NCBI RefSeq assembly: GCF_016405905.1
Contig: NZ_JAEFCB010000002.1
Span: 310,001-374,000 of the forward strand
DNA length: 64,000 nt
DNA from: Variovorax sp. IB41
GTDB lineage: Bacteria > Pseudomonadota > Gammaproteobacteria > Burkholderiales > Burkholderiaceae_C
Direction of reading: 5' to 3'
In this document: positions 1-64,000 of the stretch, in pieces
Numbering within the stretch: position 1 is the first letter of the stretch
Layout: each line of letters starts with the position of its first letter
Program-made: the position numbers and the translations under genes
Notes under the pieces: model-generated
Told to the model about the DNA's origin: nothing
The model's input: the letters and a program-made list of their open reading frames with translations, nothing else
The model's database searches: none

Positions 1-288
1 GGTGAGGTTCAGCACGGCGCGCATGCGCGGCGCGAGGCGGCCTTGCACGCGGACGGCGAGCGCATCGCTCAGTGCTTGCGGCTGTACTTCCGTTGCTGCG
101 AGCTTGCCGGCCACCGCACGTGCGCGAAGCCCTTCGAGCAGCGCGCGCGCTTCACCGACAACGAGGGTGCGGCCGTGCTCGGCCAAGAGGGCACGCGGCG
201 CATCGGCGCGCAGCAGTTGATCGACAGAAGGCAGATCCTGGGGCCTTGCCGTCGAGCCGTGGACCACGGACTCTTCGGGCGCTGCCAT
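1..288 (-). CDS. selA: SelA, L-seryl-tRNA(Sec) selenium transferase (N-terminal part, runs off the window)
   Basis: SelA is the PLP enzyme that converts Ser-tRNA(Sec) to Sec-tRNA(Sec) using selenophosphate in the cytoplasm. Only the first 96 codons are inside the window. They resemble the SelA N-terminal domain: an opening LPSVDQLL, a helix around LLAEHGR, and a fragment ending VLNLT just before the family's conserved glycine-rich segment. The ATG at 288 overlaps the fdhE stop by one base (TGATG), so the two are translationally coupled in the fdn operon. That a selenocysteine synthase follows a UGA-containing formate dehydrogenase supports both calls. The PLP lysine lies beyond the edge and cannot be checked. 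Confidence 0.85.
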   Translation of the reverse strand, partial: MAAPEESVVHGSTARPQDLPSVDQLLRADAPRALLAEHGRTLVVGEARALLEGLRARAVAGKLAATEVQPQALSDALAVRVQGRLAPRMRAVLNLT

Positions 289-1337
289 CAGCCGCCCCCG
301 CCGTCGTCGAGGATTTCTTCGGGGTCGCCGAACAGCAGCATCAGGTTGTGGCCGCTGCGCTGATGTCCGGCTTCGGAGACGAGCAGGTCGAGCGTGACGC
401 TCGCCAGGTCATCGGCCACAGGTTCGACCTCCGGGTCTCGCTCCATCGCGATCTGCTTCAGGTAGTGGCCGCAGCTGTCGCAGCACTCGGCCTTCACTGC
501 GCCTTCGCGCGCGCCGGTGGCGGGCAGCTCGATGCCGGGTTCGGGCGCGAGCGATTCGAAGTGGATGCCCTTGGTGCTTTCGCAGTGCGTGCACTTGATG
601 CGCACGTAGTGCCACTCGGTGCTGCACAGCGAGCAGTGCAGGTAGCGAAAGCCCGCTTCGTCCGCGCCGATGCGCGTGATGCTCGCGGTGGGCGCGCTGC
701 CGCAGCACGGGCACTCGTTGCCGGGATCGGTGCGGCCGAAAATGTTCTCGCCGTTGCGCTCGGCCACCTGCAGCACGAGCTGCGTCCAGTAGGCCTGCAA
801 GCCGGAGGCGATCAGCGGCGCAGCGGCCAGGTCGAGGCCGAACATGATGCGGCGCGAGAGCAGGTCGGCCTGCTGGTCGAGCCAGGCGTCGTCGGCGGCC
901 ACCACGCGGTCGAGCGTGTCGCGCGCCGGGCCTTCCGGGAGGCGCGCGCGAAAGAGGCCGAGCAGGCGCCGCAGCTGCGTGCGCCACACCGCATCGCGCG
1001 TCCAGCCGAAGGCGGGCATCGGCGGCTTGAGCACTTTCGCGGCGGCTTCGAGCGCTTCGGTTTCGGGGAGCGCGACGGCCGGATGGTCCTGCAGCACCTG
1101 GTGCTGCGCCTGCGCGAGATCGGCGATGAAGAGGAGGTACTCGCGCATCGGATGCGAGGCCGCGAGCTGGCGCAGCCGCAGCTGCCGGTCGGAGAACACG
1201 GCCGCGCGCACCGGCAGGCGCAGGAACGGCATCTGCCGCCCCGCCTGCATGGCGATCTGCTCGGGGTCGAGGACGCGCGTGGTTCGGATCGGTGGCGGCG
1301 TACCGGTGGGGCTCGTCATCGGCGCAGTATCACTCAC
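288..1337 (-). CDS. fdhE: FdhE, formate dehydrogenase accessory protein
   Basis: FdhE is a cytoplasmic iron-binding protein needed for assembly or activity of respiratory formate dehydrogenases. The 349-residue product is close to family length. Its C-terminal half carries the expected Cys-rich pairs: CPCC near residue 209, CSLC at 235-238, CTHC at 249-252 and CCDSC near 285-289. The start used is a GTG at 1337 that overlaps the end of fdnI by 8 bases; an in-frame ATG at 1319 is an alternative. It lies between the gamma subunit and selA, the order expected for an fdn/fdo operon. No frame damage is visible. Confidence 0.93.
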   Translation of the reverse strand: MSDTAPMTSPTGTPPPIRTTRVLDPEQIAMQAGRQMPFLRLPVRAAVFSDRQLRLRQLAASHPMREYLLFIADLAQAQHQVLQDHPAVALPETEALEAAAKVLKPPMPAFGWTRDAVWRTQLRRLLGLFRARLPEGPARDTLDRVVAADDAWLDQQADLLSRRIMFGLDLAAAPLIASGLQAYWTQLVLQVAERNGENIFGRTDPGNECPCCGSAPTASITRIGADEAGFRYLHCSLCSTEWHYVRIKCTHCESTKGIHFESLAPEPGIELPATGAREGAVKAECCDSCGHYLKQIAMERDPEVEPVADDLASVTLDLLVSEAGHQRSGHNLMLLFGDPEEILDDGGGG

Positions 1338-1953
1338 CGCGCGTCATTTTGCGATGCCACAGGGGATGGTTCAGCTTGGCCCATCCCTCGGTGACAGTGC
1401 CGCGCGTCATCGCGCGGATGCTGCCCTTGACCCACAGCGCGGCGTAGATGTGCGTGATGACCGAGAGGATCAGCACCACCGCCGAGACCGCATGCACCAC
1501 CACCGCGATGCGCCGCACGAGGATCGGGAAGAAGCCGACGAACCACGGGCTCCAGAACATGAAGCCCGTCACCAGCAGCAGCAAGAGGCTGATGCCGAAG
1601 GCCCAGAACACCAGCTTCTGCCCGGCGTTGTATTTGCCCACCGGCGGCATGCTGGACTTGTCGCCCTTGAGCAGCTTGGGCGCGTTCTTGATCCAGTCGC
1701 GGTCGCCGCGGTCCATGAGGTTCTCGCGCCACATCGTGAAGAACAGGAACGCGAAGCCCAGCACCATCAAAAGGCCCATGAAGGGATGCAGGATGCGCGT
1801 CCACTGGCCGCCGCCGAAGAGCGTGCTCAAGAAGAACAGGCTCGGGTGGAAGAAGGCCAGGCCCGAGAGCGCGGCCGCGAAGAACATGATCGCGACGAAC
1901 CAGTGGTTCATGCGCGTGGCGTCGCGGTAGCGGCGAAGGTAGTAGCGGGTCAT
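1330..1953 (-). CDS. fdnI: Formate dehydrogenase gamma subunit, cytochrome b556
   Basis: This is the membrane anchor of the respiratory formate dehydrogenase, which binds two b hemes and passes electrons from the beta subunit to quinone. The 207-residue protein has four hydrophobic segments (about residues 17-36, 55-75, 105-125 and 140-165) with histidines near the membrane faces in NHWF, HPF, HAVS and HIYA, consistent with heme ligation. The start chosen is ATG 1953 because GAGGAGAACGCG lies directly upstream; an ATG at 1971 would overlap fdnH and has no such site. FdnI and FdoI cannot be told apart from sequence alone; the symbol follows the Sec-containing alpha subunit. Confidence 0.92.
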   Translation of the reverse strand: MTRYYLRRYRDATRMNHWFVAIMFFAAALSGLAFFHPSLFFLSTLFGGGQWTRILHPFMGLLMVLGFAFLFFTMWRENLMDRGDRDWIKNAPKLLKGDKSSMPPVGKYNAGQKLVFWAFGISLLLLLVTGFMFWSPWFVGFFPILVRRIAVVVHAVSAVVLILSVITHIYAALWVKGSIRAMTRGTVTEGWAKLNHPLWHRKMTRGE

Positions 1954-1963
1954 CGCGTTCTCC

Positions 1964-2941
1964 TCATGCACGGGGTGCGTCGCGGGGCGGTTCGACGGGC
2001 CGGGCAGCCGATGCGGGCGGCTCCTCGATCACCACCACGTCGTCGGGCCGGCCATCGAGGTCGGCATCCGGGTGCTCGTCCTTCGGCTCGATCGGCCCGG
2101 TCTTCATGTAGTGGAAGAAGCTGCCGACCACCGCGCCGATCATCGCGACCATCGCGAGCGGCTTGGCCACGCCCTTCCAGAGCGACACCAGCGGGCTGAT
2201 GTGCGGGTCTTTCGGCAGGTTGGCGTACAGGCCCGGGCGGTCGGCATGCTGCAGCACGTACATGACGTGCGTGCCGCCCACGCCGGCCGGGTCGTACACG
2301 CCGGCGTTGGCGAAGCCCCGGTCCTTCAGGTCGACGATGCGCTCCGAGGCGTACTCGTGCATGTCCTCCTTGGTGCCGAAGTGCAGCGCGCCGGTGGGGC
2401 AGGCCTTCACGCACGCCGGCTCCAGGCCCACGCCCACGCGGTCGGAGCACAGCGAGCACTTGTAGGCCTTGTTGTCGGCCTTGCTGATGCGCGGCACGTC
2501 GAACGGGCAGCCCGTCACGCAGTTGCCGCAGCCCACGCAGTGTTCGCTGATGAAGTCGACGATGCCGTTGCTGTACTTGATGATCGCGCCCGGCGCCGGG
2601 CAGGCTTTGAGGCACCCGGGGTCGTCGCAGTGCATGCAGCCGTCCTTGCGGATCAGCCATTCGAGCTTGCCGGCCTCGGGCTCGACCTCCGAGAAGCGCA
2701 TCACGGTCCACGAGGCGGGCGTGAGGTCGTTCGGGTTGTCGTAGGTGCCATGCGTGGTGCCGACCTCGTCGCGCAGGTCGTTCCACTGCATGCACGCGAC
2801 CTGGCAGGCCTTGCAGCCGATGCAGGTCGACACGTCGATCAGCTTGGCCACTTCCTGCACCTGCGGGCGGCTGCGGATGTCGGGCGACGGCGTGGTCGTG
2901 GCCGAGCGGGCGGCGATGTCCAGGGTTTGGAGGGATGACAT
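1964..2941 (-). CDS. fdnH: Formate dehydrogenase beta subunit, four [4Fe-4S] clusters
   Basis: This is the electron-transfer subunit that carries electrons from the molybdenum site to cytochrome b. The 325-residue product shows four ferredoxin-type Cys groups: [37 protein letters not shown] and a final group starting CSLC and ending CVKACP. A single hydrophobic helix near residues 265-285 ([16 protein letters not shown]) should anchor it to the membrane, as in E. coli FdnH. A short charged proline-rich tail follows. It starts 3 bases after the fdnG stop and ends 10 bases before the fdnI start, so all three subunits are co-transcribed. Confidence 0.95.
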
Positions 2942-2944
2942 CGC

Positions 2945-5900
2945 TTATGCCTTCTCGATATTCACGGTGAACGACTTGTACTCGGGCGTCTGCGTGTTCG
3001 CATCACCCACGAAGGGCGTGAGCGTGTTCACCAGGTACCCCGGCTTCGCGATGCCCACGAACCCCCAGTGGTTCGGCAGGCCCACCGTGTGCACCGTGCG
3101 GCCATCGACCTGCAGCCCGACGATGCGCTTGGTCACCAGCGCCACGGCCTTGATGAAGCCGCGCTTGCTCCAGACCTTCACCATGTCGCCGTTGGCGATG
3201 CCCTTGTCCTTGGCAAGCTCCTCGCCGATCTCCACGAACTGCTGCGGCTGGATGATGGCCGAGGTGCGCACGTTCTTCGTCCAGTAGTGGAAGTGCTCGG
3301 TGAGCCGGTAGCTGGTCGCCACGTACGGGAAGTCCTTCGGCACGCCCAGGCGCTCCAGGTCGCCCTTGAAGATGCGCGCCGCGGGATTGGCGCGCGCCTT
3401 CGGGTTGTTCGGGTGCATCAGGTTGTTCACCAGCGGCGACTCGAAGGGCTCGTAGTGCTCGGGCAGCGGTCCCTCGGCCATGCCGGTGGGCGCGAAGAGC
3501 CGCGCCACGCCTTCGGCCGTCATGATGAAGGGGCGCACCGCCTCGGCTTCCATCGGGTTCGCATCGGGCCGGATGTCGGGCACGTCGGCGCCTGTCCATG
3601 CCTTGCCGTTCCACGCGACGAGGCTGCGCCGCGCGATCCACGCCTTGCCGGTCGCCGGATCGGTCGAGGCGCCGTTGTAGAGGATGCGCCGGTTCGCCGG
3701 CCACGCCCACGCCCAGTTCTGCACCATGCCGATGCCGTAGGGATCGGCGTTGTCGCGCCGCGCCATCTGGTTGCCCGCCTGCGTCCAGGCGCCGGCGTAG
3801 ATCCAGCAGCCCGAGGCGGTCGAGCCGTCGTCGCGCAGCAGGCCGAAGCCCGAGAGCTGCTCGCCGGCCTTGGCCGTCGGCGGCTTGCTCGGGTCCTTCG
3901 GATCGAGCAGGTCGGTGAGCGCGCGGCCGTTGTATTCCATCGCCAGCTCTTGCGCCGAGGGCGAGTGCGCGATCTTGTAGGGCCACGTGAGCTTGACGAT
4001 CGGGTCGGGGAAGGCGCCGCCGTCCTTGATGTAGGCCTGGCGCATGCGGCTGAAGATGCCCGCCACGATCTCGATGTCGCCCTTGGCTTCGCCCGGCGGC
4101 TCCGCGCCCTTCCAGTGCCACTGCAGCCAGCGGCTGGAGTTGGTGAGCGAGCCGTCTTCTTCCGCGAAGCAGGTCGATGGCAGGCGGAACACCGTGGTCT
4201 GGATGTCGGTGGTCTTGACGTCGTTGAACTCGCCGAAGTTGCGCCAGAACTCGCTGGTCTCGGTCTGCAGCGGATCGATGGTGACGAGGAACTTGAGCTT
4301 GGAGAGCCCCTCGATGATCTTCTTCTTGTCCGGGAACGAGCCCACCGGGTTGAAGCCCTGGCAGATGTAGCCGTTGAGCTTGCCCTGGCTCATGAGCTCG
4401 AAGGCCTGCAGGATGTCGTAGAGCTTGTCGATCTTGGGCAGGTAGTGGAAGGCCCACTCGTTCTCGGCCGTGGCCGCGTCGCCCCACCACGACTTCTGCA
4501 TGCTGACGAAGAACTTGGGGTAGTTCTGCCAGTAGCTCATCTGGTTGGGACGCAGCGCCTTCAGCGCCCGGGTCTTGTAGTAGTCGGGCAGGTTCTGCTC
4601 GCTGTCCCGCGCGAGCGACATGTAGCCGGGCAGCGAGTTCGACAAGAGCCCCAGGTCCGTCAGGCCCTGGATGTTGCTGTGGCCGCGCAGCGCGTTCATG
4701 CCGCCGCCGGGCACGCCGATGTTGCCGAGCAAGAGCTGCACGATCGCGCCCGTGCGGATCATCTGCGAGCCCTGGCTGTGCTGCGTCCAGCCCAGGGCAT
4801 ACATGATGGTCATGGTGCGTGTGGGCACGCTGGTGCTCGCGATGTACTCGCACACCTTCAGGAACTTGTCCTGCGGCGTGCCGGTGATGCGGCTCACCAG
4901 CTCGGGCGTGTAGCGCGAATAGTGGCGCTTCATCACCTGCAGCACGCACTGCGGGTCCTGCATGGTCATGTCGACCTTGGCCATGCCGGCTTCGTCCAGC
5001 GCGTAGTTCCACGACTTGGGGTCGTAGTTGCGCTTCTCGGCGTTGTAGCCGCTGAAGATGCCGTCCTCGAACTTGTAGTCAGGCCCGACGATGAAGGTCG
5101 CGTTGGTGTAGTTGCGTACGTACTCCGTCTGGATCTTGTCGTTGCTCAAAAGGAAGTTGATGACCCCCGCGAGGAACGCGATGTCCGAGCCCGCGCGCAC
5201 CGGTGCGTAGTAGTCGGCCATGGCGGCCGAGCGCGTGAAGCGCGGGTCCACCACGACAAGGCGCGCCTTGTTCTGCTTCTTGGCCTCGATGACCCACTTG
5301 AAGCCGCACGGGTGCGCCTCCGCGGCGTTGCCGCCCATGATCAGCACGACATCCGCGTTCTGGATGTCCTGCCAGTGGTTGGTCATCGCACCGCGTCCGA
5401 ACGTCGGGGCCAGACTGGCCACCGTAGGTCCGTGTCAAACGCGTGCCTGGTTGTCGAACACCAGCATCCCGGTCGAGCGGAATGCCTTGTGCGTGATGTA
5501 CCCGGTTTCGTTGGACGAGGCCGAGGCGCAGAGCATGCCCGAGCTGGTCCAGCGGTTGACGGTCTTGCCGTCGGCGTTGGTGGTCTGGAAGTTGGCGTCG
5601 CGGTCGGCCTTGAGCAGCTTGGCGATGCGGTCCAGCGCCTCGTTCCAGCCGATGCGCTTCCACTCGGTGCTGCCGGCCTCGCGCACTTCGGGGTACTTCA
5701 GCCGCATGGGGCTGTGCACGAAGTCCAGCAGGCCCGCGCCCTTGGGGCACAGCGTGCCGCGGTTCACGGGGTGGTCGGCATCGCCCTCGATATGGAGGAT
5801 GTCGGACACCACGTTCTTGGCCTTGTCGCCCAGGCTGTACATGATGAGCCCGCAGCCCACCGAGCAGTACGGGCAGGTGTTGCGCGTCTCGGTGGTGCGC

Positions 5901-6022
5901 GCGAGCTTGAAGTTGCGCGCCTCGGCCAGCGCCGCGGTCGGCGAGAAGCCGAGCGCCACGATGCTCGAGCCGATCAGGCCCGCGCTGCTGACACGGAAGA
6001 ATTGCCGGCGGCTTATGTCCAT
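2945..6022 (-). CDS. fdnG: Formate dehydrogenase alpha subunit, selenocysteine-containing, Mo/W-bis-MGD
   Basis: This is the catalytic subunit that oxidises formate to CO2 on the periplasmic side. The reading frame is 1,026 codons from ATG 6022 to TAA 2945, with one internal TGA at 5435-5437. Translation around it reads NQARV-U-HGPTVAS, matching the conserved selenocysteine-histidine of FdnG-type enzymes. By count the UGA is codon 196, the same position as in E. coli FdnG as remembered. The N-terminus carries a Tat signal (SRRQFF, residues 5-9) and a [4Fe-4S] motif with Cys 50, 53, 57 and 92. AGGAGG lies 8-13 bases before the start. Total length (1,025 residues) is normal for the family. A gene finder treating TGA as stop would wrongly split it at this point. 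Confidence 0.96.
5406..5437 (-). other. UGA selenocysteine codon with bacterial SECIS hairpin
   Basis: On the minus strand the UGA (5437-5435) is followed by 11 bases and then an 18-base element, GGTGGCCAGTCTGGCCCC (5423-5406). It folds as GG, a bulged U, GGCC, the loop AGUCU, GGCC, CC. The bulged U and the GU in the loop are the features that SelB recognises in the E. coli fdnG and fdhF elements, and the 11-base spacing is the same. The element lies inside the coding sequence, as is usual in bacteria. Basis: seen in the sequence, compared with the known E. coli structure from memory. Confidence 0.9.
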
Positions 6023-6110
6023 GACATGGCCTCCTGCATCGGTGAAGTCGGTTGTTTCATCGGGGTCTTCTTCTGTTTTACGTGGGAAAGAAAAACGGGA
6101 AAACGAAAAA

Positions 6111-6134
6111 AGCGGGGCCGGCCATGCGGCCGCT
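6111..6134 (-). terminator. GC-rich hairpin with U-rich tail between lipoprotein gene and fdnG
   Basis: Read on the minus strand, AGCGGCCGCATGGCCGGCCCCGCT is an imperfect inverted repeat that overlaps the stop of the lipoprotein gene. It is followed by TTTTTTCGTTTTCCCGTTTTTC. This resembles an intrinsic terminator or attenuator about 90 bases before fdnG. It could let the lipoprotein be expressed more than the fdn genes, or separate them entirely. The stem is imperfect, so strength is uncertain. Confidence 0.5.
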
Positions 6135-6429
6135 ATTTGGGTGCCGTGCCGTCGCCGCCGCTCGGCGCGGGCGTGCCGCCGGAGGAGGCACCGCCCTGGC
6201 CGCTCATGCCGCCCACGGCTGCGCCGCCTTCGGACGGGCCTTTGTGGGCGGAGGTGGGATCGACCTTGTCGCCGGAGTCGGCGGGCTTGACGCCGCTCGG
6301 GCTGGCGCCGGTGCTGGAAGAGGGCGCCGCGCCGCCCGCAGCCGCGGTGGGCTTGGGATCGCAGGCGCTCAGGAGCAAACCCAGGGCCAGGCAAAGGCCG
6401 ACGGTTTGCAAGCGCTGACATCGTGACAT
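6133..6429 (-). CDS. Small Gly/Ser/Ala-rich lipoprotein of unknown function
   Basis: A short protein of 98 residues starts at ATG 6429, preceded at good spacing by AAGGAG; a GTG at 6435 is an alternative two codons upstream. It has a lipoprotein signal peptide ending in the lipobox LLSAC. The rest is low-complexity: Gly, Ser, Ala and Pro with a few charges and no recognisable domain, so it is probably disordered. It lies upstream of and in the same direction as the formate dehydrogenase operon, separated from fdnG by a terminator-like hairpin. Similar small lipoproteins precede fdh operons in related bacteria to my recollection, but no role can be assigned. Confidence 0.75.
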   Translation of the reverse strand: MSRCQRLQTVGLCLALGLLLSACDPKPTAAAGGAAPSSSTGASPSGVKPADSGDKVDPTSAHKGPSEGGAAVGGMSGQGGASSGGTPAPSGGDGTAPK

Positions 6430-6609
6430 CGACACTCCTTGTGGGGGAAGGCGGTCCGGCTGTTTTTATGGCCTCTGGTGTTGCCGACACTGGCAACAAG
6501 ATGCTTTTTTCGCATCATGCGACAGCATGCCGCCGCGATCAAGGGCCTCGGAGGGCGCAATAACCCTTGAATCCGCCTGTCGCGTTAGGCGTCGGCTATC
6601 GTTCGCGCC
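6430..6609. promoter_or_regulatory. Divergent promoter region between the fdn unit and the YbbP-like permease, with two dyads
   Basis: This 180-base divergent intergenic region holds two perfect dyads. TGTTGCC-6-GGCAACA lies at 6479-6498, and the palindrome TCGCATCATGCGA lies at 6510-6522. Both sit 50-95 bases upstream of the lipoprotein/fdn start, a fitting place for operators. No convincing FNR or sigma-54 site was recognised. Function is inferred from symmetry and position only. Confidence 0.35.
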
Positions 6610-9126
6610 ATGACCGACTCCCTCCGCCTTGGCTGGCGCACCCTCTGGCGCGACCTGCGCGCCGGCGAGCTGCGCCTCTTGATCGTTGCCGTGCTGCTGG
6701 CCGTGGCCGCACTCACGGCCGTCGGCTTCTTCGCCGACCGGCTGCAGGGCGGGTTGAAGCGCGATGCGCGGCAGTTGCTGGGCGGCGATGCGGTGATCGT
6801 GAGCGACAACCCGACGCCCGAGGCCTTCATCGCGCAGGCCAGATCGCTGGGCCTGGAAGGCACCGCCACCTATGGCTTTCCCACCATGGCGCGGGCCGAC
6901 GACGTGCAAGGCGGCGCGAGCAAGCTGGTGGCGTTGAAGGCGGTGACCGCGGGTTATCCGTTGCGCGGCAACCTGCAGACCTCGACCACCTTCGCCGGGC
7001 CGGGCGCGATCACGCGCGACATCCCGCCGGCCGGCGAGGCGTGGGTCGATGCCTCGCTGCTCGATTCGCTGGGCCTGAAGATCGGCGACCCGCTGCTCCT
7101 TGGCGACACGAGCCTGCGCGTGGGCCGCATCATCACGCTGGAGCCCGACCGCGGCGCCGGCTTCATGAGCTTTTCGCCGCGCGTGATGCTCAATCAGTCC
7201 GACGTGGCCCGCACCGGCCTCGTGCAGCCGGCCAGCCGCGTGGGCTACCGGTATGCGGTGGCGGGCAGCGATGCGGCGGTCAAGCGCTTCACCGATTGGG
7301 CCGAGGCCAGCATCAAGAAGGGCGAGTTGCGCGGCGTGCGGCTCGACTCCTTCGAGGGCGGCCGGCCCGAGATGCGCCAGACGCTCGACCGCGCCGAAAA
7401 ATTCCTCAGCCTCGTCGCGCTGCTCGCGGCGCTGCTCTCGGCCGTGGCCGTGGCGCTGGCCGCGCGCGGCTTCGCGGCCAGCCACCTGGACGACTGCGCG
7501 ATGCTGCGCGTGCTCGGCCAGAGCCAGCGCACCATCGCGATGGCCTATGCCTTCGAGTTCGCGGTGATCGGCCTCGTGGCGAGCGGCATCGGCGTGGCGA
7601 TCGGCTTCGCGGTGCACTACGTGTTCGTGCTGCTGCTGGCCGGGCTGGTGGAGACCGCGCTGCCCGCCGCCACGTTGTGGCCGGTGGCGTTCGGCCTCGG
7701 CATGGGGCTCACGCTGCTGTTCGCCTTCGGCCTGCCGCCGGTGCTGCAGCTGGCGCGCGTGCCGCCGCTGCGAGTGATCCGGCGCGACGTGGGCGGGCTC
7801 AAGCCCGCATCGCTCGCGGTGCTGGGGATCGGCGTGGCGGGTTTCGCCGCGCTGCTGATGGCGGCGAGCAGCGACATCAAGCTGGGCCTCATCGCGGTCG
7901 GCGGTTTCGCGGGTGCCGTGGCCGTGTTCGCATTGCTCAGCTGGCTCGCGGTGAAGGTGCTGCGCCGCAGCGTCAACGAGACCACCGCGCCGCGCTGGCT
8001 GGTGCTGGCCACGCGGCAGATCTCGGCGCGGCCGGCCTATGCCGTGGTGCAGGTCAGCGCGCTCGCGGTCGGCCTCCTGGCGCTGGTGTTGCTGGTGCTG
8101 CTGCGCACCGACCTCGTCGCGAGCTGGCGCAAGGCCACGCCGCCCGATGCGCCGAACCGCTTCGTCATCAACGTGATGCCGGACCAGAGCGATGCGTTCC
8201 AGAAGTCGCTGCGCGATGCGGGCGTGGGCAAGTTCGACTGGTACCCGATGATTCGCGGCCGCCTGGTCGCCATCAACGACAAGCCGGTGACCCCCGACGA
8301 CTACGTGGAAGACCGCGCCAAGCGCCTGGTGGACCGCGAGTTCAACCTGAGCAACGCCATGGAGGCGCCTGCGCACAACAGCATCACCGCGGGCGCGTGG
8401 AAGCCCGGTGCGGCGGGCGAAGTGAGCGTCGAAGAAGGCCTGGCCGACACGCTCGGTTTGAAGCTGGGCGACACGCTGCGCTTCGACATCGGCGGCATGC
8501 AGAACGACGCGCGCATCACGTCGCTGCGCAAGGTCGACTGGGGTTCGCTGCACGCCAACTTCTTCGTGATGTACACGGTGGCGTCGCTGCCCGACGTGCC
8601 GGTCACCTACATGGGCGCCTTCCGCGCGCCCGAGACGCGCGGCTTCGACAACGCGCTGGTGCGCAGCTACCCGAACGTGACCAACGTGGACATGAGCGCG
8701 ACCATCAACCAGGTGCAGCGCGTGCTCGACCAGGTGATCCGCGCGGTGGAGTTCCTGTTCGGCTTCACGCTCGCGGCGGGGCTGGTCGTGCTCTTCGCCG
8801 CGGTGACTGCGACACGCGAAGAACGTGCGCGCGAGTTCGCGGTGATGCGCGCGGTGGGCGCGCGCGCGAGTCTGTTGCGGCAGGTGCAGCGCGCCGAGCT
8901 GATCGGCGTGGGCCTGCTCGCGGGCTTTCTCGCGAGCATCGTGGCCTCGGTGATCGGCTGGGGGCTCGCGCGCTACGTGTTCGAGTTCACCTGGACCGCA
9001 TCGCCGCTCGTGCCCGTCGCGGGCGCGCTGGCCGGCGCGGTGCTCGCGCTGGCGGCGGGGTGGTGGGGCCTGCGCGACGTGCTGCGCCGGCCGGTGGTCG
9101 ACACGCTGCGCCGCGCGGCCGAATAG
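6610..9126 (+). CDS. FtsX-like ABC transporter permease, YbbP type
   Basis: This large inner-membrane protein (838 residues) has the two-FtsX-repeat layout of YbbP. There is one N-terminal helix (about 23-43), a long extracytoplasmic region, a first block of three helices (about 255-375), two central helices, a second helix pair and extracytoplasmic part, and a final three-helix FtsX block near the C-terminus. YbbP-type permeases work with an MJ0796-like ATPase (YbbA) in moving envelope substrates or in mechanotransmission. No ATPase gene is adjacent: the previous gene is divergent and the next is an unrelated AAA protein. The ATG at 6610 opens directly on a conserved-looking amphipathic segment. 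Substrate is unknown. Confidence 0.85.
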   Translation: MTDSLRLGWRTLWRDLRAGELRLLIVAVLLAVAALTAVGFFADRLQGGLKRDARQLLGGDAVIVSDNPTPEAFIAQARSLGLEGTATYGFPTMARADDVQGGASKLVALKAVTAGYPLRGNLQTSTTFAGPGAITRDIPPAGEAWVDASLLDSLGLKIGDPLLLGDTSLRVGRIITLEPDRGAGFMSFSPRVMLNQSDVARTGLVQPASRVGYRYAVAGSDAAVKRFTDWAEASIKKGELRGVRLDSFEGGRPEMRQTLDRAEKFLSLVALLAALLSAVAVALAARGFAASHLDDCAMLRVLGQSQRTIAMAYAFEFAVIGLVASGIGVAIGFAVHYVFVLLLAGLVETALPAATLWPVAFGLGMGLTLLFAFGLPPVLQLARVPPLRVIRRDVGGLKPASLAVLGIGVAGFAALLMAASSDIKLGLIAVGGFAGAVAVFALLSWLAVKVLRRSVNETTAPRWLVLATRQISARPAYAVVQVSALAVGLLALVLLVLLRTDLVASWRKATPPDAPNRFVINVMPDQSDAFQKSLRDAGVGKFDWYPMIRGRLVAINDKPVTPDDYVEDRAKRLVDREFNLSNAMEAPAHNSITAGAWKPGAAGEVSVEEGLADTLGLKLGDTLRFDIGGMQNDARITSLRKVDWGSLHANFFVMYTVASLPDVPVTYMGAFRAPETRGFDNALVRSYPNVTNVDMSATINQVQRVLDQVIRAVEFLFGFTLAAGLVVLFAAVTATREERAREFAVMRAVGARASLLRQVQRAELIGVGLLAGFLASIVASVIGWGLARYVFEFTWTASPLVPVAGALAGAVLALAAGWWGLRDVLRRPVVDTLRRAAE

Positions 9127-9170
9127 GCACCGGCAACGACGTACAGTTTTTTTCTTTCGCGATCGGCAAG

Positions 9171-9206
9171 ACGGGGCCGGGGATGCAATACATTCCCCGG
9201 CCCCGT
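9171..9206. other. 13-bp perfect inverted repeat in the leader of the AAA ATPase gene
   Basis: ACGGGGCCGGGGA (9171-9183) and TCCCCGGCCCCGT (9194-9206) form a perfect 13-base-pair stem with a 10-base loop. The hairpin ends 27 bases before the ATG of the ATPase. A T-rich tract (TTTTTTTC, about 9147-9154) lies upstream rather than downstream, so it is not a standard intrinsic terminator for the preceding permease gene. It may reduce read-through, or control translation of the ATPase. Confidence 0.6.
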
Positions 9207-9233
9207 ATCCATTTCAAGAAGAGAAATTCCTGC

Positions 9234-10694
9234 ATGCGCTTGGCGTCATTCCAGATCACCAACTTTCGCTCGATCAACGACAGCGGCCCCATCGACTCCC
9301 CACAGATCACGGCGATCCTCGGTCGAAATGACAGCGGCAAGTCGAACCTGCTGCGCGCGCTGCACAGCCTGAACCCGGCCGAAGGCCTCATCGAACTCAG
9401 TCCGATCAAGGACTTTCCGCGGCACCGGCGCCTGGAGGAATGCCAGGGCGACACGCCCGTCGTCGCAACGCGCTGGGCGCTCGACGAGAGCGAACGCGCC
9501 GAACTCAAGGCCATCCTTCCGCGTGCATCGGACGTGCGCCACGTCACCGCGGGCCGTGGCTATGCCGCGATGCGCTGGACCGGCTTCGAGGGCCTCGGCG
9601 AACTCTCGCTCGACGTGTCGGACATCAAGGGCAAGGTCCGCAAGATCGTGCCCGCCGTCAAGGCCGCTGCCGAGAAGGTCGCGGAAGGCGCCCGCGCCAC
9701 GCTGGAACAGGAAGCCGATGCCTTCGATGCCGCGATGATCCCGAGCCCCGACTACATCAGGTGGTCCGAAGGCGCGGTGAAGGCGCTGCAGGCCTTGCGC
9801 AAGGCGATGGCCGCGGCCGATGCCGAGCTCAGCGACAAGCAGGAGCAGATGCTGGCCGAGCTGGAGGACATGGCCCGCGCGATCGCCAACGACACGCCCG
9901 CGCTCGCGAAGGCCAGGCAATGGGTGCTCGAGAAACTGCCGCGCTTCGTGTACGTGGACGAATACCCCGCGCTGCCCGGCCGCCAGAACATCGCCGACCA
10001 CCTCGTGCGCAAGGGCTGGGGCCAGGCGACGCCCGAGCAGCGCAGCTTCGAGAAGCTCTGCAAGGTCGCGGGGCTCGATCCGCAGCAACTGCAGGACCTG
10101 CTCGAGAAGAACGACCAGGCCACGCGCAACCAGCTCGCGAACCGCGCCGGCTCGGTCGTCACGTCGGAGATCCGCCGCGTATGGAAAGACCGCGAACTCA
10201 AGGTCCGCTTCAACCTCGACGGCCCGTACATGGACACGCTGGTGTCCGACCCGAACGGCGCCTACGAGGTGGAGGTGAACCTGGACGAGCGCAGCCGCGG
10301 CTTCCAGTGGTTCTTCTCGTTCTACATCACGTTCTTTGCGGACACGCGGGGCGCGGGCGACGCGATCCTGCTGCTGGACGAGCCCGGCCTGCACCTGCAT
10401 GCGCACTCGCAGGCCGACCTGCTCGCACACTTCGAACACGACTTCGGCAACCAGATCGTCTACACGACGCACTCGCCGTTCATGGTGCCCGTGCACCGGC
10501 TGGATGCGGTGCGCACCGCCAGCATGAGCGAGGCCGCGGGCACGACGGTGAGCAACAAGGCCGAAGGCGATGCGCGGACGCTCTATCCGTTGAAGGCGGC
10601 GATCGCGCTGGCTCGGGCGAATGCAGCGCCTGTCGAGGCACCATCGGGAACAGCCGGCGAGCAGGCGGAGAGCCCGCTGGCGTACGTGGCATAA
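9234..10694 (+). CDS. OLD-like AAA family ATPase without a Toprim domain
   Basis: This 486-residue SMC/ABC-like ATPase starts with the typical F-x-I-x-NFRSI strand. It has a Walker A GRNDSGKS at residues 30-37, a helical insert (about 140-250), a degenerate signature (ERSRGFQWFFS), Walker B LLLDEP near residues 379-384 and a conserved HSP switch (TTHSPF). This is the AAA_15/AAA_21 layout used in OLD-family and many phage-defence proteins. The protein ends about 80 residues after the switch motif, leaving no room for the C-terminal Toprim nuclease of full OLD proteins. The ATG at 9234 is supported by the start of homology; the ribosome site is weak. The next genes form a toxin-antitoxin pair, so a defence role is possible but unproven. 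Confidence 0.85.
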   Translation: MRLASFQITNFRSINDSGPIDSPQITAILGRNDSGKSNLLRALHSLNPAEGLIELSPIKDFPRHRRLEECQGDTPVVATRWALDESERAELKAILPRASDVRHVTAGRGYAAMRWTGFEGLGELSLDVSDIKGKVRKIVPAVKAAAEKVAEGARATLEQEADAFDAAMIPSPDYIRWSEGAVKALQALRKAMAAADAELSDKQEQMLAELEDMARAIANDTPALAKARQWVLEKLPRFVYVDEYPALPGRQNIADHLVRKGWGQATPEQRSFEKLCKVAGLDPQQLQDLLEKNDQATRNQLANRAGSVVTSEIRRVWKDRELKVRFNLDGPYMDTLVSDPNGAYEVEVNLDERSRGFQWFFSFYITFFADTRGAGDAILLLDEPGLHLHAHSQADLLAHFEHDFGNQIVYTTHSPFMVPVHRLDAVRTASMSEAAGTTVSNKAEGDARTLYPLKAAIALARANAAPVEAPSGTAGEQAESPLAYVA

Positions 10695-10733
10695 GCCTGC
10701 GTCGCACCTCTCAGGCGGCGGATACGTTCGATC

Positions 10734-11048
10734 TCAAACGGCGCCGACCATGCGCCGCATGAGCAGGCCCTTCAAGTCTCTTCGCGTGTCGCAGACGAGG
10801 TGGTTGTAGGCGACATCCACCCGTGCTTCGTAAATGATGCGGTTCATGCCCGAGATGACTTGCCGGTACTGGGCCGCGTTCAGATTTTCCAGCTCCTCCG
10901 GAATTCGGCCCGCCAGGGGATGCGCTTGGATCATCGCGACGGATTGCTTGATCTTTTCGTAGCTCGCCGCCCAGGTTTCCGTGCTGAAGTTGTAGCGCCG
11001 CAGGTCCTTCAGGTCGGCCTCGGCGGACCGCAGGAACACAACCTTCAT
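10734..11048 (-). CDS. ParE/RelE-superfamily toxin
   Basis: This 104-residue basic protein has the RelE/ParE fold pattern: an opening strand with SAEADLKDLRRY, a helical hairpin containing HPLAGRIPEEL, then strands with the typical RIIYEARVD segment and a C-terminal RRDL helix. ParE members poison DNA gyrase and RelE members cleave mRNA on ribosomes; which applies here cannot be read from sequence. The start overlaps the antitoxin stop (ATGA), the usual arrangement with the antitoxin gene first. It is convergent with the AAA ATPase gene. Confidence 0.88.
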   Translation of the reverse strand: MKVVFLRSAEADLKDLRRYNFSTETWAASYEKIKQSVAMIQAHPLAGRIPEELENLNAAQYRQVISGMNRIIYEARVDVAYNHLVCDTRRDLKGLLMRRMVGAV

Positions 11049-11317
11049 GGGGTGTGTTCTTGGTCCAGGTCGGCGAACACTTCGTCCGCAGGCCGGAATT
11101 GGCCCTGCTCAATTTCGCGATTGCCGAGCGCCAGGACTTTCAGGAGGGCGAGGGTCGCTTCCTGTTCTTCGTAAGAGCGCACATCCATCACCACGAGCTT
11201 GGCCTCGCCGTTCTGGGTAATGACCATGGGCTCGCGGGTGTCCGAGAGGGTCTTCACGATGTCCGCGGCATGGCTCTTGAGATAGCTGATGGGTTTGACC
11301 TGCGTGGAGAAATTCAT
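11045..11317 (-). CDS. Phd/YefM-family antitoxin
   Basis: This 90-residue antitoxin has the Phd/YefM N-terminal DNA-binding fold: KPISYLKSHAADI followed by EPMVITQNGEAKLVVMD and a YEE helix. The C-terminal 30 residues are acidic and would wrap the toxin. It is the first gene of the pair and should repress its own promoter, in the 78-base gap before the LysR gene. The start ATG 11317 is preceded by AGGGAGAGC. The toxin gene overlaps its stop by four bases. Confidence 0.9.
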   Translation of the reverse strand: MNFSTQVKPISYLKSHAADIVKTLSDTREPMVITQNGEAKLVVMDVRSYEEQEATLALLKVLALGNREIEQGQFRPADEVFADLDQEHTP

Positions 11318-11395
11318 TGCGCTCTCCCTGTGGTGGTTGATCGGACTGGTTATGGTCTGAATTCGGTTTTCTCCTGCTGAACGCCGCGTACAGCG

Positions 11396-12295
11396 TCATG
11401 GCTCATGTCCGGCCGCCTCGAAGATGTCGCGCAGCCACTGCGTGAACACGCGCACGCGCGCCGACAGCTGGCGGTTCTGCGAATACAGCACTGTCACCGG
11501 CATCGGCGGCGGCGCGAAATCGGGCATCAGCACTTTCAGCCGGCCGTCCGCGAGCTCGGCGGCCACGCGGTAGCGCGGCACCTGCACCAGCCCGAGCCCC
11601 GCGACCGATGAGCCCGTGTAGAGATCGGTGCCGGTCACCGAGACGGTCGCCGGCAGGTCCACGGTCGTCACCTGGCCATTCACCGTGAATTCGAGCGGCA
11701 CCACCTTGCCCGTGCCGCTGGAGATGTAGTTGACCGCGCGGTGCGAGGCCAGCGCTTCGATGCTGTCGGGCTCGCCGTAGCGCGCGAGGTAGTCGGGGCT
11801 CGCGACCGTCACCTGCGGCAGCAGCGCGACGCGCCGCCCGACCATCGACGAGTCCTGCAGCGTGCCCGCGCGCAGCACGCAGTCGACGCCTTCGCGCACG
11901 AGGTCGACGAGCCGGTCGTCCTCGCCGATGTGCAACTGCAGCTCCGGGTAACGCGCGAGAAATTCCGGCAGCGCCGGCACCACGAAGTGCCGCGCGAGCG
12001 TGCCCTGCAGGTTCACGCGCAGCAGGCCCTTGGGCGCCTCGTTGCGGAACGACCCTTCTGCCTCTTCCATGTCGGCCAGCAGGCGCACGCAGCGGCGGTA
12101 ATAGGCCTCGCCGTCCTGCGTGAGGCGCACGGTGCGGGTGGTGCGCTCCAGCAGGCGCGTGCCGATGCGCTCTTCCATGCGCTTGATGAGCGTGGTGACG
12201 GTGGCGCGCGGGATCTGCAGGTCTTCGGAGGCCTGCGTGAAGCTCTGGCGCTCGGCGATGCGCACGAAGGCCTGCATTTCCTGGAAGCGGTCCAT
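11396..12295 (-). CDS. LysR-type transcriptional regulator
   Basis: This 299-residue regulator has an N-terminal winged HTH (residues 1-60, with SFTQASEDLQIPRATVTTLI) and a LysR substrate-binding domain. It belongs to the broad group that opens MDRFQEMQAFVRIAE, many members of which control adjacent oxidoreductase genes. It is transcribed away from two short-chain dehydrogenase genes, with a 126-base shared promoter region. The likely role is control of those genes; the effector is unknown. Confidence 0.92.
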   Translation of the reverse strand: MDRFQEMQAFVRIAERQSFTQASEDLQIPRATVTTLIKRMEERIGTRLLERTTRTVRLTQDGEAYYRRCVRLLADMEEAEGSFRNEAPKGLLRVNLQGTLARHFVVPALPEFLARYPELQLHIGEDDRLVDLVREGVDCVLRAGTLQDSSMVGRRVALLPQVTVASPDYLARYGEPDSIEALASHRAVNYISSGTGKVVPLEFTVNGQVTTVDLPATVSVTGTDLYTGSSVAGLGLVQVPRYRVAAELADGRLKVLMPDFAPPPMPVTVLYSQNRQLSARVRVFTQWLRDIFEAAGHEP

Positions 12296-12421
12296 GGGGG
12301 CGCGCGTGCTGGCTATTGTTTAAGTGAATGGAATTGTATTGGCGATTTGCGGGTGATTATCTTTTGGACGGAACGATCGATCATTCGTCTCACCAACCAA
12401 CCACTGCAAAGGAATCGCACC
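12296..12421. promoter_or_regulatory. Shared promoter region between the LysR gene and the SDR genes
   Basis: This 126-base region is notably more AT-rich than its surroundings. It contains a GATCGATC-centred imperfect palindrome (AACGATCGATCATT, about 12369-12382), a plausible LysR site 40-55 bases before the SDR start. No unambiguous -35/-10 pair was picked. AAAGGAATCG before 12422 is the ribosome site of the first SDR. Confidence 0.35.
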
Positions 12422-13177
12422 ATGACCACCACCAGCAACACCATCCGCAACGCCCGGGTCGCCATCGTCACCGGCGCATCGCGCGGCATCGGCGCCGCCG
12501 TCGCGCAGCGCCTCTCCAAGGACGGCTTCGCCGTCGCCGTCAACTACGCCACGGGCTCGGCGCAGGCCGATGCGCTGGTCGCCGAACTCACGGCAGCCGG
12601 CGGCAAGGCCATCGCGGTCAAGGCCGACGTGGCCAGCGCCGACGAAGTGCGCGTCATGTTCGACACCGTCGAGGCGCAGCTGGGCAAGGTCGACGTGCTG
12701 GTCAACAACGCCGGCGTGCTCAAGACCGTGCCGCTGGCCGACCACACCGACGCGCTCTACGACCAGACCTTCGACATCAACGTGCGCGGCACCTTCAACA
12801 CGCTGCGCGAAGCGGCCACGCGGTTGAACGAGGGCGGGCGCATCGTCAACTTCTCGAGCACCACGCTCGCGCTGAACATGCCCGGCTACGCGATCTACAA
12901 CGCCACCAAGGCGGCGGTCGAGGCCTTCACGCACGTGTTCGCCAAGGAACTGCGCGGCCGCAACGTCACGGTGAACGCCGTGGCGCCGGGCCCGATCGCG
13001 ACCTCGCTCTTTCTGGACGGCAAGACCGACGAGCAGATCCAGGCCTTCGCCAAGATGCCGCCGCTGCAGCGCCTGGGCCAGCCGGAGGACATCGCCTCGG
13101 TGGTGGCCTTCCTGGCCGGTCCCGATGCGGGCTGGGTCAACGGCCAGATCCTGCGCGCCAACGGCGGCGTTGCCTGA
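12422..13177 (+). CDS. Short-chain dehydrogenase/reductase (3-ketoacyl-ACP reductase-like)
   Basis: This classical SDR of 251 residues has the NAD(P) motif TGASRGIG near residues 19-26, NNAG near 96-99, a catalytic Ser in NFSST, and the YxxxK pair in YNATK. The sequence around the cofactor site and the C-terminal GQILRANGG resemble FabG-like 3-oxoacyl reductases and glucose dehydrogenase-like enzymes. The substrate cannot be fixed. It is divergent from a LysR regulator and followed 53 bases later by a second SDR, so the two are likely co-transcribed. Confidence 0.9.
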   Translation: MTTTSNTIRNARVAIVTGASRGIGAAVAQRLSKDGFAVAVNYATGSAQADALVAELTAAGGKAIAVKADVASADEVRVMFDTVEAQLGKVDVLVNNAGVLKTVPLADHTDALYDQTFDINVRGTFNTLREAATRLNEGGRIVNFSSTTLALNMPGYAIYNATKAAVEAFTHVFAKELRGRNVTVNAVAPGPIATSLFLDGKTDEQIQAFAKMPPLQRLGQPEDIASVVAFLAGPDAGWVNGQILRANGGVA

Positions 13178-13230
13178 ATCCGCTCATTCATTCACCTGTT
13201 CGACCCAACCCGATCTCTCGGAGAAACACC

Positions 13231-14127
13231 ATGCAAAAGCAAATCATCCTGGTCACCGGCGCAGGCACCGGCATCGGCAAGCTCAGCGCGCAATCGCTGG
13301 CGGAAGCCGGCCATGTGGTCTACGCGTCGATGCGCGACATCGCGGGCCGCAACAGTGGCCGCGCCGCCGAGATGCGCAGTTACGCCGCGGCCCACGGCCT
13401 GCAGCTGCACCCGCTCGAACTCGACGTGCTCTCGCAGGCATCGGCCGATGCCGCCGCCGCCACCATCGTGCGCGAGCAGGGCCACATCGACGTGGTGATG
13501 CAGAACGCCGGCCACCTCGTGGTCGGTCCGACCGAGGCCTTCACGCCGGAAGAGATCGTCAAGGTGTTCGACACCAACGTGCTCGGCGCCCAGCGCGTGA
13601 ACCGCGCGGTGCTGCCGTACCTGCGCAAGCAAGAGTCCGGCTTGATGCTGTGGATCAGCAGCAGCACGACCAAGGGCGGTTTCCCGCCGTTCATGGGCCC
13701 CTACGGCGCGGCCAAGGCGGCGATGGATTCGCTGGCCGTCACGCTGGCCTACGAGATCGCGCGCTTCGGCATCGAGACCTCGATCATGGTGCCCGGCGCC
13801 TTCACCCAGGGCACCGACCACTTCCCGAGCGCCGGCAAGCCCGCCGACGCTGCCACCACGGCCGCCTACGGCCGCTACGACGGCGTGATGGACCGGATCG
13901 GCCAGAGCCTCTCGGCGCTGATGCCCGACGACGCCGATCCGCAGGCTGTGGCCGACGAGATCGTGCGCATCGTGGGCCTGCCGGCCGGCCAGCGCCCGAT
14001 GCGCTCGGTGATCGACTTCGTGGGCGATGGCGCCAAGGAAGTGTTCGAGGTGTCGGAGCGCGTGCGCATCGACTTCGCGCACCGCATCGGCATGGGCGAC
14101 CTGCTCGAAGCGAAGATCAAGCGCTGA
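13231..14127 (+). CDS. Short-chain dehydrogenase/reductase
   Basis: This 298-residue SDR has TGAGTGIGK at the cofactor site (about residues 9-17), SSST as the catalytic serine segment, and YGAAK as the Tyr/Lys pair. The usual NNAG is QNAG. A C-terminal extension of about 50 residues follows the Rossmann core. It lies downstream of the LysR-divergent SDR with its own ribosome site (GGAGAAACACC before ATG 13231). The substrate is unknown; the long C-terminus separates it from FabG types. Confidence 0.88.
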   Translation: MQKQIILVTGAGTGIGKLSAQSLAEAGHVVYASMRDIAGRNSGRAAEMRSYAAAHGLQLHPLELDVLSQASADAAAATIVREQGHIDVVMQNAGHLVVGPTEAFTPEEIVKVFDTNVLGAQRVNRAVLPYLRKQESGLMLWISSSTTKGGFPPFMGPYGAAKAAMDSLAVTLAYEIARFGIETSIMVPGAFTQGTDHFPSAGKPADAATTAAYGRYDGVMDRIGQSLSALMPDDADPQAVADEIVRIVGLPAGQRPMRSVIDFVGDGAKEVFEVSERVRIDFAHRIGMGDLLEAKIKR

Positions 14128-14180
14128 AAGCCGGGGAGGGCGTCACGAAAATCCGGTGGATCTTCCTGTCCAATAGCGGC

Positions 14181-14405
14181 ATGGACTATCCACCGAACGA
14201 GCTCGCGGAGCGCCTGACCGAACTCGAAATCAAGTCGAGCTACGCCGACGACCTGCTGGAGCAGCTGAACATGACGATCTACCGGCAACAGCAGCAGATC
14301 GACAGCCTGATCCAGCAGGTGGCGCACCTGCGGCAGCAGAGCCAGAACGCGGGGCAGGATGGCGCGGCGCGTAACCTGCGCGACGAACTGCCGCCGCACT
14401 ATTGA
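14181..14405 (+). CDS. slyX: SlyX family protein
   Basis: This 74-residue protein is almost entirely a coiled coil (ERLTELEIKSSYADDLLEQLN then RQQQQIDSLIQQV) and ends in the characteristic PPHY. This is the SlyX family: small proteins of unknown biochemical role found near FKBP genes in enterics. The start ATG 14181 is the only one fitting family length. It ends 10 bases before the end of the convergent trhA-like gene, so no terminator fits between them. Confidence 0.9.
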   Translation: MDYPPNELAERLTELEIKSSYADDLLEQLNMTIYRQQQQIDSLIQQVAHLRQQSQNAGQDGAARNLRDELPPHY

Positions 14406-14415
14406 AAGAGAAAGC

Positions 14416-15117
14416 TCAGCCGTGCGAGTGCCAGAGCACGGCGAAGAAATGGCAGGTGCTGCCGGCCAGCACGAAGAGGTGCCACACCGAATGGGCGAAG
14501 CGCACCTTGTTGTCGAACAGGAAGACGACGGCACCCGCGGTATAGAAAAGCCCACCGGCCACGAGCCAACCCAGCCCCGCCGGTGACATGCGCTCGTACA
14601 GCGGCACCGCCGCCATCAGCGCCATCCAGCCCATCGCCACATAGAGCCCGGTCGACCACAGCGGATGCTGCAACCGGTTGAAGAGCTTGGCGCCCACGCC
14701 GAGCGCGGCGGCGGCGCAGATCGCGCCGAACAGCGTCCACCCCCACGGCCCGCGCAGCACGCCGAACAAAAAAGGCATGTAGCTGCCCGCGATGAACAGG
14801 TAGATGGCCGCGTGGTCCAGCCGATTGAACCAGGCCTTGGCGCGGCCGATCGGCAGCGCGTGGTACAGCGTGGAGATGAGATACAGCACGATGGCCGTGC
14901 CCGCGAAGAGCGAGACGCCAACCACGCTCGCGGCCTGGCCCTTCTGCGCGGCGCTGTAGACCAGGATCGGCAGCGAGGCGATCGCCAGAGCCAGCCCGAG
15001 GCCGTGGCTCAGGGCGTTGAAGAGTTCTTCCATCGCGGTCTGGTCGCGGGCCGCGGAGGCTGGCTTCTTTGAGTCGGCGGGAAAGGGCTGCGGCTGCACG
15101 GGCGGGCTATTCGTCAT
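14416..15117 (-). CDS. trhA: TrhA/hemolysin III family membrane protein
   Basis: This 233-residue integral membrane protein has about seven hydrophobic helices starting near residue 38. It carries the Hly-III/progestin-receptor family signatures EELFNALSHGLG near residue 30, STLYHALP and DHAAIYLFIAGSY in the middle, and HLFVLAGSTCHF near the C-terminus. The conserved His and Asp residues are the likely zinc-site ligands of this superfamily. E. coli TrhA controls membrane energetics; the toxin-like name is historical. A Pro/Gln-rich cytoplasmic N-terminus of 25 residues precedes the core. Confidence 0.9.
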   Translation of the reverse strand: MTNSPPVQPQPFPADSKKPASAARDQTAMEELFNALSHGLGLALAIASLPILVYSAAQKGQAASVVGVSLFAGTAIVLYLISTLYHALPIGRAKAWFNRLDHAAIYLFIAGSYMPFLFGVLRGPWGWTLFGAICAAAALGVGAKLFNRLQHPLWSTGLYVAMGWMALMAAVPLYERMSPAGLGWLVAGGLFYTAGAVVFLFDNKVRFAHSVWHLFVLAGSTCHFFAVLWHSHG

Positions 15118-15179
15118 CAGGAACAGAACCTCTGGAATCGGTTTTGGTTCCGCAATGCGCGCGAAACCGGCAGATCATG

Positions 15180-15740
15180 TTACTTGACCTGCTGTTTGCC
15201 AAGTTTGCGCGCCAATGTGCGCCGATGCATGCCGAGCCGCCTTGCAGTCTCGGAGATATTGAAGCCGGTCTCGGCCAGCATCTCGTGGATGCGCTCCCAC
15301 TCGAGCGTCTTGATCGAGGTCGAGCGGTTGGTCAGCTCCACCTCGGTGGTGCCGGCGGCGCGGCCGAAGGCGGCCTCGATGTCGTCGGTGTTCGAGGGCT
15401 TGGCCAGGTAATGGCAGGCGCCCAGCTTGATGGCTTCCACGGCGGTGGCGATGCTGGCAAAACCCGTGAGCACCACGATCAGCATCTTCGGATCGTGCTG
15501 GTGGAGCATCTGCACGCAGGCCAGGCCCGAGGCCTCGCCGTTGAGCTTCAGGTCGACCACCGCGTAGCCTGGTGATTGATCGGGCGACCGGGTTTCCAGC
15601 AGCGCCTGAACCTCGTCGGCATTGCTCGCGTGCACCACCGCATAGCCGCGGCGCTCGAAGGAGCGGCTGAGCGTGCGCGCGAAGGCGCCGTCGTCCTCGA
15701 CGATCAGCAACTGGCGTGGGGCTTCGGCGGTTTCGGTCAT
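15180..15740 (-). CDS. regA: RegA/PrrA/ActR-type redox response regulator
   Basis: This 186-residue regulator has a receiver domain (residues 10-125; acidic pair near 15-17, phospho-acceptor Asp 63 in VVDLKLNG, Lys 114 in AKPS), a short linker and a Fis-type HTH (147-182). The HTH contains GMHRRTLARKL, nearly identical to the RegA/PrrA/ActR recognition helix. RegA proteins switch respiratory, carbon- and nitrogen-fixation genes with redox state. The ATG at 15740 overlaps the end of the kinase gene, as is common for regBA. Position downstream of cyoABCD and SURF1 suggests the quinol oxidase is one of its targets. Confidence 0.93.
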   Translation of the reverse strand: MTETAEAPRQLLIVEDDGAFARTLSRSFERRGYAVVHASNADEVQALLETRSPDQSPGYAVVDLKLNGEASGLACVQMLHQHDPKMLIVVLTGFASIATAVEAIKLGACHYLAKPSNTDDIEAAFGRAAGTTEVELTNRSTSIKTLEWERIHEMLAETGFNISETARRLGMHRRTLARKLGKQQVK

Positions 15741-17170
15741 GGCTTTGCTTTGGCGATGGGCTCGAGGGGCTCGGCCGGCGCGACCTCTTCGTCGTCGCCT
15801 TCCTCTTCTTCGAGCACGATGGCCGCGAGCGGCAGCGTGACGGTCACGATCGCCCCGCCCTCGGGCCGGTTGCGCGCCGCGACGCGGCCGCCCAGGGTGC
15901 GCGCCACGTTGGCGACAAGGAACAGCCCGAGCCCGCCGCCCGGTCGGCCCTTGCTCGACTGGTAGGGCTTGCCGAATTCCTTGAGGATGGCCGGCAGGAA
16001 GCCCGGGCCGGCGTCGGTGACCGCGATCGTCAGCGCGTCGGCATCGTGCGACGCTTCGAGGCGCAGCCAGTGCGGCGAGGCCTCCAGGGCGTTGTCGAGC
16101 ACGTTGCAGATCATCTGCTTGAAGGCCGAGTCGGAGACCATGGGCAGGTCCTGGCCGAAGCGGTTGTCGTAGTCGAACTCCTCGACCGGGCGCGTGGCGC
16201 GCCATTCCTCCACGAGGTCGTCCAGGAAGGTGCTGACCGTGGTTTCCTCCGACGATTCGCCGCGCGCCTCGCCGGCCGACAGGAGGATGCCGCTCACGAT
16301 GCTCTTGCAGCGCTGGATCTGCAGTTCCATCTCGGCCACTTCTGTCAGCAGCTCGGGGTCGGAGCTGAAGTGCGGCAGCCGGCGCCAGTCGCCCAGGATC
16401 ACCGCCAGCGTGGCCAGCGGCGTGCCCAGCTCGTGCGCGGCGCCCGAGGCGAGCAGGCCCATGCGCACGATGTGCTCTTCTTCCGAGGCGCGCTGGCGCA
16501 GGTCTGCCAGCCGCGCATCGCGCGCGCGCAGGTTGCCGCTGATGCGGGTGATGAAGATCACCAGCAGCGCCGCGTTGAGCGCGAAGCACACCAGCATGCC
16601 CTGGATGTAGGGGCTCCAGAGGCCCCGGTGGTGGTCCAGCGGCAGCGCGAGCGGGCGCGAGAACAGCGCCAGCCCCGCGAAGCACAGGCTGGTGATGACC
16701 ACGATGGTCCAGGTCGACCAGGCCTTCAGCAGCACAGCGCCCAGGATCACCTGCAGCAGATACAGAAAGACGAACGGGTTGGTCGCGCCGCCGCTCAGGT
16801 AGAGCTGCGCCGTGAGCGTGGTCACGTCGACCAGAAGCGCGAGGAACAGCTCTCCATTGGTCACCCGGCGGTGGGTGCGCGAGCGCAGCAGGCTCACCAT
16901 GTTGAAGAGCGCGAGACAGGTGAGCACCTGCAGCATGTTGTCCAGCGGCAGCCGGATGCCGAAGCCGTAGTGCACCACCAGGATGGTGGCCACCTGCCCG
17001 ACCACCGCGAACCAGCGCAGCTGGATCAGCTGCTGCATGTTCTTGTGGCCGGTGGCGTTGTCCAGGCTCGCCACGCCGGCGCGCGGGGCGTGCAGCTCGC
17101 CCGCGACCGCTGCCACGGTTTCAGTCGCGATGCGCATCGGGGCGGGGGCGGGGGTCGGCATGGGCCGCAT
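15737..17170 (-). CDS. regB: RegB/PrrB-type redox sensor histidine kinase
   Basis: This is a membrane kinase of 477 residues from ATG 17170, with five to six N-terminal helices. It contains the RegB-specific quinone-binding motif GGATNPF (127-133), the H-box ASGAAHELGTPL with phospho-His 246, a Cys in the redox box (QIQRCKSI, Cys 288), and the N and G boxes of the ATPase domain (DNALEAS, DAGPGF, GGGLGLFL). The Cys matches the redox-active Cys of Rhodobacter RegB by context. A Glu/Asp-rich C-terminal tail is unusual. The start is uncertain: TTG 17191, ATG 17161 and ATG 17137 are alternatives, and all overlap the SURF1 gene end. Confidence 0.93.
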   Translation of the reverse strand: MRPMPTPAPAPMRIATETVAAVAGELHAPRAGVASLDNATGHKNMQQLIQLRWFAVVGQVATILVVHYGFGIRLPLDNMLQVLTCLALFNMVSLLRSRTHRRVTNGELFLALLVDVTTLTAQLYLSGGATNPFVFLYLLQVILGAVLLKAWSTWTIVVITSLCFAGLALFSRPLALPLDHHRGLWSPYIQGMLVCFALNAALLVIFITRISGNLRARDARLADLRQRASEEEHIVRMGLLASGAAHELGTPLATLAVILGDWRRLPHFSSDPELLTEVAEMELQIQRCKSIVSGILLSAGEARGESSEETTVSTFLDDLVEEWRATRPVEEFDYDNRFGQDLPMVSDSAFKQMICNVLDNALEASPHWLRLEASHDADALTIAVTDAGPGFLPAILKEFGKPYQSSKGRPGGGLGLFLVANVARTLGGRVAARNRPEGGAIVTVTLPLAAIVLEEEEGDDEEVAPAEPLEPIAKAKP

Positions 17171-17912
17171 TTTCGCCGCTGCCGCCGGCAAGCCTTGCGG
17201 CGCGCCTGCGCCCGTCGCGCCAGACGAACCATGCGGCGCCCAGCACCATCAGCGCGAGGCCGTACCAGGTGAGGGCGTAGACGAGATGGCTGTTGGGGAA
17301 GGCGATGACCGTGAGGCCGCGCACCGGGTAGTCGACTGTCTCGGCAGACAGCGACGGATCGGCTTCGGCATCGACGAAGTAGGGCGCCACGTCACTCAGC
17401 CCGCGTGCCGCGCCGATGGCCTGCACGTCGCGCGAGAACCAGCGGTCCGCGGCGGGCTCGTTCTTGCGCAGGAACCCGCCCTTGGGCTCGGTGATGCGCA
17501 GCAGGCCGGCAATGGTGACTTCGCCCTTGGCCTCGGTGGCCGCGCGGCTCGCGCGTTCGCGCACTTCGGGTGGCACGAAGCCGCGGTTGACCAGAATCAC
17601 CGTGCCGTCGGCCGCTTGCAATGGGGTCAGCACCCAGAAGCCTGCGCCGAGCCGCGTGCTGGCTTGCGTGAGGGTTTCCTTGTCGTGCAGGAAGGTGCCG
17701 GTGACGTGCAGGTGGCGGTATTCGTCATTGGCCGCGCTCACTTTCGGCCAGTCGGCGCGCGCGGGGGGCTCGGCGGCCGGGGCGTGCACGCGCTGGTCGA
17801 CGCGGGCGATGAGATCGAGCTTCCAGGCTCGGCGCTCGACCTGCCAGGTGCCGAGCGCGAAGAAGCCGGCAAAGGCCAGCAAGGCAAGGGCTGCCAGCGC
17901 GAACCGTTTCAC
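17121..17912 (-). CDS. SURF1-family oxidase assembly protein
   Basis: SURF1 proteins help insert heme into heme-copper oxidases. The 263-residue product has the family layout: an N-terminal helix (4-22) ending in GTWQVERRAWKLDLI, a periplasmic domain with the VNRGFVP motif and a GLLR segment, and a second helix near 215-235 ending VWRDGRRR. The start is a GTG at 17912. The C-terminus has an Ala/Arg/Pro-rich tail that overlaps regB. Its position directly after cyoD suggests it serves this quinol oxidase rather than the aa3 oxidase usually paired with SURF1. Confidence 0.92.
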   Translation of the reverse strand: MKRFALAALALLAFAGFFALGTWQVERRAWKLDLIARVDQRVHAPAAEPPARADWPKVSAANDEYRHLHVTGTFLHDKETLTQASTRLGAGFWVLTPLQAADGTVILVNRGFVPPEVRERASRAATEAKGEVTIAGLLRITEPKGGFLRKNEPAADRWFSRDVQAIGAARGLSDVAPYFVDAEADPSLSAETVDYPVRGLTVIAFPNSHLVYALTWYGLALMVLGAAWFVWRDGRRRAARLAGGSGENAAHADPRPRPDAHRD

Positions 17913-17938
17913 GATGCGAGGCCTTCGGTCTTCGCCAC

Positions 17939-18010
17939 CCGGTCGGGCTGAGCTTGTCGAAGCCTCGCGCCCGCCGGAAGCAGCCCTTCGACAGGCTCAG
18001 GGCGAGCGGT
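17939..18010. repeat. REP-like intergenic palindrome
   Basis: Two inverted arms, CGGGCTGAGCTTGTCGAAG (about 17944-17962) and CCCTTCGACAGGCTCAGGG (about 17984-18002), flank a short GC-rich loop. This CTTCGACA-GGCTCAG motif is a very common dispersed intergenic palindrome in Comamonadaceae genomes, from memory. It lies between cyoD and the SURF1 gene and could stabilise the upstream cyo transcript or lower downstream expression. Confidence 0.75.
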
Positions 18011-18020
18011 TTTCATCACC

Positions 18021-18440
18021 TCAGGGCATGTTCTTCATGTCGTGCACCGACATCGGCATCATGTTGGTGTTCATGTGGTACATGACCCAGAGCGAACCGG
18101 CCAGCGTGATGACCACGAGCACGATCGTGAAGATCAGCGCCAGCATGTTCCAGCCGCTCTCGGACTTGGCGTCCATGTGCAGGAAATAGATCATGTGCAC
18201 CACGATCTGCACGGCCGCGAAGCCCAGGATCACCAGCGAGGTGGTGTTCGCGCTGGGGATCACCTTGCCCATGACGAGCCAGAACGGAATCGCGGTGAGC
18301 ACCACGGCCAGCACGAAGCCGGTCATGTAGCCCTTGAAGGTGCTGTGGCTCACGGGGCCGTCGTCGTGATGGGCGTCGTGCCCATCGTGTGCGCCATGGC
18401 CGTGGCCGTGCGCGGCTGCGGTGTCGGTGTGGGCGCTCAT
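18021..18440 (-). CDS. cyoD: Cytochrome o ubiquinol oxidase subunit IV
   Basis: This small membrane subunit has 139 residues with three helices in the core (from about residue 40), matching Cyo[19 protein letters not shown], then [10 protein letters not shown], then a final helix. It has an extra His/Asp/Gly-rich N-terminus ([17 protein letters not shown]) not found in E. coli CyoD and possibly metal-binding. CyoD helps assemble the CuB site in subunit I. ATG 18440 overlaps the cyoC stop by four bases. Confidence 0.93.
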
Positions 18441-19102
18441 GCCATCGATCCCATCAAATACACAAAGGTGAAGACGCCGATCCACACGACGTCCAGGAAG
18501 TGCCAGAACATCGACAGGCACATCAGGCGGCGGCGGTTCGCGGCGGTGAAGCCGTGCTTGGGCAGCTGGATCATCAGGACGATGAGCCAGATGATGCCGA
18601 AGCTCACATGCAGGCCGTGGGTGCCCACCAGCGCGAAGAACGACGAGAGGAACGCGCTGCGCTGCGGGCCCGCGCCTTCGTGCAGCAGGTGCGCGAATTC
18701 ATAGAGCTCCAGGCCGATGAAGCCCGCGCCCAAGAGGCCCGTGATGGCCAGCCACACGAGCACGCCGCCCATGCGCTTTTTCTGCATCTCGAGCATCGCG
18801 AAGCCGTAGGTGATCGACGACAGCAGGAGCAGCGAGGTGTTGATCGCCACCAGCGGCAGGTCGAAGAGATCAGCGCCCGAGGGGCCGGCCGCGTAGCTGC
18901 GGCCCAGCACGCCGTACACCGCGAACAGGCACGCGAAGATGAGGCAGTCGCTCATCAGGTAGAGCCAGAAGCCCAGCAGCGTGCCGTTCTCGGGGTGGTG
19001 GTCGTTGCCGACGTGGAACAGCTCGAACACGGGCGGCTTGCCGGTGTGGTCGCTGTGGGGGTGCACGCCCGCGGGCGTCTGGAGAGCGGTGGTATCAGAC
19101 AT
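18437..19102 (-). CDS. cyoC: Cytochrome o ubiquinol oxidase subunit III
   Basis: This 221-residue protein has five transmembrane helices and heme-copper oxidase subunit III signatures ([43 protein letters not shown]). The start ATG 19102 has CGGGAG upstream and overlaps the cyoB end by 8 bases; an upstream in-frame start at 19129 would lie deeper in cyoB. It is part of cyoABCD and supports structural integrity and proton uptake of the oxidase. Confidence 0.95.
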
Positions 19103-21119
19103 GGGCAGCTCCCGAGACTCCCGAGACACCCAGGAGGCGCGTGCGTTCGCCTTCGGTGCGAACGACGTCTTCCGCGGGGATGTAGTAGTCGCGCTTGTAG
19201 TTGAAGGTGTGCGTGATCACGGCGACCAGCATGGCGACGAAGCCGACGCCCGCCACGAGCCACATCTGCCAGATCAACGCGAAGCCGCAGAGCGCCGCCA
19301 GGGCCGCGATGATGAAGCCGGCGCTGGTGTTTTTGGGCATGTGGATCGGGGTGAAGCCCTCGAGCGGACGCTCGTAGCCGCGGCGCTTCATGTCGGTCCA
19401 GGCATCGTTGTCATGGATGCGCGGCGTGAACGCGAAGTTGTAGGCCGGCGGCGGCGAGGAGGTCGACCATTCGAGCGTGCGGCCGTTCCACGGATCGCCC
19501 GTGGTGTCGCGCAGCGACTCGCGGCGGATGTAGCTCACCACCAGCTGGATGATGAAGGAGGCGATGCCCAGCGCGATCAGCACGGCGCCGAAGGCGGCGA
19601 TCTGGAACCAGATCTGCAGCGACATGTCCTGGAAGTGGCTCATGCGGCGCGTGACGCCCATCAGGCCCAGGATGTACAGCGGCATGAAGGCGAACCAGAA
19701 GCCCACGATCCAGAACCAGAACGAGCACTTGCCCCAGAACGGATCCAGCTTGTAGCCGAAGGCCTTCGGGTACCAGTAGGTGATGCCCGCCAGCATGCCG
19801 AACAGCACGCCGCCGATGATCACGTTGTGGAAGTGGGCGATCAGGAACAGGCTGTTGTGCAGCACGAAGTCGGCCGGGGGAACGGCCAGCAGCACGCCGG
19901 TCATGCCGCCGATCACGAAGGTGATCATGAAGCCGATGGTCCACATCATGGGCAGCTCGTAGCGGATGCGGCCGCGGTACATGGTGAAGAGCCAGTTGAA
20001 GATCTTCGCACCCGTCGGGATCGAGATGATCATCGTCGTGATGCCGAAGAACGAATTCACGCTGGCGCCCGAGCCCATGGTGAAGAAGTGGTGCAGCCAC
20101 ACGAGGTACGACAGGATCGTGATCACGACCGTGGCGTACACCATCGAGGCGTAGCCGAACAGGCGCTTGCCCGAGAAGGTGGAGACCACTTCCGAGAAGA
20201 TGCCGAAGGCCGGCAGGATCAGGATGTACACCTCGGGGTGGCCCCAGATCCAGATCAGGTTCACGTACATCATGGCGTTGCCGCCCAGGTCGTTCGTGAA
20301 GAAGTTGGTGCCGACGTAGCGGTCGAGAGACAGGAGGGCCAGCACGGCGGTCAGCACCGGGAAGGCGGCGACGATCAGCACGTTGGTGCACAGGGCCGTC
20401 CAGGTGAAGACGGGCATCTTCATCATCGTCATGCCGGGCGCGCGCATCTTCACGATGGTCGCCAGCAGGTTGACGCCAGAGAGCAAGGTACCGACCCCCG
20501 CTATCTGCAACGACCAGATGTAGTAGTCCACCCCCACGTCGGGGCTGAAGAGAATGCCCGACAGCGGCGGGTACGCGAGCCATCCGGTCTTGGCGAATTC
20601 GCCCACGAACAGCGACGCCATCACCAGGCCCGCGCCGAAGGTGGTCATCCAGAAGCTGAAATTGTTCAGGAACGGGAAGGCCACGTCGCGCGCGCCGATC
20701 TGCAGCGGAACCACGAAGTTCATGAGGCCCGTGACCAGCGGCATCGCCACGAAGAAGATCATGATCACGCCGTGGGCGGTGAAGACCTGGTCGTAGTGGT
20801 GCGGCGGCAGGAAGCCCGCGTTGTCGCCGAAGGCGAAGGCCTGCTGGGCCCGCATCATGATGGCGTCGGAGAAGCCGCGCAGCAGCATCACCAGGCCCAG
20901 GATGATGTACATGATGCCGATCTTCTTGTGGTCGATGCTGGTGATCCAGTCGCGCCACAGCGTGCCCCACACCTTGAAGTAGGTGATCGCGCCCAGGAGG
21001 GCGATGCCGCCGAGCACGACGGCGATGAAGGTCACGAGCAGGATGGGCTCGTGATAGGGAATCGCCTCCCAGGTGAGGCGGCCGAAGACGAGCTTCGTCA
21101 GGTCAAGGTTCGCAAGCAT
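19095..21119 (-). CDS. cyoB: Cytochrome o ubiquinol oxidase subunit I
   Basis: This is the catalytic subunit, 674 residues and about 15 helices, carrying low-spin heme, high-spin heme and CuB. Key motifs include a heme-ligand His in the [10 protein letters not shown] segment, the CuB/cross-link [12 protein letters not shown] in the [10 protein letters not shown] segment, and [10 protein letters not shown] with heme ligands. This is the proton-pumping quinol oxidase of aerobic respiration. Neighbours cyoA (4 bases before) and cyoC (overlapping) make a tight operon. No cyoE, the heme O synthase gene, follows in this window. Confidence 0.97.
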
Positions 21120-21123
21120 CGTG

Positions 21124-22155
21124 TCATTCTTCGGTGGTGCACATCGCGGTGACGTACTTACGCCGGGGCGAGTTGAGGGTGTCGGGTTGCCAGTTCGGGA
21201 GGGCCGCGGTGGCGACGTTGAAGGCGCCGGGCTTGCCCATGCCGCCGTCCGCGTCGATGGCCATCATCTGGCTCATGCACATCTTGTTGCGGTCGACGCA
21301 GCGGTTGAGGATGGCGTTGTACAGGTCGGCGTCGACGGTGGCGTAGTGGCGCACCGGTTCGCGCTCGCTGGGCACTTCCAGCTTCATGTAGCCCTCGCGG
21401 GTGAGCTCGCCCTCCTTGGAGGTCTTGGCCTTCTCGACCCACTTGTCGAAGTCTTCCTTGTTCAGGCCGTGGAACTTGAAGCGCATGCCCGAGAAGCCCG
21501 CGCCGCTGTAGTTGGCCGAGAAGCCTTCGAATTCGCCCGGCTTGTTGATGACCGCATGCAGCTTGGTCTCCATGCCCGGCATGGCGTAGATCTGGCCGGC
21601 CAGCGCGGGGATGAAGAAGGAGTTCATCACCGAGGAGGCGGTGATCTTGAAGCTGATCGGCACGTCCACCGGCGCGGCCAGTTCATTGACCGTGGCGATG
21701 CCCTGCTCGGGGTAGATGAAGAGCCACTTCCAGTCCAGCGCCACCACCTCGACCACCAGCGGCTTGGTCTCGGGCGAGATCTGGCGCTTGGCGTCCAGGC
21801 GGCTCAGGGGGCGGTAGGGGTCCAGCGTGTGGGTGCTGATCCAGGTGATCGCGCCCAGCGCGATGATGATCAGGAGCGGCGCCGCCCAGATCGCCAGCTC
21901 GAGCTGCGTGGAGTGGTCCCAGTCGGGGCTGTAGGTGGCCTCCTTGTTCGACTGGCGGTAGCGCCAGGCGAAGAAGATGGTCAGCCCGATCACCGGGATG
22001 ATGATGATCAGCATCAGCACCGTGGAGACGACGATCAGGCGTCCCTGCTGATTGGCGATGTCGCCGGAGGGGTTCATGAGCACCGTGTTGCAGCCCGCCA
22101 GGAAGGCGAGGGGAAGCAAGACGAGCCATCGGCGAAGGGAGTGGAGGGTGGGCAT
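21124..22155 (-). CDS. cyoA: Cytochrome o ubiquinol oxidase subunit II (lipoprotein)
   Basis: This 343-residue subunit starts with a lipoprotein signal (LAFLAGC, modified Cys near residue 22) and has two helices (about 40-65 and 85-105) and a periplasmic cupredoxin domain. The CuA ligands of cytochrome c oxidases are absent ([11 protein letters not shown] occupies the region), which identifies a quinol rather than a cytochrome c oxidase. A C-terminal extension with several Cys ([18 protein letters not shown]) is longer than in E. coli CyoA. The start ATG 22155 is chosen because it opens the signal peptide. First gene of cyoABCD-SURF1-regBA. Confidence 0.95.
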
Positions 22156-22224
22156 GCCGAAGAGAAAGAAAGAGGTGCGTGGGCTGCGCAAAGACTCCAC
22201 AATCTACGACCAAAGGGCCTGGCC

Positions 22225-22319
22225 GCCTATTGGACGTTTTGTCCTATGGCGGGAATCCCCGTTCGGTGAGACGCTTGGAGCCTCTGTTCAATGGTCTACC
22301 TTTGTCACTGCCGGTGACA
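22225..22319. promoter_or_regulatory. Divergent cyoA / MHS transporter control region with two dyads
   Basis: The 182-base gap between cyoA and the transporter gene contains GGAC-5-GTCC (22232-22244, in a larger imperfect dyad) and TGTCAC-5-GTGACA (22303-22319). The second ends 18 bases before the transporter ATG and could be a repressor operator for it. Which regulators bind is unknown; RegA sites are too degenerate to call by eye. Confidence 0.3.
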
Positions 22320-22337
22320 CCCGAATTACAAAACGCA

Positions 22338-23690
22338 ATGACGACGACGTCCAGCATCAGTCCGCAAGGCGCACAGCCTGTGCCGAACACGTCCGGAAAC
22401 GGCGCCAGCCTGAACCAGAGTGGCGACGCCGATCACTCGCACATCGCCCCGGGCGAGATCGCGGTCGGCGTGATCATCGGCCGTGCTTCCGAGTATTTCG
22501 ACTTCTTCGTCTACGGCATCGCCTCGGTGCTGGTGTTCCCGTACGTATTCTTCCCGTTCGAGCAGCGCCTGGAGGGAATCCTTTACGCGTTCGTGGTCTT
22601 CTCGTTCGCCTTCATCGCGCGGCCGTTCGGAACTGTCATCTCGATGGCGATCCAGCGACGATTCGGGCGCGAGACCAAGCTCACGATCGCGCTGTTCCTC
22701 CTGGGCACCTCCACCGCCGGCATCGCCTTCCTACCGGGCTACGACAGCATCGGCTTCACCGCGATCGTGCTGCTGTCGGTGTTCCGCTTCTGCCAGGGCC
22801 TGGCGCTCGGCGGCTCGTGGGACGGCCTGCCCTCTTTGCTGGCGCTGAACGCCCCGCCGAACCGCCGCGGCTGGTACGCCATGCTGGGCCAGCTGGGCGC
22901 GCCCATCGGCTTTTTCATCGCCAGCGCGCTGTTCGCCTTTCTCTATGCGAGCCTGTCGATCAAGGACTTTCTCGACTGGGGCTGGCGCTACACCTTCTAC
23001 GTGGCCTTCGCGATCAACGTGGTGGCGCTCTTCGCGCGCCTGCGCCTGGTGGCCACCGAAGAGTATTCGCGCCTGCTCGAAGAGCGCGAACTGCAGCCCA
23101 CCAGCGTGGTCGAGCTGACCCGCTCTCAGGGGACCAACCTCTTGATCGGCGCGTTCGCCGCGCTCGCGAGCTACGCGCTGTTCCACCTGATCACCGTGTT
23201 CCCGCTCTCGTGGATCACGCTGTACTCGGACCAGTCGATCACCGAATTCCTGGTGGTGCAGATGATCGGCGCGGTGTTCTGCGCCGGCGGCATCGTGGCT
23301 TCGGGCCTGATCGCCGACCGCGTGGGACGCCGTTTCACGCTGGGCGGCCTGGCCGCGCTGATCGCGGTGTTCAGCGGCTTCGCGCCCACGCTGCTCGATG
23401 GCGGCCGCCTCGGGCAGGACGTGTTCATCCTGCTGGGCTTCGTGCTGCTGGGCCTCTCGTACGGCCAGGCGGCCGGTGCCGTGACCTCGAACTTCGAGCC
23501 CAAGTACCGCTACACCGGCGCAGCGCTCACGGCCGACCTGGCCTGGCTCATCGGCGCCGCGTTCGCGCCGCTGGTGGCATTGGGTCTGTCGGCGCACTTC
23601 GGGCTGGCGTACGTCAGCGTCTACCTGCTCTCGGGCGCGGCCGGCACGCTCGCGGCGCTGGGGCTGAACCGGGCGCTGGTGCGCGACTGA
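22338..23690 (+). CDS. MFS transporter, metabolite:H+ symporter (MHS) type
   Basis: This 450-residue, 12-helix permease has an extended hydrophilic N-terminus (about 40 residues). The MHS signature GRASEYFDFFVYGIAS lies in helix 1, followed by the RPFG loop motif, GRETKLT in the 2-3 loop and DRVGRRFTLGG in the 8-9 loop. MHS family members import organic acids, betaines or citrate with protons; the substrate here is not predictable. It is divergent from cyoABCD and ends in a strong intrinsic terminator. Confidence 0.9.
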   Translation: MTTTSSISPQGAQPVPNTSGNGASLNQSGDADHSHIAPGEIAVGVIIGRASEYFDFFVYGIASVLVFPYVFFPFEQRLEGILYAFVVFSFAFIARPFGTVISMAIQRRFGRETKLTIALFLLGTSTAGIAFLPGYDSIGFTAIVLLSVFRFCQGLALGGSWDGLPSLLALNAPPNRRGWYAMLGQLGAPIGFFIASALFAFLYASLSIKDFLDWGWRYTFYVAFAINVVALFARLRLVATEEYSRLLEERELQPTSVVELTRSQGTNLLIGAFAALASYALFHLITVFPLSWITLYSDQSITEFLVVQMIGAVFCAGGIVASGLIADRVGRRFTLGGLAALIAVFSGFAPTLLDGGRLGQDVFILLGFVLLGLSYGQAAGAVTSNFEPKYRYTGAALTADLAWLIGAAFAPLVALGLSAHFGLAYVSVYLLSGAAGTLAALGLNRALVRD

Positions 23691-23710
23691 CCTCGCCGAA
23701 GCTGTCGATG

Positions 23711-23740
23711 AAAAGGGGCCGCTCGGCCCCTTTTTCTTTT
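23711..23740 (+). terminator. Intrinsic terminator after the MHS transporter
   Basis: AAAAGGGGCC-GCTC-GGCCCCTTTT makes a perfect 10-base-pair stem with a 4-base loop, followed by TTTTTCTTTT. It sits 20 bases after the stop of the transporter gene. Because of the A/T symmetry it may also act on the other strand. Confidence 0.92.
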
Positions 23741-23776
23741 CCGTGATCGGGGCGCGTGGTGGCTTAGGATTCGCCC

Positions 23777-24457
23777 ATGTTCGCCGCCGCCATCTTCGAC
23801 ATGGACGGGCTGCTCATCGACTCGGAGCGGCCCATCATGGCCGCCTGGATCGAAGCGGCCCGCACGCTCGACATCGAGCTTTCACACACCCAGTACCTGC
23901 AGGTCGTGGGCCTCGCCACCGTGGAGTCCGAGGTGATCCTCGGCACGCTGCTCGGCGGACCCGAGGCCTACCGCCATGCGATCGCGCATGTTCGCAAGCT
24001 CTTGCAGCTGGAGCGCTCGGACGGCACACCGCTCTTTCCCATCAAGCCCGGCGCGGCGGAGTTCCTGGCCGCATTGCGCCAGCGCGGCACGCGCTGCGCT
24101 GTGGCGTCGTCGTCCACCAGCGGGCAGATCCAGGCCTGCCTCGGCAGTCTCGACGTGCTCCATCACTTCGATGCCTTCGCGGGCGGCGACGAAGTGGCAC
24201 GCGCCAAGCCCGACCCGGCGCTCTACCTGCTCGCGGCTTCGCGCCTGGGCGTGGACCCGGCAGAGTGCATCGCCTTCGAGGACAGCGAGAACGGCGCCAA
24301 GGCCGCGCTGGCCGCGGGCCTGCGCGTGGTGATCGTGCCGGACCTGAAGCACCCGCCCGCGTCGATCGTCGAGCGGGCGTTCCATGTGCTCGCGTCGCTG
24401 CACGACGCGACGCCGCACCTGCCGCGCTGGTTCCCCGGCGAACTGCTGCAGCCGTGA
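23777..24457 (+). CDS. HAD-superfamily sugar-phosphate phosphatase/phosphoglucomutase-like hydrolase
   Basis: This 226-residue HAD-IA enzyme has motif I FDMDGLLIDSE (Asp 8, Asp 10), motif II ASSSTS, motif III Lys in RAKPDP and motif IV FEDSENG. The helical cap lies between residues 15 and 80. The sequence resembles the YcjU/YniC/beta-phosphoglucomutase-like group that acts on small sugar phosphates. It is a lone gene preceded by the transporter terminator and convergent with paoC. Confidence 0.88.
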   Translation: MFAAAIFDMDGLLIDSERPIMAAWIEAARTLDIELSHTQYLQVVGLATVESEVILGTLLGGPEAYRHAIAHVRKLLQLERSDGTPLFPIKPGAAEFLAALRQRGTRCAVASSSTSGQIQACLGSLDVLHHFDAFAGGDEVARAKPDPALYLLAASRLGVDPAECIAFEDSENGAKAALAAGLRVVIVPDLKHPPASIVERAFHVLASLHDATPHLPRWFPGELLQP

Positions 24458-24511
24458 TCCGGCGCGCGCTGCGCCGAGCCGCGTGCGCAGCACAGGCCGC
24501 CGCGTCCTCGC

Positions 24512-26722
24512 TCACGCCATCGGCGGCAGGCCGGCGAGCAGCTTGTCCAGCGTGATCGGATAGTCGCGCACCCGCACGCCCGTCGCGTTGTAGACCGCAT
24601 TGGCCACCGCGGCCGCGACGCCGCACATGCCCAGCTCGCCCACGCCCTTGGCCTTCATCGGCGAAGAGATCGGGTCCGTCTCGTCCAGGAAAATCACGTC
24701 CTGGTGCGGGATGTCGGCATGCACCGGCACCTCGTAGCCGGCCAGGTCGTGGTTGACGAAAAAGCCATGGCGCTTGTCGAGCGCCAGCTCCTCCATGAGC
24801 GCGCCGCCCACGCCCATCGTCATCGCGCCGATCACCTGGCTGCGCGCGGACTTCGGGTTGAGGATGCGGCCCGCGGCGCACACCGCCAGCATGCGCCGCA
24901 CGCGGATCTCGCCGGTCGCCGCATCGACGCCGACTTCCACGAAGTGCGCCCCGAAGGTGGACTGCTGGTACTTCTTGTCCAGGTCGCCGTACTCGATGCC
25001 GTCTTCGGCCGAGAGGCCTTCGGCGCCCGCGGCCTCGGCCAGCGCCACCGAGCGCCCGCCGGCGCGCACCATGCCGTCCGAGAATTGCGCCTCGCCGACG
25101 GGCAGGCCCAGCTTGCCCGCCACCGCTTCGCGCAGCTTCATGCACGCGGCATAGACGCCCGAGGTCGAGTTGTTGGCGCCCCATTGCCCGCCCGAGCCGG
25201 CCGAGACCGGATAGGCCGAATCCCCCAGCCGCACCGACACCTTGTCCAGCGTCACGCCCATGGTTTCGGCCGCGGTCTGCGCAATGATGGTGTACGACCC
25301 GGTGCCGATGTCGGTCATGTCCGTCTCCACCGTGACCATGCCCCGGTTGTCCAGCCGCACGCGCGCGGCCGACTTGGTGAGCAGGTTGTTGCGGAACGCG
25401 GCGGCCACGCCCATGCCGACGAGCCAGCGCCCGTCGCGCCGCTGCGCAGGCGCCGCATTGCGCTGGCTCCAGCCGAAGCGCTCGGCGCCCATGCGCAGGC
25501 ATTCGTTCAGCCGGCGTTGCGAGAAGGGGCGCTCGGGCTTCTCGGGATCGACCTGCGTGTCGTTGAGCACGCGAAACTGCACCGGGTCGAGCTTGAGCTT
25601 TTCGGCCATCTCGTCCATGGCGATCTCCAGCGCCATCAGGCCCGGCGCCTCGCCGGGCGCGCGCATGGCATTGCCCTCGGGCAGGTCCAGCACGGCCAGG
25701 CGCGTGGTGGTCAGGCGGTTGGCGCCGGCGTACAGCAGCCGGGTCTGGTTGACCGCCGTCTCGGCCTGCCCGCCGGGCAGGTCGCCCGACCAGCCTTCGT
25801 GCGCGATGGCGGTGATGCGCCCGTCCTGCGCTGCGCCGATGCGGATGCGCTGGATCGTGGCCGGCCGGTGCGTGGTGTTGTTCATCATCAGCGGCCGCTG
25901 CAGCGCCACCTTCACCGGGCGCTTGGCCGCGCGTGCGCCGAGCGCGGCGAGCACCGCGTCCGCCCGCACGAAGAGCTTGCCGCCGAAGCCGCCGCCCACG
26001 AAGGGCGAGACCAGGCGCACCTTGTCCTTCGCGATGCCCAGCGTCTTGGCGACGTCGCCGACGCCCCAGGCGATCATCTGATTGGAGGTCCAGATCGTCA
26101 GCTTGTCGCCCTGCCACTGCGCGATGGAGGCGTGCGGCTCCATCATCGCGTGCGATTCGTCGGGCGTGGTGTAGGTGGCGTCCAACTGCACGGGCGCCGC
26201 GGCGAATGCGCCCGCGAAATCGCCGGTCTTGGTCTGCGGCTCGCCCGAGAACGGATTGGGCTTGGGCATCTGCGCGCCCTCCTTCTCTGCGGCCAGGTCG
26301 AAGCGGCCGGGCGAACGCTCGTACGCGATGCGCACCAGCTGCGCCGCGGCGCGCGCCTGCTCGAAGGTGTTTGCGACCACCAAGGCCACCGCCTGGTGGT
26401 AGTGGTCGACCTCGGGGCCTGCGAGCAGCTTGGCGGTGTTGAAGTCGCCCTTGCCCAGCTTGCCGGCATTGCGCGCGGTGACGATCGCCAGCACGCCGGG
26501 CGCGGCTTGTGCTGCGGCCAGGTCCATCGAGGCGATGCGGCCTTTGGCGATGCCTGCGCCCACGACATAGCCGTAGGCCGCGCGCGGCACCTCGGTGTTG
26601 CGTTCGTAGGCGTAGCGCGCGGTGCCGGTGGTCTTGAGCGGACCGTCGATCCGGTCGGTCGGCTTGCCGATGACCTTCAGCTGGTCGATCGGGTTGGTGG
26701 TGGCGGGTGTGTCGAATTTCAT
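24512..26722 (-). CDS. paoC: Aldehyde oxidoreductase molybdopterin-binding subunit, PaoC type
   Basis: This is the large catalytic subunit (736 residues) of a xanthine-oxidase-family enzyme that oxidises aldehydes in the periplasm. The N-terminal domain starts with KVIGKPTDRIDG; molybdopterin-binding motifs FVGGGFGGK and MRAPGEAPG follow, and the active-site Glu sits in the C-terminal KGVGELGMCG. Its length matches E. coli PaoC (YagR). ATG 26722 follows paoB with a one-codon gap. The MCD cofactor of PaoC needs the chaperone PaoD, which is not found next to it here. Confidence 0.93.
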   Translation of the reverse strand: MKFDTPATTNPIDQLKVIGKPTDRIDGPLKTTGTARYAYERNTEVPRAAYGYVVGAGIAKGRIASMDLAAAQAAPGVLAIVTARNAGKLGKGDFNTAKLLAGPEVDHYHQAVALVVANTFEQARAAAQLVRIAYERSPGRFDLAAEKEGAQMPKPNPFSGEPQTKTGDFAGAFAAAPVQLDATYTTPDESHAMMEPHASIAQWQGDKLTIWTSNQMIAWGVGDVAKTLGIAKDKVRLVSPFVGGGFGGKLFVRADAVLAALGARAAKRPVKVALQRPLMMNNTTHRPATIQRIRIGAAQDGRITAIAHEGWSGDLPGGQAETAVNQTRLLYAGANRLTTTRLAVLDLPEGNAMRAPGEAPGLMALEIAMDEMAEKLKLDPVQFRVLNDTQVDPEKPERPFSQRRLNECLRMGAERFGWSQRNAAPAQRRDGRWLVGMGVAAAFRNNLLTKSAARVRLDNRGMVTVETDMTDIGTGSYTIIAQTAAETMGVTLDKVSVRLGDSAYPVSAGSGGQWGANNSTSGVYAACMKLREAVAGKLGLPVGEAQFSDGMVRAGGRSVALAEAAGAEGLSAEDGIEYGDLDKKYQQSTFGAHFVEVGVDAATGEIRVRRMLAVCAAGRILNPKSARSQVIGAMTMGVGGALMEELALDKRHGFFVNHDLAGYEVPVHADIPHQDVIFLDETDPISSPMKAKGVGELGMCGVAAAVANAVYNATGVRVRDYPITLDKLLAGLPPMA

Positions 26723-26724
26723 GC

Positions 26725-27675
26725 TCAGCTCCTGGCCTGTGCCAACGCCGCGGCCAGCGCGCGTTCGGCCAATGGCAACTTGAATGCGTTGTCGTGGGTG
26801 GGCTGCGCGTCCGCGAGCAGCGTGGCCGTGACCGCCTTGGCGCCTTGCGGCATCGCGGCCTCCGCCGCTTCCACGCGCCACGGCTTGTGCGCGACACCGC
26901 CCAGCGCAACGCGTCCCGATCCGTCGCGCTGCACGATGGCCGCGACCGAAACCAGCGCGAAGGCGTAGGAGGCCCGGTCGCGGACCTTGCGGTAGATGTG
27001 CGTGCCGCCGATGGGCTTGGGCAGCGTGACGCCGGTGATGAGCTCGTCCCGCTCGAGCGCCGTCTCGATGTGCGGCGTGTCGCCGGGCAGGCGATGGAAG
27101 TCGGCGATCGGGATCACGCGCGTGCGTCCGTCGGGTCGAACCGTTTCCACGGCCGCGTCCAGCACGCGCATCGCCACCGCCATGTCGCTCGGGTTCGTCG
27201 CGATGCAGGCCTTGCTGCCGCCGACGACCGCGAGCTGGCGCGTCACGCCGCCGATGGCGCTGCAGCCGCTGCCGGGGCGGCGCTTGTTGCAGGGCTGGTC
27301 GGTGTCGTAGAAGTAGGCGCAGCGCGTGCGCTGCAGCAGGTTGCCCGCGGTCGTGGCCTTGTTGCGCAGCTGGCCCGAGGCGCCCGCCAGGAGGGCCCGC
27401 GAGAGGATGCCGTAGTCGCGCCGGATGCGCTCGTCCGCGGCCAGGTCGGTGTTGCGCACCAGGGCGCCGATGCGAAGGCCGCCCTCGGGCGTCGGCGCGA
27501 TCCGGTCCAACGCCAGGCCGTTCACGTCCACCAGGTGCACCGGGGCCTCGATCTGCAGCTTCATCAGGTCCAGCAGGTTGGTGCCGCCGGCGATGAACTT
27601 GGCGCCGGGGTTCGCGGCAATCGCCGCCGCGGCCTGCGTGGCCGATTGCGCGCGCTCGTAGGTAAAAGGTTTCAT
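26725..27675 (-). CDS. paoB: Aldehyde oxidoreductase FAD-binding subunit, PaoB type
   Basis: This 316-residue FAD subunit has the flavin motif [14 protein letters not shown] near residues 25-38. It also carries the PaoB-specific Cys segment for an extra [4Fe-4S] cluster ([20 protein letters not shown], about 123-142), absent from ordinary CoxM-type subunits. It starts four bases inside paoA (ATGA overlap). The three subunits form the periplasmic heterotrimer PaoABC. Confidence 0.92.
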
Positions 27676-28325
27676 GCCCGGCTCCCGGCCACCTCGGTGA
27701 TGGCTTCCACGATGTTGGAATAGGCGCCGCATCGGCAGATGTTGCCGCTCATGCGCTCGCGAAGCTCCTCGGCCGAAAGGATCGGCCTGGCAGTGAGGTC
27801 GGCGCTCACATGGCTCGGCACGCCGCGCTTGACCTCGTCGATCACCCCTACGGCCGAGCAGATCTGGCCCGGCGTGCAGTAGCCGCACTGGTAGCCGTCG
27901 TGCTTGACGAAGGCGGCCTGCAGCGGGTGCATGTTCTGCGGCGTGCCCAGCCCCTCGATGGTGGTGACCTGCGCGCCGTCGTGCATGACCGCGAGCGTGA
28001 GGCACGAATTGATCCGCCTCCCGTCCACGATCACCGTGCAGGCGCCGCATTGGCCGTGGTCGCAGCCCTTCTTGGTGCCGCTCAGGTGCAGGTGCTCGCG
28101 CAAGGCGTCCAGCAAGGTGGTGCGGGTGTCCAGCTCCAGCGGGTGCGCGGTGCCGTTGACGTTCAGCGACAGCTTCATCCGGGGCGAGGGGCCCGCCGGT
28201 GGCGCGCTCGAGGCCGGCGCGGCCACGGCGGGCGTGGGCGACGACACCGCGGCCGCGGTGGCGGTCGCGGCGCTGACGATGAGGGCGTTGCGTCGCGAGA
28301 TCAAGGGGATCGTGGGGCTTTCCAT
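27672..28325 (-). CDS. paoA: Aldehyde oxidoreductase [2Fe-2S] subunit, PaoA type, Tat-exported
   Basis: This 217-residue iron-sulfur subunit has a Tat signal ([11 protein letters not shown] near residues 10-20) and an Ala/Pro-rich linker. The plant-type cluster shows [10 protein letters not shown] with a further Cys, and the second cluster is in CGYCTPGQ and CRCGAYSNI. The start ATG 28325 has AGGAG at good spacing. Tat export of the small subunit carries the folded complex to the periplasm. An AraC regulator gene lies 209 bases upstream in the same direction. Confidence 0.94.
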
Positions 28326-28534
28326 GGGGGCTCCTGTCGTTCGGGGTTCGGAGGGGGCGGATGCGCGTCGGCAATCACTGCTGATATCGCGAGCCTGCTG
28401 CGATGGCAATAGGAGACCGGCTGCTCTTGCCGGTCGATTTGCCGACATCGTGGGGCGCGGCTGGGCGCGGGCCCTTCAAAGCATTCTTCTGGAGCGGGTC
28501 GCGCATCGATAGCGCATTTCGCTCCTTTTCTTGC

Positions 28535-29506
28535 CTATTCCGATGAACTCGAAACGCCGTGCGCCGCCACCGCGGGGCTCGCTGTCCCGCCCCGCAGCAC
28601 CTCGACGTCTCTCTTGGGCGGTGCGCCGAACAGCCGGCTGTATTCGCGGCTGAACTGCGACGGGCTTTCGTAGCCGACCTTGAAGGCGGCGGTGGCTGCG
28701 TCGAAGTGTTCGTTCAGCATCAGGCGCCTGGCCTCGTTCAATCGCAGCCACTTCTGGTACTGCAGCGGGCTCATCGCGGTGAGCTGGCGAAAGTGATGGT
28801 GAAACGTGGGCGCGCTCATCTGCACGCGGCCCGCCAGGTCTTCCACGCGAAGTGGCGAGGCGTAGTTCAGCTTGAGCCAGTCGATGGCCCTGGCGATCCG
28901 GTGGCCCTGCCCGTCCACCGCGGCGATCTGGCGCAGCTTGGCGGACTGGTCGCTCATGAGCAGCCGGTAATGGATTTCGCGGTGGATCAACGGCGCGAGA
29001 ACCGGAATCGCGTCGGGTTCATCGAGCAAGTCCAGCAGCCGCGCGATGGGCGCCAGCAGCGTGGGCGTTGCCGTGCCGATTCCCACGCCGACGCCCAGCT
29101 CGGCGCGGCGGCCACGAGGCGGCTGCAGGCTGCCTTGCGCGGCCAGTTCGGCCAGCGTGCGCACGTCCAGCTTCAGCACCATGCCCAGGCACGGCTGCGC
29201 CGCGCTCGCGCTGCGCACCTCGGAATTGGCGGGCATGTCCAGCGAGGTGACGAGAAAGCGCGAGGTGTCGTACGGGTAGGCCGCGCCGCCCACCCACATC
29301 TGCTTGGCGCCCTGCGCAACGAGCACGATGCTGGGCTCGATCATGCAGACGACCGGCGGCGCGGGCGCGTCGCGCCGAAAGAAGCTCAGGCCGGCGATCG
29401 GCGTGTCGCAGTCGCCCATGCGCGGCATGCGCGCGCCGATGATCCGCGCCATCGCTTCATGCGGCGATGTGCTTGGAGCGAGGGTGTCGTGAGGACCGGG
29501 CGTCAT
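28535..29506 (-). CDS. AraC-family transcriptional regulator (AraC_N domain)
   Basis: This 323-residue regulator has an N-terminal AraC_N domain (about 45-190; PSIVLVAQGAKQMWVGG and DTSRFLVTSLDMP are typical) and a C-terminal double HTH (about 205-300; SAPTFHHHFRQLTAMSPLQYQKWLRL and ESPSQFSREYSRLFG). This type is often found next to aldehyde/alcohol-metabolising oxidoreductases. Its position directly upstream of paoABC suggests it responds to aldehydes and activates that operon. Confidence 0.92.
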   Translation of the reverse strand: MTPGPHDTLAPSTSPHEAMARIIGARMPRMGDCDTPIAGLSFFRRDAPAPPVVCMIEPSIVLVAQGAKQMWVGGAAYPYDTSRFLVTSLDMPANSEVRSASAAQPCLGMVLKLDVRTLAELAAQGSLQPPRGRRAELGVGVGIGTATPTLLAPIARLLDLLDEPDAIPVLAPLIHREIHYRLLMSDQSAKLRQIAAVDGQGHRIARAIDWLKLNYASPLRVEDLAGRVQMSAPTFHHHFRQLTAMSPLQYQKWLRLNEARRLMLNEHFDAATAAFKVGYESPSQFSREYSRLFGAPPKRDVEVLRGGTASPAVAAHGVSSSSE

Positions 29507-29638
29507 GTCGGCGAGGCTTGCGCGAGCACTCTACCCGCGGGCCCGTGCGCGATCCACAAAAAGCGTGCGCCCTCAGAGGAACAGGCAAGAAATCCAGCGG
29601 TGTGCGCAATCTCCGAGCGCCGCTCGCGCGAGCCCGGC

Positions 29639-30636
29639 TCAGAGCACTTCGTCGCGCAGCTGCGGAAACACTTTCGAGACCTTCGCGAGCAGGTAGTCGC
29701 CGTAGCGCCCGCTGAAGGCGTGTACGTTGGCGCGGTCCCAGCGCTCGGCGCTGTCGTCCAGCGCCTGTGCGCCCGCGAGGCCCTCGATGCGCTGCACGCG
29801 CGTCTCGAAGTTCGGATCGAAGAACAGCGGAAACGACAGCCGGTCGCGCCCCGAGGTGTTGCGCTTGACGCGGTGCGGCGTCGACTTGTAGAGCCCGCCG
29901 GTCATGCGGTCGAGCATGTCGCCGATGTTGCAGACGAAGGAGCCGGCGATCGGCGGCGCGTCGATCCAGCCGCCCGGCGTATGCACCGCGAGTCCGCCGA
30001 CGTTGTCCTGGTGCAGGATCGTGAGCAGCCCGTAGTCGGTGTGCTCGCCGACGCCCCATTGCACGTCGAGCCCTTCGGGCACGGGCTGCGAGGGGTAGTT
30101 GAAGAGGCGGAAGAGGATCAGCGGATCGGCCGTGTAGCGCTCGGCGAAGTACGCAGCGGGCAGGTCGAGGCTCAGCGCGATGCCTTCCATCAGGCGATGG
30201 CCGAGTTGCGTCACCGCGGCCATGTACTCGAGGATGGTCTCGCGAAAGCCCGGCACGTCGGGAAAGAGGTTGGGCCCATGCACCGGCGTCTTCGCCTGCA
30301 CCAGCGGGTGCGTGGCGGGCAACTCGGTGCCGAGGTAAAGCCCTTCTTTCCAGTCGGGCCGGCCCGAAGTCAGCTCGCCGCCGAGCGGGAAGAAGCCGCG
30401 CCACGCACGCCCGCCGAGGGCCATGCGCCACTGCATCTTGGTTTCCTCGGGCAGCTCGAAGAATTGGTGGCTCAGCACTTCGAGTCGCTGCACCAGCGCC
30501 GCATCGACGCCGTGGCCCGTGACGTAGAAGAAGCCGTGCGCGCGGCAGGCGGCGCCGATCTGCGCGGCCACCTCGTCGCGCCCGGGCGCACCGGCCACGA
30601 GCGGCGCGACGTCGATGAGGGGAAGGGATGCGTCGG

Positions 30637-30640
<4 letters not shown>
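29639..30640 (-). CDS. Isopenicillin-N-synthase-like 2-oxoglutarate/Fe(II) oxygenase
   Basis: This 333-residue cytoplasmic non-heme iron enzyme has a DIOX_N region at the N-terminus ([23 protein letters not shown] type) and the double-stranded beta-helix core. The iron ligands are HTD ([12 protein letters not shown]) and a distal His in STPHRVKRN, followed by the 2-oxoglutarate-type R/S pair in DRLSFPLFF. It is the last gene of an amino-acid ABC transporter operon, overlapping the ATPase gene by four bases, so it probably acts on the imported compound. The substrate is unknown. Confidence 0.9.
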
Positions 30641-31376
<736 letters not shown>

Positions 31377-31380
<4 letters not shown>

Positions 31381-32111
31381 GCGGACACCTTGGGGGCCGA
31401 GGCGGAGGAGGAAGTGGAAGCGATGGTGGACATGCCGCGGCGCGCGAGCCGGCGCTCCAGCCAATAGGCGAAGCGCGACAGCCCGAAGCAAAGAACGAAA
31501 TACGTGCCACCCAAAATCAGGTAGATCTGCGCCGGCTTGGTGAACACCTGCGTATTGATCTGCGTCGCGATGAACGACACTTCCGCGAGGCCAATGATGT
31601 AGCCGAGCGACGTCTCCTTGATGGTCGAGACGAACTGGTTCACGAGCGAAGGCAGCATGCTGCGCAGCGCCTGCGGCAGCACCACCAGGCGCATCGCGCG
31701 GAAGTAGCCGAGGCCCAATGCGCGCGCGGTCTCCATCTGCCCGCGCGGCAGGCCCTGGATGCCGGCGCGCACGATCTCGGCGAGGTAGGCGGCATCGAAG
31801 ATCACCAGCGCGATCAGCATGGTGGTGAACTGGTCGGTCTTCACGCCCGTCACGCTGGGCAGGAAGAAGTAGGCCCAGAAGATCACCATCAGCAAGGGCA
31901 GGCCGCGCACCACGAACACGAAGCCCGTCACCGGCCAGCGCAGCCACCGCCACGGGCTCACGCGCGCAAGACCCAGCACGATGCCCAGCGGCAGCGCGAG
32001 CACGAGCCCGCACGAGGCCAGCAGCAGCGTGAGCACCAGCCCGCCGAGCGGGCCGTTCGGGTACTGCCCGATGAGGAAGTAGACCCAGTAGTCGTTGATG
32101 ATCTGCAGCAT
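31377..32111 (-). CDS. Amino-acid ABC transporter permease
   Basis: This 244-residue permease of the HisMQ family has about five helices. The conserved EAA loop shows as [22 protein letters not shown] near residues 130-150. Its cytoplasmic C-terminus is Ser/Ala-rich. It pairs with the neighbouring permease 13 bases upstream to form the channel. Confidence 0.93.
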
Positions 32112-32124
32112 CGCGCGGGCGTCC

Positions 32125-32820
32125 TCAGATCGTTCGCACCGGGAAGCGGTGGTGGTACCAGGTCGCCAAGCCCGTGATGGCCAGCGACACCGTCAGGTAC
32201 GCCGCGCTCGCGAACGCGAACGACTCGAAGCTGCGGAAGGTCGCGCTCTCCACCTGCCCGGCCTGGTACATGAGCTCGGCCACGCCGATCACGGTGGCGA
32301 TGGAGGTGTTCTTCCAGAGGCTCAGCGTCTGCGAGATGAGCGGCGGCACCGTCACGCGCAGCGCCTGCGGCAGCACCACGCGGCGCATGGTGTCCAGGTA
32401 GCTGAAGCCCAGCGCGCGGCCTGCCTCGAACTGCACCGTCGGGATCGCGCGGATGCCGCTGCGGATGTCTTCGGCCATGAAGGCGGCCGTGTAGAGCGCG
32501 AGCGCGACGATGGCGCTGTAGGCCTCGATGTGCCCCGCATAGAGCCATTGCTTGATGCCATCGGGCAGCAGCTCGGGCGCGCCGAAATACCAGAAGAGCA
32601 TGTGCGCGAGCAGCGGGATGTTGCGGATCGACTCCACGTACGCAAAGCCGAGCCAGCGCAGCGGCGCGATTGGCGAGAGGCGCAGGAGCGCCACCACCAG
32701 CGCGATGGGCAGCGCCAGCACGAGCGAGGCCGCCAGCAACTGCAGCGAGAGCAGGAGGCCCGCGACCAGCATGTCGTGGTACTTGCCGGTCAGCAGCAAG
32801 GAATAGTCGAACAGGGGCAT
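32125..32820 (-). CDS. Amino-acid ABC transporter permease
   Basis: This 231-residue HisMQ-family permease has EAA loop [22 protein letters not shown] and a NIPLLAHMLFWYFG segment typical of GltJ-like proteins. The start is set at ATG 32820 (MPLFDYSLL); a GTG at 32838 would add six residues. A repeat element (32861-32975) separates it from the binding-protein gene. Confidence 0.93.
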   Translation of the reverse strand: MPLFDYSLLLTGKYHDMLVAGLLLSLQLLAASLVLALPIALVVALLRLSPIAPLRWLGFAYVESIRNIPLLAHMLFWYFGAPELLPDGIKQWLYAGHIEAYSAIVALALYTAAFMAEDIRSGIRAIPTVQFEAGRALGFSYLDTMRRVVLPQALRVTVPPLISQTLSLWKNTSIATVIGVAELMYQAGQVESATFRSFESFAFASAAYLTVSLAITGLATWYHHRFPVRTI

Positions 32821-32860
32821 GGGGGGCGACAGTATCACCGTCGCGGAGGGTGGGGCTCAA

Positions 32861-32975
32861 GCTCCCTCCCCCGCTGGGGGAGGGTTGGGGTGGGGGCACG
32901 GCGGCGATCGATGCGCCGCGGCGTGTTCAGAGGCCGCTTGCCCCCATCCCGGCCTTCCCCCGGAAGGGGAAGGAG
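32861..32975. repeat. Dispersed intergenic repeat, family 1, copy 1 (three hairpins)
   Basis: This roughly 115-base element closely matches 36354-36464. It contains CCCTCCCCC-GCT-GGGGGAGGG (32864-32884, a perfect 9-bp stem), a central GCGGCG-ATCGAT-GCGCCGC type dyad, and CCTTCCCC-CGGAA-GGGGAAGG. It lies between the binding-protein gene and the permease genes of one operon, where such hairpins can stabilise the upstream message. Confidence 0.85.
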
Positions 32976-32991
32976 AAATGCAAAGGCAGGG

Positions 32992-33819
32992 TCAGTCGAT
33001 CTTGTCGCTATCGAACTTGAAGTCGCGCGTCTCGAAGCCCGAGGCGGTCGTCGGGCCGTACCACTTCACGAAGATCTTCTGCGCCTCGCCCGACTTCTCG
33101 AGCTCGCGCAGCGTATCGTCCACCACCGCCTTCAGGCCGCTCTCGCCCTTCTTGATGCCGATGGCCAGCGCCTCGGTGCTCAGGTTCTGCTTGAGCACCA
33201 CGTACTGCGCCTTGGCCGGGCCGAGCTTGGCGTAGCTGCGCAGCAGCGCGGCCTCGTCGTCCACGTAGCCCACGCCCTTGCCCTGCTGCAGGGCCTGGAA
33301 GGCCTGCTGGCTCGTGTCGAAGGTCACGACCTCGGCCGTGGGCACGGCCTTGCGGATGTTGGGCTCCTGCGTGCCGCCGCGGATGGTCAGCACCTTCTTG
33401 CCACCCAGTTGCGGAATGTCGGCGATGCCGCTGTCCTTCTTCACGATGGCCTTCTGGCCGGTCACGAAGGTGGTGAGCGAGAAGTCGATCTGCGCCTCGC
33501 GCTCCTTGTTGTGCGTGAGGCCCGCGGCCACCAGGTCCACGTGGCCCTGCTGCAGCTCGGGAATGCGCGCGGCCACGGCGATTTGCTTGAGCACCGGCTT
33601 CACGCCGATCTTCTTGGCGATGGCGTTCACCAGGTCGACTTCGTAGCCGACGATCTGGCGCGTCTTCGGATCGACGAAGGTGGCGGGCTCGTCGGTGCCG
33701 AGCACGCCGACCACGAGCTCGCCCTTTTTCTTGATGTCGGCGAGCTGGTCCGCGTGGGCGACGGTGCCCAAGAGGAAGGTGGAAGCGGCAAGGGCCGCGG
33801 CGAGCAGGGTGTGACGCAT
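32992..33819 (-). CDS. Amino-acid ABC transporter substrate-binding protein
   Basis: This 275-residue periplasmic protein has a Sec signal peptide (MRHTLLAAALAASTFLLGTVAHA) and the SBP_bac_3 fold. LADIKKKGELVVGV opens lobe 1, GYEVDLVNAIAKKIGV follows, and GVGYVDDEAALL is in lobe 2. The ligand is probably a polar amino acid or related compound, and the downstream oxygenase hints at a specialised substrate. The start ATG 33819 is preceded by CCGGAGAGAG. First gene of the five-gene operon. Confidence 0.94.
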   Translation of the reverse strand: MRHTLLAAALAASTFLLGTVAHADQLADIKKKGELVVGVLGTDEPATFVDPKTRQIVGYEVDLVNAIAKKIGVKPVLKQIAVAARIPELQQGHVDLVAAGLTHNKEREAQIDFSLTTFVTGQKAIVKKDSGIADIPQLGGKKVLTIRGGTQEPNIRKAVPTAEVVTFDTSQQAFQALQQGKGVGYVDDEAALLRSYAKLGPAKAQYVVLKQNLSTEALAIGIKKGESGLKAVVDDTLRELEKSGEAQKIFVKWYGPTTASGFETRDFKFDSDKID

Positions 33820-33966
33820 GGTTGTTCTCTCTCCGGATGGAAATTCAGGGCCGAACCATAACAAGAAGCGCTGGGGATACTAAATCGTCAATCGCGATAT
33901 GCATATACGCACGGCGATGCCGATGGCCGGACGCATTCATCGTGGTTTCAAACAGACCCGCGTGAG

Positions 33967-34524
33967 TCATTCGGGCGGGTCCCACGGCATCGGCGAGCCC
34001 GCGCCGCCGCTGCCGCAATAGGTCCATGGCTTGTCGGCATCCTTTCCCTGGTAGGGGCCGATGAAGCCTGCGTCGAACTGGCGCCAGCCAGCTTCCGCGC
34101 GGGCAGCGTCGGTGTCGAACACGCCCAGCAGTCGTTCGAGGATTCGCCGCCACTCGGGGCCCGTGGCGATCATCGAGCCGATCTCCATGGTGTCCAGATG
34201 AACGAAGGCGAAAGGGGCTTGCGCCAGCATCGCCGCGAACTGGTCGAACCACAGCGGCTTCAAGCCGGGGAAGCGGGTGCTCAACAGCGCGCGCCTTGCG
34301 GCGAGCGTGGCCATGGCCTGCGTGCGGGGCGCCACCAGGTAAGGCCACGGGCTGTCGGGTTCGTCAGGGTCGGGCAGGTCGATGATGTCTTCGCGCTGGA
34401 ACAGGGAGAGCCACAGCAGCGGAAGGTGGTGCCCGGACAGCAGGTACGGCGCGTCATCGGAAAGCTCTCCTTGTGCCGGCTTGATCCCGGCATCCGTGAA
34501 ATACAGCTCCGCATAGCTCCCCAT
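33967..34524 (-). CDS. Hypothetical protein of 185 residues
   Basis: I do not recognise this protein. It is soluble, acidic and rich in Trp, Pro and Leu, with no signal peptide or membrane helix. The start ATG 34524 has AAGGAAA 8-9 bases upstream and opens with MGSYAELYF, a style seen in small uncharacterised cytoplasmic proteins. The C-terminus (TYCGSGGAGSPMPWDPPE) is Gly/Pro-rich. It is a lone gene divergent from the truncated hemoglobin gene and 147 bases upstream of the ABC operon, in the same direction. Confidence 0.75.
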   Translation of the reverse strand: MGSYAELYFTDAGIKPAQGELSDDAPYLLSGHHLPLLWLSLFQREDIIDLPDPDEPDSPWPYLVAPRTQAMATLAARRALLSTRFPGLKPLWFDQFAAMLAQAPFAFVHLDTMEIGSMIATGPEWRRILERLLGVFDTDAARAEAGWRQFDAGFIGPYQGKDADKPWTYCGSGGAGSPMPWDPPE

Positions 34525-34671
34525 GGCTTGGTTTCCTTTGCCGGCCGGTTTCGTCGGCGAGGCGGCTCGCCGCACCGAAGGGCATTGTGCCGTTGCGGCT
34601 TCCAAGGCTGGGTTAAATTCGCGGCGAGGGCCCGCACCTTCGCCGCCCCTCGATATCCCATACTCCCGCCC

Positions 34672-35091
34672 ATGCAGATTCAAGAAAAGCCGCCCGCCGG
34701 CACGCCCTTCGAGTGGATCGGCGGCGAACCGAAGGTGGAAGCGCTGGTCGAGCGCTTCTACGACCTGATGGACCTCGAACCCGCGTACGCGCAACTGCGC
34801 GCCGTGCACGGCACGAGCCTGGACAACGCGCGCCAGCGCCTCTTCTGGTTCCTGTGCGGCTGGCTCGGCGGGCCGCAGCACTACACCGACCGCTTCGGCC
34901 ATCCGATGCTGCGCGCGCGCCACCTGCCGCAGAGCATTGGCGGCCACAGCATCGGCATCAAGGAGCGCGACCAGTGGCTCGCGTGCATGGACCAGGCGAT
35001 GGGCGAGACCGGCGTGCCCGATGATTTGCGCGCGCGCTTGCGTACGTCTTTCTTCCAGACCGCCGACTGGATGCGCAACCGCGGCGAATAA
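34672..35091 (+). CDS. Group II truncated hemoglobin
   Basis: This 139-residue globin is of the trHb2 type (YjbI/GlbO-like), which binds O2 or NO with a proximal His. Family signals are GGEPKVEALVERFYDLMD near residue 17, LFWFLCGWLGGP with the conserved aromatics, and the proximal His within RHLPQSIG. A trHb2-typical Trp is in the DQWLACMDQAM helix. It is followed 33 bases later by an FAD-dependent reductase gene. Likely roles are NO or oxygen chemistry with electrons from a cytoplasmic reductase. Confidence 0.93.
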   Translation: MQIQEKPPAGTPFEWIGGEPKVEALVERFYDLMDLEPAYAQLRAVHGTSLDNARQRLFWFLCGWLGGPQHYTDRFGHPMLRARHLPQSIGGHSIGIKERDQWLACMDQAMGETGVPDDLRARLRTSFFQTADWMRNRGE

Positions 35092-35123
35092 AACAGACCC
35101 CGACTTCCGAAAGACTCTCCCTC

Positions 35124-36347
35124 ATGAACCCCATCGTCATCATCGGCGGCGGCCACGCCGCGGCCCAGCTCTGCGCGGGCCTGGCCGAAGCCGGGCAGGG
35201 CGCGCGCGTGCACCTCGTCTGCGAGGAGGCTTGCGAGCCGTACCACCGGCCGCCGCTGTCGAAGGCCTTCCTCAAGAGTGCCGAGGAAACCACGCAGCCG
35301 CACAAGGCCGCCGACTGGTACCGCGAAGCGGGCATCACGCTGCACCTGGGCGATGCGGCCGTGGCCATCGACCGCGAGGCGCACACCGTCACACTGCGCT
35401 CGGGCGCGGTGCTGCCGTGGGAACGGCTGGTGCTCGCCACCGGCACGCGCGCGCGCCAGATGCCCGACCTGAAGCAGGGCCTTGAAAACGTTGCGAGCCT
35501 GCGCGCCGCCGACGAGGCGCATCGCCTGCGCGAACGTCTTGCGAATGCGGAGCAGGTCACGGTGCTGGGCGGCGGCTTCATCGGCCTCGAAGTGGCGGCC
35601 ACCGCCAAGGCGCTCGGCAAGCGGGTGCAGGTGATCGAGAGCGCGCCGCGCCTCCTGGGCCGGGCCGTCTCGCCCGAGTTGTCGGCGCACGTGCTCGCGA
35701 CGCACCGAGCAGCGGGCATCGACATCGTGCTCGGCGCGCAGACCGGCGCATTCGAGGTCGAGGGCGATCGGCTGGTGTCGGTCCAGGTCAACGGCGCAAA
35801 GCAGCCGGTCGACCTGCTGCTGCTCGGCATCGGCGCCGTGCCCGAGACCGCATTGGCGCAGGCCGCGGGCATCGAGTGCGCCGACGGCATCGTGGTCGAC
35901 GGCCACATGCAGACCAGCGCCGCCGACGTGCTCGCCGTGGGCGACTGCACGCGCTTTCCCGATCGCCGCGCGGGCCGCGCGCTGCGGCTCGAATCGGTGC
36001 AAAACGCGAACGACCAGGCACGCACCGCAGTCGCCACGCTGACCGGCGCGCCGCGACCGCACGATGCCGTCGCGTGGTTCTGGTCCGACCAGGGCGCCAT
36101 GCGGTTGCAGATGGTGGGGTTGATGCCGGCCGAAGGCACGCCGGGTCTCACCAGCGTGCGCCGCCCCGGTCCCAAGCCCGAAGCGTTCTCGCTGTTCCAC
36201 TATGTCGACGGGCAGCTCGCGTGCGTCGAATCGGTCAATGCGCCGGTCGATCACATGATGAGCCGCAAGCTCCTTGAAGCGGGCCGCAGCCCTGACCCGG
36301 TGGCGATTGCGGATGCGTCAATACCGTTGAAGAATCACCTGGCGTAG
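35124..36347 (+). CDS. FAD-dependent NAD(P)H reductase, ferredoxin/rubredoxin reductase type
   Basis: This 407-residue flavoprotein has a FAD site GGGHAAAQL at the N-terminus, YHRPPLSK, an ATG motif in LATGTRARQ, a NAD(P) Rossmann site GGGFIGLEVA near residue 150, and AVGDCTRF for the flavin. A C-terminal reductase domain (WFWSDQ) is typical of enzymes that reduce ferredoxins for oxygenases. The upstream gene is a truncated hemoglobin, a plausible electron acceptor. Ferredoxin was not found nearby. Confidence 0.9.
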   Translation: MNPIVIIGGGHAAAQLCAGLAEAGQGARVHLVCEEACEPYHRPPLSKAFLKSAEETTQPHKAADWYREAGITLHLGDAAVAIDREAHTVTLRSGAVLPWERLVLATGTRARQMPDLKQGLENVASLRAADEAHRLRERLANAEQVTVLGGGFIGLEVAATAKALGKRVQVIESAPRLLGRAVSPELSAHVLATHRAAGIDIVLGAQTGAFEVEGDRLVSVQVNGAKQPVDLLLLGIGAVPETALAQAAGIECADGIVVDGHMQTSAADVLAVGDCTRFPDRRAGRALRLESVQNANDQARTAVATLTGAPRPHDAVAWFWSDQGAMRLQMVGLMPAEGTPGLTSVRRPGPKPEAFSLFHYVDGQLACVESVNAPVDHMMSRKLLEAGRSPDPVAIADASIPLKNHLA

Positions 36348-36353
36348 TGCATT

Positions 36354-36464
36354 GCTCCCCCGGTGGGGAGAGGGGTGGGATGGGGCACGATGGCGATCGA
36401 TGCGCCGCAGCCTGTTCAAAGGCCGCTCGCCCCCCTCCCGGCCTTCCGCCGGAAGGGGAAGGAG
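36354..36464. repeat. Dispersed intergenic repeat, family 1, copy 2
   Basis: This copy aligns with 32861-32975 along its full length with scattered mismatches: it shares GGCGATCGATGCGCCGC and the final CGGAAGGGGAAGGAG. It fills almost all of the 121-base gap between the reductase gene and the convergent Smr gene, so it may act as a bidirectional terminator or message stabiliser. Confidence 0.85.
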
Positions 36465-36468
36465 CAAG

Positions 36469-37125
36469 TCAGCGGCGCACGGGCGCCAGCAGCACCACCA
36501 GCGCCCCGGCACCACCTTCGGCCGGCTTGGCCTGCACGAACGCGATCACCTCGTTCTTCTGGATCAGCCAGCGCTGCGTCTTCGTCTTGAGCACCGGCTG
36601 CTTGCCCGGCGAGCCCAGCCCTTTGCCATGCACCACGCGCACGCAGCGCAGACCCTGCTTGTGCGACGTGCGGATGAAAGCGCCGAGCGCCTCGCGCGCC
36701 TCGTCGCTGCGCAGGCCGTGCAGATCGACCTGCGCCTGGATCGACCAGTCGCCCTTGCGCAGCCGCGCGGTCACGTCGGTGCCGATGCCGGGGCGGCGAA
36801 AGCTCATGGCGTCGTCCACGTCCAGCAGCGTGGTCACGTCGAATTCGTCGGAGAGCGATTCGCGCAGCACGCGCTGCTCGTCCAACTGGTGCTGCACCGG
36901 GATCGGCGCGGGCGGCTCGGGCGCGAGCGGCACCGCGGCCTTGCGGCGCAGCGGCTCGGTGGCGCCGATGGCGCGCGCGAACAGGTCTTTCTCGGCCGCG
37001 CGCTTGCGCTCGGCGGCGGCTTTGGCCGCGGCCTCGGCCGCTTCGCGCTCGCGCGCCTCGGCCAGCACGCGCTGCACCTGCTTGAGGTCGGCGAGGTTCT
37101 TGATCGAAGGGGGACGCGAGGCCAT
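36469..37125 (-). CDS. Smr/MutS2-like endonuclease-domain protein
   Basis: This 218-residue protein has an N-terminal helical, Ala/Arg/Glu-rich segment (10-60, likely coiled coil) and a C-terminal Smr domain. The domain contains the conserved DLHGL (about 132-136), the VVHGKGLGS loop and the RWLIQ to AKPAEGGAGALVVLL end. Smr domains nick or cleave nucleic acids; proteobacterial SmrA/SmrB act on DNA or on stalled-ribosome mRNA. The start ATG 37125 overlaps the radC stop by one base. Confidence 0.92.
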   Translation of the reverse strand: MASRPPSIKNLADLKQVQRVLAEAREREAAEAAAKAAAERKRAAEKDLFARAIGATEPLRRKAAVPLAPEPPAPIPVQHQLDEQRVLRESLSDEFDVTTLLDVDDAMSFRRPGIGTDVTARLRKGDWSIQAQVDLHGLRSDEAREALGAFIRTSHKQGLRCVRVVHGKGLGSPGKQPVLKTKTQRWLIQKNEVIAFVQAKPAEGGAGALVVLLAPVRR

Positions 37126-37802
37126 CAGAGCAATCCTTTTTCGGCCATCGAGAAGCTCTGGCCTGGGCTCACGATGACATGGTCGATCACGCGCACGTCC
37201 ACCAGCGAGAGCGCGGCCCGGAGCGTCTGCGTGAGCGACTCGTCGGCGCGCGAGGGCTCGATGGCGCCGCTCGGGTGGTTGTGCGCCAGCACCACGGCCG
37301 CGGCCTGGTGGTGCAGGGCGCGCATGACGATTTCTCGCGGATAGACGCTCGCCTGCGTGAGCGTGCCGCGAAACAGCTCCTCCAGCACGATCAGCCGGTG
37401 CTGCACGTCGAGAAACAGCACCGCGAACACCTCGTGCGGCCGCGAGCCGATGTGCAGCTGCACATACTGCTTGACCGCCTCGGGCGAATCGAACACCGTG
37501 CGCTCCTTGAGCTGCTCGGCCATGGCGCGGCGCGCCAGCTCGAGCACCGCGATGAGCTCGGCGCGCTTGGCATCGCCCCCCATGCCCTTGACGAGCTTGA
37601 GCTCCTCGGGACCGGTGTGCAGCAGGCCCGAGAGGCCGCCGAAGCGCTCGAGCAACTCCTGCGCCATCTGCAGCACGTTCTTGCCCGGCACGCCGGTGCG
37701 CAGCAGCAGCGCCAGCAGTTCGGCGTCGGCCAGCGCGGCGGCACCTCGGGCGATGAGTTTTTCGCGCGGGCGGGCGTTGGCGGGGAGATCCTTGAAAGCC
37801 AT
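37125..37802 (-). CDS. radC: RadC family JAB/MPN-domain protein
   Basis: This 225-residue protein has an N-terminal HhH-like region ([19 protein letters not shown]) and a JAB metalloprotease-like domain with the JAMM motif HNHPSG followed by Ser/Asp (about 170-185). RadC proteins are widespread but their cellular function is unsettled. The start is set at ATG 37802 ([16 protein letters not shown]), the conserved opening. It is divergent from fkpB and translationally coupled to the Smr gene. Confidence 0.93.
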
Positions 37803-37931
37803 CGGAACCTGGGGGGAATGTTGGGAAAGCCGGGGAAACCTTGGGCGGAACGGGTGGAAGCGCCCCGTCCGTAAAATGCAGTCCAGTTTATCGGGACACC
37901 CACCTTGTCTTTGCCTACCTCCGTTGCTCTC

Positions 37932-38375
37932 ATGTCCCACGTCGTGACTTCCGGCTCCTTCCTGACCCTGCACTACCGGCTCGCCGGTCCGGCGGGCGAC
38001 ATCATCAACACCTTCGCCGACAAGCCCGCGACCCTGTCGCTGGGCACCGGCGAGCTTTCGCCTGCCATGGAGCAGCGCCTGATGGGCCTAAAAGAGGGCA
38101 CGCACGCCACCTTCGAGCTGCCCGCCGGCGAGGCCTTCGGCGACCGCAATCCCGAGATGCAGCAGTGGGTGGCCAAGAAGCTGCTCGCGCAGATGGGCGA
38201 CCCCGACGAGAAATACGCGGTCGGCGACGTGGTGCAGTTCCCCACGCCCGATGGCACGGGCAGCTATGCGGGCGCGGTGATCGAATCGAGCGAGACCGCG
38301 GTGCGCTTCGACTTCAACCATCCACTGGCCGGACAACCCGTGACTTTTGAAGTCCGATTGATCGGGGTGCTATGA
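37932..38375 (+). CDS. fkpB: FKBP-type peptidyl-prolyl isomerase, FkpB/SlpA-like
   Basis: This 147-residue SlpA-type FKBP opens [13 protein letters not shown], continues with [22 protein letters not shown] in the FKBP core, and has an IF insert ([13 protein letters not shown] region) and a terminal VRLIGVL strand. It is a cytoplasmic prolyl isomerase and chaperone. It lies 55 bases before ispH, the same pairing as fkpB-ispH in E. coli. ATG 37932 is used; an in-frame TTG at 37905 is possible. Confidence 0.92.
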
Positions 38376-38430
38376 GCCGCCGGGCCGCTCCCAAGGCGAA
38401 TGCCGCAGCGCGTAGCGCGGAGGTTGCCGA

Positions 38431-39399
38431 ATGAACCCCGGTATCGAGGAAGTCATCCTCGCCGAGCCGCGCGGCTTCTGCGCGGGCGTGGACCGCGCCA
38501 TCGAGATCGTCGAGCGCGCCATCGCCAAGTTCGGCGCGCCGATCTACGTGCGCCACGAGATCGTGCACAACACCTACGTGGTGAACGAGCTCAAGGCCAA
38601 GGGCGCGATCTTCATCGAGGAACTGTCCGACGTGCCGCCCGGCGCCACGCTGGTGTTCAGCGCGCACGGCGTGAGCAAGGCGGTGGAGCAGGAGGCGCGC
38701 GACCGCGGCTTCGAGATCTTCGATGCCACCTGCCCGCTGGTGACCAAGGTGCACGTGGAGGTGGCCAAGCTCGCCAAAGAGGGCTACGAATTCATCATGA
38801 TCGGCCACAAGGGGCACCCCGAGGTCGAGGGCACGATGGGCCAGCTCTCCAGCGGCATCCATCTCGTGGAAGACGTGGCCGACGTCGCGAATGTCGCGCC
38901 GGCGCAGACCGACAAGCTCGCGGTCGTCACGCAGACCACGCTCAGCGTGGACGACGCCGCCGAGATCGCCGCCGCGGTGCGCGCGCGCTTTCCGAGCGTG
39001 CGCGAGCCCAAGCAGCAGGACATCTGCTACGCGACGCAGAACCGCCAGGACGCGGTGAAGATCATGAGCCCGCAGGTGGACCTCGTGATCGTGGTGGGCA
39101 GCCCCACCAGCTCCAACAGCAACCGGCTGCGCGAGCTCGCACAGCGCCTTGGCACCGAGAGCTACATGGTCGACTCGGCCGACGAGCTCAAGCCCGAGTG
39201 GTTCGAGGGCAAGGGCCGCGTGGGCCTCACGGCCGGCGCCTCGGCGCCCGAGGTGCTGGTGCGCGAGGTGATCGACCGCGTGCGGGCCTTCGGCGCGGTG
39301 TCGGTGCGCAAGATGGACGGCATCGAGGAGACGATCAAGTTTCCGCTCCCCAAGGGCCTCAAGCTCGACGACATTCCGCCTCCGGGACACATCTCTTGA
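38431..39399 (+). CDS. ispH: IspH, 4-hydroxy-3-methylbut-2-enyl diphosphate reductase
   Basis: This is the last enzyme of the MEP isoprenoid pathway, an iron-sulfur reductase giving IPP and DMAPP. The 322-residue product has the three cluster Cys contexts RGFCAGV (near residue 14), DATCPLV and DICYATQ, and the substrate-binding SPTSSNSNRL. GGAGG 9 bases upstream supports ATG 38431. Length and motifs are standard. Confidence 0.97.
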   Translation: MNPGIEEVILAEPRGFCAGVDRAIEIVERAIAKFGAPIYVRHEIVHNTYVVNELKAKGAIFIEELSDVPPGATLVFSAHGVSKAVEQEARDRGFEIFDATCPLVTKVHVEVAKLAKEGYEFIMIGHKGHPEVEGTMGQLSSGIHLVEDVADVANVAPAQTDKLAVVTQTTLSVDDAAEIAAAVRARFPSVREPKQQDICYATQNRQDAVKIMSPQVDLVIVVGSPTSSNSNRLRELAQRLGTESYMVDSADELKPEWFEGKGRVGLTAGASAPEVLVREVIDRVRAFGAVSVRKMDGIEETIKFPLPKGLKLDDIPPPGHIS

Positions 39400-39401
39400 A
39401 C

Positions 39402-40361
39402 ATGCAAACGACCCACTGGCGCTCCGAGATCGAGAGCGCTTCCCGCAGGCTGCGCGAGCGCGCCGGCGAATTCCTGCGCGAGACGCCGCTGTGGAAGCTG
39501 CCCGCATCCGCCTTCGGCCTGGGCACCGCGCCGGGCGTCGAGGTGTGGCTCAAGCTCGAACACCTGCAGGTGAGCGGCAGCTTCAAGGCGCGCGGCATGA
39601 TGAACCGGCTGCTGGCCAACGACATTCCCGAGAGCGGCGTGGTCGTGGCGTCCGGCGGCAATGCCGGCATCGCCACGGCGGCCGCTGCCAAAGCCTTGGG
39701 CGTGCGCTGCCAGGTGTTCCTGCCGGGCGTTTCGCCCGAAGCCAAGCGCGCGCGCCTGCGGGCGCTGGGCGCCGAAGTGGTCGTGGTCGGCGAGCTGTAT
39801 CCCGATGCGCTGGCCGCGTGCCTCACGCGGCAGAAGGAAACCGGCGCGCTGCTCACGCACGCTTACGACCAGCCCGAAGTCGTGGCCGGCGCCGGCACGC
39901 TGGGCCATGAGATCGAAGCGCAGGGCGGCTTGCCCGACTCGGTGCTCGTGAGCGTGGGCGGCGGCGGCCTGATCGGCGGCCTCGCCGGCTGGTTCGAGAA
40001 GCGCGCCCGCGTGGTGGCACTGGAGCCCGAGAAGGCGCCGACGCTGTTCCGCGCGCGGGAAGCCGGCGAGCAGGTCGATGTCGACGTGGGCGGCATCGCG
40101 GCCGATTCGCTCGGCGCGCGGCGCATCGGCGCGATCTCCTGGGAGATCACGCAGCAGCAGGTGCAGGATGCGCTGCTGCTGTCCGACGAATCCATCCGCG
40201 CCGCGCAGCAGTGGCTGTGGAAGGAACTGAAACTCGCCGTGGAGCCGGCCGCCGCGCTGCCGCTGGCGGCGCTGCAGACCGGCGCCTATGTGCCGCGCGA
40301 GGGCGAGAAGGTGTGCCTGATCATCTGCGGGGCGAACGTCGATCCGGCCACGGTCGCCTGA
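39402..40361 (+). CDS. Threonine/serine dehydratase-like PLP enzyme
   Basis: This 319-residue fold-type II PLP enzyme lacks the regulatory ACT domain of IlvA. The PLP lysine is in SGSFKARG (about residue 60), the substrate/phosphate loops in ASGGNAGIA and VGGGGLIGG, and SICGAN-like end residues in IICGANVD. Family members deaminate threonine or serine or racemise serine; residues seen do not separate these. It begins two bases after the ispH stop, so it may be co-transcribed with it. Confidence 0.88.
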   Translation: MQTTHWRSEIESASRRLRERAGEFLRETPLWKLPASAFGLGTAPGVEVWLKLEHLQVSGSFKARGMMNRLLANDIPESGVVVASGGNAGIATAAAAKALGVRCQVFLPGVSPEAKRARLRALGAEVVVVGELYPDALAACLTRQKETGALLTHAYDQPEVVAGAGTLGHEIEAQGGLPDSVLVSVGGGGLIGGLAGWFEKRARVVALEPEKAPTLFRAREAGEQVDVDVGGIAADSLGARRIGAISWEITQQQVQDALLLSDESIRAAQQWLWKELKLAVEPAAALPLAALQTGAYVPREGEKVCLIICGANVDPATVA

Positions 40362-40404
40362 GGTCCTCGGGCCGGGGGAGGGCGCGCGCGTCGCGCCCAC
40401 CTAA

Positions 40405-41745
<1,341 letters not shown>

Positions 41746-41758
41746 AAGCCTGAGGGCC

Positions 41759-41782
41759 GGGGCTTCAAAAGCCCCGTTTTTA
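41759..41782 (+). terminator. Intrinsic terminator after serS
   Basis: GGGGCTT-CAAA-AGCCCC-type stem (41759-41775) is followed by GTTTTTAT. It sits 14 bases after the serS stop and overlaps the -35 region of the tRNA promoter. Confidence 0.9.
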
Positions 41783-41793
41783 TCCGCTATAAT
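41764..41793 (+). promoter_or_regulatory. Sigma-70 promoter of the tRNA-Ser gene
   Basis: A perfect -10 TATAAT lies at 41788-41793, 19 bases before the tRNA. With an 18-base spacer the -35 is TTCAAA (41764-41769), four of six consensus positions. The -35 is embedded in the loop and stem of the serS terminator, so terminator and promoter overlap. Confidence 0.75.
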
Positions 41794-41811
41794 CGCAGGC
41801 TCGACAGCACC

Positions 41812-41901
41812 GGAGAGGTGGCAGAGTGGTCGAATGTACCTGACTCGAAATCAGGCGTACTAGCGATAGTACCGAGGGTTCGAATCCCTCCCTCTCCTCC
41901 A
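41812..41901 (+). tRNA. tRNA-Ser, anticodon CGA
   Basis: This is a 90-base class II tRNA with an encoded CCA. Acceptor GGAGAGG pairs perfectly with CCTCTCC (41891-41897). The anticodon stem CTGA/TCAG type surrounds CGA at 41846-41848, reading UCG. A long variable arm GTACTA-GCGA-TAGTAC is serine-specific, and the T arm is GAGGG-TTCGAAT-CCCTC. The base before CCA (discriminator, 41898) is T, where bacterial tRNA-Ser usually has G. Confidence 0.96.
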
Positions 41902-41907
41902 ATAAAC

Positions 41908-41930
41908 AAGCGCCCCCTGGGCGCTTTTTT
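41908..41930 (+). terminator. Intrinsic terminator of tRNA-Ser
   Basis: AAGCGCCC-CCT-GGGCGCTT makes an 8-bp stem, followed by a T run, starting 7 bases after the CCA end. Confidence 0.93.
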
Positions 41931-41959
41931 ATTGCCTGTTCACAGGTGCGGCGGCCCGC

Positions 41960-42385
41960 TCAGCAGCGGCCCTTCTTCGCCTGTCCCGGCGGGCAGTGGT
42001 AGCCGTCGTCGTGGCCATGGTGCCGGTCGTGGCGCTCGTAGCGATCATCGCGATGGCGCCTGTCGCGGCGTTCCGCACGGCGCCAGTCGCCATCCCTCCA
42101 GCGCCAGCCGCCATCGGCGCGCACCCATTGGCCCGGCGCATAGGCGTAGTCCGGACGCGCGGCCACGAAGTAGCCCGGGCGCCAGGCGTAGGCGCGTTCG
42201 TTCCATTGCCAGCGTCCCGGCACCCAGACCTGCCCGGAGCGGGGGCGCGGCAGGCTTTCATAGCGCGGGGCAGGCGGGGGCAGCTGGACGATGCCGGGCA
42301 CGTTGATGTTGACGGACACCTGCGCCAGTGAAGGCAAGGTCGTTGCGGCCATCGTGGCGGCCAGCAGGATGTGCGTGATCCTCAT
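41960..42385 (-). CDS. YXWGXW-repeat-like periplasmic protein
   Basis: This 141-residue protein has a signal peptide cleaved near residue 22 (PSLAQ). Tandem Trp-rich units follow: VWVPGRWQWNERAYAWRPGYF, then APGQWVRADGGWRWRDGDW. These are the YXWGXW/DUF-type repeats of secreted proteobacterial proteins. The C-terminus is extremely rich in Arg, Asp and His (RRDRRHRDDRYERHDRHH), suggesting metal or polyanion binding. It is convergent with the tRNA-Ser unit. Function is unknown. Confidence 0.85.
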   Translation of the reverse strand: MRITHILLAATMAATTLPSLAQVSVNINVPGIVQLPPPAPRYESLPRPRSGQVWVPGRWQWNERAYAWRPGYFVAARPDYAYAPGQWVRADGGWRWRDGDWRRAERRDRRHRDDRYERHDRHHGHDDGYHCPPGQAKKGRC

Positions 42386-42489
42386 GAGAGTCCCGTTTTG
42401 TTATGACTGGACCTTCACAACGCAGCGGGGCGAAAAACGAAGACAGGGATGTCCCTCGACCCAAGCAGCCGGGGGCGGCGTCTGCCGGA

Positions 42490-43275
42490 CTAAGGCGCGG
42501 GCCCGGCGACGATGTCTGGCATCTGCGCGGTGCGCGCCTGGATCGTAGCCCGTGGCTGCCGCGCTGTCGGTGCCGCCTCCGCATGCGCGGCGCCCTCGAT
42601 CACGTCGAGCCTGTACCCGAAGCTGCGCAGCGCCACCAGCATGAAGCCATTGGACGGCCGCAGGTCCAGCTTGGCCCGCACGCGCGACAGGTGCGTGTCG
42701 AGCGAGCGCGAATGCACTTCGAAGTCGGCCCCCCAGATCTCTTCGTAGAGGTGCTCCCGCGACAGCAGGCGCCCGATGTTCCGGAAGAGAAACAGCGCCA
42801 GGTCGTACTCGCGGTGCCGCAGTTCGACGCGCCGGCCGCGGACCTTGACGGTGCGCCATGCCGGAAGAAACTGGTAGGGCCCGAAGACCAGTTGGGGCTC
42901 GTGCAGCGCGGGATAGGAGCGGCGAAGCAGTCCACCGATGCGCGCTTCGAGTTCGGCGCCGGAGATGGGCGCGATCAGGAAATCGTCGGCACCGGCATGA
43001 AGGCTCATCGCCATGTCCGCGGCGTCGGCCCTGGGGGTCATGAAAAGAATCGGAAGGCGGTTGGCGGCGGCGCGCCGTATCGTCTTCACCAGCGCCGGGC
43101 TGTCGATGCCCGGCAGGCGCCAGTGGAAGATCAACAGATCGAAACGCTGCGCCTGCATCGCCTGCAGGAGCGCGGTTCCGTCCGTGTATTCATGGCACTC
43201 GTGTCCGAGGCTCGTTGCGGTGTGACAGACCAGCCGCAGCCGATCCCGCTCGTTGTCGAGTATTGCTATGCGCAT
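42490..43275 (-). CDS. OmpR/PhoB-type regulator with degenerate receiver domain
   Basis: This 261-residue protein has a receiver-like N-terminal domain (1-118) and a winged-helix DNA-binding domain (about 130-225; HREYDLALFLFRNIG and SRSLDTHLSRVRAKL). The expected phospho-acceptor in the D-W-x-LPG context is His 51 (IFHWRLPG), and the conserved Lys of the KP motif is Ala (DDFLIAPIS). Phosphorylation by a kinase in the normal way is therefore unlikely. A disordered Ala-rich tail of 35 residues follows. It is a lone gene with no adjacent kinase, and the targets are unknown. Confidence 0.88.
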   Translation of the reverse strand: MRIAILDNERDRLRLVCHTATSLGHECHEYTDGTALLQAMQAQRFDLLIFHWRLPGIDSPALVKTIRRAAANRLPILFMTPRADAADMAMSLHAGADDFLIAPISGAELEARIGGLLRRSYPALHEPQLVFGPYQFLPAWRTVKVRGRRVELRHREYDLALFLFRNIGRLLSREHLYEEIWGADFEVHSRSLDTHLSRVRAKLDLRPSNGFMLVALRSFGYRLDVIEGAAHAEAAPTARQPRATIQARTAQMPDIVAGPAP

Positions 43276-43481
43276 TCCATCCCCTTGCTTTCACGCGGCG
43301 CCTCGCGGAGCCGTAGCCCATCTTGGACGAAGCAGCGCATGCCGGCAATGCTTTGGCGCGTAAAAGAGAGCAATAGCCGCGCTGAGGCCGCGAATTGGTC
43401 GATGTTGTCGACCGTATGGAACGCGATTCCATCGGAGGCCTGGCAAGGCCCTTGCAGGCCTTGCCGCGGCGTCCTCAAAGC

Positions 43482-43883
43482 TCAGAGCCAGTTGCCGCTC
43501 TGCGGCATCTGGACCTTTTCAGCCGGGTCGTCGCTGGTGACGAACGAGCCGATCACGATGCTCAGTAGCGAGATGAAGATGCTCGCGAAGAGCGCGGTCC
43601 AGAAGCCCGAGACCCGGAAGCCCTTCACCAGCCCGGCCACCAGCAGGATCATCAGCGCATTGATGACCAGCAGGAAGAGCCCGAAGGTCACCAGCGTCAG
43701 CGGCAGCGTGAGCACGATGAGCAGCGGCTTCACGATCGCGTTGGCCAGCCCGAGCAGCAGCGCCGACACCACCAGCGCCCCGGTGCTGTCGAACCTGAGT
43801 CCGCGGAACAGGAGGCTGGCCACCCAGAGCGAGACGCCGGTGATGGCCCAGTGGACGAGGAAGGGGGTGATGTTGTTCAGCAT
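43482..43883 (-). CDS. YvlD-like four-helix membrane protein (phage holin family 4 superfamily)
   Basis: This 133-residue protein consists of four hydrophobic helices typical of the YvlD/Phage_holin_4_2 family: ITGVSLWVASLLFRGLRFD, ALLLGLANAIVKPLLIVLTLPLTLVTFGLF, then two more and a short polar tail. Despite the family name these are chromosomal membrane proteins of unknown role. ATG 43883 overlaps the stop of the decayed VOC gene. No phage genes surround it. Confidence 0.88.
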   Translation of the reverse strand: MLNNITPFLVHWAITGVSLWVASLLFRGLRFDSTGALVVSALLLGLANAIVKPLLIVLTLPLTLVTFGLFLLVINALMILLVAGLVKGFRVSGFWTALFASIFISLLSIVIGSFVTSDDPAEKVQMPQSGNWL

Positions 43884-44108
43884 GTCGGTGGCGTGTCGGG
43901 TGAGGTGTCGGGTGGGGTGTGGCAGCACACGCAGAGTTTGTTGCCGTCCGGATCGCGGAAGCAGGCGCCATGGTAGTCCGCGTGGTGGTGGAGCATCGGT
44001 CCTGGCGGACCATCGCAGGTGCCGCCGTCGCAGCTCGCCCATGAGCGCCGTGTAGCGACCGAAGGCGCGCTCGAAGTCGCTCACGCCGACGAAAACATGG
44101 GGCAGCAC
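43877..44108 (-). pseudogene. Remnant of a VOC (glyoxalase/dioxygenase superfamily) gene with internal deletion and frame change
   Basis: The first 26 codons from GTG 44108 read MLPHVFVGVSDFERAFGRYTALMGEL, a standard VOC opening with the first metal-site His. The rest of that frame is nonsense. In another frame the following bases read GTCDGPPGPMLHHHADYHGACF and continue to RDPDGNKLCVCCH, a standard VOC C-terminus, ending in TGA at 43879-43877. Intact relatives are about 125-135 residues, so roughly 60-70 codons are missing at the junction. The end overlaps the start of the holin-like gene. Confidence 0.8.
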
Positions 44109-44284
44109 GCGGGTGGGTTCCTTCTTGTTCGGTGAATCCCCGGATCTCTGCGGATTATGGCGATCGATCTTCTGCGGTTACCTTGGGAAACAATGGCTGG
44201 CGGCCCGTTAATATCGCCATCTCTCGGTGCCTCTGCATGGGGCCCATCTTCAATGGCCGGACAAGAACAAGGGGCCTGCGCCAT

Positions 44285-45700
44285 ATGGCCAATCCGTCGA
44301 TCGCGAGCTTGACACCGGCACCGGCCTCGGCCGACGAGGCCGAATCGTGGGTGCGCGGCGAACTCATCCGCAGCCTGATGCGCTCCGCGCGCGGCTCCTA
44401 CATCGTGTCCGCGGCGCTCATGCCGGCCATGGTGGGCCTGAACTGGGCCTACGTGCCGCGCTGGGAGTTGCTCACGTGGCTCCTGGCCGGCTTCATCGCC
44501 ACGGCCTGCCGCGCCTGGGGGGCGCGCGTCTACGCGGTGCGCTACGCCGGCCGCAGCTCGGTGGCGCAGCAGCAGTTCACCGAACGCTACGGCTTCATCT
44601 GGAGCACCAGTGCGGTGGTGTGGGGGCTGTCGATCCTGCTGTTCTTCGAGCGCACGCCGCAGGTCAACCAGTTCATGAGTTGGCTGATCGTGGCCGGGGT
44701 GGGCACCTTTCCGCTCAACGGGCTCGCGCTGCATCCGCCGCTGCTCAAGCGCTACGTCAACACGCTGTTCATCACGATGCTGGGCGCGGTGCTGCTGCGC
44801 CTGATCACCATCAACCTGCACCAGCCGCAGTTCCAGTACGGCTACCTGATGCCGATCCTGCCGATCCTGCACTGGTTCCTGCTGCTGCGGGCGGGGCGCC
44901 ACATCCACGAGACAGCGCGCAACAGCCTGGAGCTCTTGTTCCACAACCACATCCTGATCAAGTCGCTCACGCAGCAGCGGCAGGCGGCGGTCTCGGCGGT
45001 GGCGATGAAGAACCGGTTCCTGGCCAGCGCCGCGCACGACATGCGCCAGCCGGTGCTCGCACTGTCGCTCTACGCAGACTGGCTGCGCAACGAGCCCGAG
45101 CTGGTGCTCGAGCTGGCGCCCAAGATCGTGCGTGCCACGCACGCGGTGAATGCGCTGTTCGATTCGATGTTCGACCTCGCGCGCATCGATTCGGGCCAGG
45201 TGCGGCTGCACATCGAGCGCGTCGACATCTCCGAGCTGCTGCACGACCTCGAATTGCAGTACCGCCCAGTGGCCGAAAGCCGCGGCCTGGACTTTCGCGT
45301 GCATGTGGCCGAGGGCTCGTTCCTCACCGACCCGATCCGCGTGCGCCGCATGATCGGCAACCTGCTGGCCAACGCCATCAAGTACACGACCGAAGGCGGC
45401 GTGCTGCTGGCCGCGCGGCAGACGCGCGACGGCATGCGCGTGGAGGTGTGGGACACGGGCATCGGCATCGCGCCCGAGCACCTGCGCGATGTGTTCCTGG
45501 AGTTCTACAAGGTGGCCGACCACGCCGGCACGTCCGACGGCTTCGGCCTCGGCCTGGCCATCGTGGCACGGCTCTCGCACGTGTTGGGGCACCCGATCAG
45601 TGTGCGCTCGCGGCTGGGCAGCGGCAGCGTGTTCCGCGTGGCGCTGCACGACGCCGACGAAGCCGTGGCCCAGGCGCGCGTGAGCGCCTCGGGCGGCTGA
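44285..45700 (+). CDS. Membrane sensor histidine kinase
   Basis: This 471-residue kinase has five to six N-terminal helices (about 35-205), a coiled linker, an H-box (LASAAHDMRQPVLAL) of the HDxRQP type, and an HATPase domain with NAIKYT, DTGIGI and GFGLGLAI. There is no PAS or receiver domain. The HDMRQP box marks a group often partnered with LuxR-type regulators. A NarL-type regulator gene lies convergently just downstream. ATG 44285 follows AAGGGG; an upstream in-frame ATG at 44237 is possible. The stimulus is unknown. Confidence 0.9.
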   Translation: MANPSIASLTPAPASADEAESWVRGELIRSLMRSARGSYIVSAALMPAMVGLNWAYVPRWELLTWLLAGFIATACRAWGARVYAVRYAGRSSVAQQQFTERYGFIWSTSAVVWGLSILLFFERTPQVNQFMSWLIVAGVGTFPLNGLALHPPLLKRYVNTLFITMLGAVLLRLITINLHQPQFQYGYLMPILPILHWFLLLRAGRHIHETARNSLELLFHNHILIKSLTQQRQAAVSAVAMKNRFLASAAHDMRQPVLALSLYADWLRNEPELVLELAPKIVRATHAVNALFDSMFDLARIDSGQVRLHIERVDISELLHDLELQYRPVAESRGLDFRVHVAEGSFLTDPIRVRRMIGNLLANAIKYTTEGGVLLAARQTRDGMRVEVWDTGIGIAPEHLRDVFLEFYKVADHAGTSDGFGLGLAIVARLSHVLGHPISVRSRLGSGSVFRVALHDADEAVAQARVSASGG

Positions 45701-45704
45701 GCCG

Positions 45705-45730
45705 AAAAAAAACCGCGCACAAAGGCGCGG
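45705..45730 (-). terminator. Minus-strand intrinsic terminator of the LuxR-type regulator unit
   Basis: Read on the minus strand, CCGCGC-CTTTGT-GCGCGG forms a 6-bp stem followed by eight T. It lies directly after the end of the convergent kinase gene and about 110 bases beyond the regulator stop, with a repeat element in between. Confidence 0.85.
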
Positions 45731-45740
45731 GTCCGTTCGA

Positions 45741-45830
45741 GGAACACCGCGGAACCGGCTCTGCCGGGCCGCAGGTGTTGCCCCCGGTGGGGGGGTGGCG
45801 AAGCGACACGAAGTGCGCGCAGCCTGGGGG
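45741..45830. repeat. Dispersed intergenic repeat, family 2, copy 1
   Basis: This 90-base element is shared, in inverted orientation, with 55070-55160. Common blocks are GGAACACCGCGGAACCGGCT, TGCCGGGCCGC, GGTGTTGCCCCC, and GCGACACGAAGTGCGCG. It is a well-known style of Comamonadaceae intergenic repeat, from memory. It lies between the convergent kinase and regulator genes. Confidence 0.88.
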
Positions 45831-45839
45831 CGAGCCTGT

Positions 45840-46436
45840 TCAGCCCGAGAGCAATCCGTTGGTGCGGGCGTAGTGCAGCGCCTGCGTGCGGCTCTTCACT
45901 CCGAGCCGACGGAACAGGCGCCACAGGTGAACCTTCACCGTGTGCTCGCTGATTTCCAGGTCGGTCGCAATGTCGCGATTGCTCATGCCCTTGTCGAGCA
46001 TGGCGATCAGCTGCGTCTGGCGCTTGGAGAGCTTGCTGCTCGCCAGCGGTGGCTCGTCGGCCTCTTCGGAGCCCGCCATCAGCAGGCCGCGCAGGGCGGC
46101 TGCCAACTCATTGGAGCTGGCCGACTTCTCGATGTAGGTGTCGGCGCCCGCTTCGATGCAGGCGTCTTCCATGTCCGCGGCCGGTGCCGCCGAATACACG
46201 GCGATCGGCACGTTGGGGTAGACCTGCTTGACCGCGATCACGCCCGATACGCCATTCGTGTCCGGAAGCTTCAGGTCCAGGCAAAAGAGGGTAGGCGCGC
46301 CACGCTGCTGCACCGAGCTTGCGAGCTTGTCGAGCCGCTCGAGCTCGACGATGTTCTCGGCGGGTCGCAGGCGTCGCAACACCATCACGATCGCGTCGCG
46401 CATCAGGGGGTGGTCGTCGATGACATAAATGCTCAT
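45840..46436 (-). CDS. NarL/FixJ-type response regulator
   Basis: This 198-residue regulator has a receiver domain (acidic residues DD at 7-8, phospho-acceptor Asp 54 in CLDLKLPD, Lys in EKSA) and a LuxR-type HTH (about 133-195; LSKRQTQLIAMLDKGMSNRDIA and SEHTVKVHLWRLFRRL). All phosphorylation residues are present. ATG 46436 is preceded by AAGGAAGAAAAC. It is probably the partner of the convergent membrane kinase at 44285-45700. Confidence 0.92.
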   Translation of the reverse strand: MSIYVIDDHPLMRDAIVMVLRRLRPAENIVELERLDKLASSVQQRGAPTLFCLDLKLPDTNGVSGVIAVKQVYPNVPIAVYSAAPAADMEDACIEAGADTYIEKSASSNELAAALRGLLMAGSEEADEPPLASSKLSKRQTQLIAMLDKGMSNRDIATDLEISEHTVKVHLWRLFRRLGVKSRTQALHYARTNGLLSG

Positions 46437-46511
46437 GTTTTCTTCCTTTGTGATCGCACCGTCTTCTCTCGTCTCGCTCACCGGCGGATAAGCCGATGGG
46501 CCCTTGCCGGT

Positions 46512-47852
46512 TCAACTGCCATCTGTCGTGGTCGTTGCTTCCGCCAATGCCTCCAGCGCCTCTGTCACGGCGCGTGTTTGTTCTGTGTCGATGGGCTCCA
46601 ACTGCTCGGCCAACGCGGCCAACGCGGCCAGCGCCGCACCGCGCTCGGCCTGCAAGACCGCGATGGTACGGCCGGCTTCCTGCGGCGAGGCGAATCCACG
46701 GCTCTGCAGCAGGGTTTCGCCGCGCGCATCGAGCAGCTTGAAATAGAAAAGTCCGTCGCCGCGCTCGCGGTACTGCTTGAAGCTGGGCTTGGCGACCTTG
46801 GCCGCCTTGGCGCTGCCCTTGTCGCGGCCCGCCGCGAGGTTGCGCAGGCCCACCGCGTGGCGCAGACGCGTCATGAAGGGCTGCGACAGCGCGCTGGCCT
46901 TCTCCGCGCCGATGAGGAGGATGCGCTCGATCTCCGCCGGCTCGCTCATCAGTGCCTCGTAGCGCTTTCGCAGCGGCGCCACTTCGACTTCGATGCGCTC
47001 GAACAGCAGTTGCTTGGCGTCGCCCCAGCCGATGCCGTCGGCGTAGGCCTTGCGCAGCATCTGGGTCTCGTCGGCGTCGGCGAAGGCCTGGTAGATCTGG
47101 AAGAGTGCGGAGCCCTCGGTCTCCTTGGGCTCGCCGGGCGCGCGCGAGTCGGTCACGATGCTGGCGATCTGCTTTTGCAGGTAGGCGCGCGACGCGAACA
47201 GCGGGATCGTGTTGCCGTAGCTCTTGCTCATCTTGCGGCCGTCCAGGCCGGGCAGGGTGGCGACGGCATCGTCGATCTCGGCCTCGGGCAGCGTGAAGTG
47301 CTCGCCGTACTGGTGGTTGAAGCGCTGTGCCATGTCGCGCGCCATCTCTATGTGCTGCACCTGGTCGCGGCCCACGGGCACCTTGTGGGCGTTGAACATC
47401 AGGATGTCCGCGCCCATCAGCACCGGGTACATGAAGAGGCCGGCCGTCACGTCGGCGTCGGGGTCCTCGCCCTTGGCGATGTTCTTGTCCAGCTGCGCCT
47501 TGTAGGCATGCGCGCGGTTGAGCACGCCCTTGCCGGTGACGCAGGTGAGGAACCAGGTGAGCTCGGGAATCGCGGCGATGTCCGACTGGCGGTAGAAGGT
47601 CACGCGCTCCGGGTCGAGCCCGCAGGCCAGCCAGCTCGCGGCGATCTCCAGCGTGGAGCGCTGGATCAGCGCCGGGTCCTGCACCTTGATGAGCGCGTGG
47701 TAGTCGGCCAGGAAGAAGAAGCTCTCGACACCGGGCGCGACGCTCTGCCGCACCGAGTGGCGGATCGAGCCGACGTAGTTGCCGAGGTGGGGCGTGCCCG
47801 ACGGGGTGATCCCGGTCAGGACGCGCAGGGGAGCGGAAGAAGACGAGGCCAT
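46512..47852 (-). CDS. trpS: Tryptophanyl-tRNA synthetase with C-terminal YegP-like extension
   Basis: This is a class I synthetase. The N-terminal 335 residues are a normal TrpRS with the HIGH-type TPHLGN near residue 20 and KMSKS in GRKMSKSYGN near 210. A further roughly 110 residues follow: an Ala/Lys linker, then a segment (GLFYFKLLDARGETLLQSRGF and onward) resembling the small YegP/DUF1508 beta domain, and an Ala-rich helix. Typical TrpRS are about 330-345 residues, so the protein is about 100 longer. Role of the extension is unknown. It lies 12 bases after the M50 protease gene. Confidence 0.93.
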   Translation of the reverse strand: MASSSSAPLRVLTGITPSGTPHLGNYVGSIRHSVRQSVAPGVESFFFLADYHALIKVQDPALIQRSTLEIAASWLACGLDPERVTFYRQSDIAAIPELTWFLTCVTGKGVLNRAHAYKAQLDKNIAKGEDPDADVTAGLFMYPVLMGADILMFNAHKVPVGRDQVQHIEMARDMAQRFNHQYGEHFTLPEAEIDDAVATLPGLDGRKMSKSYGNTIPLFASRAYLQKQIASIVTDSRAPGEPKETEGSALFQIYQAFADADETQMLRKAYADGIGWGDAKQLLFERIEVEVAPLRKRYEALMSEPAEIERILLIGAEKASALSQPFMTRLRHAVGLRNLAAGRDKGSAKAAKVAKPSFKQYRERGDGLFYFKLLDARGETLLQSRGFASPQEAGRTIAVLQAERGAALAALAALAEQLEPIDTEQTRAVTEALEALAEATTTTDGS

Positions 47853-47864
47853 GGAACGACAGAC

Positions 47865-48536
47865 TTAGAGCAGCAATGCCTTGAGCGGCGTGATGAGCAG
47901 ATTGATGACGAAGTAGCCGACGTCCATCAGCGGGCGCAGCCAGAAGGTGCTGACGACACCGGCGAGCACGAGCGCCATCACGATGAAGAACCCATAGGGC
48001 TCGATGCGCGCGAGGAAATTCTGTGCGGGCCCGCTGGGCAGCAGCCCGGCCAGCACGCGCCCGCCGTCGAGCGGGGGCAGCGGAAACAGGTTGAAGGCCC
48101 ACATCACGAGGTTGACCAGCACGCCGCCCTGCGCCATCTTGATGAAAAACGTTTCATCGACGCCGGCCGCGACCAGCGCCACCAGCACGAGCGCCCAGAG
48201 GATGGCCTGGATGAAGTTCGACACCGGCCCCGCGAGCGCCACCCAGATCATGTCGCGCTTGGGATGGCGCAGCCGCCCGAAGTTCACCGGCACCGGCTTG
48301 GCATAGCCGAAGAGGAACGCGCCCGAGGTCGCGAAGTACAGCATCAACGGCATCAGGATGGTCCCGATGGGGTCGATGTGCTTCATCGGATTGAGGGTGA
48401 CCCGGCCCATCGACTCGGCGGTGTTGTCGCCGAAGTGGCGAGCCACATAGCCGTGGGCCGCCTCGTGCACGGTAATCGCGAAGATCACGGGCAGTGCGTA
48501 GATCAGGACGGTCTGTATGAGATTGGAAATATCCAC
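47865..48536 (-). CDS. Site-2 protease family (M50) membrane protein
   Basis: This 223-residue protein is of the small YwhC/M50B type without a PDZ domain. The zinc motif HEAAH sits in the first helix region (about 24-28), with NPMKHIDPIGT after it, and the second motif NLFPLPPLDGGRVL near residue 150 supplies the Asp ligand. Five to six helices. The start is GTG 48536. The gene order yciO-M50-trpS is common in beta-proteobacteria. The substrate is unknown. Confidence 0.92.
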   Translation of the reverse strand: MDISNLIQTVLIYALPVIFAITVHEAAHGYVARHFGDNTAESMGRVTLNPMKHIDPIGTILMPLMLYFATSGAFLFGYAKPVPVNFGRLRHPKRDMIWVALAGPVSNFIQAILWALVLVALVAAGVDETFFIKMAQGGVLVNLVMWAFNLFPLPPLDGGRVLAGLLPSGPAQNFLARIEPYGFFIVMALVLAGVVSTFWLRPLMDVGYFVINLLITPLKALLL

Positions 48537-48583
48537 TGGGCGATTGTGTCAGACGAGCATTAGTTATCGGTTCCAACTTCTTT

Positions 48584-49219
48584 CTACAGACCGAGCACCG
48601 CGAGCGTCCCGCGTCCCTGCCGCACCACGACCGGATCGTCGCCCGTGCCCATGGGCGTGAGGTCCACCACGGTGGTCGGCTGCGACGGGCAGGCGCCCGC
48701 ATCGATGACCGCGCCGATCTGCTTTTCGAAGCGTTCGCGAATAGTTTGCGCATCGTTCAGCGCCTCGGTTTCGCCGGGCGCGATCAGCGTGGTGGCCAGG
48801 AGCGGCGCGCCGTGCAGCGCGAGCAGCTCCAGCAGCACCTTGTGATCGGGTACGCGGAGGCCAATGGTCTTGCGCTGCGGATGGCTCACGCGGCGCGGCA
48901 CTTCCTTGGTGGCTTCGAGCAGAAAGGTGTAGGGGCCGGGCGTCGCGGCCTTCAGCAAGCGGTATTGTTTGTTGTCGACGCGCGCGTAGTTGGCCAGCTC
49001 GCTCAGGTCGCGGCACAAGAGGGTCAGGTGGTGCTTCTCGTCGACCTGGCGGATGCGGCGCAGCTGGTCGACCGCGTCCTTGTCGTCCAGGTGGCAGGCC
49101 AGCGCGTAGCTGGAGTCGGTGGGCACCGCCACGATCTCGCCGCGCGCGAGCAGCGTGGCGGCCTGCTTGAGCAATCGCTGCTGCGGGTTCTCGGGGTGGA
49201 CTTCGAAGTACTGGGCCAT
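48584..49219 (-). CDS. yciO: YciO/Sua5-family (threonylcarbamoyl-AMP synthase-like) protein
   Basis: This 211-residue Sua5/YciO/YrdC-domain protein has TDSSYALACHL, KHHLTLLCRDLSELANYA, the Pro-rich ATPGPYTFLLEAT and RVPDHK regions typical of YciO. YciO itself has weak or no role in t6A formation in E. coli, so the precise activity is uncertain. The start ATG 49219 is preceded by GAGGAGAC. It lies near rnm, as in E. coli. Confidence 0.9.
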   Translation of the reverse strand: MAQYFEVHPENPQQRLLKQAATLLARGEIVAVPTDSSYALACHLDDKDAVDQLRRIRQVDEKHHLTLLCRDLSELANYARVDNKQYRLLKAATPGPYTFLLEATKEVPRRVSHPQRKTIGLRVPDHKVLLELLALHGAPLLATTLIAPGETEALNDAQTIRERFEKQIGAVIDAGACPSQPTTVVDLTPMGTGDDPVVVRQGRGTLAVLGL

Positions 49220-49236
49220 AGAGCTGTCTCCTCTGA

Positions 49237-50214
49237 TCAGGATTCCGCCGGTTCGATCGGCACGCGGCGCTCGCGCACCGTGAGCCATGCACCGGCGGCG
49301 CCGCAGACCGCGATCATCGAAATGCCGATGAGCGAATAGCGGTCGGGCACTTGGGAAAAAATGAGCCAGCCGCCCAGCATGGCAAAGGCGATCTGCGCAT
49401 AGAGGTACGGCGTGAGCGTGGAGGCGGGCGCGCGCTGGTAGGCCAGGATCAGGATGAAGTGACCCACAGTGCCCATGAACCCCATGAGGCACAGCAGCGC
49501 CCACCACTCCCACGAGGGAAGCGCGGTCCATGCGAAAGGCAGCGCGAGCGACGCGATGAGCGCGCCGACCCAGCCGGTATAGAAATGCATCGTGAGCGGG
49601 TTCTCGGTCTGCGCGAGCTTGCTGGTGAGCACCTGGAACCAGGCGTTGGTCAACACCAGGCCGATCGGCAGAAGAATGGCCCAGCTGAACGCATCGCCGC
49701 CGGGCCTGAGGATCACCAGCGTGCCGATGAAGCCGCCCGCCACCAGCGCCCAGCGCAGCGGCGAGACGTACTCCTTGAGCGTGGTCGCCGCGAGCAGCGT
49801 GATCACCAGCGGCGCGATCAGCACGATCGAGGTGAATTCGGCCAGCGGCATGTAGCGCAGGCTCAGGAAGGCCAGCGTGCTCGACACCAGCAGCAGCGCG
49901 CCGCGCAGCAGCTGGTAGCGCGGGTGCCGGGTGCGCAGCAATGCCGTGCCACGCAGCGGCAGCAGCACCGCCGTGGTGGCGACGGCCTGAAACGCATAGC
50001 GGAACCACACGCCCATCAGGATCGGCACGCCGGCCGTCGATGCCTTGGTGGCCGTGTCGAGCGTGGCGAAGCAGGCCACCGCAACGATCACCATGCCGAT
50101 GCCCGCGAGGATGCGTTCGGACTCCTTGCTGCGGCTCATCTGCTGCGCCGCGCGTGCATTCGCCAGCGCAGCGCTGGCCGCGCCGTCGATGCCGGGCCCG
50201 GGGCTCTGGCTCAC
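49237..50214 (-). CDS. DMT/EamA family transporter
   Basis: This roughly 325-residue membrane protein has ten helices in two EamA repeats (FATLDTATKASTAGVPILMG opens the first; TLTPYLYAQIAFAMLGGWLIF is in the second). Such proteins export amino acids or metabolites. The start is taken as the GTG at 50214, which overlaps the rnm stop (GTGA); ATG 50139 would remove a 25-residue polar N-terminus. It is inserted between rnm and yciO, which are adjacent in E. coli. Confidence 0.87.
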   Translation of the reverse strand: MSQSPGPGIDGAASAALANARAAQQMSRSKESERILAGIGMVIVAVACFATLDTATKASTAGVPILMGVWFRYAFQAVATTAVLLPLRGTALLRTRHPRYQLLRGALLLVSSTLAFLSLRYMPLAEFTSIVLIAPLVITLLAATTLKEYVSPLRWALVAGGFIGTLVILRPGGDAFSWAILLPIGLVLTNAWFQVLTSKLAQTENPLTMHFYTGWVGALIASLALPFAWTALPSWEWWALLCLMGFMGTVGHFILILAYQRAPASTLTPYLYAQIAFAMLGGWLIFSQVPDRYSLIGISMIAVCGAAGAWLTVRERRVPIEPAES

Positions 50215-51068
50215 TGCTGGATGCGGTGGCCGAGCAGTTCCCACACCGGCGTCAAGGCGCCAGGCAACGGTGGCAGCTTGCCGAGATCGCAGTGGCTCTC
50301 GTCGGGGCTGTGGAAATCGCTGCCGCGGGATGCGGCGAAATCGAACTCGAGCGCCTTGTCGGCGTACTCGACATATTCGGCCGGGGTGTGGCTGCCGGTG
50401 ACCACCTCGATCGCCTGGCCGCCATGCGCCTTGAACTCGAGGAACAGCGCGTACTCCTCGTTGGCCGAGAACTTGTAGCGGCCCGGGTGCGCGATCACGG
50501 CCATGCCCTTGGCGGCGGTGATCCAGTGCACCGCGTCCTTGAGCGACGCCCAGCGGTGCGGCACGTAGCCCGGCTTGCCTTCGGTGAGGAACTTGCGGAA
50601 CACCTCGGAGGTGTCGCGGCAGTGCCCCTGCTCGACCAGGAAGCGCGCGAAGTGCGTGCGCGAGATGAGTTCGGGATTGCCGACGAATTTGAGAGCGCCC
50701 TCATACGCGCCATGGATGCCGACCTTGGCCAGCCCCTCGGACATTTCCTGCGCGCGCTTGCCGCGGCCGCCGCGCGTGTCGTAGAGGCCCTGCGTCATCG
50801 CGGCGTCGTCGGGGTCGAAGCCCAGGCCGACGATGTGCACGGTTTCGTTCGCGAAGGTCACCGAGATCTCGGTGCCCGTGAGGTAGCGCATGCCGTTGTC
50901 GCGCGCCGCGGCCGCTGCGCGGTGCTGGCCGCCGACCTCGTCGTGGTCGGTGAGGGCCCACAGCTCGACCCCGTTGGCGGCTGCGCGTGCAGCCAGTTCT
51001 TCGGGCGTCAATGTGCCGTCGGAGACCACGGAGTGGCAGTGAAGATCGGCATTGAGAATGGAGGACAC
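50211..51068 (-). CDS. rnm: PHP-domain phosphoesterase, RNase AM/TrpH type
   Basis: This 285-residue PHP-family enzyme has metal-binding motifs DLHCHSVVSDG (8-18), ALTDHDEVGG, the GTEIS loop, a mid-domain HFARFL, IAHPGRY and the C-terminal GSDFHSP. This is the TrpH/YciV family, in E. coli a 5'-3' exonuclease on short RNA and a 3',5'-nucleoside bisphosphate phosphatase. The start is GTG 51068. The downstream yciO gene matches the enteric neighbourhood. Confidence 0.92.
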   Translation of the reverse strand: MSSILNADLHCHSVVSDGTLTPEELAARAAANGVELWALTDHDEVGGQHRAAAAARDNGMRYLTGTEISVTFANETVHIVGLGFDPDDAAMTQGLYDTRGGRGKRAQEMSEGLAKVGIHGAYEGALKFVGNPELISRTHFARFLVEQGHCRDTSEVFRKFLTEGKPGYVPHRWASLKDAVHWITAAKGMAVIAHPGRYKFSANEEYALFLEFKAHGGQAIEVVTGSHTPAEYVEYADKALEFDFAASRGSDFHSPDESHCDLGKLPPLPGALTPVWELLGHRIQQ

Positions 51069-51169
51069 CCCGCCATTCTAGGGGGTCTGGAACGCTGATG
51101 CGGGCGCATGGATGCTATGTGAGACGCTACTAAATAAATAGCATTAACGTGACACGGGATGCGGGCTCG

Positions 51170-51289
51170 CGAGGTGTGAAGAAACCGTAGCGAGCGCCTT
51201 GAGCTCGCAGCGAGGACCGCAACCGTACTCCGTACGGTGAGGACCGCAGGTGCGAGATCGAGGCGCGCAGCAGGTTTATTCGCACCTCG
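51170..51289. repeat. 120-bp imperfect palindromic element
   Basis: The element is symmetric about position 51230. The apex is ACCGTAC-TCC-GTACGGT (51222-51238), flanked by direct repeats GAGGACCGCA (51212-51221 and 51239-51248). The outer arms (51170-51209 and 51250-51289) pair along about 38 bases with few mismatches: CGAGGTG at one end, CACCTCG at the other. It ends at the stop codon of the ZntB-like gene and fills most of the gap to rnm. It could act as a terminator or be a mobile palindrome. Confidence 0.85.
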
Positions 51290-52336
51290 TCAGCGCTTCT
51301 TGCGGAATGCCGCCCATGCCGCCACCGCGGTAAAGCTCGCGACGATCGCCACCACGATCCAGAACCCATGCTTGTGCTCGGCCAGAGGAATGCCTCCCAC
51401 GTTCATGCCGAACAGGCCCGCCAGGATGTTGATCGGCAGCGCCAGCACCGTCACCACCGTCAGCACGAAGAGGCTGCGGTTGTTGTCCTCGTTGACGTTG
51501 GCCGCGATCTCTTCCTGCAGGAGCTTGATGCGCTCCTGCAGCGCCTGCATGTCGCGCAGCACCACCGAGAACTCCTCGGTCGAGCCGCGCAACTCCTGCG
51601 CATCGGGCTCCGACATCCACGAAGGCGGCCCTTGCAGCAGCCGGAACAGCGCGGCCGGCTCGGGCGCCAGCAGCCGTTGCAGCCGCACCAGCAGGCGCCG
51701 CAGCACCCCGAGGCGCGCGCGCTTGTGGTCGAGCCGGCCGGCAAGCAGTTCGTCTTCGATGTGGTCGATGCGCGAGGTGACGCCGCGCACGATCTTCACC
51801 AGCACGTCGGCCTGCGCGCGCAAGAGGTGCTCGAGCAGTTCGGTGCTCGAGCGCGGCGCATCGCCCGCCTTCACCGCCGTGCGCAGCGCATCGACCGAGC
51901 GCAGCGGCTTCGTGCGCGCCGTGACCACCAGGCGCGGGCCCACGCTGATCCACAGCGTGGAGATATCGGAAGGCTCGAAGCTGAACTCGAAGTGCACGTC
52001 GTTGATGACCGCGATCAGCGAGTCGTCCGCGCGCTCGATGCGCGTGGAGGGCAGGCCGTCGTGCAGCGTCTCGTAGAAGGTATCGGAGAGCTTCGCGTGC
52101 CGCAGCAGCCAACGCTCGGCCTGCGCGTGGCTCAAATTGAAATGCAGCCACACATACGCGCCACCGCCGTCATCGACAGCAGCGTCTTCGGGCTGCGCGC
52201 CGAGCCACGCCGCCGCCTCTGCCGAATCGATGGCGCGCGCGGGCTCGGGCGCCGCGGCGTCGAACAGGTAGCCGCAGATCAGCCCGGCTTCGTCGCCGCC
52301 ATAGGACTGGGCGGCGAGATCATGGAATGCCGACAA
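51290..52336 (-). CDS. CorA/ZntB-like divalent cation transporter
   Basis: This 348-residue transporter has a large cytoplasmic domain, a long helix with coiled-coil character (about 200-285) and two C-terminal helices with the family motif GMN (LFGMNVGGIP) between them. The ending KHGFW and a Lys/Arg tail fit ZntB more than Mg-specific CorA. The start is probably TTG 52336; no ATG fits. It ends in the 120-bp palindrome. Confidence 0.88.
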   Translation of the reverse strand: MSAFHDLAAQSYGGDEAGLICGYLFDAAAPEPARAIDSAEAAAWLGAQPEDAAVDDGGGAYVWLHFNLSHAQAERWLLRHAKLSDTFYETLHDGLPSTRIERADDSLIAVINDVHFEFSFEPSDISTLWISVGPRLVVTARTKPLRSVDALRTAVKAGDAPRSSTELLEHLLRAQADVLVKIVRGVTSRIDHIEDELLAGRLDHKRARLGVLRRLLVRLQRLLAPEPAALFRLLQGPPSWMSEPDAQELRGSTEEFSVVLRDMQALQERIKLLQEEIAANVNEDNNRSLFVLTVVTVLALPINILAGLFGMNVGGIPLAEHKHGFWIVVAIVASFTAVAAWAAFRKKR

Positions 52337-52345
52337 GGTGCGTGA

Positions 52346-53989
52346 TCAGAAAAGACGGGTGAAGAGCCAGTAGAGCGAGCCCGACAGCAGCATGGCCACC
52401 GGCAGCGTCAGCACCCAGGCGAGCGCCAGGTTGCGCAGCGTGGACATCTGCAGGCCCGAGCCGCTGGCCGTCATCGTGCCGGCCACGCCGGAGGAGAGCA
52501 CGTGCGTGGTCGAGACCGGCAGGCCATACATGTCGGCCGCGCCGATGGTGAGCATGGCCACCACTTCGGCCGATGCGCCCTGCGCGTAGCTCAGGTGCGT
52601 CTTCCCGATTTTTTCGCCCACGGTGACCACGATGCGCTTCCAGCCGATCATCGTGCCCAGGCCGAGCGCGATGGCCACGGCGATCTTGACCCACAGCGGA
52701 ATGAAGCGCGTCGCATCGTCCAGCTCCTGGCGGAAGGCGTTGACCCGCAGCTTGGTCTCCTCGTCGAACTTCGCGGCGCCGCTCTTGTCGAGGTGGCGAA
52801 TGGCCTCGGAGGCCAGGTACATGTCGTTGCGCACGTTGGCGACGGCCTCGGCCGGCACCGCGGCGAGCGAGCCGTGCTCGCGCACCTGCTGGCCGATGCT
52901 GCCGGCGGTCGCGGCCAGCGCGGGCAAGACCTTGTCGTTGAACTCGCGGGTGCGCACATAGGTGGAGAGCGCATCGCGCGAAGCCGCCGGCGTTGTCGCC
53001 GCCAGTGCGGGCAGCGAGGTCGGCACGCTGCGGTTGAGCGCGTTCTGCGCCATCTCGGCCACGGCCACGAACTTGACCGTCTCGTTGGCGGGCATCGCGC
53101 GGTTCAGCGCATAGGCCATCGGCACCGTGCCGACCAGGATCAGCATGATCAGCCCCATGCCCTTCTGTCCATCGTTGGAACCGTGCGCGAACGACACGCC
53201 GGTGCAGGTGAGGATCAGCAGACCACGAATCCACCACGGGGGCGGCGTGTTGCCCTTGGGCTCTTCATACAGCGCGCGGTTCTTCACGAAGGCGCGCAGC
53301 GCCAGCAGCAGCAGCGCCGCGCAGCCGAAGCCCACCATCGGCGAGAGCAGGAGCGAATAGCCCACTTTGGTGGCCTGCCCCCAGTCGACGCCGCTGGTGC
53401 CGTCGCGCCCATGCATGAGCGCGTTGGCAATGCCCACGCCGATGATCGAGCCGATCAGCGTGTGCGACGACGACGCCGGCAGCCCCAGCCACCAGGTGCC
53501 CAGGTTCCAGATGATCGCGGCGATCAGGAGCGCGAACACCATCGCGAAGCCCGCGCCCGAGCCCACCTGCAGGATGAGCTCCACCGGCAGCAGCGCGATG
53601 ATGCCGAAGGCCACCGCGCCGCTGGACGCCAGCACGCCCAGGAAATTGAAGAAGCCCGACCACACCACCGCGAAGTTGGGCGGCAGCGAGTGCGTGTAGA
53701 TCACCGTGGCCACCGCATTGGCCGTGTCGTGAAAGCCGTTGACGAACTCGAAGCCCAGCGCGATCAGGAGCGCCACGCCCAAAAGAATGTAGGGCACCCA
53801 GGTCGTCATGGGCGCGCCCGAGGCCGTGACGTCGCCCACCAGGCTCCACGCCGTGAAGAGCAATCCCGCGGCCAGCAGGCCCACGAAAGTGATCAGCGTG
53901 ACCGGACCGGGCTTGGCATCGAGCTTGGGCCGGTGCGCCTCTGTGGGCGCGGCCGGCATCTCCGTATTCGGGGCGGCGAGCGTGTTCAT
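52346..53989 (-). CDS. pitA: PiT-family inorganic phosphate transporter
   Basis: This 547-residue PHO-4/PiT transporter has the duplicated signatures GFEFVNGFHDTANAVAT near residue 75 and GVSFAHGSNDGQKGMG in the second half. It is longer than E. coli PitA (499) because of a large central hydrophilic loop. The start ATG 53989 is set by the conserved short N-terminus. It is divergent from ppk2 and shares a region with two Pho-box-like sites; phosphate uptake and polyphosphate synthesis are functionally matched. Confidence 0.93.
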   Translation of the reverse strand: MNTLAAPNTEMPAAPTEAHRPKLDAKPGPVTLITFVGLLAAGLLFTAWSLVGDVTASGAPMTTWVPYILLGVALLIALGFEFVNGFHDTANAVATVIYTHSLPPNFAVVWSGFFNFLGVLASSGAVAFGIIALLPVELILQVGSGAGFAMVFALLIAAIIWNLGTWWLGLPASSSHTLIGSIIGVGIANALMHGRDGTSGVDWGQATKVGYSLLLSPMVGFGCAALLLLALRAFVKNRALYEEPKGNTPPPWWIRGLLILTCTGVSFAHGSNDGQKGMGLIMLILVGTVPMAYALNRAMPANETVKFVAVAEMAQNALNRSVPTSLPALAATTPAASRDALSTYVRTREFNDKVLPALAATAGSIGQQVREHGSLAAVPAEAVANVRNDMYLASEAIRHLDKSGAAKFDEETKLRVNAFRQELDDATRFIPLWVKIAVAIALGLGTMIGWKRIVVTVGEKIGKTHLSYAQGASAEVVAMLTIGAADMYGLPVSTTHVLSSGVAGTMTASGSGLQMSTLRNLALAWVLTLPVAMLLSGSLYWLFTRLF

Positions 53990-54039
53990 GGGCGGTTTTT
54001 TTAGGGTGTTGGAGTGGCTGCACATGGTGTTCGCGCCGT

Positions 54040-54057
54040 GTGACAACGGCGTGTCGG
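54040..54057 (-). promoter_or_regulatory. Pho-box-like site facing pitA
   Basis: Read on the minus strand the site is CCGACAC-GCCG-TTGTCAC: two 7-base half-sites separated by 4 bases, the layout of a PhoB-binding box. It matches 13 of 18 positions with the mirror-image site at 54080-54097. It lies 50 bases upstream of the pitA ATG. Confidence 0.5.
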
Positions 54058-54079
54058 CCTACGAAAAGCCGCCGCCAAA

Positions 54080-54097
54080 CCGTCACGCCGCAGTCAT
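54080..54097 (+). promoter_or_regulatory. Pho-box-like site facing ppk2
   Basis: CCGTCAC-GCCG-CAGTCAT has half-sites matching the CTGTCAY consensus in five and six of seven positions with the correct 11-base period. It lies 51 bases upstream of the ppk2 ATG, mirroring the distance on the pitA side. Confidence 0.55.
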
Positions 54098-54148
54098 ACG
54101 GGGCGTGCAGCATGCTTTTTTCTTCCCCCCACTTCCTTCTTCCTCATC

Positions 54149-55069
54149 ATGCTGCCGAGCGCCCTTCCCGACCACGACGACCTGATGCAACGCATCGCCC
54201 GCGACCTGATCGACAGCTACGACGAAGAGCTCGAGCTGGAGATCGAAGACCGCAACATCGACGGGCTCGACCCCGCCGCCGTGGTCGCGACCGACAAGGC
54301 CGCGCGCCAGGCCTATTTCAAGGAGCTGTTCCGCCTGCAGGGCGAACTGGTCAAGCTGCAGGACTGGGTGCAGCACAGCAAGCAGAAGGTCGTCATCCTG
54401 TTCGAAGGCCGCGATGCGGCGGGCAAGGGCGGCGTCATCAAGCGCATCACGCAGCGCCTGAACCCGCGCGTGGCCCGCGTGGCCGCGCTGCCCGCGCCCA
54501 ACGACCGCGAACGCACACAGTGGTACTTCCAGCGCTATGCCGCGCACCTGCCGGCCGCCGGCGAGATGGTGCTCTTCGACCGCAGCTGGTACAACCGCGC
54601 CGGCGTCGAGCGCGTGATGGGTTTTTGCAGCGACGACGAGTACGAGGAGTTCTTTCGCACCGTGCCCGAGTTCGAGAAGATGCTCGTGCGCTCGGGCATC
54701 AAGCTCATCAAGTACTGGTTCTCCATCACCGACGACGAGCAGCACATGCGCTTTCTCGGCCGCATCCACGATCCGCTCAAGCAATGGAAGCTGAGCCCCA
54801 TGGACCTGGAGAGCCGCCGCCGCTGGGAGGAATACACCAAGGCCAAGGAAATCATGCTGGAGCGCACCCACATCCCCGAGGCGCCGTGGTGGGTGGTGCA
54901 GGCGGTCGACAAGAAGAAGGCGCGCCTGAACTGCATCAGCCACCTGCTGGGCCAGCTGCCCTACCAGGAAGTGGCGCATGCGCCGGTCGAACTGCCGGCG
55001 CGCGTGCGCCATGACGATTACCTGCGCCAGCCGGTGCCCGCCAACATGATCGTTCCGGAGATTTACTAA
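54149..55069 (+). CDS. ppk2: Polyphosphate kinase 2
   Basis: This 306-residue PPK2 transfers phosphate between polyphosphate and nucleotides. Walker A FEGRDAAGKGG near residue 85, ERTQWYFQRY in the middle, Walker B LFDRSWYNRAGVE with the catalytic Asp and Arg, and the lid/core segment IKYWFSI are all present. The single-domain length suggests a class I or III enzyme. It is divergent from pitA. No strong ribosome site precedes ATG 54149; ATG 54185 is a possible alternative. Confidence 0.94.
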   Translation: MLPSALPDHDDLMQRIARDLIDSYDEELELEIEDRNIDGLDPAAVVATDKAARQAYFKELFRLQGELVKLQDWVQHSKQKVVILFEGRDAAGKGGVIKRITQRLNPRVARVAALPAPNDRERTQWYFQRYAAHLPAAGEMVLFDRSWYNRAGVERVMGFCSDDEYEEFFRTVPEFEKMLVRSGIKLIKYWFSITDDEQHMRFLGRIHDPLKQWKLSPMDLESRRRWEEYTKAKEIMLERTHIPEAPWWVVQAVDKKKARLNCISHLLGQLPYQEVAHAPVELPARVRHDDYLRQPVPANMIVPEIY

Positions 55070-55160
55070 CCCCCAGTCTTCGCGCACTTCGTGTCGCTAC
55101 GCCAACCCCCTTGCAGGGGGCAACACCAGCGGCCCGGCAAAGCCGGTTCCGCGGTGTTCC
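55070..55160. repeat. Dispersed intergenic repeat, family 2, copy 2 (inverted)
   Basis: This is the reverse complement of the element at 45741-45830, with CGCGCACTTCGTGTCGCTAC and GCCCGGCAAAGCCGGTTCCG as matching blocks. It starts at the ppk2 stop codon and fills most of the 141-base gap before the esterase gene. It also contains short internal dyads (CCCCC-TTGCA-GGGGG) able to form hairpins. Confidence 0.88.
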
Positions 55161-55210
55161 TGGATTGAACTCTCGTTTGGCCGCCCGGCGCTTTGCCTTC
55201 ACACTGCGCC

Positions 55211-56257
55211 ATGGCCCGTCGTTCCACCGCTTCCGTCTTCGCCCGCGCCTACCAGCGCAACCTGAAGGCACTCACGAAGATCACGCTGAGCAACAGCAAG
55301 CGCGTGGCGGGCCAGGTGCATCGCGCGACCGCCAAGCGCCTGAAGCCGCCGCCCGGCAAGGGCGACTGGCTCAGCGGCATGGCAATCGGCGCGGGCGGGG
55401 CGCGCGGCTATCACCTGTTTCGCCCCGCGGGCCTGCAACTCGAGCCCGGAGAGAAGCTGCCACTCATGGTCATGCTGCACGGCTGCGGCCAGACCGGGCG
55501 CGACTTCGCGGCCAGCACGCGCATGAACGCGCTTGCGGCGCGCCAGCGCTTCCTGGTGCTCTACCCCGAGCAGGACCGCCTCGCCCATCCCCAAGGTTGC
55601 TGGAACTGGTACGAGCGCCGCTCCGGCAAGGCCGACGCCGAGGCCGCGACGCTGATGGCCGCGGTCGACCAGGCCTGCATGCTCTACCCCGTGGACCGCG
55701 AGCGCATCGCGCTGGCCGGACTCTCGGCCGGCGCCAGCATGGCGGCGCTGGTGGCCACGCGCTATCCGCAGCGCTTTCGCGCCGTCGTCATGCATTCGGG
55801 CGTGGCGCCCGGCGCCGCGAAATCGTCGGCCACCGCGCTCGGCGCGATGCGCGGCCAGAACGTGCCGCCGATGCCCGTCACCGCGGTCGGCAAGGCGATG
55901 GGCGCCGCGGCCGTCTTCGCGACGCTGCCGCCGATGCTCGTGCTGCACGGCGATGCCGATGCGGTGGTCGCGCCCAGCAACGCCGTCAACAGCGCCGCCG
56001 TGTGGGCGACGGCCGTGGGCGCGCGGCCCGGGCTGCCGCGCGACGTGCAGCGCGGCAAGCGCCGCCCGATGCGCGTGACCGACTTCAAGCGCAAGGGCCG
56101 CACGGTGGTGTCGTTGTGCGAAATCGCGGGGCTCGGGCATGCGTGGAGCGGCGGCGCGTCCAGGCTGCTGTTCAGCGACGCGGCCGGGCCCGATGCCACG
56201 CGCATGACCTGGGCCTTTGCGACCACGCAGTTCAGGCACGCGGCCAAGGCGGCCTGA
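55211..56257 (+). CDS. PHB-depolymerase-family esterase (LpqC-like)
   Basis: This 348-residue alpha/beta hydrolase is of the Esterase_PHB_depolymerase family. The nucleophile is in GLSAGAS (about residue 177), the oxyanion region is MLHGCGQTGRDF with the typical FAASTRMNALA after it, an Asp is in HGDADAVV, and a His is in GLGHAWSG. The N-terminus is basic (about 50 residues), without a clear signal peptide. Members hydrolyse short polyesters or feruloyl/acetyl esters; activity on aromatic polyesters is not shown. The terephthalate operon lies 3 kb away. Confidence 0.88.
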   Translation: MARRSTASVFARAYQRNLKALTKITLSNSKRVAGQVHRATAKRLKPPPGKGDWLSGMAIGAGGARGYHLFRPAGLQLEPGEKLPLMVMLHGCGQTGRDFAASTRMNALAARQRFLVLYPEQDRLAHPQGCWNWYERRSGKADAEAATLMAAVDQACMLYPVDRERIALAGLSAGASMAALVATRYPQRFRAVVMHSGVAPGAAKSSATALGAMRGQNVPPMPVTAVGKAMGAAAVFATLPPMLVLHGDADAVVAPSNAVNSAAVWATAVGARPGLPRDVQRGKRRPMRVTDFKRKGRTVVSLCEIAGLGHAWSGGASRLLFSDAAGPDATRMTWAFATTQFRHAAKAA

Positions 56258-56266
56258 AGAAGCCTT

Positions 56267-57193
56267 TCAGGCCGCGACGCTTTCGCGCGCCGCCGCGCGC
56301 CACGCACCGGGCGCCATGCCCTTCTCGCGCTTGAAGGCCTTGCTGAACGCGGCTTCCGATTCATAGCCCACCGCGCCGGCGATGGTGCCCAGCGCCGCGT
56401 TGCCCTGGCCCAGCATGTTGCCGGCCTTGAACATGCGCCACTGCGTGAGGTATTCCAGCGGCGCCTGGCCCACGCGCTCGCGAAAGCGCTGCGCGAAGGC
56501 CGAGCGCGACAGGCTCGCGGCGGCGGCCAATGCTTCAACAGTCCAGTCGCGCGCCATGTCCTTGTGCATCGCGCGCAGGGCGGGGCCGATGCGCACGTCG
56601 GCCAGTGCGGCCAGCCAGCCCGTCTGCGAATCGCCGGCGGCCGCGACGTGCGCGCGCACCGCCTGCACGAACACGATGTCGGCCAGCCGGCTCACGAGCA
56701 GGCCGGAGCCAAGGCCGGGCTCGCCGGTTTCCATCGCGAGCAACTGCAGCGTGCCCTGCAGCGCGAGGGCGCGGGCCTGTTCCATCTTCACGTGCAGCAG
56801 AACCGGCAGCAGGTCGAGCAGGGGGCGCGCGGCGCGCTGGTCGAAGTGGAACCAGCCGCAGATCACCGAAGCCGCGGTGCCCGTTCCGCCGAGTTCGACG
56901 AGGCCGCCGATGCGGTCGCGAATGACCGATGCGCAGCTCACCGTGGGCGTGTTCGGATGGTCGCGCAGCACGTAGGGCGTGCCGTGCGCCAGCACATAGC
57001 AGTCGCCCGCGGCGAGCGCGACGGGCTGGTCCACGCCCTCCACTTCCAGCAGGCAACCGCCGCGCACCACGAGGCCGAAACGCGCGCTCTCGCCGCCGGC
57101 CAGGCTCACGCCCCAGGGCGCGCCGGCTTCGAGCCGGGCATACAGGGCGCTGCGCACGCGCATGGCCGCGAAAACGTCGTCGAGCGGGTCCAT
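56267..57193 (-). CDS. AraC-family regulator with cupin sensor domain
   Basis: This 308-residue regulator has an N-terminal AraC-type cupin domain (residues 10-175, the Cupin_6/AraC_binding style with SARFGLVVRGGCLLEVEGV) and a C-terminal double HTH (about 200-300; LSRSAFAQRFRERVGQAPLEYL and ESEAAFSKAFKREKG). The start ATG 57193 is supported by CAGGAG. It is divergent from the SnoaL-like and DHA2 exporter genes, which it probably controls. Confidence 0.92.
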   Translation of the reverse strand: MDPLDDVFAAMRVRSALYARLEAGAPWGVSLAGGESARFGLVVRGGCLLEVEGVDQPVALAAGDCYVLAHGTPYVLRDHPNTPTVSCASVIRDRIGGLVELGGTGTAASVICGWFHFDQRAARPLLDLLPVLLHVKMEQARALALQGTLQLLAMETGEPGLGSGLLVSRLADIVFVQAVRAHVAAAGDSQTGWLAALADVRIGPALRAMHKDMARDWTVEALAAAASLSRSAFAQRFRERVGQAPLEYLTQWRMFKAGNMLGQGNAALGTIAGAVGYESEAAFSKAFKREKGMAPGAWRAAARESVAA

Positions 57194-57306
57194 GAAGGCT
57201 CCTGTGGCAGTGGACGAATGGACAAGATTGTCGGCTTTGCAGGCATTCACTGTCCACCACCCGAGGCAGAAACTGCAGTCTCACTCTCTCAGCCCCGGAG
57301 CAGACC

Positions 57307-57693
57307 ATGAATGCCAACACCAACTTCGCCGAACTCGCCGACCGCTACGTCGCCCTCTGGAACCTGACGGACGCAGGCGCCCGCCGCGACGCCATCGCCA
57401 GCCTCTGGGTGCCGCAGGGCGAGCACTACGTACGCACCCTGCAGGCCAAGGGCTACGAGGCGCTGGTGCAGCGCGTCACCAGCTCGCACGAAAAGAATGT
57501 GCGCGACGCCGGCTTCGTCTTTCGCGCCACCGGCGATGCCCAGATGCTGCGCGACACCGTGATGTTCCATTGGCAGATGGTCCCTGCCGCGGGCGGCTCG
57601 GTCGCTGCGGTCGGGCTGGAGTTCCTGCTGCTGGCCGAAGACGGCCGCATCGCCATCGACTACCAGTTCATCCTGCCGACGCCCGCCGTCTGA
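57307..57693 (+). CDS. SnoaL/NTF2-like protein
   Basis: This 128-residue protein is of the NTF2-like alpha+beta barrel type (ADRYVALWN opening helix, then strands with KGYEALVQRV and GLEFLLLAEDGRI). Such small proteins act as enzymes or ligand-binding domains; nothing seen defines a reaction. It is divergent from the AraC gene and followed 84 bases later by the exporter gene, so all three may form one response unit. Confidence 0.78.
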   Translation: MNANTNFAELADRYVALWNLTDAGARRDAIASLWVPQGEHYVRTLQAKGYEALVQRVTSSHEKNVRDAGFVFRATGDAQMLRDTVMFHWQMVPAAGGSVAAVGLEFLLLAEDGRIAIDYQFILPTPAV

Positions 57694-57777
57694 TCGCCCG
57701 ATCGTCCGAAGAACGCCCGGCCATGACCTCGGAGGTCATTGCCGCCAGTTGCCGTCACCCCAACACTCGAGCCCGAC

Positions 57778-59235
57778 ATGACCCCTTCCAACCCCGCCGC
57801 TTCCACGGCATCGCTTTCTTCCCCGGGCATTCACGGCGCGGTCGCGGCGAAGCCCGGCCCGCTCGCCCTGTGGGTCATGCTCAGCGGCACCTTCCTGGTC
57901 GTGCTGGACTTCTTCATCGTCAACGTCGCGCTGCCCTCGATGCAGCGCGAGTTGCTTGCGAGCACAGCGACCTTGCAGCTGGTGGTGGCCGGCTACGGCC
58001 TGGCCACGGCCGCGGGCCTCGTCACCGGCGGCCGGCTCGGCGATCTCTTCGGCCGGCGCCGCATGTTCATGCTCGGCCTCTTGCTGTTCACGCTGGCCTC
58101 GGCCGCCTGCGGTATCGCGCCGAATGCCGAGTGGCTGGTGGCCGCCCGCGTGCTGCAGGGCCTGGCCGGCGCGCTGCTGCAACCGCAGGTGCTCGCGATG
58201 ATCGGCCTGGCCTACACCGGCGAAGACCGTGCACGCGCCTTCGCGGCCTACGGGCTCACGCTGGGGCTCGGCGCCACGCTGGGGCAACTGGTGGGCGGGC
58301 TGCTGATCCATGCCGACCTGGCGGGGCTGGGCTGGCGCGCGTGCTTTCTCATCAACGTGCCCATCGGCCTCCTGGCATTGGCGCTGGCGCCGCGTGTCAT
58401 TCCGCCGCTCAGGAACGCAAGCATCAGCAAGCTCGACCTGGTCGGCATGCTGCTCGTTGCAGCAGGCTCCGTCGCGGTGGTGCTGCCGCTGGTGGAAGGG
58501 CGCGAGCAAGGCTGGCCGCTGTGGAGCTGGCTGTGCCTGGCGGCCGCGCTGCCGCTCCTGGCCGCCTTCGGGTTCCAGCAGCGCCGTCTTGCCGCGGCAG
58601 GCGGCGCGCCGCTGGTGGCGCCCGCGCTGCTCGCGAACCGCCGCTTCGTCATGGGGCTGTTCACCACGCTGGCCTTCTACGTCGGCAACGCGTCGCTGTA
58701 CTTCGTGCTGGCGCTCTACCTGCAGCAGGGCCTGGCGCTGGGCCCGCTGACTTCGGGCATCGTCTTCACGTCATTGGCGATCGGCTTCTTCGCGACCTCG
58801 ATGGCCGGCGCGCGCATCGCACGCCGCTTCGGCGGCAAGCCGCCCATCGCGCTCGGCGCGCTCGTGCTGGCCGCGGGGCATGCGCTGCAGTTCGTCAACG
58901 TCGCGGGATGGCCCGGCCATGCGCACCTGCTCGCCTGGATGGCGCCCGTGTTGCTGGTGCAGGGCGCGGGCCTCGGCATGGTGATGGCGCCGCTGGTGTC
59001 CACCGTGCTGGCCGGGCTGCCGCCGCAGCATGCGGGCGTGGCGTCGGGTGTGGTGTCGATGGTGCAGCAGGCGAGCAACGCGCTGGGGGTCGCGCTGATC
59101 GGCATCCTGTTCTATGGGCGGCTCGGCGCTTCGACCGATGGGGCGAACTATGCCGCTGCGTTCGGCGTTGCACTGGTTTATCTGACGGCCTCGGCGCTGC
59201 TGGTGGCGGTGCTGTATCGCAGAGTCGTGCGGTAG
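57778..59235 (+). CDS. DHA2-family MFS drug exporter (14 TM)
   Basis: This 485-residue EmrB/QacA-type antiporter has DHA2 motifs LSGTFLVVLDFFIVNVALP in helix 1, GRLGDLFGRRRM in the 2-3 loop, ARVLQGLAGALLQPQ, and a central FLINVPIG. It has 14 helices. ATG 57778 is chosen over the in-frame 57739 start because it fits the usual short polar N-terminus. It is convergent with tphA1, with 37 bases between them. Confidence 0.92.
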   Translation: MTPSNPAASTASLSSPGIHGAVAAKPGPLALWVMLSGTFLVVLDFFIVNVALPSMQRELLASTATLQLVVAGYGLATAAGLVTGGRLGDLFGRRRMFMLGLLLFTLASAACGIAPNAEWLVAARVLQGLAGALLQPQVLAMIGLAYTGEDRARAFAAYGLTLGLGATLGQLVGGLLIHADLAGLGWRACFLINVPIGLLALALAPRVIPPLRNASISKLDLVGMLLVAAGSVAVVLPLVEGREQGWPLWSWLCLAAALPLLAAFGFQQRRLAAAGGAPLVAPALLANRRFVMGLFTTLAFYVGNASLYFVLALYLQQGLALGPLTSGIVFTSLAIGFFATSMAGARIARRFGGKPPIALGALVLAAGHALQFVNVAGWPGHAHLLAWMAPVLLVQGAGLGMVMAPLVSTVLAGLPPQHAGVASGVVSMVQQASNALGVALIGILFYGRLGASTDGANYAAAFGVALVYLTASALLVAVLYRRVVR

Positions 59236-59272
59236 CGGCTGCCCGGAAGCGTCGAGGTTCCGTCTCTCATCC

Positions 59273-60286
59273 TCAGGAGCGGGCGGCCGGTCCTTCGACG
59301 AACACGTCCGAGTGAAAGTCGCCCGCGTCGAGCCCGCGATGCCGCAGCGCCGCGTCGCGGACTGCGTTCACCATCGCCGGCGAGCCACAGCAATAGAGCT
59401 CGTGTCCCTTCAGGTCCGGACAGGTGGCCAGCAACGCTTCGTCGGCACGACCCGCGAAGTCACCGTCACCTGCCGCGCCGTCGTCACTCAGCGCGCTGAC
59501 AAAGCGCATCTGCGGCCATTGCTTCTGCCAACGCGCGACCGCCGTTCGCAGGTAGATGCCGTCGGCCTGCCGCGCCGCCCAGATCAGCGTGATGGGCCGG
59601 TCGATGCGCCGCTTGAGCATGTCGTCCAGGATGGACTTCACCGGCGCGAAGCCGGTGCCGCCCGCCACGAACACCACGGGCCGCGCCTGTTCCTCCTGCA
59701 GCGAGAACGCGCCGAAGGGTAGCTCGATGTCGACGAGCTCGCCAGCCGTCAGCCGCGGCACGCGCGCGCTGAACGCGCCGCCCGGCACGTGGCGCACATG
59801 CAGCGTGACGGCATCGCTCTCATGCGGCGCGTTGGCCATGGAGTAGCTGCGCGTGCTGCCGTCGGGCAGCGAAAGTTGCAGGTACTGCCCGGCCCTGAAC
59901 TTGGCGCGTTGCCCCGTGGGCAGGCGCAGCTGCAGCACCGACACGTCGGGCGCGGCCAGTTCGTTGCGGAACACCTTCGCCGTGAAGCGCTTGCGCGCGG
60001 CGGGGTCGATGCGGCGCATCGCCGTCGGCGCGATCTCGATGTCGCCGCGCGGCGCGCACATGCAGAACAGCACCTGGTCCGGCAGGCAGGTCTCGTTGGT
60101 GAGGGCGCCCGTGCCGATGGCCGCCACCTCGCCGCGAACCACCGCGCCGGCGCAGTTGCCGCAGACGCCCTTGCGGCACGAGTAGGGCAGTTCGATGCCG
60201 GCGCGCGCGGCGGCGTCCAGCACGCTTTCATTGCCGGCGCATTCGAAGGCGACGTCGCTGCCCGCGATGGCGATGCGATGGTTCAT
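59273..60286 (-). CDS. tphA1: Terephthalate 1,2-dioxygenase reductase component
   Basis: This 337-residue flavoprotein has an N-terminal plant-type [2Fe-2S] ferredoxin domain (Cys 37, 42, 45 and 75 in CRKGVCGNC and LFC), an FAD domain with RSYSM, and a NAD domain ([16 protein letters not shown]). It passes electrons from NADH to the oxygenase. Length and order fit TphA1 of Comamonas. ATG 60286 overlaps the tphB stop by four bases. It is the last gene of the operon. Confidence 0.9.
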
Positions 60287-61233
60287 GGCCGGCCTCCAGA
60301 CAGCAGCGCGATCGTGCGCAGCAGGGCTTCCGGATCGGCGATGCCGCGCCCCGCGATGTCCATGGCACTGCCGTGCCCGACGCTCGACAGCAGCGCGTCG
60401 GCGCCGATGCTGAGCGCACTGGCCGCCTGCGGTGCGAGCAGCTTGACGGGGATGTGGCCCTGGTCGTGCAGCATCGCGACGTAGAGGTCATGACTGCGTT
60501 GCGCCAGCAGCATGTCGGCGCCGGCCGGCCCGTCTACGCGGAAGCCTTCGGCGCGCAGCGTCTCGACAGCGGGCACCACGATGGCTGCGTCCTCGGGCCC
60601 GAACAGTCCGCCTTCCGACGCATGCGGGTTGATGCCGAACACGCCGATCGACGGATCGGCCACGCCCAGCAGCGCGCAGGCCTTGGCCCCCGCGCGAACG
60701 GCATGCGCGACCAGTTCGGGTGTCAACCGGTCGAGCGCGGTGCGCACGCTTTCATGCAGCGTGACATGCACGATGCGCAGCCCGCCGCCCACCAGCAGGA
60801 GGAACACGCGGTCTTCGGGCACGCCGCACACGCGGGCGACCAGCGACGGGTAGCCGCTGAACGCGATGCCCGCCTGGTGAATGGCGGTCTCGTGGTGCGG
60901 GCAGGCCACCACCGCATCGACCTCGCCGCGCCGGCACGCTTGCAGCGCGGCGGTGGCGGAAGCGACGGCCGAGGCGCCTGCCGCCGCATCGATGCGGCCG
61001 GGTACCGCGGCGCTCGCGGGCAGTTCGCCGGCGTTCACGAGCCGCACGTCGCGCAGCAGCGCGGCCATGCCCAGCGCTGCCGCCGTGCGTTCGAACACGC
61101 TGGCCGGGCCGTAGAGCGTGAGGCGCGCGCGGTCGGTCTCGGGCAGCGCGGCGAGCGCCTTCAGCGCGATCTCCGGGCCGATGCCGTTCGGGTCGCCGGC
61201 AGCCAGCGCGAGTTGGCGAGAGCGGGCCTGCAT
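60283..61233 (-). CDS. tphB: TphB, terephthalate cis-dihydrodiol dehydrogenase (PdxA-like)
   Basis: This is a PdxA-like, metal-dependent decarboxylating dehydrogenase of 316 residues that turns 1,2-dihydroxy-3,5-cyclohexadiene-1,4-dicarboxylate into protocatechuate. The fold opens [15 protein letters not shown]. Metal-site His occur in [12 protein letters not shown] and HDQGHIPVK, and [11 protein letters not shown] and [14 protein letters not shown] are PdxA-family signatures. The PdxA vitamin-B6 role is set aside because it sits inside a dioxygenase operon in the tph order. Confidence 0.9.
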
Positions 61234-61235
61234 GG

Positions 61236-61700
61236 TCACAGCGGCAGCGCGAGCAGCGTGTCGGTCACGGTGCTGTCGCACACGGCCACGCGCGACTGCA
61301 GGCGCAGTTGCCCGTCCTGCCGCACGAAGCGGTCCTGGTAGACGCCGGTGGCGAACACCTCGGTCTGCCCCGTGGCCATGATGCGCGCCACGAGGAAGGG
61401 CGTGCGCGCCTCCGCGAGTTCGGCGTCCGCGCGCTGCACCAGCGGCATGCCCAGCAGGTGCCGGTAGCGCTGGCGCTCGTAGATGTTGGCTTCGCGCAGC
61501 GCGGCGATGCGGTCTTCGAGCATCGCGCGCGAGTCGGCGTAGACGATGCCGGCCGCGAGGCCTTCGCGCTCGTTCTCGATGTGGGTGATGCGGTAGTGGC
61601 AGTCTTCGGTGAAGAAGCCGGGCCATTGCTCCAGCGCATCGCTGTCGATGGCATCGGCGTAGGCCGCGTTGAAGGCGCACAGCGCCAGCAGGTCGATCAT
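61236..61700 (-). CDS. tphA3: Terephthalate 1,2-dioxygenase small (beta) oxygenase subunit
   Basis: This 154-residue beta subunit of a ring-hydroxylating dioxygenase has the usual NTF2-like fold, with [28 protein letters not shown] and [13 protein letters not shown]. Length equals that remembered for Comamonas TphA3. ATG 61700 follows CGAGGAC at correct spacing. It is encoded 36 bases after tphA2 and two bases before tphB. Confidence 0.92.
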
Positions 61701-61736
61701 GTGGGAGTCCTCGTTCTTCGGATGCGGCTCAGGGGC

Positions 61737-62981
61737 TCAGGCACCCATGTGCTGGCGGTAGGCCTTCCAGAAGCCGCGCACCGAGGCCTCCGTGGCACGG
61801 CCTTCGCCGGAGACGGCCGCATCGCCGCCCATCTCGACGACCGCCTCGTGGTCCGCGGCGCCCGCGATGCCGCGCTGCACGAAGCCGCCGACCGCACCGT
61901 CTTCCATCGAGATGAAGCCCGCAGGTCCCACGAGGTTCGACTGCTTCAGGCGCACCTTGCGCTGCGCGGGGGTGTCGTCGGCGTAGCCGATGTAGGTCCA
62001 GTTCAGTTCGGTGCGCGCGGTGCCCTTGGGCAGCACCTGGCGCACGGCCAGGCAGTTCTGGATCTGCTGCAGCACGAAGCCGGGGAACACCGAGAGGATC
62101 TGCAGCGTCACGCCGTCGTCGTACTCCTTGAAGCCGGCCAAGACGCTCGGGTCCTTCAGGCGGTAGCGGTCGTTGTCGGAGCGAAGGGCCTGCTCCTTGT
62201 ACGAGGCGTCTTTCTCGGCGGCCGCGTCGATCATCGAGAAGCTCACATGGTGGCCGCCGGTCTCGTCCACGATCACGCCGCCTTTCTGCGACAGGCGGTT
62301 GAGCTCGAAGGTGGTGAAGAACATGTGCAGGAGGCTCGCGTGGTAGCTGTCCTTGACGTTCTCCACATAGAGCTTCCAGTTGTTGGGCAGCGCCTGCGTG
62401 AAGCGGCCGATGACCTCCACCGGCTTGTGCAACACGCGCTCGATGCGCTGGCAGATCTCCTCGCCCAGGTACTCCTCGATCGAGGGCACGTCGTCGCTGA
62501 AGCTGCCGAACACCAGGCCCGAGAAGCTCGCGATGCGCAGCTTGCGCGGGCCGTGCGCCTCCTTGCAGAAGCTCGCGGGCATGCCGCCCTGGCCCTTGAC
62601 GCCCTTCTCGAAGGCCACGCCCGTGAGGTCGCCCTGGCGGTTGTAGCTCCATGCGTGATACACGCACTGGAAGTTGTCGCTGCGGCCCGATTTCTCGAGT
62701 GCGATCAGCGCGCCGCGGTGCGCGCAGCGGTTCTCGAAGGCGTAGATCTCGCCGTCGTCGTCGCGCACCACCACCACCGGCGTCTCGCCCGCGAAGGTGG
62801 TGCGGTAGCTGCCGGCGTCGGGCAGCTCGGCCTCCAGGCAGAGGTAGTTCCACACCGGGCCGCGGAAGATGCGCACCTGCTCGTCGGCGGCGAGCTGCGC
62901 GTCGCTGTACACCGCGAACGGAATGCGCGTGAGGCCGGGGCCGGACCAGTGGACCGGTTGGGGTTGGATGTCGTTGTGCAT
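61737..62981 (-). CDS. tphA2: Terephthalate 1,2-dioxygenase large (alpha) oxygenase subunit
   Basis: This catalytic alpha subunit (414 residues) has a Rieske site with Cys 86, His 88, Cys 106 and His 109 (CAHRG and CVYH) and a mononuclear iron site with His 214, His 219 and Asp 361 plus the bridging Asp 211 (DSYHASLLH). The whole sequence closely resembles Comamonas TphA2, as remembered. It retains Arg 314 (LAVRQVLP) and Arg 395 (EGRATE), which correspond to the arginines reported to bind the substrate carboxylates. It dihydroxylates terephthalate. Confidence 0.93.
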
Positions 62982-63002
62982 GAGGGTTCTTCGCTGGGTC
63001 GC

Positions 63003-63983
63003 TTATTCCATGGTGACCTTGGCGGCCTGGATGACCTTGTGCCACTTGGCCGATTCGGCCTGGATGAACTGGCCGGTGCGGGCGCTGTCCCAGCCGCGCG
63101 GCTCGGCGCCTTGCTCGGCGAATTTCTGCTTCACATCGGGCAGCGCGAGCGCCGCGGCCATCGCCTTCTGCGTGGCATCGACCGTGGCCGCGGGCGTGCC
63201 CGGCGGCGCCACGACCGCGAACCACGTGACCGCGTTCATGGCCGGCAGCTTCTGCTCGGCGAAGGTGGGCACGTTGGGCAGCGCCTTGGAGCGCTGCTCG
63301 TCAGCCACCGCGAGGATGCGGACCTTGCCGGTGCGCTCGAACTGCAGCGACGAGGAGACGTTGTCGAAGAACACGTCCACCTGCCCGCCGATGAGATCGA
63401 CCAGCGCGGGCGCGGTGCCCTTGTAGGGCACGTGCGTCATCTCGGTGCCCGTGAGCTGCATGAAGAGACTGGCCGTCAGGTGCGAGGTGGTGCCGTTGCC
63501 CTGCGAGGCGAAGCTCACCTTGCCGGGGTTGGCCTTCAGGTAGGCGATGAACTCGGCCACGTTGTGCACCGGCAGCTTGGGGTTGACCACCAGCACGTTG
63601 GGCACGGTGGCCAGCACGGTCACGGGCACCCAGCGCGTCGGGTCGAACGCGAGCTTCTTGTACAGGTGCTGGTTGATGGCGATGGGCGCGGGCGGCGAGG
63701 CCAGCAGCGTCTTGCCGTCGGGCTCGGCGCGGTAGACCACGTCGGCGCCGATGTTGCCGCCCGCGCCGGTGCGGTTCTCGACCACCACGCCCGCGGGGTA
63801 CAAATCGCGCAGCTTGTCGGCCACCACGCGGGGCAGGATGTCGGCGGTGCCGCCGGCGGGAAAGGGCACCACGAGGCGTGCGATCTTGTTGTCGTTCTGT
63901 GCGTGGGCCTGCGCCTGGAGCAAGCCTGTCAGGCAAGCGCAGGCCAGCAGCGCAAGCGTGCGCCGGGTGAGTCTCTGGAACAT
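63003..63983 (-). CDS. tphC: TphC, terephthalate-binding protein (TctC/TTT family)
   Basis: This 326-residue periplasmic binding protein has a Sec signal (LLACACLTGLLQAQAHA) and the TctC fold: LVVPFPAGGTADILPR near residue 40, VVENRTGAGGNIGADVV, and PYKGTAPALVDLIGGQVD. In Comamonas, TphC delivers terephthalate to a TctAB-type membrane pair encoded elsewhere; no such genes are in this window. The start ATG 63983 has GGAGACAA upstream. It is first in the tphC-A2-A3-B-A1 order. Confidence 0.88.
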   Translation of the reverse strand: MFQRLTRRTLALLACACLTGLLQAQAHAQNDNKIARLVVPFPAGGTADILPRVVADKLRDLYPAGVVVENRTGAGGNIGADVVYRAEPDGKTLLASPPAPIAINQHLYKKLAFDPTRWVPVTVLATVPNVLVVNPKLPVHNVAEFIAYLKANPGKVSFASQGNGTTSHLTASLFMQLTGTEMTHVPYKGTAPALVDLIGGQVDVFFDNVSSSLQFERTGKVRILAVADEQRSKALPNVPTFAEQKLPAMNAVTWFAVVAPPGTPAATVDATQKAMAAALALPDVKQKFAEQGAEPRGWDSARTGQFIQAESAKWHKVIQAAKVTME

Positions 63984-64000
63984 TGGTTGTCTCCGTGTTC

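Follow-up and report, generated by a model that had tools for sequence, protein, structure and literature searches.

A predicted selenocysteine-containing formate dehydrogenase encoded beside its decoding genes in Variovorax sp. IB41

Introduction

In Variovorax sp. IB41, the gene for the alpha subunit of a formate dehydrogenase is interrupted by a TGA, which raises the question of whether this codon ends a broken reading frame or is read as selenocysteine (Sec). The gene lies in the window, the stretch of 64,000 nucleotides analysed here (G000:C22:310001-374000). The initial annotation took it for a Sec enzyme that ordinary gene calling would break into two fragments. The break does occur: naive ORF calling cuts the gene into 6499-5435 and 5422-2945, which is also what a true nonsense mutation, or a sequencing error, in a decaying gene would give. 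We argue that the TGA is read as Sec, since a SECIS element and the full decoding machinery adjoin it. On the sequence evidence, it is nearly certain that the locus comprises a complete membrane-bound Mo/W-type formate dehydrogenase operon joined to sel genes, with the TGA decoded as Sec at codon 196.

The alpha-subunit gene and its operon

The features of the operon, in window coordinates, are as follows.

2945..6022, minus strand: formate dehydrogenase-N/O alpha subunit, fdnG/fdoG type (TIGR01553, alignment with 1KQF chain A, read-through translation)
5435..5437, minus strand: Sec codon TGA, at position 196 of the frame (opposite the Sec, written X, of E. coli FdnG in the alignment; conserved in homologues, see below)
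5382..5440, minus strand: SECIS element, Rfam SECIS_3 (RF01989), 59 nt (covariance-model match and conserved apical helix)
1964..2941, minus strand: formate dehydrogenase beta (iron-sulfur) subunit, fdnH/fdoH (TIGR01582, 442.7 bits, cut-off 334.7)
1330..1971, minus strand: formate dehydrogenase gamma (cytochrome b) subunit, fdnI/fdoI (PF01292, 90.5 bits, and operon position)
288..1337, minus strand: FdhE, formate dehydrogenase accessory protein (TIGR01562, 243.2 bits, cut-off 187.65)
1..288, minus strand: start of selA, first 96 codons (remainder outside the window, at G000:C22:308843-310000)

The frame of the alpha gene runs on the minus strand from an ATG at 6022 to a TAA at 2945 and has 1,026 codons. 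Read-through translation gives a product of 1,025 residues, the length originally proposed, with Sec at residue 196 and a Tat-type leader (MDISRRQFF) at the N-terminus; the TGA at 5437-5435 is the sole internal stop. The product matches TIGR01553 over its full length and above the curated cut-off (1452.7 bits, cut-off 814.2, residues 2-1024). This family model is not known to separate fdnG from fdoG, and 'FDH-N/O alpha' is therefore the safer name. E. coli FdnG (1KQF chain A) aligns end to end with the product (1486 bits), its Sec196 being matched by the TGA, precisely the codon that had been singled out from the sequence. The motif at this place, U196-H-G-P, fits the UHxP motif of formate dehydrogenase alpha subunits, in which the active-site Sec or Cys is followed by H (PMC13188914). 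The G+C content at third codon positions is 0.95 upstream of the TGA and 0.95 downstream, which speaks against decay of the gene. The gene must accordingly be annotated as one selenoprotein of 1,025 residues. As stated in the initial annotation, selA follows; it has the same direction, although only its first 96 codons (288-1) are inside the window.

Elsewhere in the window, two small adjoining genes on the minus strand (10734-11317) resemble, by eye, a ParE/RelE-type toxin and a Phd/YefM-type antitoxin.

The SECIS element

The hairpin claimed to lie 11 bases after the TGA, with a bulged U and a GU loop, is found at 5423-5406 on the minus strand, where it had been placed. This upper hairpin of 18 nt (GGU-GGCCA-GUC-UGGCC-CC) has a bulged U and the apical loop GUC, and its spacing from the TGA is exactly 11 nt (CACGGACCUAC). 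When the Rfam model RF01989 is run on the region, it matches 5440-5382 with the UGA at the model start (76.0 bits, E = 7.1e-17; gathering cut-off 63 bits). Across the 6.87 Mb genome this is the single strong SECIS_3 match, the runner-up scoring 18.4 bits (E = 0.74), and the search for this class found no second SECIS_3-type selenoprotein above threshold in the genome.

Single-sequence folding gives the hairpin an unremarkable energy (z = 0.16) because the region is GC-rich. The case for the element rests instead on the family match, covariation and codon alignment. Among 24 distinct homologue sequences, the seven base pairs of the upper (apical) stem are paired in 100% of cells, and two of them show compensatory double changes: at column pair 23-35, GC is replaced by AU in 3 sequences, and at column pair 26-32, AU is replaced by CG in 10. 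The replacements are synonymous and fall at third codon positions. With the partner slid by 1-3 columns, pairing drops from 88.5% to 27-49%. The lower stem of the Rfam SECIS_3 structure is paired in 79.6%, and several of its pairs are not conserved.

The selenocysteine machinery

The initial annotation held that the absence of selB, selC or selD from the genome would count against Sec. All three are present near the alpha gene, in a cluster with selA immediately left of the window. Two features of this region have the following coordinates.

G000:C22:308843-310288 (L020:8843-10288), same direction as the alpha gene: selA (TIGR00474, 574.6 bits, cut-off 267.9)
G000:C22:305626-308790 (L020:5626-8790), minus strand: FadE16-like/Rv1680-like SBP/AurF-like triad, just left of the window, between selA and selB

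None of the four sel genes is more than about 14 kb from the alpha gene, and each scores over its curated cut-off. SelB matches TIGR00475 over its full length (490.6 bits), and selC is a tRNA-Sec (77.8 bits) with the anticodon TCA (UCA in RNA). The selD gene (TIGR00476, 433.1 bits) is divergent from the other sel genes and encodes the Cys form, judging by its sequence (GGGCGCK). Profile searches thus find SelB and SelC together with SelA and SelD, the set by which the Sec-decoding trait is recognized, and the strain very probably uses selenocysteine. Sequence analysis establishes the gene, the codon, the SECIS element and the machinery genes, as well as the conservation described below.

Adjoining selD and divergent from it is a gene for the substrate-binding protein of a putative selenate ABC transporter (L020:1418-2395, minus strand; TIGR04553, 368.2 bits, cut-off 250); a gene for a PhnC-like ATPase is also next to selD. 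Of 101 Variovorax genomes, 89 have a member of the TIGR04553 family; most of the 89 lack selB, and the family is therefore not tied to the Sec trait.

Conservation and distribution

Codon 196 is TGA in 110/110 aligned FdnG homologues, mostly from Beta- and Gammaproteobacteria; 30 of them belong to the genus and 80 come from public genomes (Beta- and Gammaproteobacteria and a few metagenome bins), and a few genomes are in both sets. Identity to FdnG of named Variovorax loci is 89-94%. A stop or frame loss elsewhere in the homologues, named at the outset as the mark of a decayed gene, is limited to a single TAG, in an assembly that is fragmentary and 58% complete.

Sec use had been called patchy in this bacterial group, and the genome counts bear this out: 39 of 101 Variovorax genomes have selB (31/87 among the good ones), as do 110 of the 399 genomes of a family-wide sample. 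The Sec-containing enzyme (fdnG-U) is found in 35 of the 101 Variovorax genomes, with the TGA present in 35/35 in the piece holding codon 196. It occurs together with selB in 34 of the 35 carriers, the exception being a 58%-complete assembly. At E <= 1e-150, no Cys form of the enzyme that might indicate a Sec/Cys switch was found in the 101 genomes, and those lacking fdnG-U had no close relative of it. These counts suggest that the trait, patchy within the genus, has been gained or lost as a whole, and Variovorax offers a clean example of a Sec trait that a genome either has or lacks as one linked unit. Horizontal transfer has been described for units of this kind (PMC5029168).

A separate selC-selA-selB locus, present in three Variovorax genomes that lack fdnG, encodes a UGSC-like selenoprotein (L144:10258, L145:12155, and L146 on the minus strand), whose in-frame TGA lies in ADAVITGNGG-U-GTCTPAAVRP (motif GNGG-U-GTC). 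Selenoproteins that contain UGSC have been listed as a family (PMC13188914), and the locus is a second, separate type of Sec system in the genus. One further genome (G043) has, besides its fdn-linked selB, an extra divergent selB (44% identical) with no tRNA-Sec nearby (L148, G043:C1:2020000-2035000).

These data bear on how the TGA is read. That it is decoded by ordinary read-through, with a near-cognate tRNA such as that for Trp or Cys, has a precedent in bacteria that use TGA as a sense codon, but it is very improbable here: tRNA-Sec(UCA), SelA, SelB and SelD are present, the SECIS element has the canonical 11-nt spacing, and within the genus the alpha gene goes with selB. Nonsense mutation or sequencing error, for which the two fragments are the evidence, is less probable still and is rejected, as the TGA is kept in every homologue across many genera, the SECIS element is conserved with covariation, four intact sel genes lie beside the alpha gene, and third-position composition is the same on either side.

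Proposed decoding and electron transfer

With the TGA read as Sec, the working of the system would follow established knowledge of E. coli FDH-N, from which the decoding event, the binding of the metal by Sec and the transfer of electrons to quinone are inferred. SelB-GTP carrying the Sec-tRNA(UCA) would bind the upper hairpin of the SECIS element, which closely follows the UGA, so that Sec would be delivered at codon 196 in place of the chain end by release factor 2. Sec196 would then serve as the active-site metal ligand in the oxidation of formate to CO2, and the electrons would pass by way of the beta iron-sulfur subunit and the gamma cytochrome b to quinone.

The triad between selA and selB

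The first triad gene encodes a relative of the FadE16/Rv1679-like acyl-CoA dehydrogenase (410 bits, under the equivalog cut-off of 600), the second an Rv1680-like SBP that resembles phosphonate-binding proteins (224 bits vs a cut-off of 400), and the third an AurF-domain protein, an AurF-like diiron oxygenase (34.4 bits, over 29.6). The FadE relative is found in 21 Variovorax genomes, all with selB (21/21), and in 20 genomes of the family sample, of which 17 have selB; in 9/20 it is directly beside selB. The hypergeometric P for the family sample is 6e-8, uncorrected for relatedness or linkage, and the three carriers without selB all belong to one genus (g66). The position of the triad varies, being after selB in Ideonella and between selA and selB in Roseateles koreensis.

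The association of the triad with selB is thus strong in the genus and family samples. This association and the changed position in Ideonella speak for the triad being a module, so far undescribed, that supplies selenium, perhaps by recovering it from an organoselenium compound for use in Sec synthesis, but we regard this as a rather unlikely, tentative proposal. The names of the families indicate relatives in M. tuberculosis, a species that to our knowledge is without the Sec trait; the wider triad families are therefore not restricted to that trait. Titles and abstracts of the Rv1679/Rv1680 literature hold nothing on selenium, and a small sample of selenium-gene literature has no mention of an acyl-CoA dehydrogenase.

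Comparison with known systems

By title and abstract, the literature on Variovorax, selenocysteine and formate dehydrogenase has nothing on this system. It is a textbook single-selenoprotein system, and both its mechanism and its gene arrangement have long been known. The enzyme is like E. coli FDH-N (FdnGHI, 1KQF) in domain order, in the position of Sec at 196 and in the Tat-type leader. The SECIS elements of E. coli share the 11-nt spacing from UGA to hairpin, the bulged U and the GU of the apical loop. However, the alpha subunit has 1,025 residues here and 1,015 in E. coli FdnG, and, unlike in E. coli, the structural genes form one cluster with fdhE and the sel genes.

In the latter respect the locus follows the selABC-fdhA clusters of Betaproteobacteria and Pseudomonas, in which the Sec machinery adjoins fdhA. 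Betaproteobacteria with Sec decoding were reported to have similar selA-selB-selC operons, with the neighbouring fdhA as the sole selenoprotein gene (Zhang et al., 2006; PMC1794560). The present locus differs from those clusters in having the FadE-like/SBP-like/AurF-like triad between selA and selB and the putative selenate ABC transporter gene beside selD.

Follow-up and report, generated by a model that had tools for sequence, protein, structure and literature searches.

Pit transporters are commonly regarded as low-affinity systems of phosphate-replete conditions, uninduced or even repressed by phosphate starvation. The control of polyphosphate kinase 2 (PPK2) is, to our knowledge, poorly known.

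The described systems closest to the locus considered here are cited from excerpts of the respective papers. The E. coli Pho box consists of two CTGTCAT units separated by a 4-base linker (PMC3511308), and E. coli pitB, which showed neither PhoB binding nor PhoB control, has been excluded as a PhoB target (PMC10294691). Phosphate stress represses pit in S. meliloti (PMC8829014), and in P. aeruginosa Pi limitation lowers the level of the PPK2 protein PA0141 (PMC9769906). A joint rise of pitA, ppk2, phoB and phoA has been reported for Herbaspirillum seropedicae, in high-phosphate medium (PMC8222739). Within Variovorax itself, RNA-seq of V. xiamenensis in phosphate-free medium found pst, phoB and phoA up; the main text of that paper mentions neither ppk2 nor pit (PMC12226003).

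The pitA-ppk2 intergenic region

The window analysed here is a 64,000-nucleotide stretch of the genome of Variovorax sp. IB41. It contains a pitA-like gene (52346-53989, minus strand) and a ppk2 gene (54149-55069, plus strand), which are divergent, with 159 bases between them and ATG start codons at 53989 (minus) and 54149 (plus). The ppk2 product is a PPK2 of the one-domain, P. aeruginosa type (PF03976, 1.2e-108; TIGR03707, 378 bits against a cut-off of 301.8). The pitA product is a low-affinity phosphate (metal-phosphate) transporter of the long form, 547 amino acids in length (PF01384, PHO4, 3.3e-88); the PitA-specific NCBIfam model gives it 445 bits, under its cut-off of 800. Directly 3′ of pitA is a corA/zntB-like metal transporter gene (51290-52336, minus strand; PF01544, 2.2e-51), whose nearest NCBIfam model, ZntB, stays under its cut-off. 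The leftward unit would be pit-corA, reduced to corA in loci that lack pit. On the other side, a gene resembling those for short-chain-length polyhydroxyalkanoate depolymerases (55193-56257) lies downstream of ppk2 on the same strand.

Two putative Pho boxes lie in the gap. The one directed towards ppk2, CCGTCAC-GCCG-CAGTCAT, is at 54080-54097 (plus strand, 16.28 bits), and the one directed towards pitA, CCGACAC-GCCG-TTGTCAC, is at 54040-54057 (minus strand, 11.13 bits); 22 bases separate them. The pit-facing box is the weaker of the two and has GACAC instead of GTCAC in its first half. Each box is followed, 10 bases downstream, by a putative -10 hexamer, CAGCAT for ppk2 (54108-54113, plus strand) and CACCAT for pitA (54024-54029, minus strand). 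It should be pointed out that both hexamers are poor matches to TATAAT, which counts against a promoter reading. No sigma-70 promoter with a -35 element (a -35/-10 pair) was found between 53950 and 54200, and an activator is therefore likely to be needed.

A preliminary description of this region, made from the sequence, had proposed two outward-facing 18-base sites of the 7-4-7 type between pitA and ppk2, each about 50 bases from its start codon. Sites and gene identities hold, and the distances are 50 bases for pitA and 51 for ppk2; the number of positions shared by the two sites, previously put at 13 of 18, is 14 of 18 by the present count. The stretch is probably a pair of back-to-back PhoB-dependent promoters, one serving ppk2 and the other pitA-corA, a reading to which we assign a probability of roughly 0.8 on the sequence evidence.

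Putative Pho boxes elsewhere in the genome

The genome encodes PhoB (G000:C11:783685-784347; TIGR02154, 328.6 bits against a family cut-off of 296.2), and the pstS promoters of the genus provide a reference for its sites. In all 18 Variovorax pstS loci collected the promoter reads GTGTCAY-N4-(A/G/C)TGTCAY, then 10 bases, then TA(G/A/C)AGT. The distance from box to -10 is therefore the same in pstS as in the ppk2 and pitA promoters. Ten bases is also the spacing of E. coli phoA. The pstS loci (L019 in this genome; L006-L027) also share a conserved second box in the reverse orientation; it is close to CTGTCACANAACCGTCAT and lies some 50 bases upstream, beside a further half-site.

A half-site matrix was built from pstS and ppk1 sites only. 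It comprises 25 unique sites, two of which are the ppk1 sites of this genome, so that the training is mainly on one promoter, pstS of the 18 Variovorax loci. Such scoring had been suggested in the preliminary description as a check. The background was taken from 795,860 of the 6,867,512 bases of the genome, in 40 pieces, and gave 1,590,360 scoring positions on the two strands, those spanning piece borders being unscored. The ppk2 box ranks fifth among these; the top four are training sites, two each at pstS and ppk1, and the ppk2 box is thus the best untrained site in the 795,860 bp. The pit box ranks 19th, i.e. 19 positions score at least 11.13 bits.

The pattern YGTCAYN6GTCAY matches 21 times genome-wide, compared with 3 matches for the reversed pattern. 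Genes near the 21 matches include pstS, ppk1 and those for a PhoX-like phosphatase, a phytase-like esterase and a calcineurin-like phosphoesterase, and several matches fall inside genes. Ten genes near the matches were scanned with Pfam, and three of these (L155, L160 and L165) gave no Pfam match. At L160 (G000:C33:185228-185244) the Pho box is 5′ of a short protein gene whose product has a start resembling that of secreted proteins. At ppk1, two Pho boxes overlap with an 11-base shift just upstream of the gene (L153/L154, G000:C11:793497-793524). With the sites at ppk1 and ppk2, both polyphosphate kinase genes of the genome have Pho boxes.

Box conservation and the genes that the boxes face

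The Variovorax sample consists of 61 genomes, 58 of which have this ppk2. Boxes were picked on matrix score alone, with thresholds of at least 12 bits for the ppk2-facing box and at least 8 bits for the opposite-facing box. All 58 ppk2 loci have the ppk2-facing box, and 57 of them have a -10 (nAnnnT) 10 bases past it. Opposite ppk2, the divergent gene is corA in 32 of the 58 loci. Where pit stands in this place, the opposite-facing box is present in 18 of 18 loci, and where corA does, in 31 of 32; the -10 at the same 10-base distance is found in the same proportions (18/18 and 31/32).

The constant geometry of the pit box bears on whether PhoB at the two sites might activate ppk2 and at the same time repress pitA. 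A precedent is found in S. meliloti, where pit1/SMc02861 is among the genes most repressed under phosphate stress, reciprocal to Pst (PMC8829014, as excerpted), and the lower score of the pit-facing box is in keeping with such a role. However, in 18 of 18 pit loci this box has the activating geometry of pstS and ppk2, with 10 bases to the -10, and no other sigma-70 promoter that could be repressed was found in the gap. Repression of pitA is thus considered unlikely.

One may also ask whether ppk2 is the only gene served by the two boxes, the mirrored one being an upstream helper site like the reversed distal box of Variovorax pstS, which is present in 18 loci where no divergent gene was identified. 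The loci with neither pit nor corA opposite argue against this: the ppk2 box is retained in 8 of 8, yet the minus box is present in only 1 of 8, and its -10 in 0 of 8. The converse is seen at pit loci that lack ppk2. The long pit is an accessory gene in the genus, found in 21 of the 61 genomes (in one, G007, in broken pieces), the other matches being short Pit. In 3 of these 21 loci (L133, L134 and L137) there is no ppk2 on the fetched locus; alignment by eye shows that the pit-facing box and the -10 at 10 bases are kept there, and that there is no box on the other side. A helper role confined to ppk2 is therefore very unlikely. As box presence tracks pit/corA and ppk2 across loci, each box appears to belong to the gene that it faces.

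Outside Variovorax the sample comprises 85 other loci from 160 genomes of the wider family, mostly one per genus. The ppk2 box at 12 bits or above is rarer here than in Variovorax (54/85), which counts against the PhoB reading. The opposite box is found in 6 of 6 loci with corA opposite, in the single locus with pit opposite and in 20 of 78 with neither. Among 80 named loci, the plus box reaches at least 12 bits in 42, compared with 2.2% of 3,200 random stretches. Other arrangements of neighbouring pit and ppk2 also occur: in a Burkholderiaceae MAG (L084, 2364-4001) the two genes are placed head to tail, about 27 bases apart, and in Paraburkholderia (L078, L082 and L090) they are about 2.5-4.3 kb apart.

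In a few loci (L309 and L319) the best score alone assigns the box pair wrongly. A second rule was therefore also used, in which the -10 is required and the box threshold is 4 bits. With this rule a minus box is within reach in 57 of 57 pit/corA loci and in 8 of 86 others, the 8 corresponding to chance level. The first half has GACA in 32 of the 57 minus boxes. The degenerate first half of the pit box would imply lower affinity, and it predicts that pit is induced later or more weakly than ppk2.

That the inverted repeat represents a hairpin or the palindromic operator of another regulator, with no Pho boxes at all, is hardly tenable and is rejected here: the 98 bases at 54020-54117 do fold as RNA at -52.2 kcal/mol (z -4.07 relative to shuffles), but over the 57 loci the boxes of one locus are barely more alike than boxes taken from separate loci (identity of the 4-base spacer 0.465 within and 0.387 between loci, half-sites about equal), so that pairing is not conserved as such, whereas the conserved part is G-(T/A)-C-A in an 11-base register plus the -10 (a selection rule in this 57-locus comparison, not in the family scan), and the box-to-box distance ranges from 9 to 22 in most loci.

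Traces of pit may persist where the gene is absent. In the pit-less loci L210 and L244, 14 of 16 letters of the last bases of pit are kept just before corA, and L040 likewise has apparent last bases of pitA just upstream of corA. Of the 32 pit-less Variovorax loci, 5 have a match to the pit end before corA (shuffle p up to 0.01), and of the 6 loci outside the genus none does. These apparent remnants are suggestive of a deletion scar and of loss of pit in the nearest clade; a conserved corA leader is an alternative.

Box spacing, a proposed mechanism and known systems

The distances between the two boxes fall into classes. In the 57 pit/corA loci, where a -10 was required, the gaps are 9-11 bases in 28 loci and 19-22 in 25, with one locus each at 0, 2 and 4 and one at 52. 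On a ppk2 tree of 62 rows, made by a quick method and with 15 open forks, 60 of 61 gaps are at 9-12 or 19-22 and none at 13-18; the values are not independent, and on this tree gap class and divergent gene must each have changed at least 8 times. The circular concentration of the gaps is weakly peaked (about 0.75 at a period of 10-10.5 and 0.69 at 9), and the claim of phasing thus rests on the empty 13-18 range. Gaps of about one or two helical turns suggest that the dimers could lie on the same face of the DNA and bind jointly.

For back-to-back PhoB-dependent promoters the following steps are proposed. Under phosphate limitation PhoR would phosphorylate PhoB, and one PhoB dimer would occupy each 18-base direct-repeat box. 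Because each box stands in the place of a -35 element, 10 bases before the -10 hexamer, bound PhoB would recruit RNA polymerase outward, to the right into ppk2 and to the left into pitA and then corA. PhoB binding, activation over repression, co-transcription of pitA and corA and cooperativity of the dimers are what we infer. More tentatively, the boxes could form one phase-locked switch, a possibility that we rate somewhat below even: PhoB dimers bound jointly at the two boxes would switch on ppk2 and pit/corA as one unit, PhoB would turn Pit on, and polyphosphate use would be coupled to the import of phosphate and divalent metals.

The preliminary description had also placed pitA and ppk2 jointly under PhoB. 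The PhoB gene, the resemblance of the boxes to those of pstS and ppk1, the spacing to the -10 and the conservation argue for this part of it at the level of sequence; the leftward unit has to be extended to pit-corA, as corA had been missed. Joint activation by PhoB has against it the weak pit-facing box and the findings on S. meliloti pit, P. aeruginosa PA0141 and E. coli pitB; the H. seropedicae data favour it by the common rise of the two genes and oppose it by the high-phosphate medium.

If PhoB activates both promoters, starvation would equip Variovorax and its relatives in advance with an enzyme of polyphosphate metabolism and with a fast importer of metal-phosphate; cells could plausibly take up and store phosphate in this way once it returns. 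The same promoter is followed by pit in some species and not in others, which makes the genus a ready natural experiment.

The putative promoters described here share with the PhoB promoters of E. coli the two 7-base direct repeats, the 4-base linker, the replaced -35 element, the -10 downstream and the presence of a PhoB gene. They differ in that the linker is G/C-rich (GCCG) instead of A/T-rich, in that two promoters are placed back to back, and in having a Pit transporter among the targets. Activation of a Pit transporter by PhoB would be unusual, if true. In H. seropedicae, also a betaproteobacterium, pitA and ppk2 likewise move jointly; the rise there is in high phosphate, and the term Pho box is absent from the main text (PMC8222739). 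The S. meliloti system resembles the one proposed here in having a low-affinity Pit under phosphate-stress control, but expression falls there (PMC8829014, in excerpt), whereas the geometry of the pit box in Variovorax predicts activation.

The open-licence literature searched, as far as represented by its excerpts, contains no description of Pho boxes between pit and ppk2. Within the genus, the pstS promoter (this genome and 17 relatives) reads GTGTCAY-N4-ATGTCAC, 10 bases, TAGAGT, and like the ppk2 and pitA promoters it has a second, reversed box upstream; the difference is that the reversed box of pstS is not linked here to any divergent gene. The kind of element, a PhoB promoter, is thus already known, and what is new is a putative Pho-box divergent promoter for ppk2 and pit/corA.
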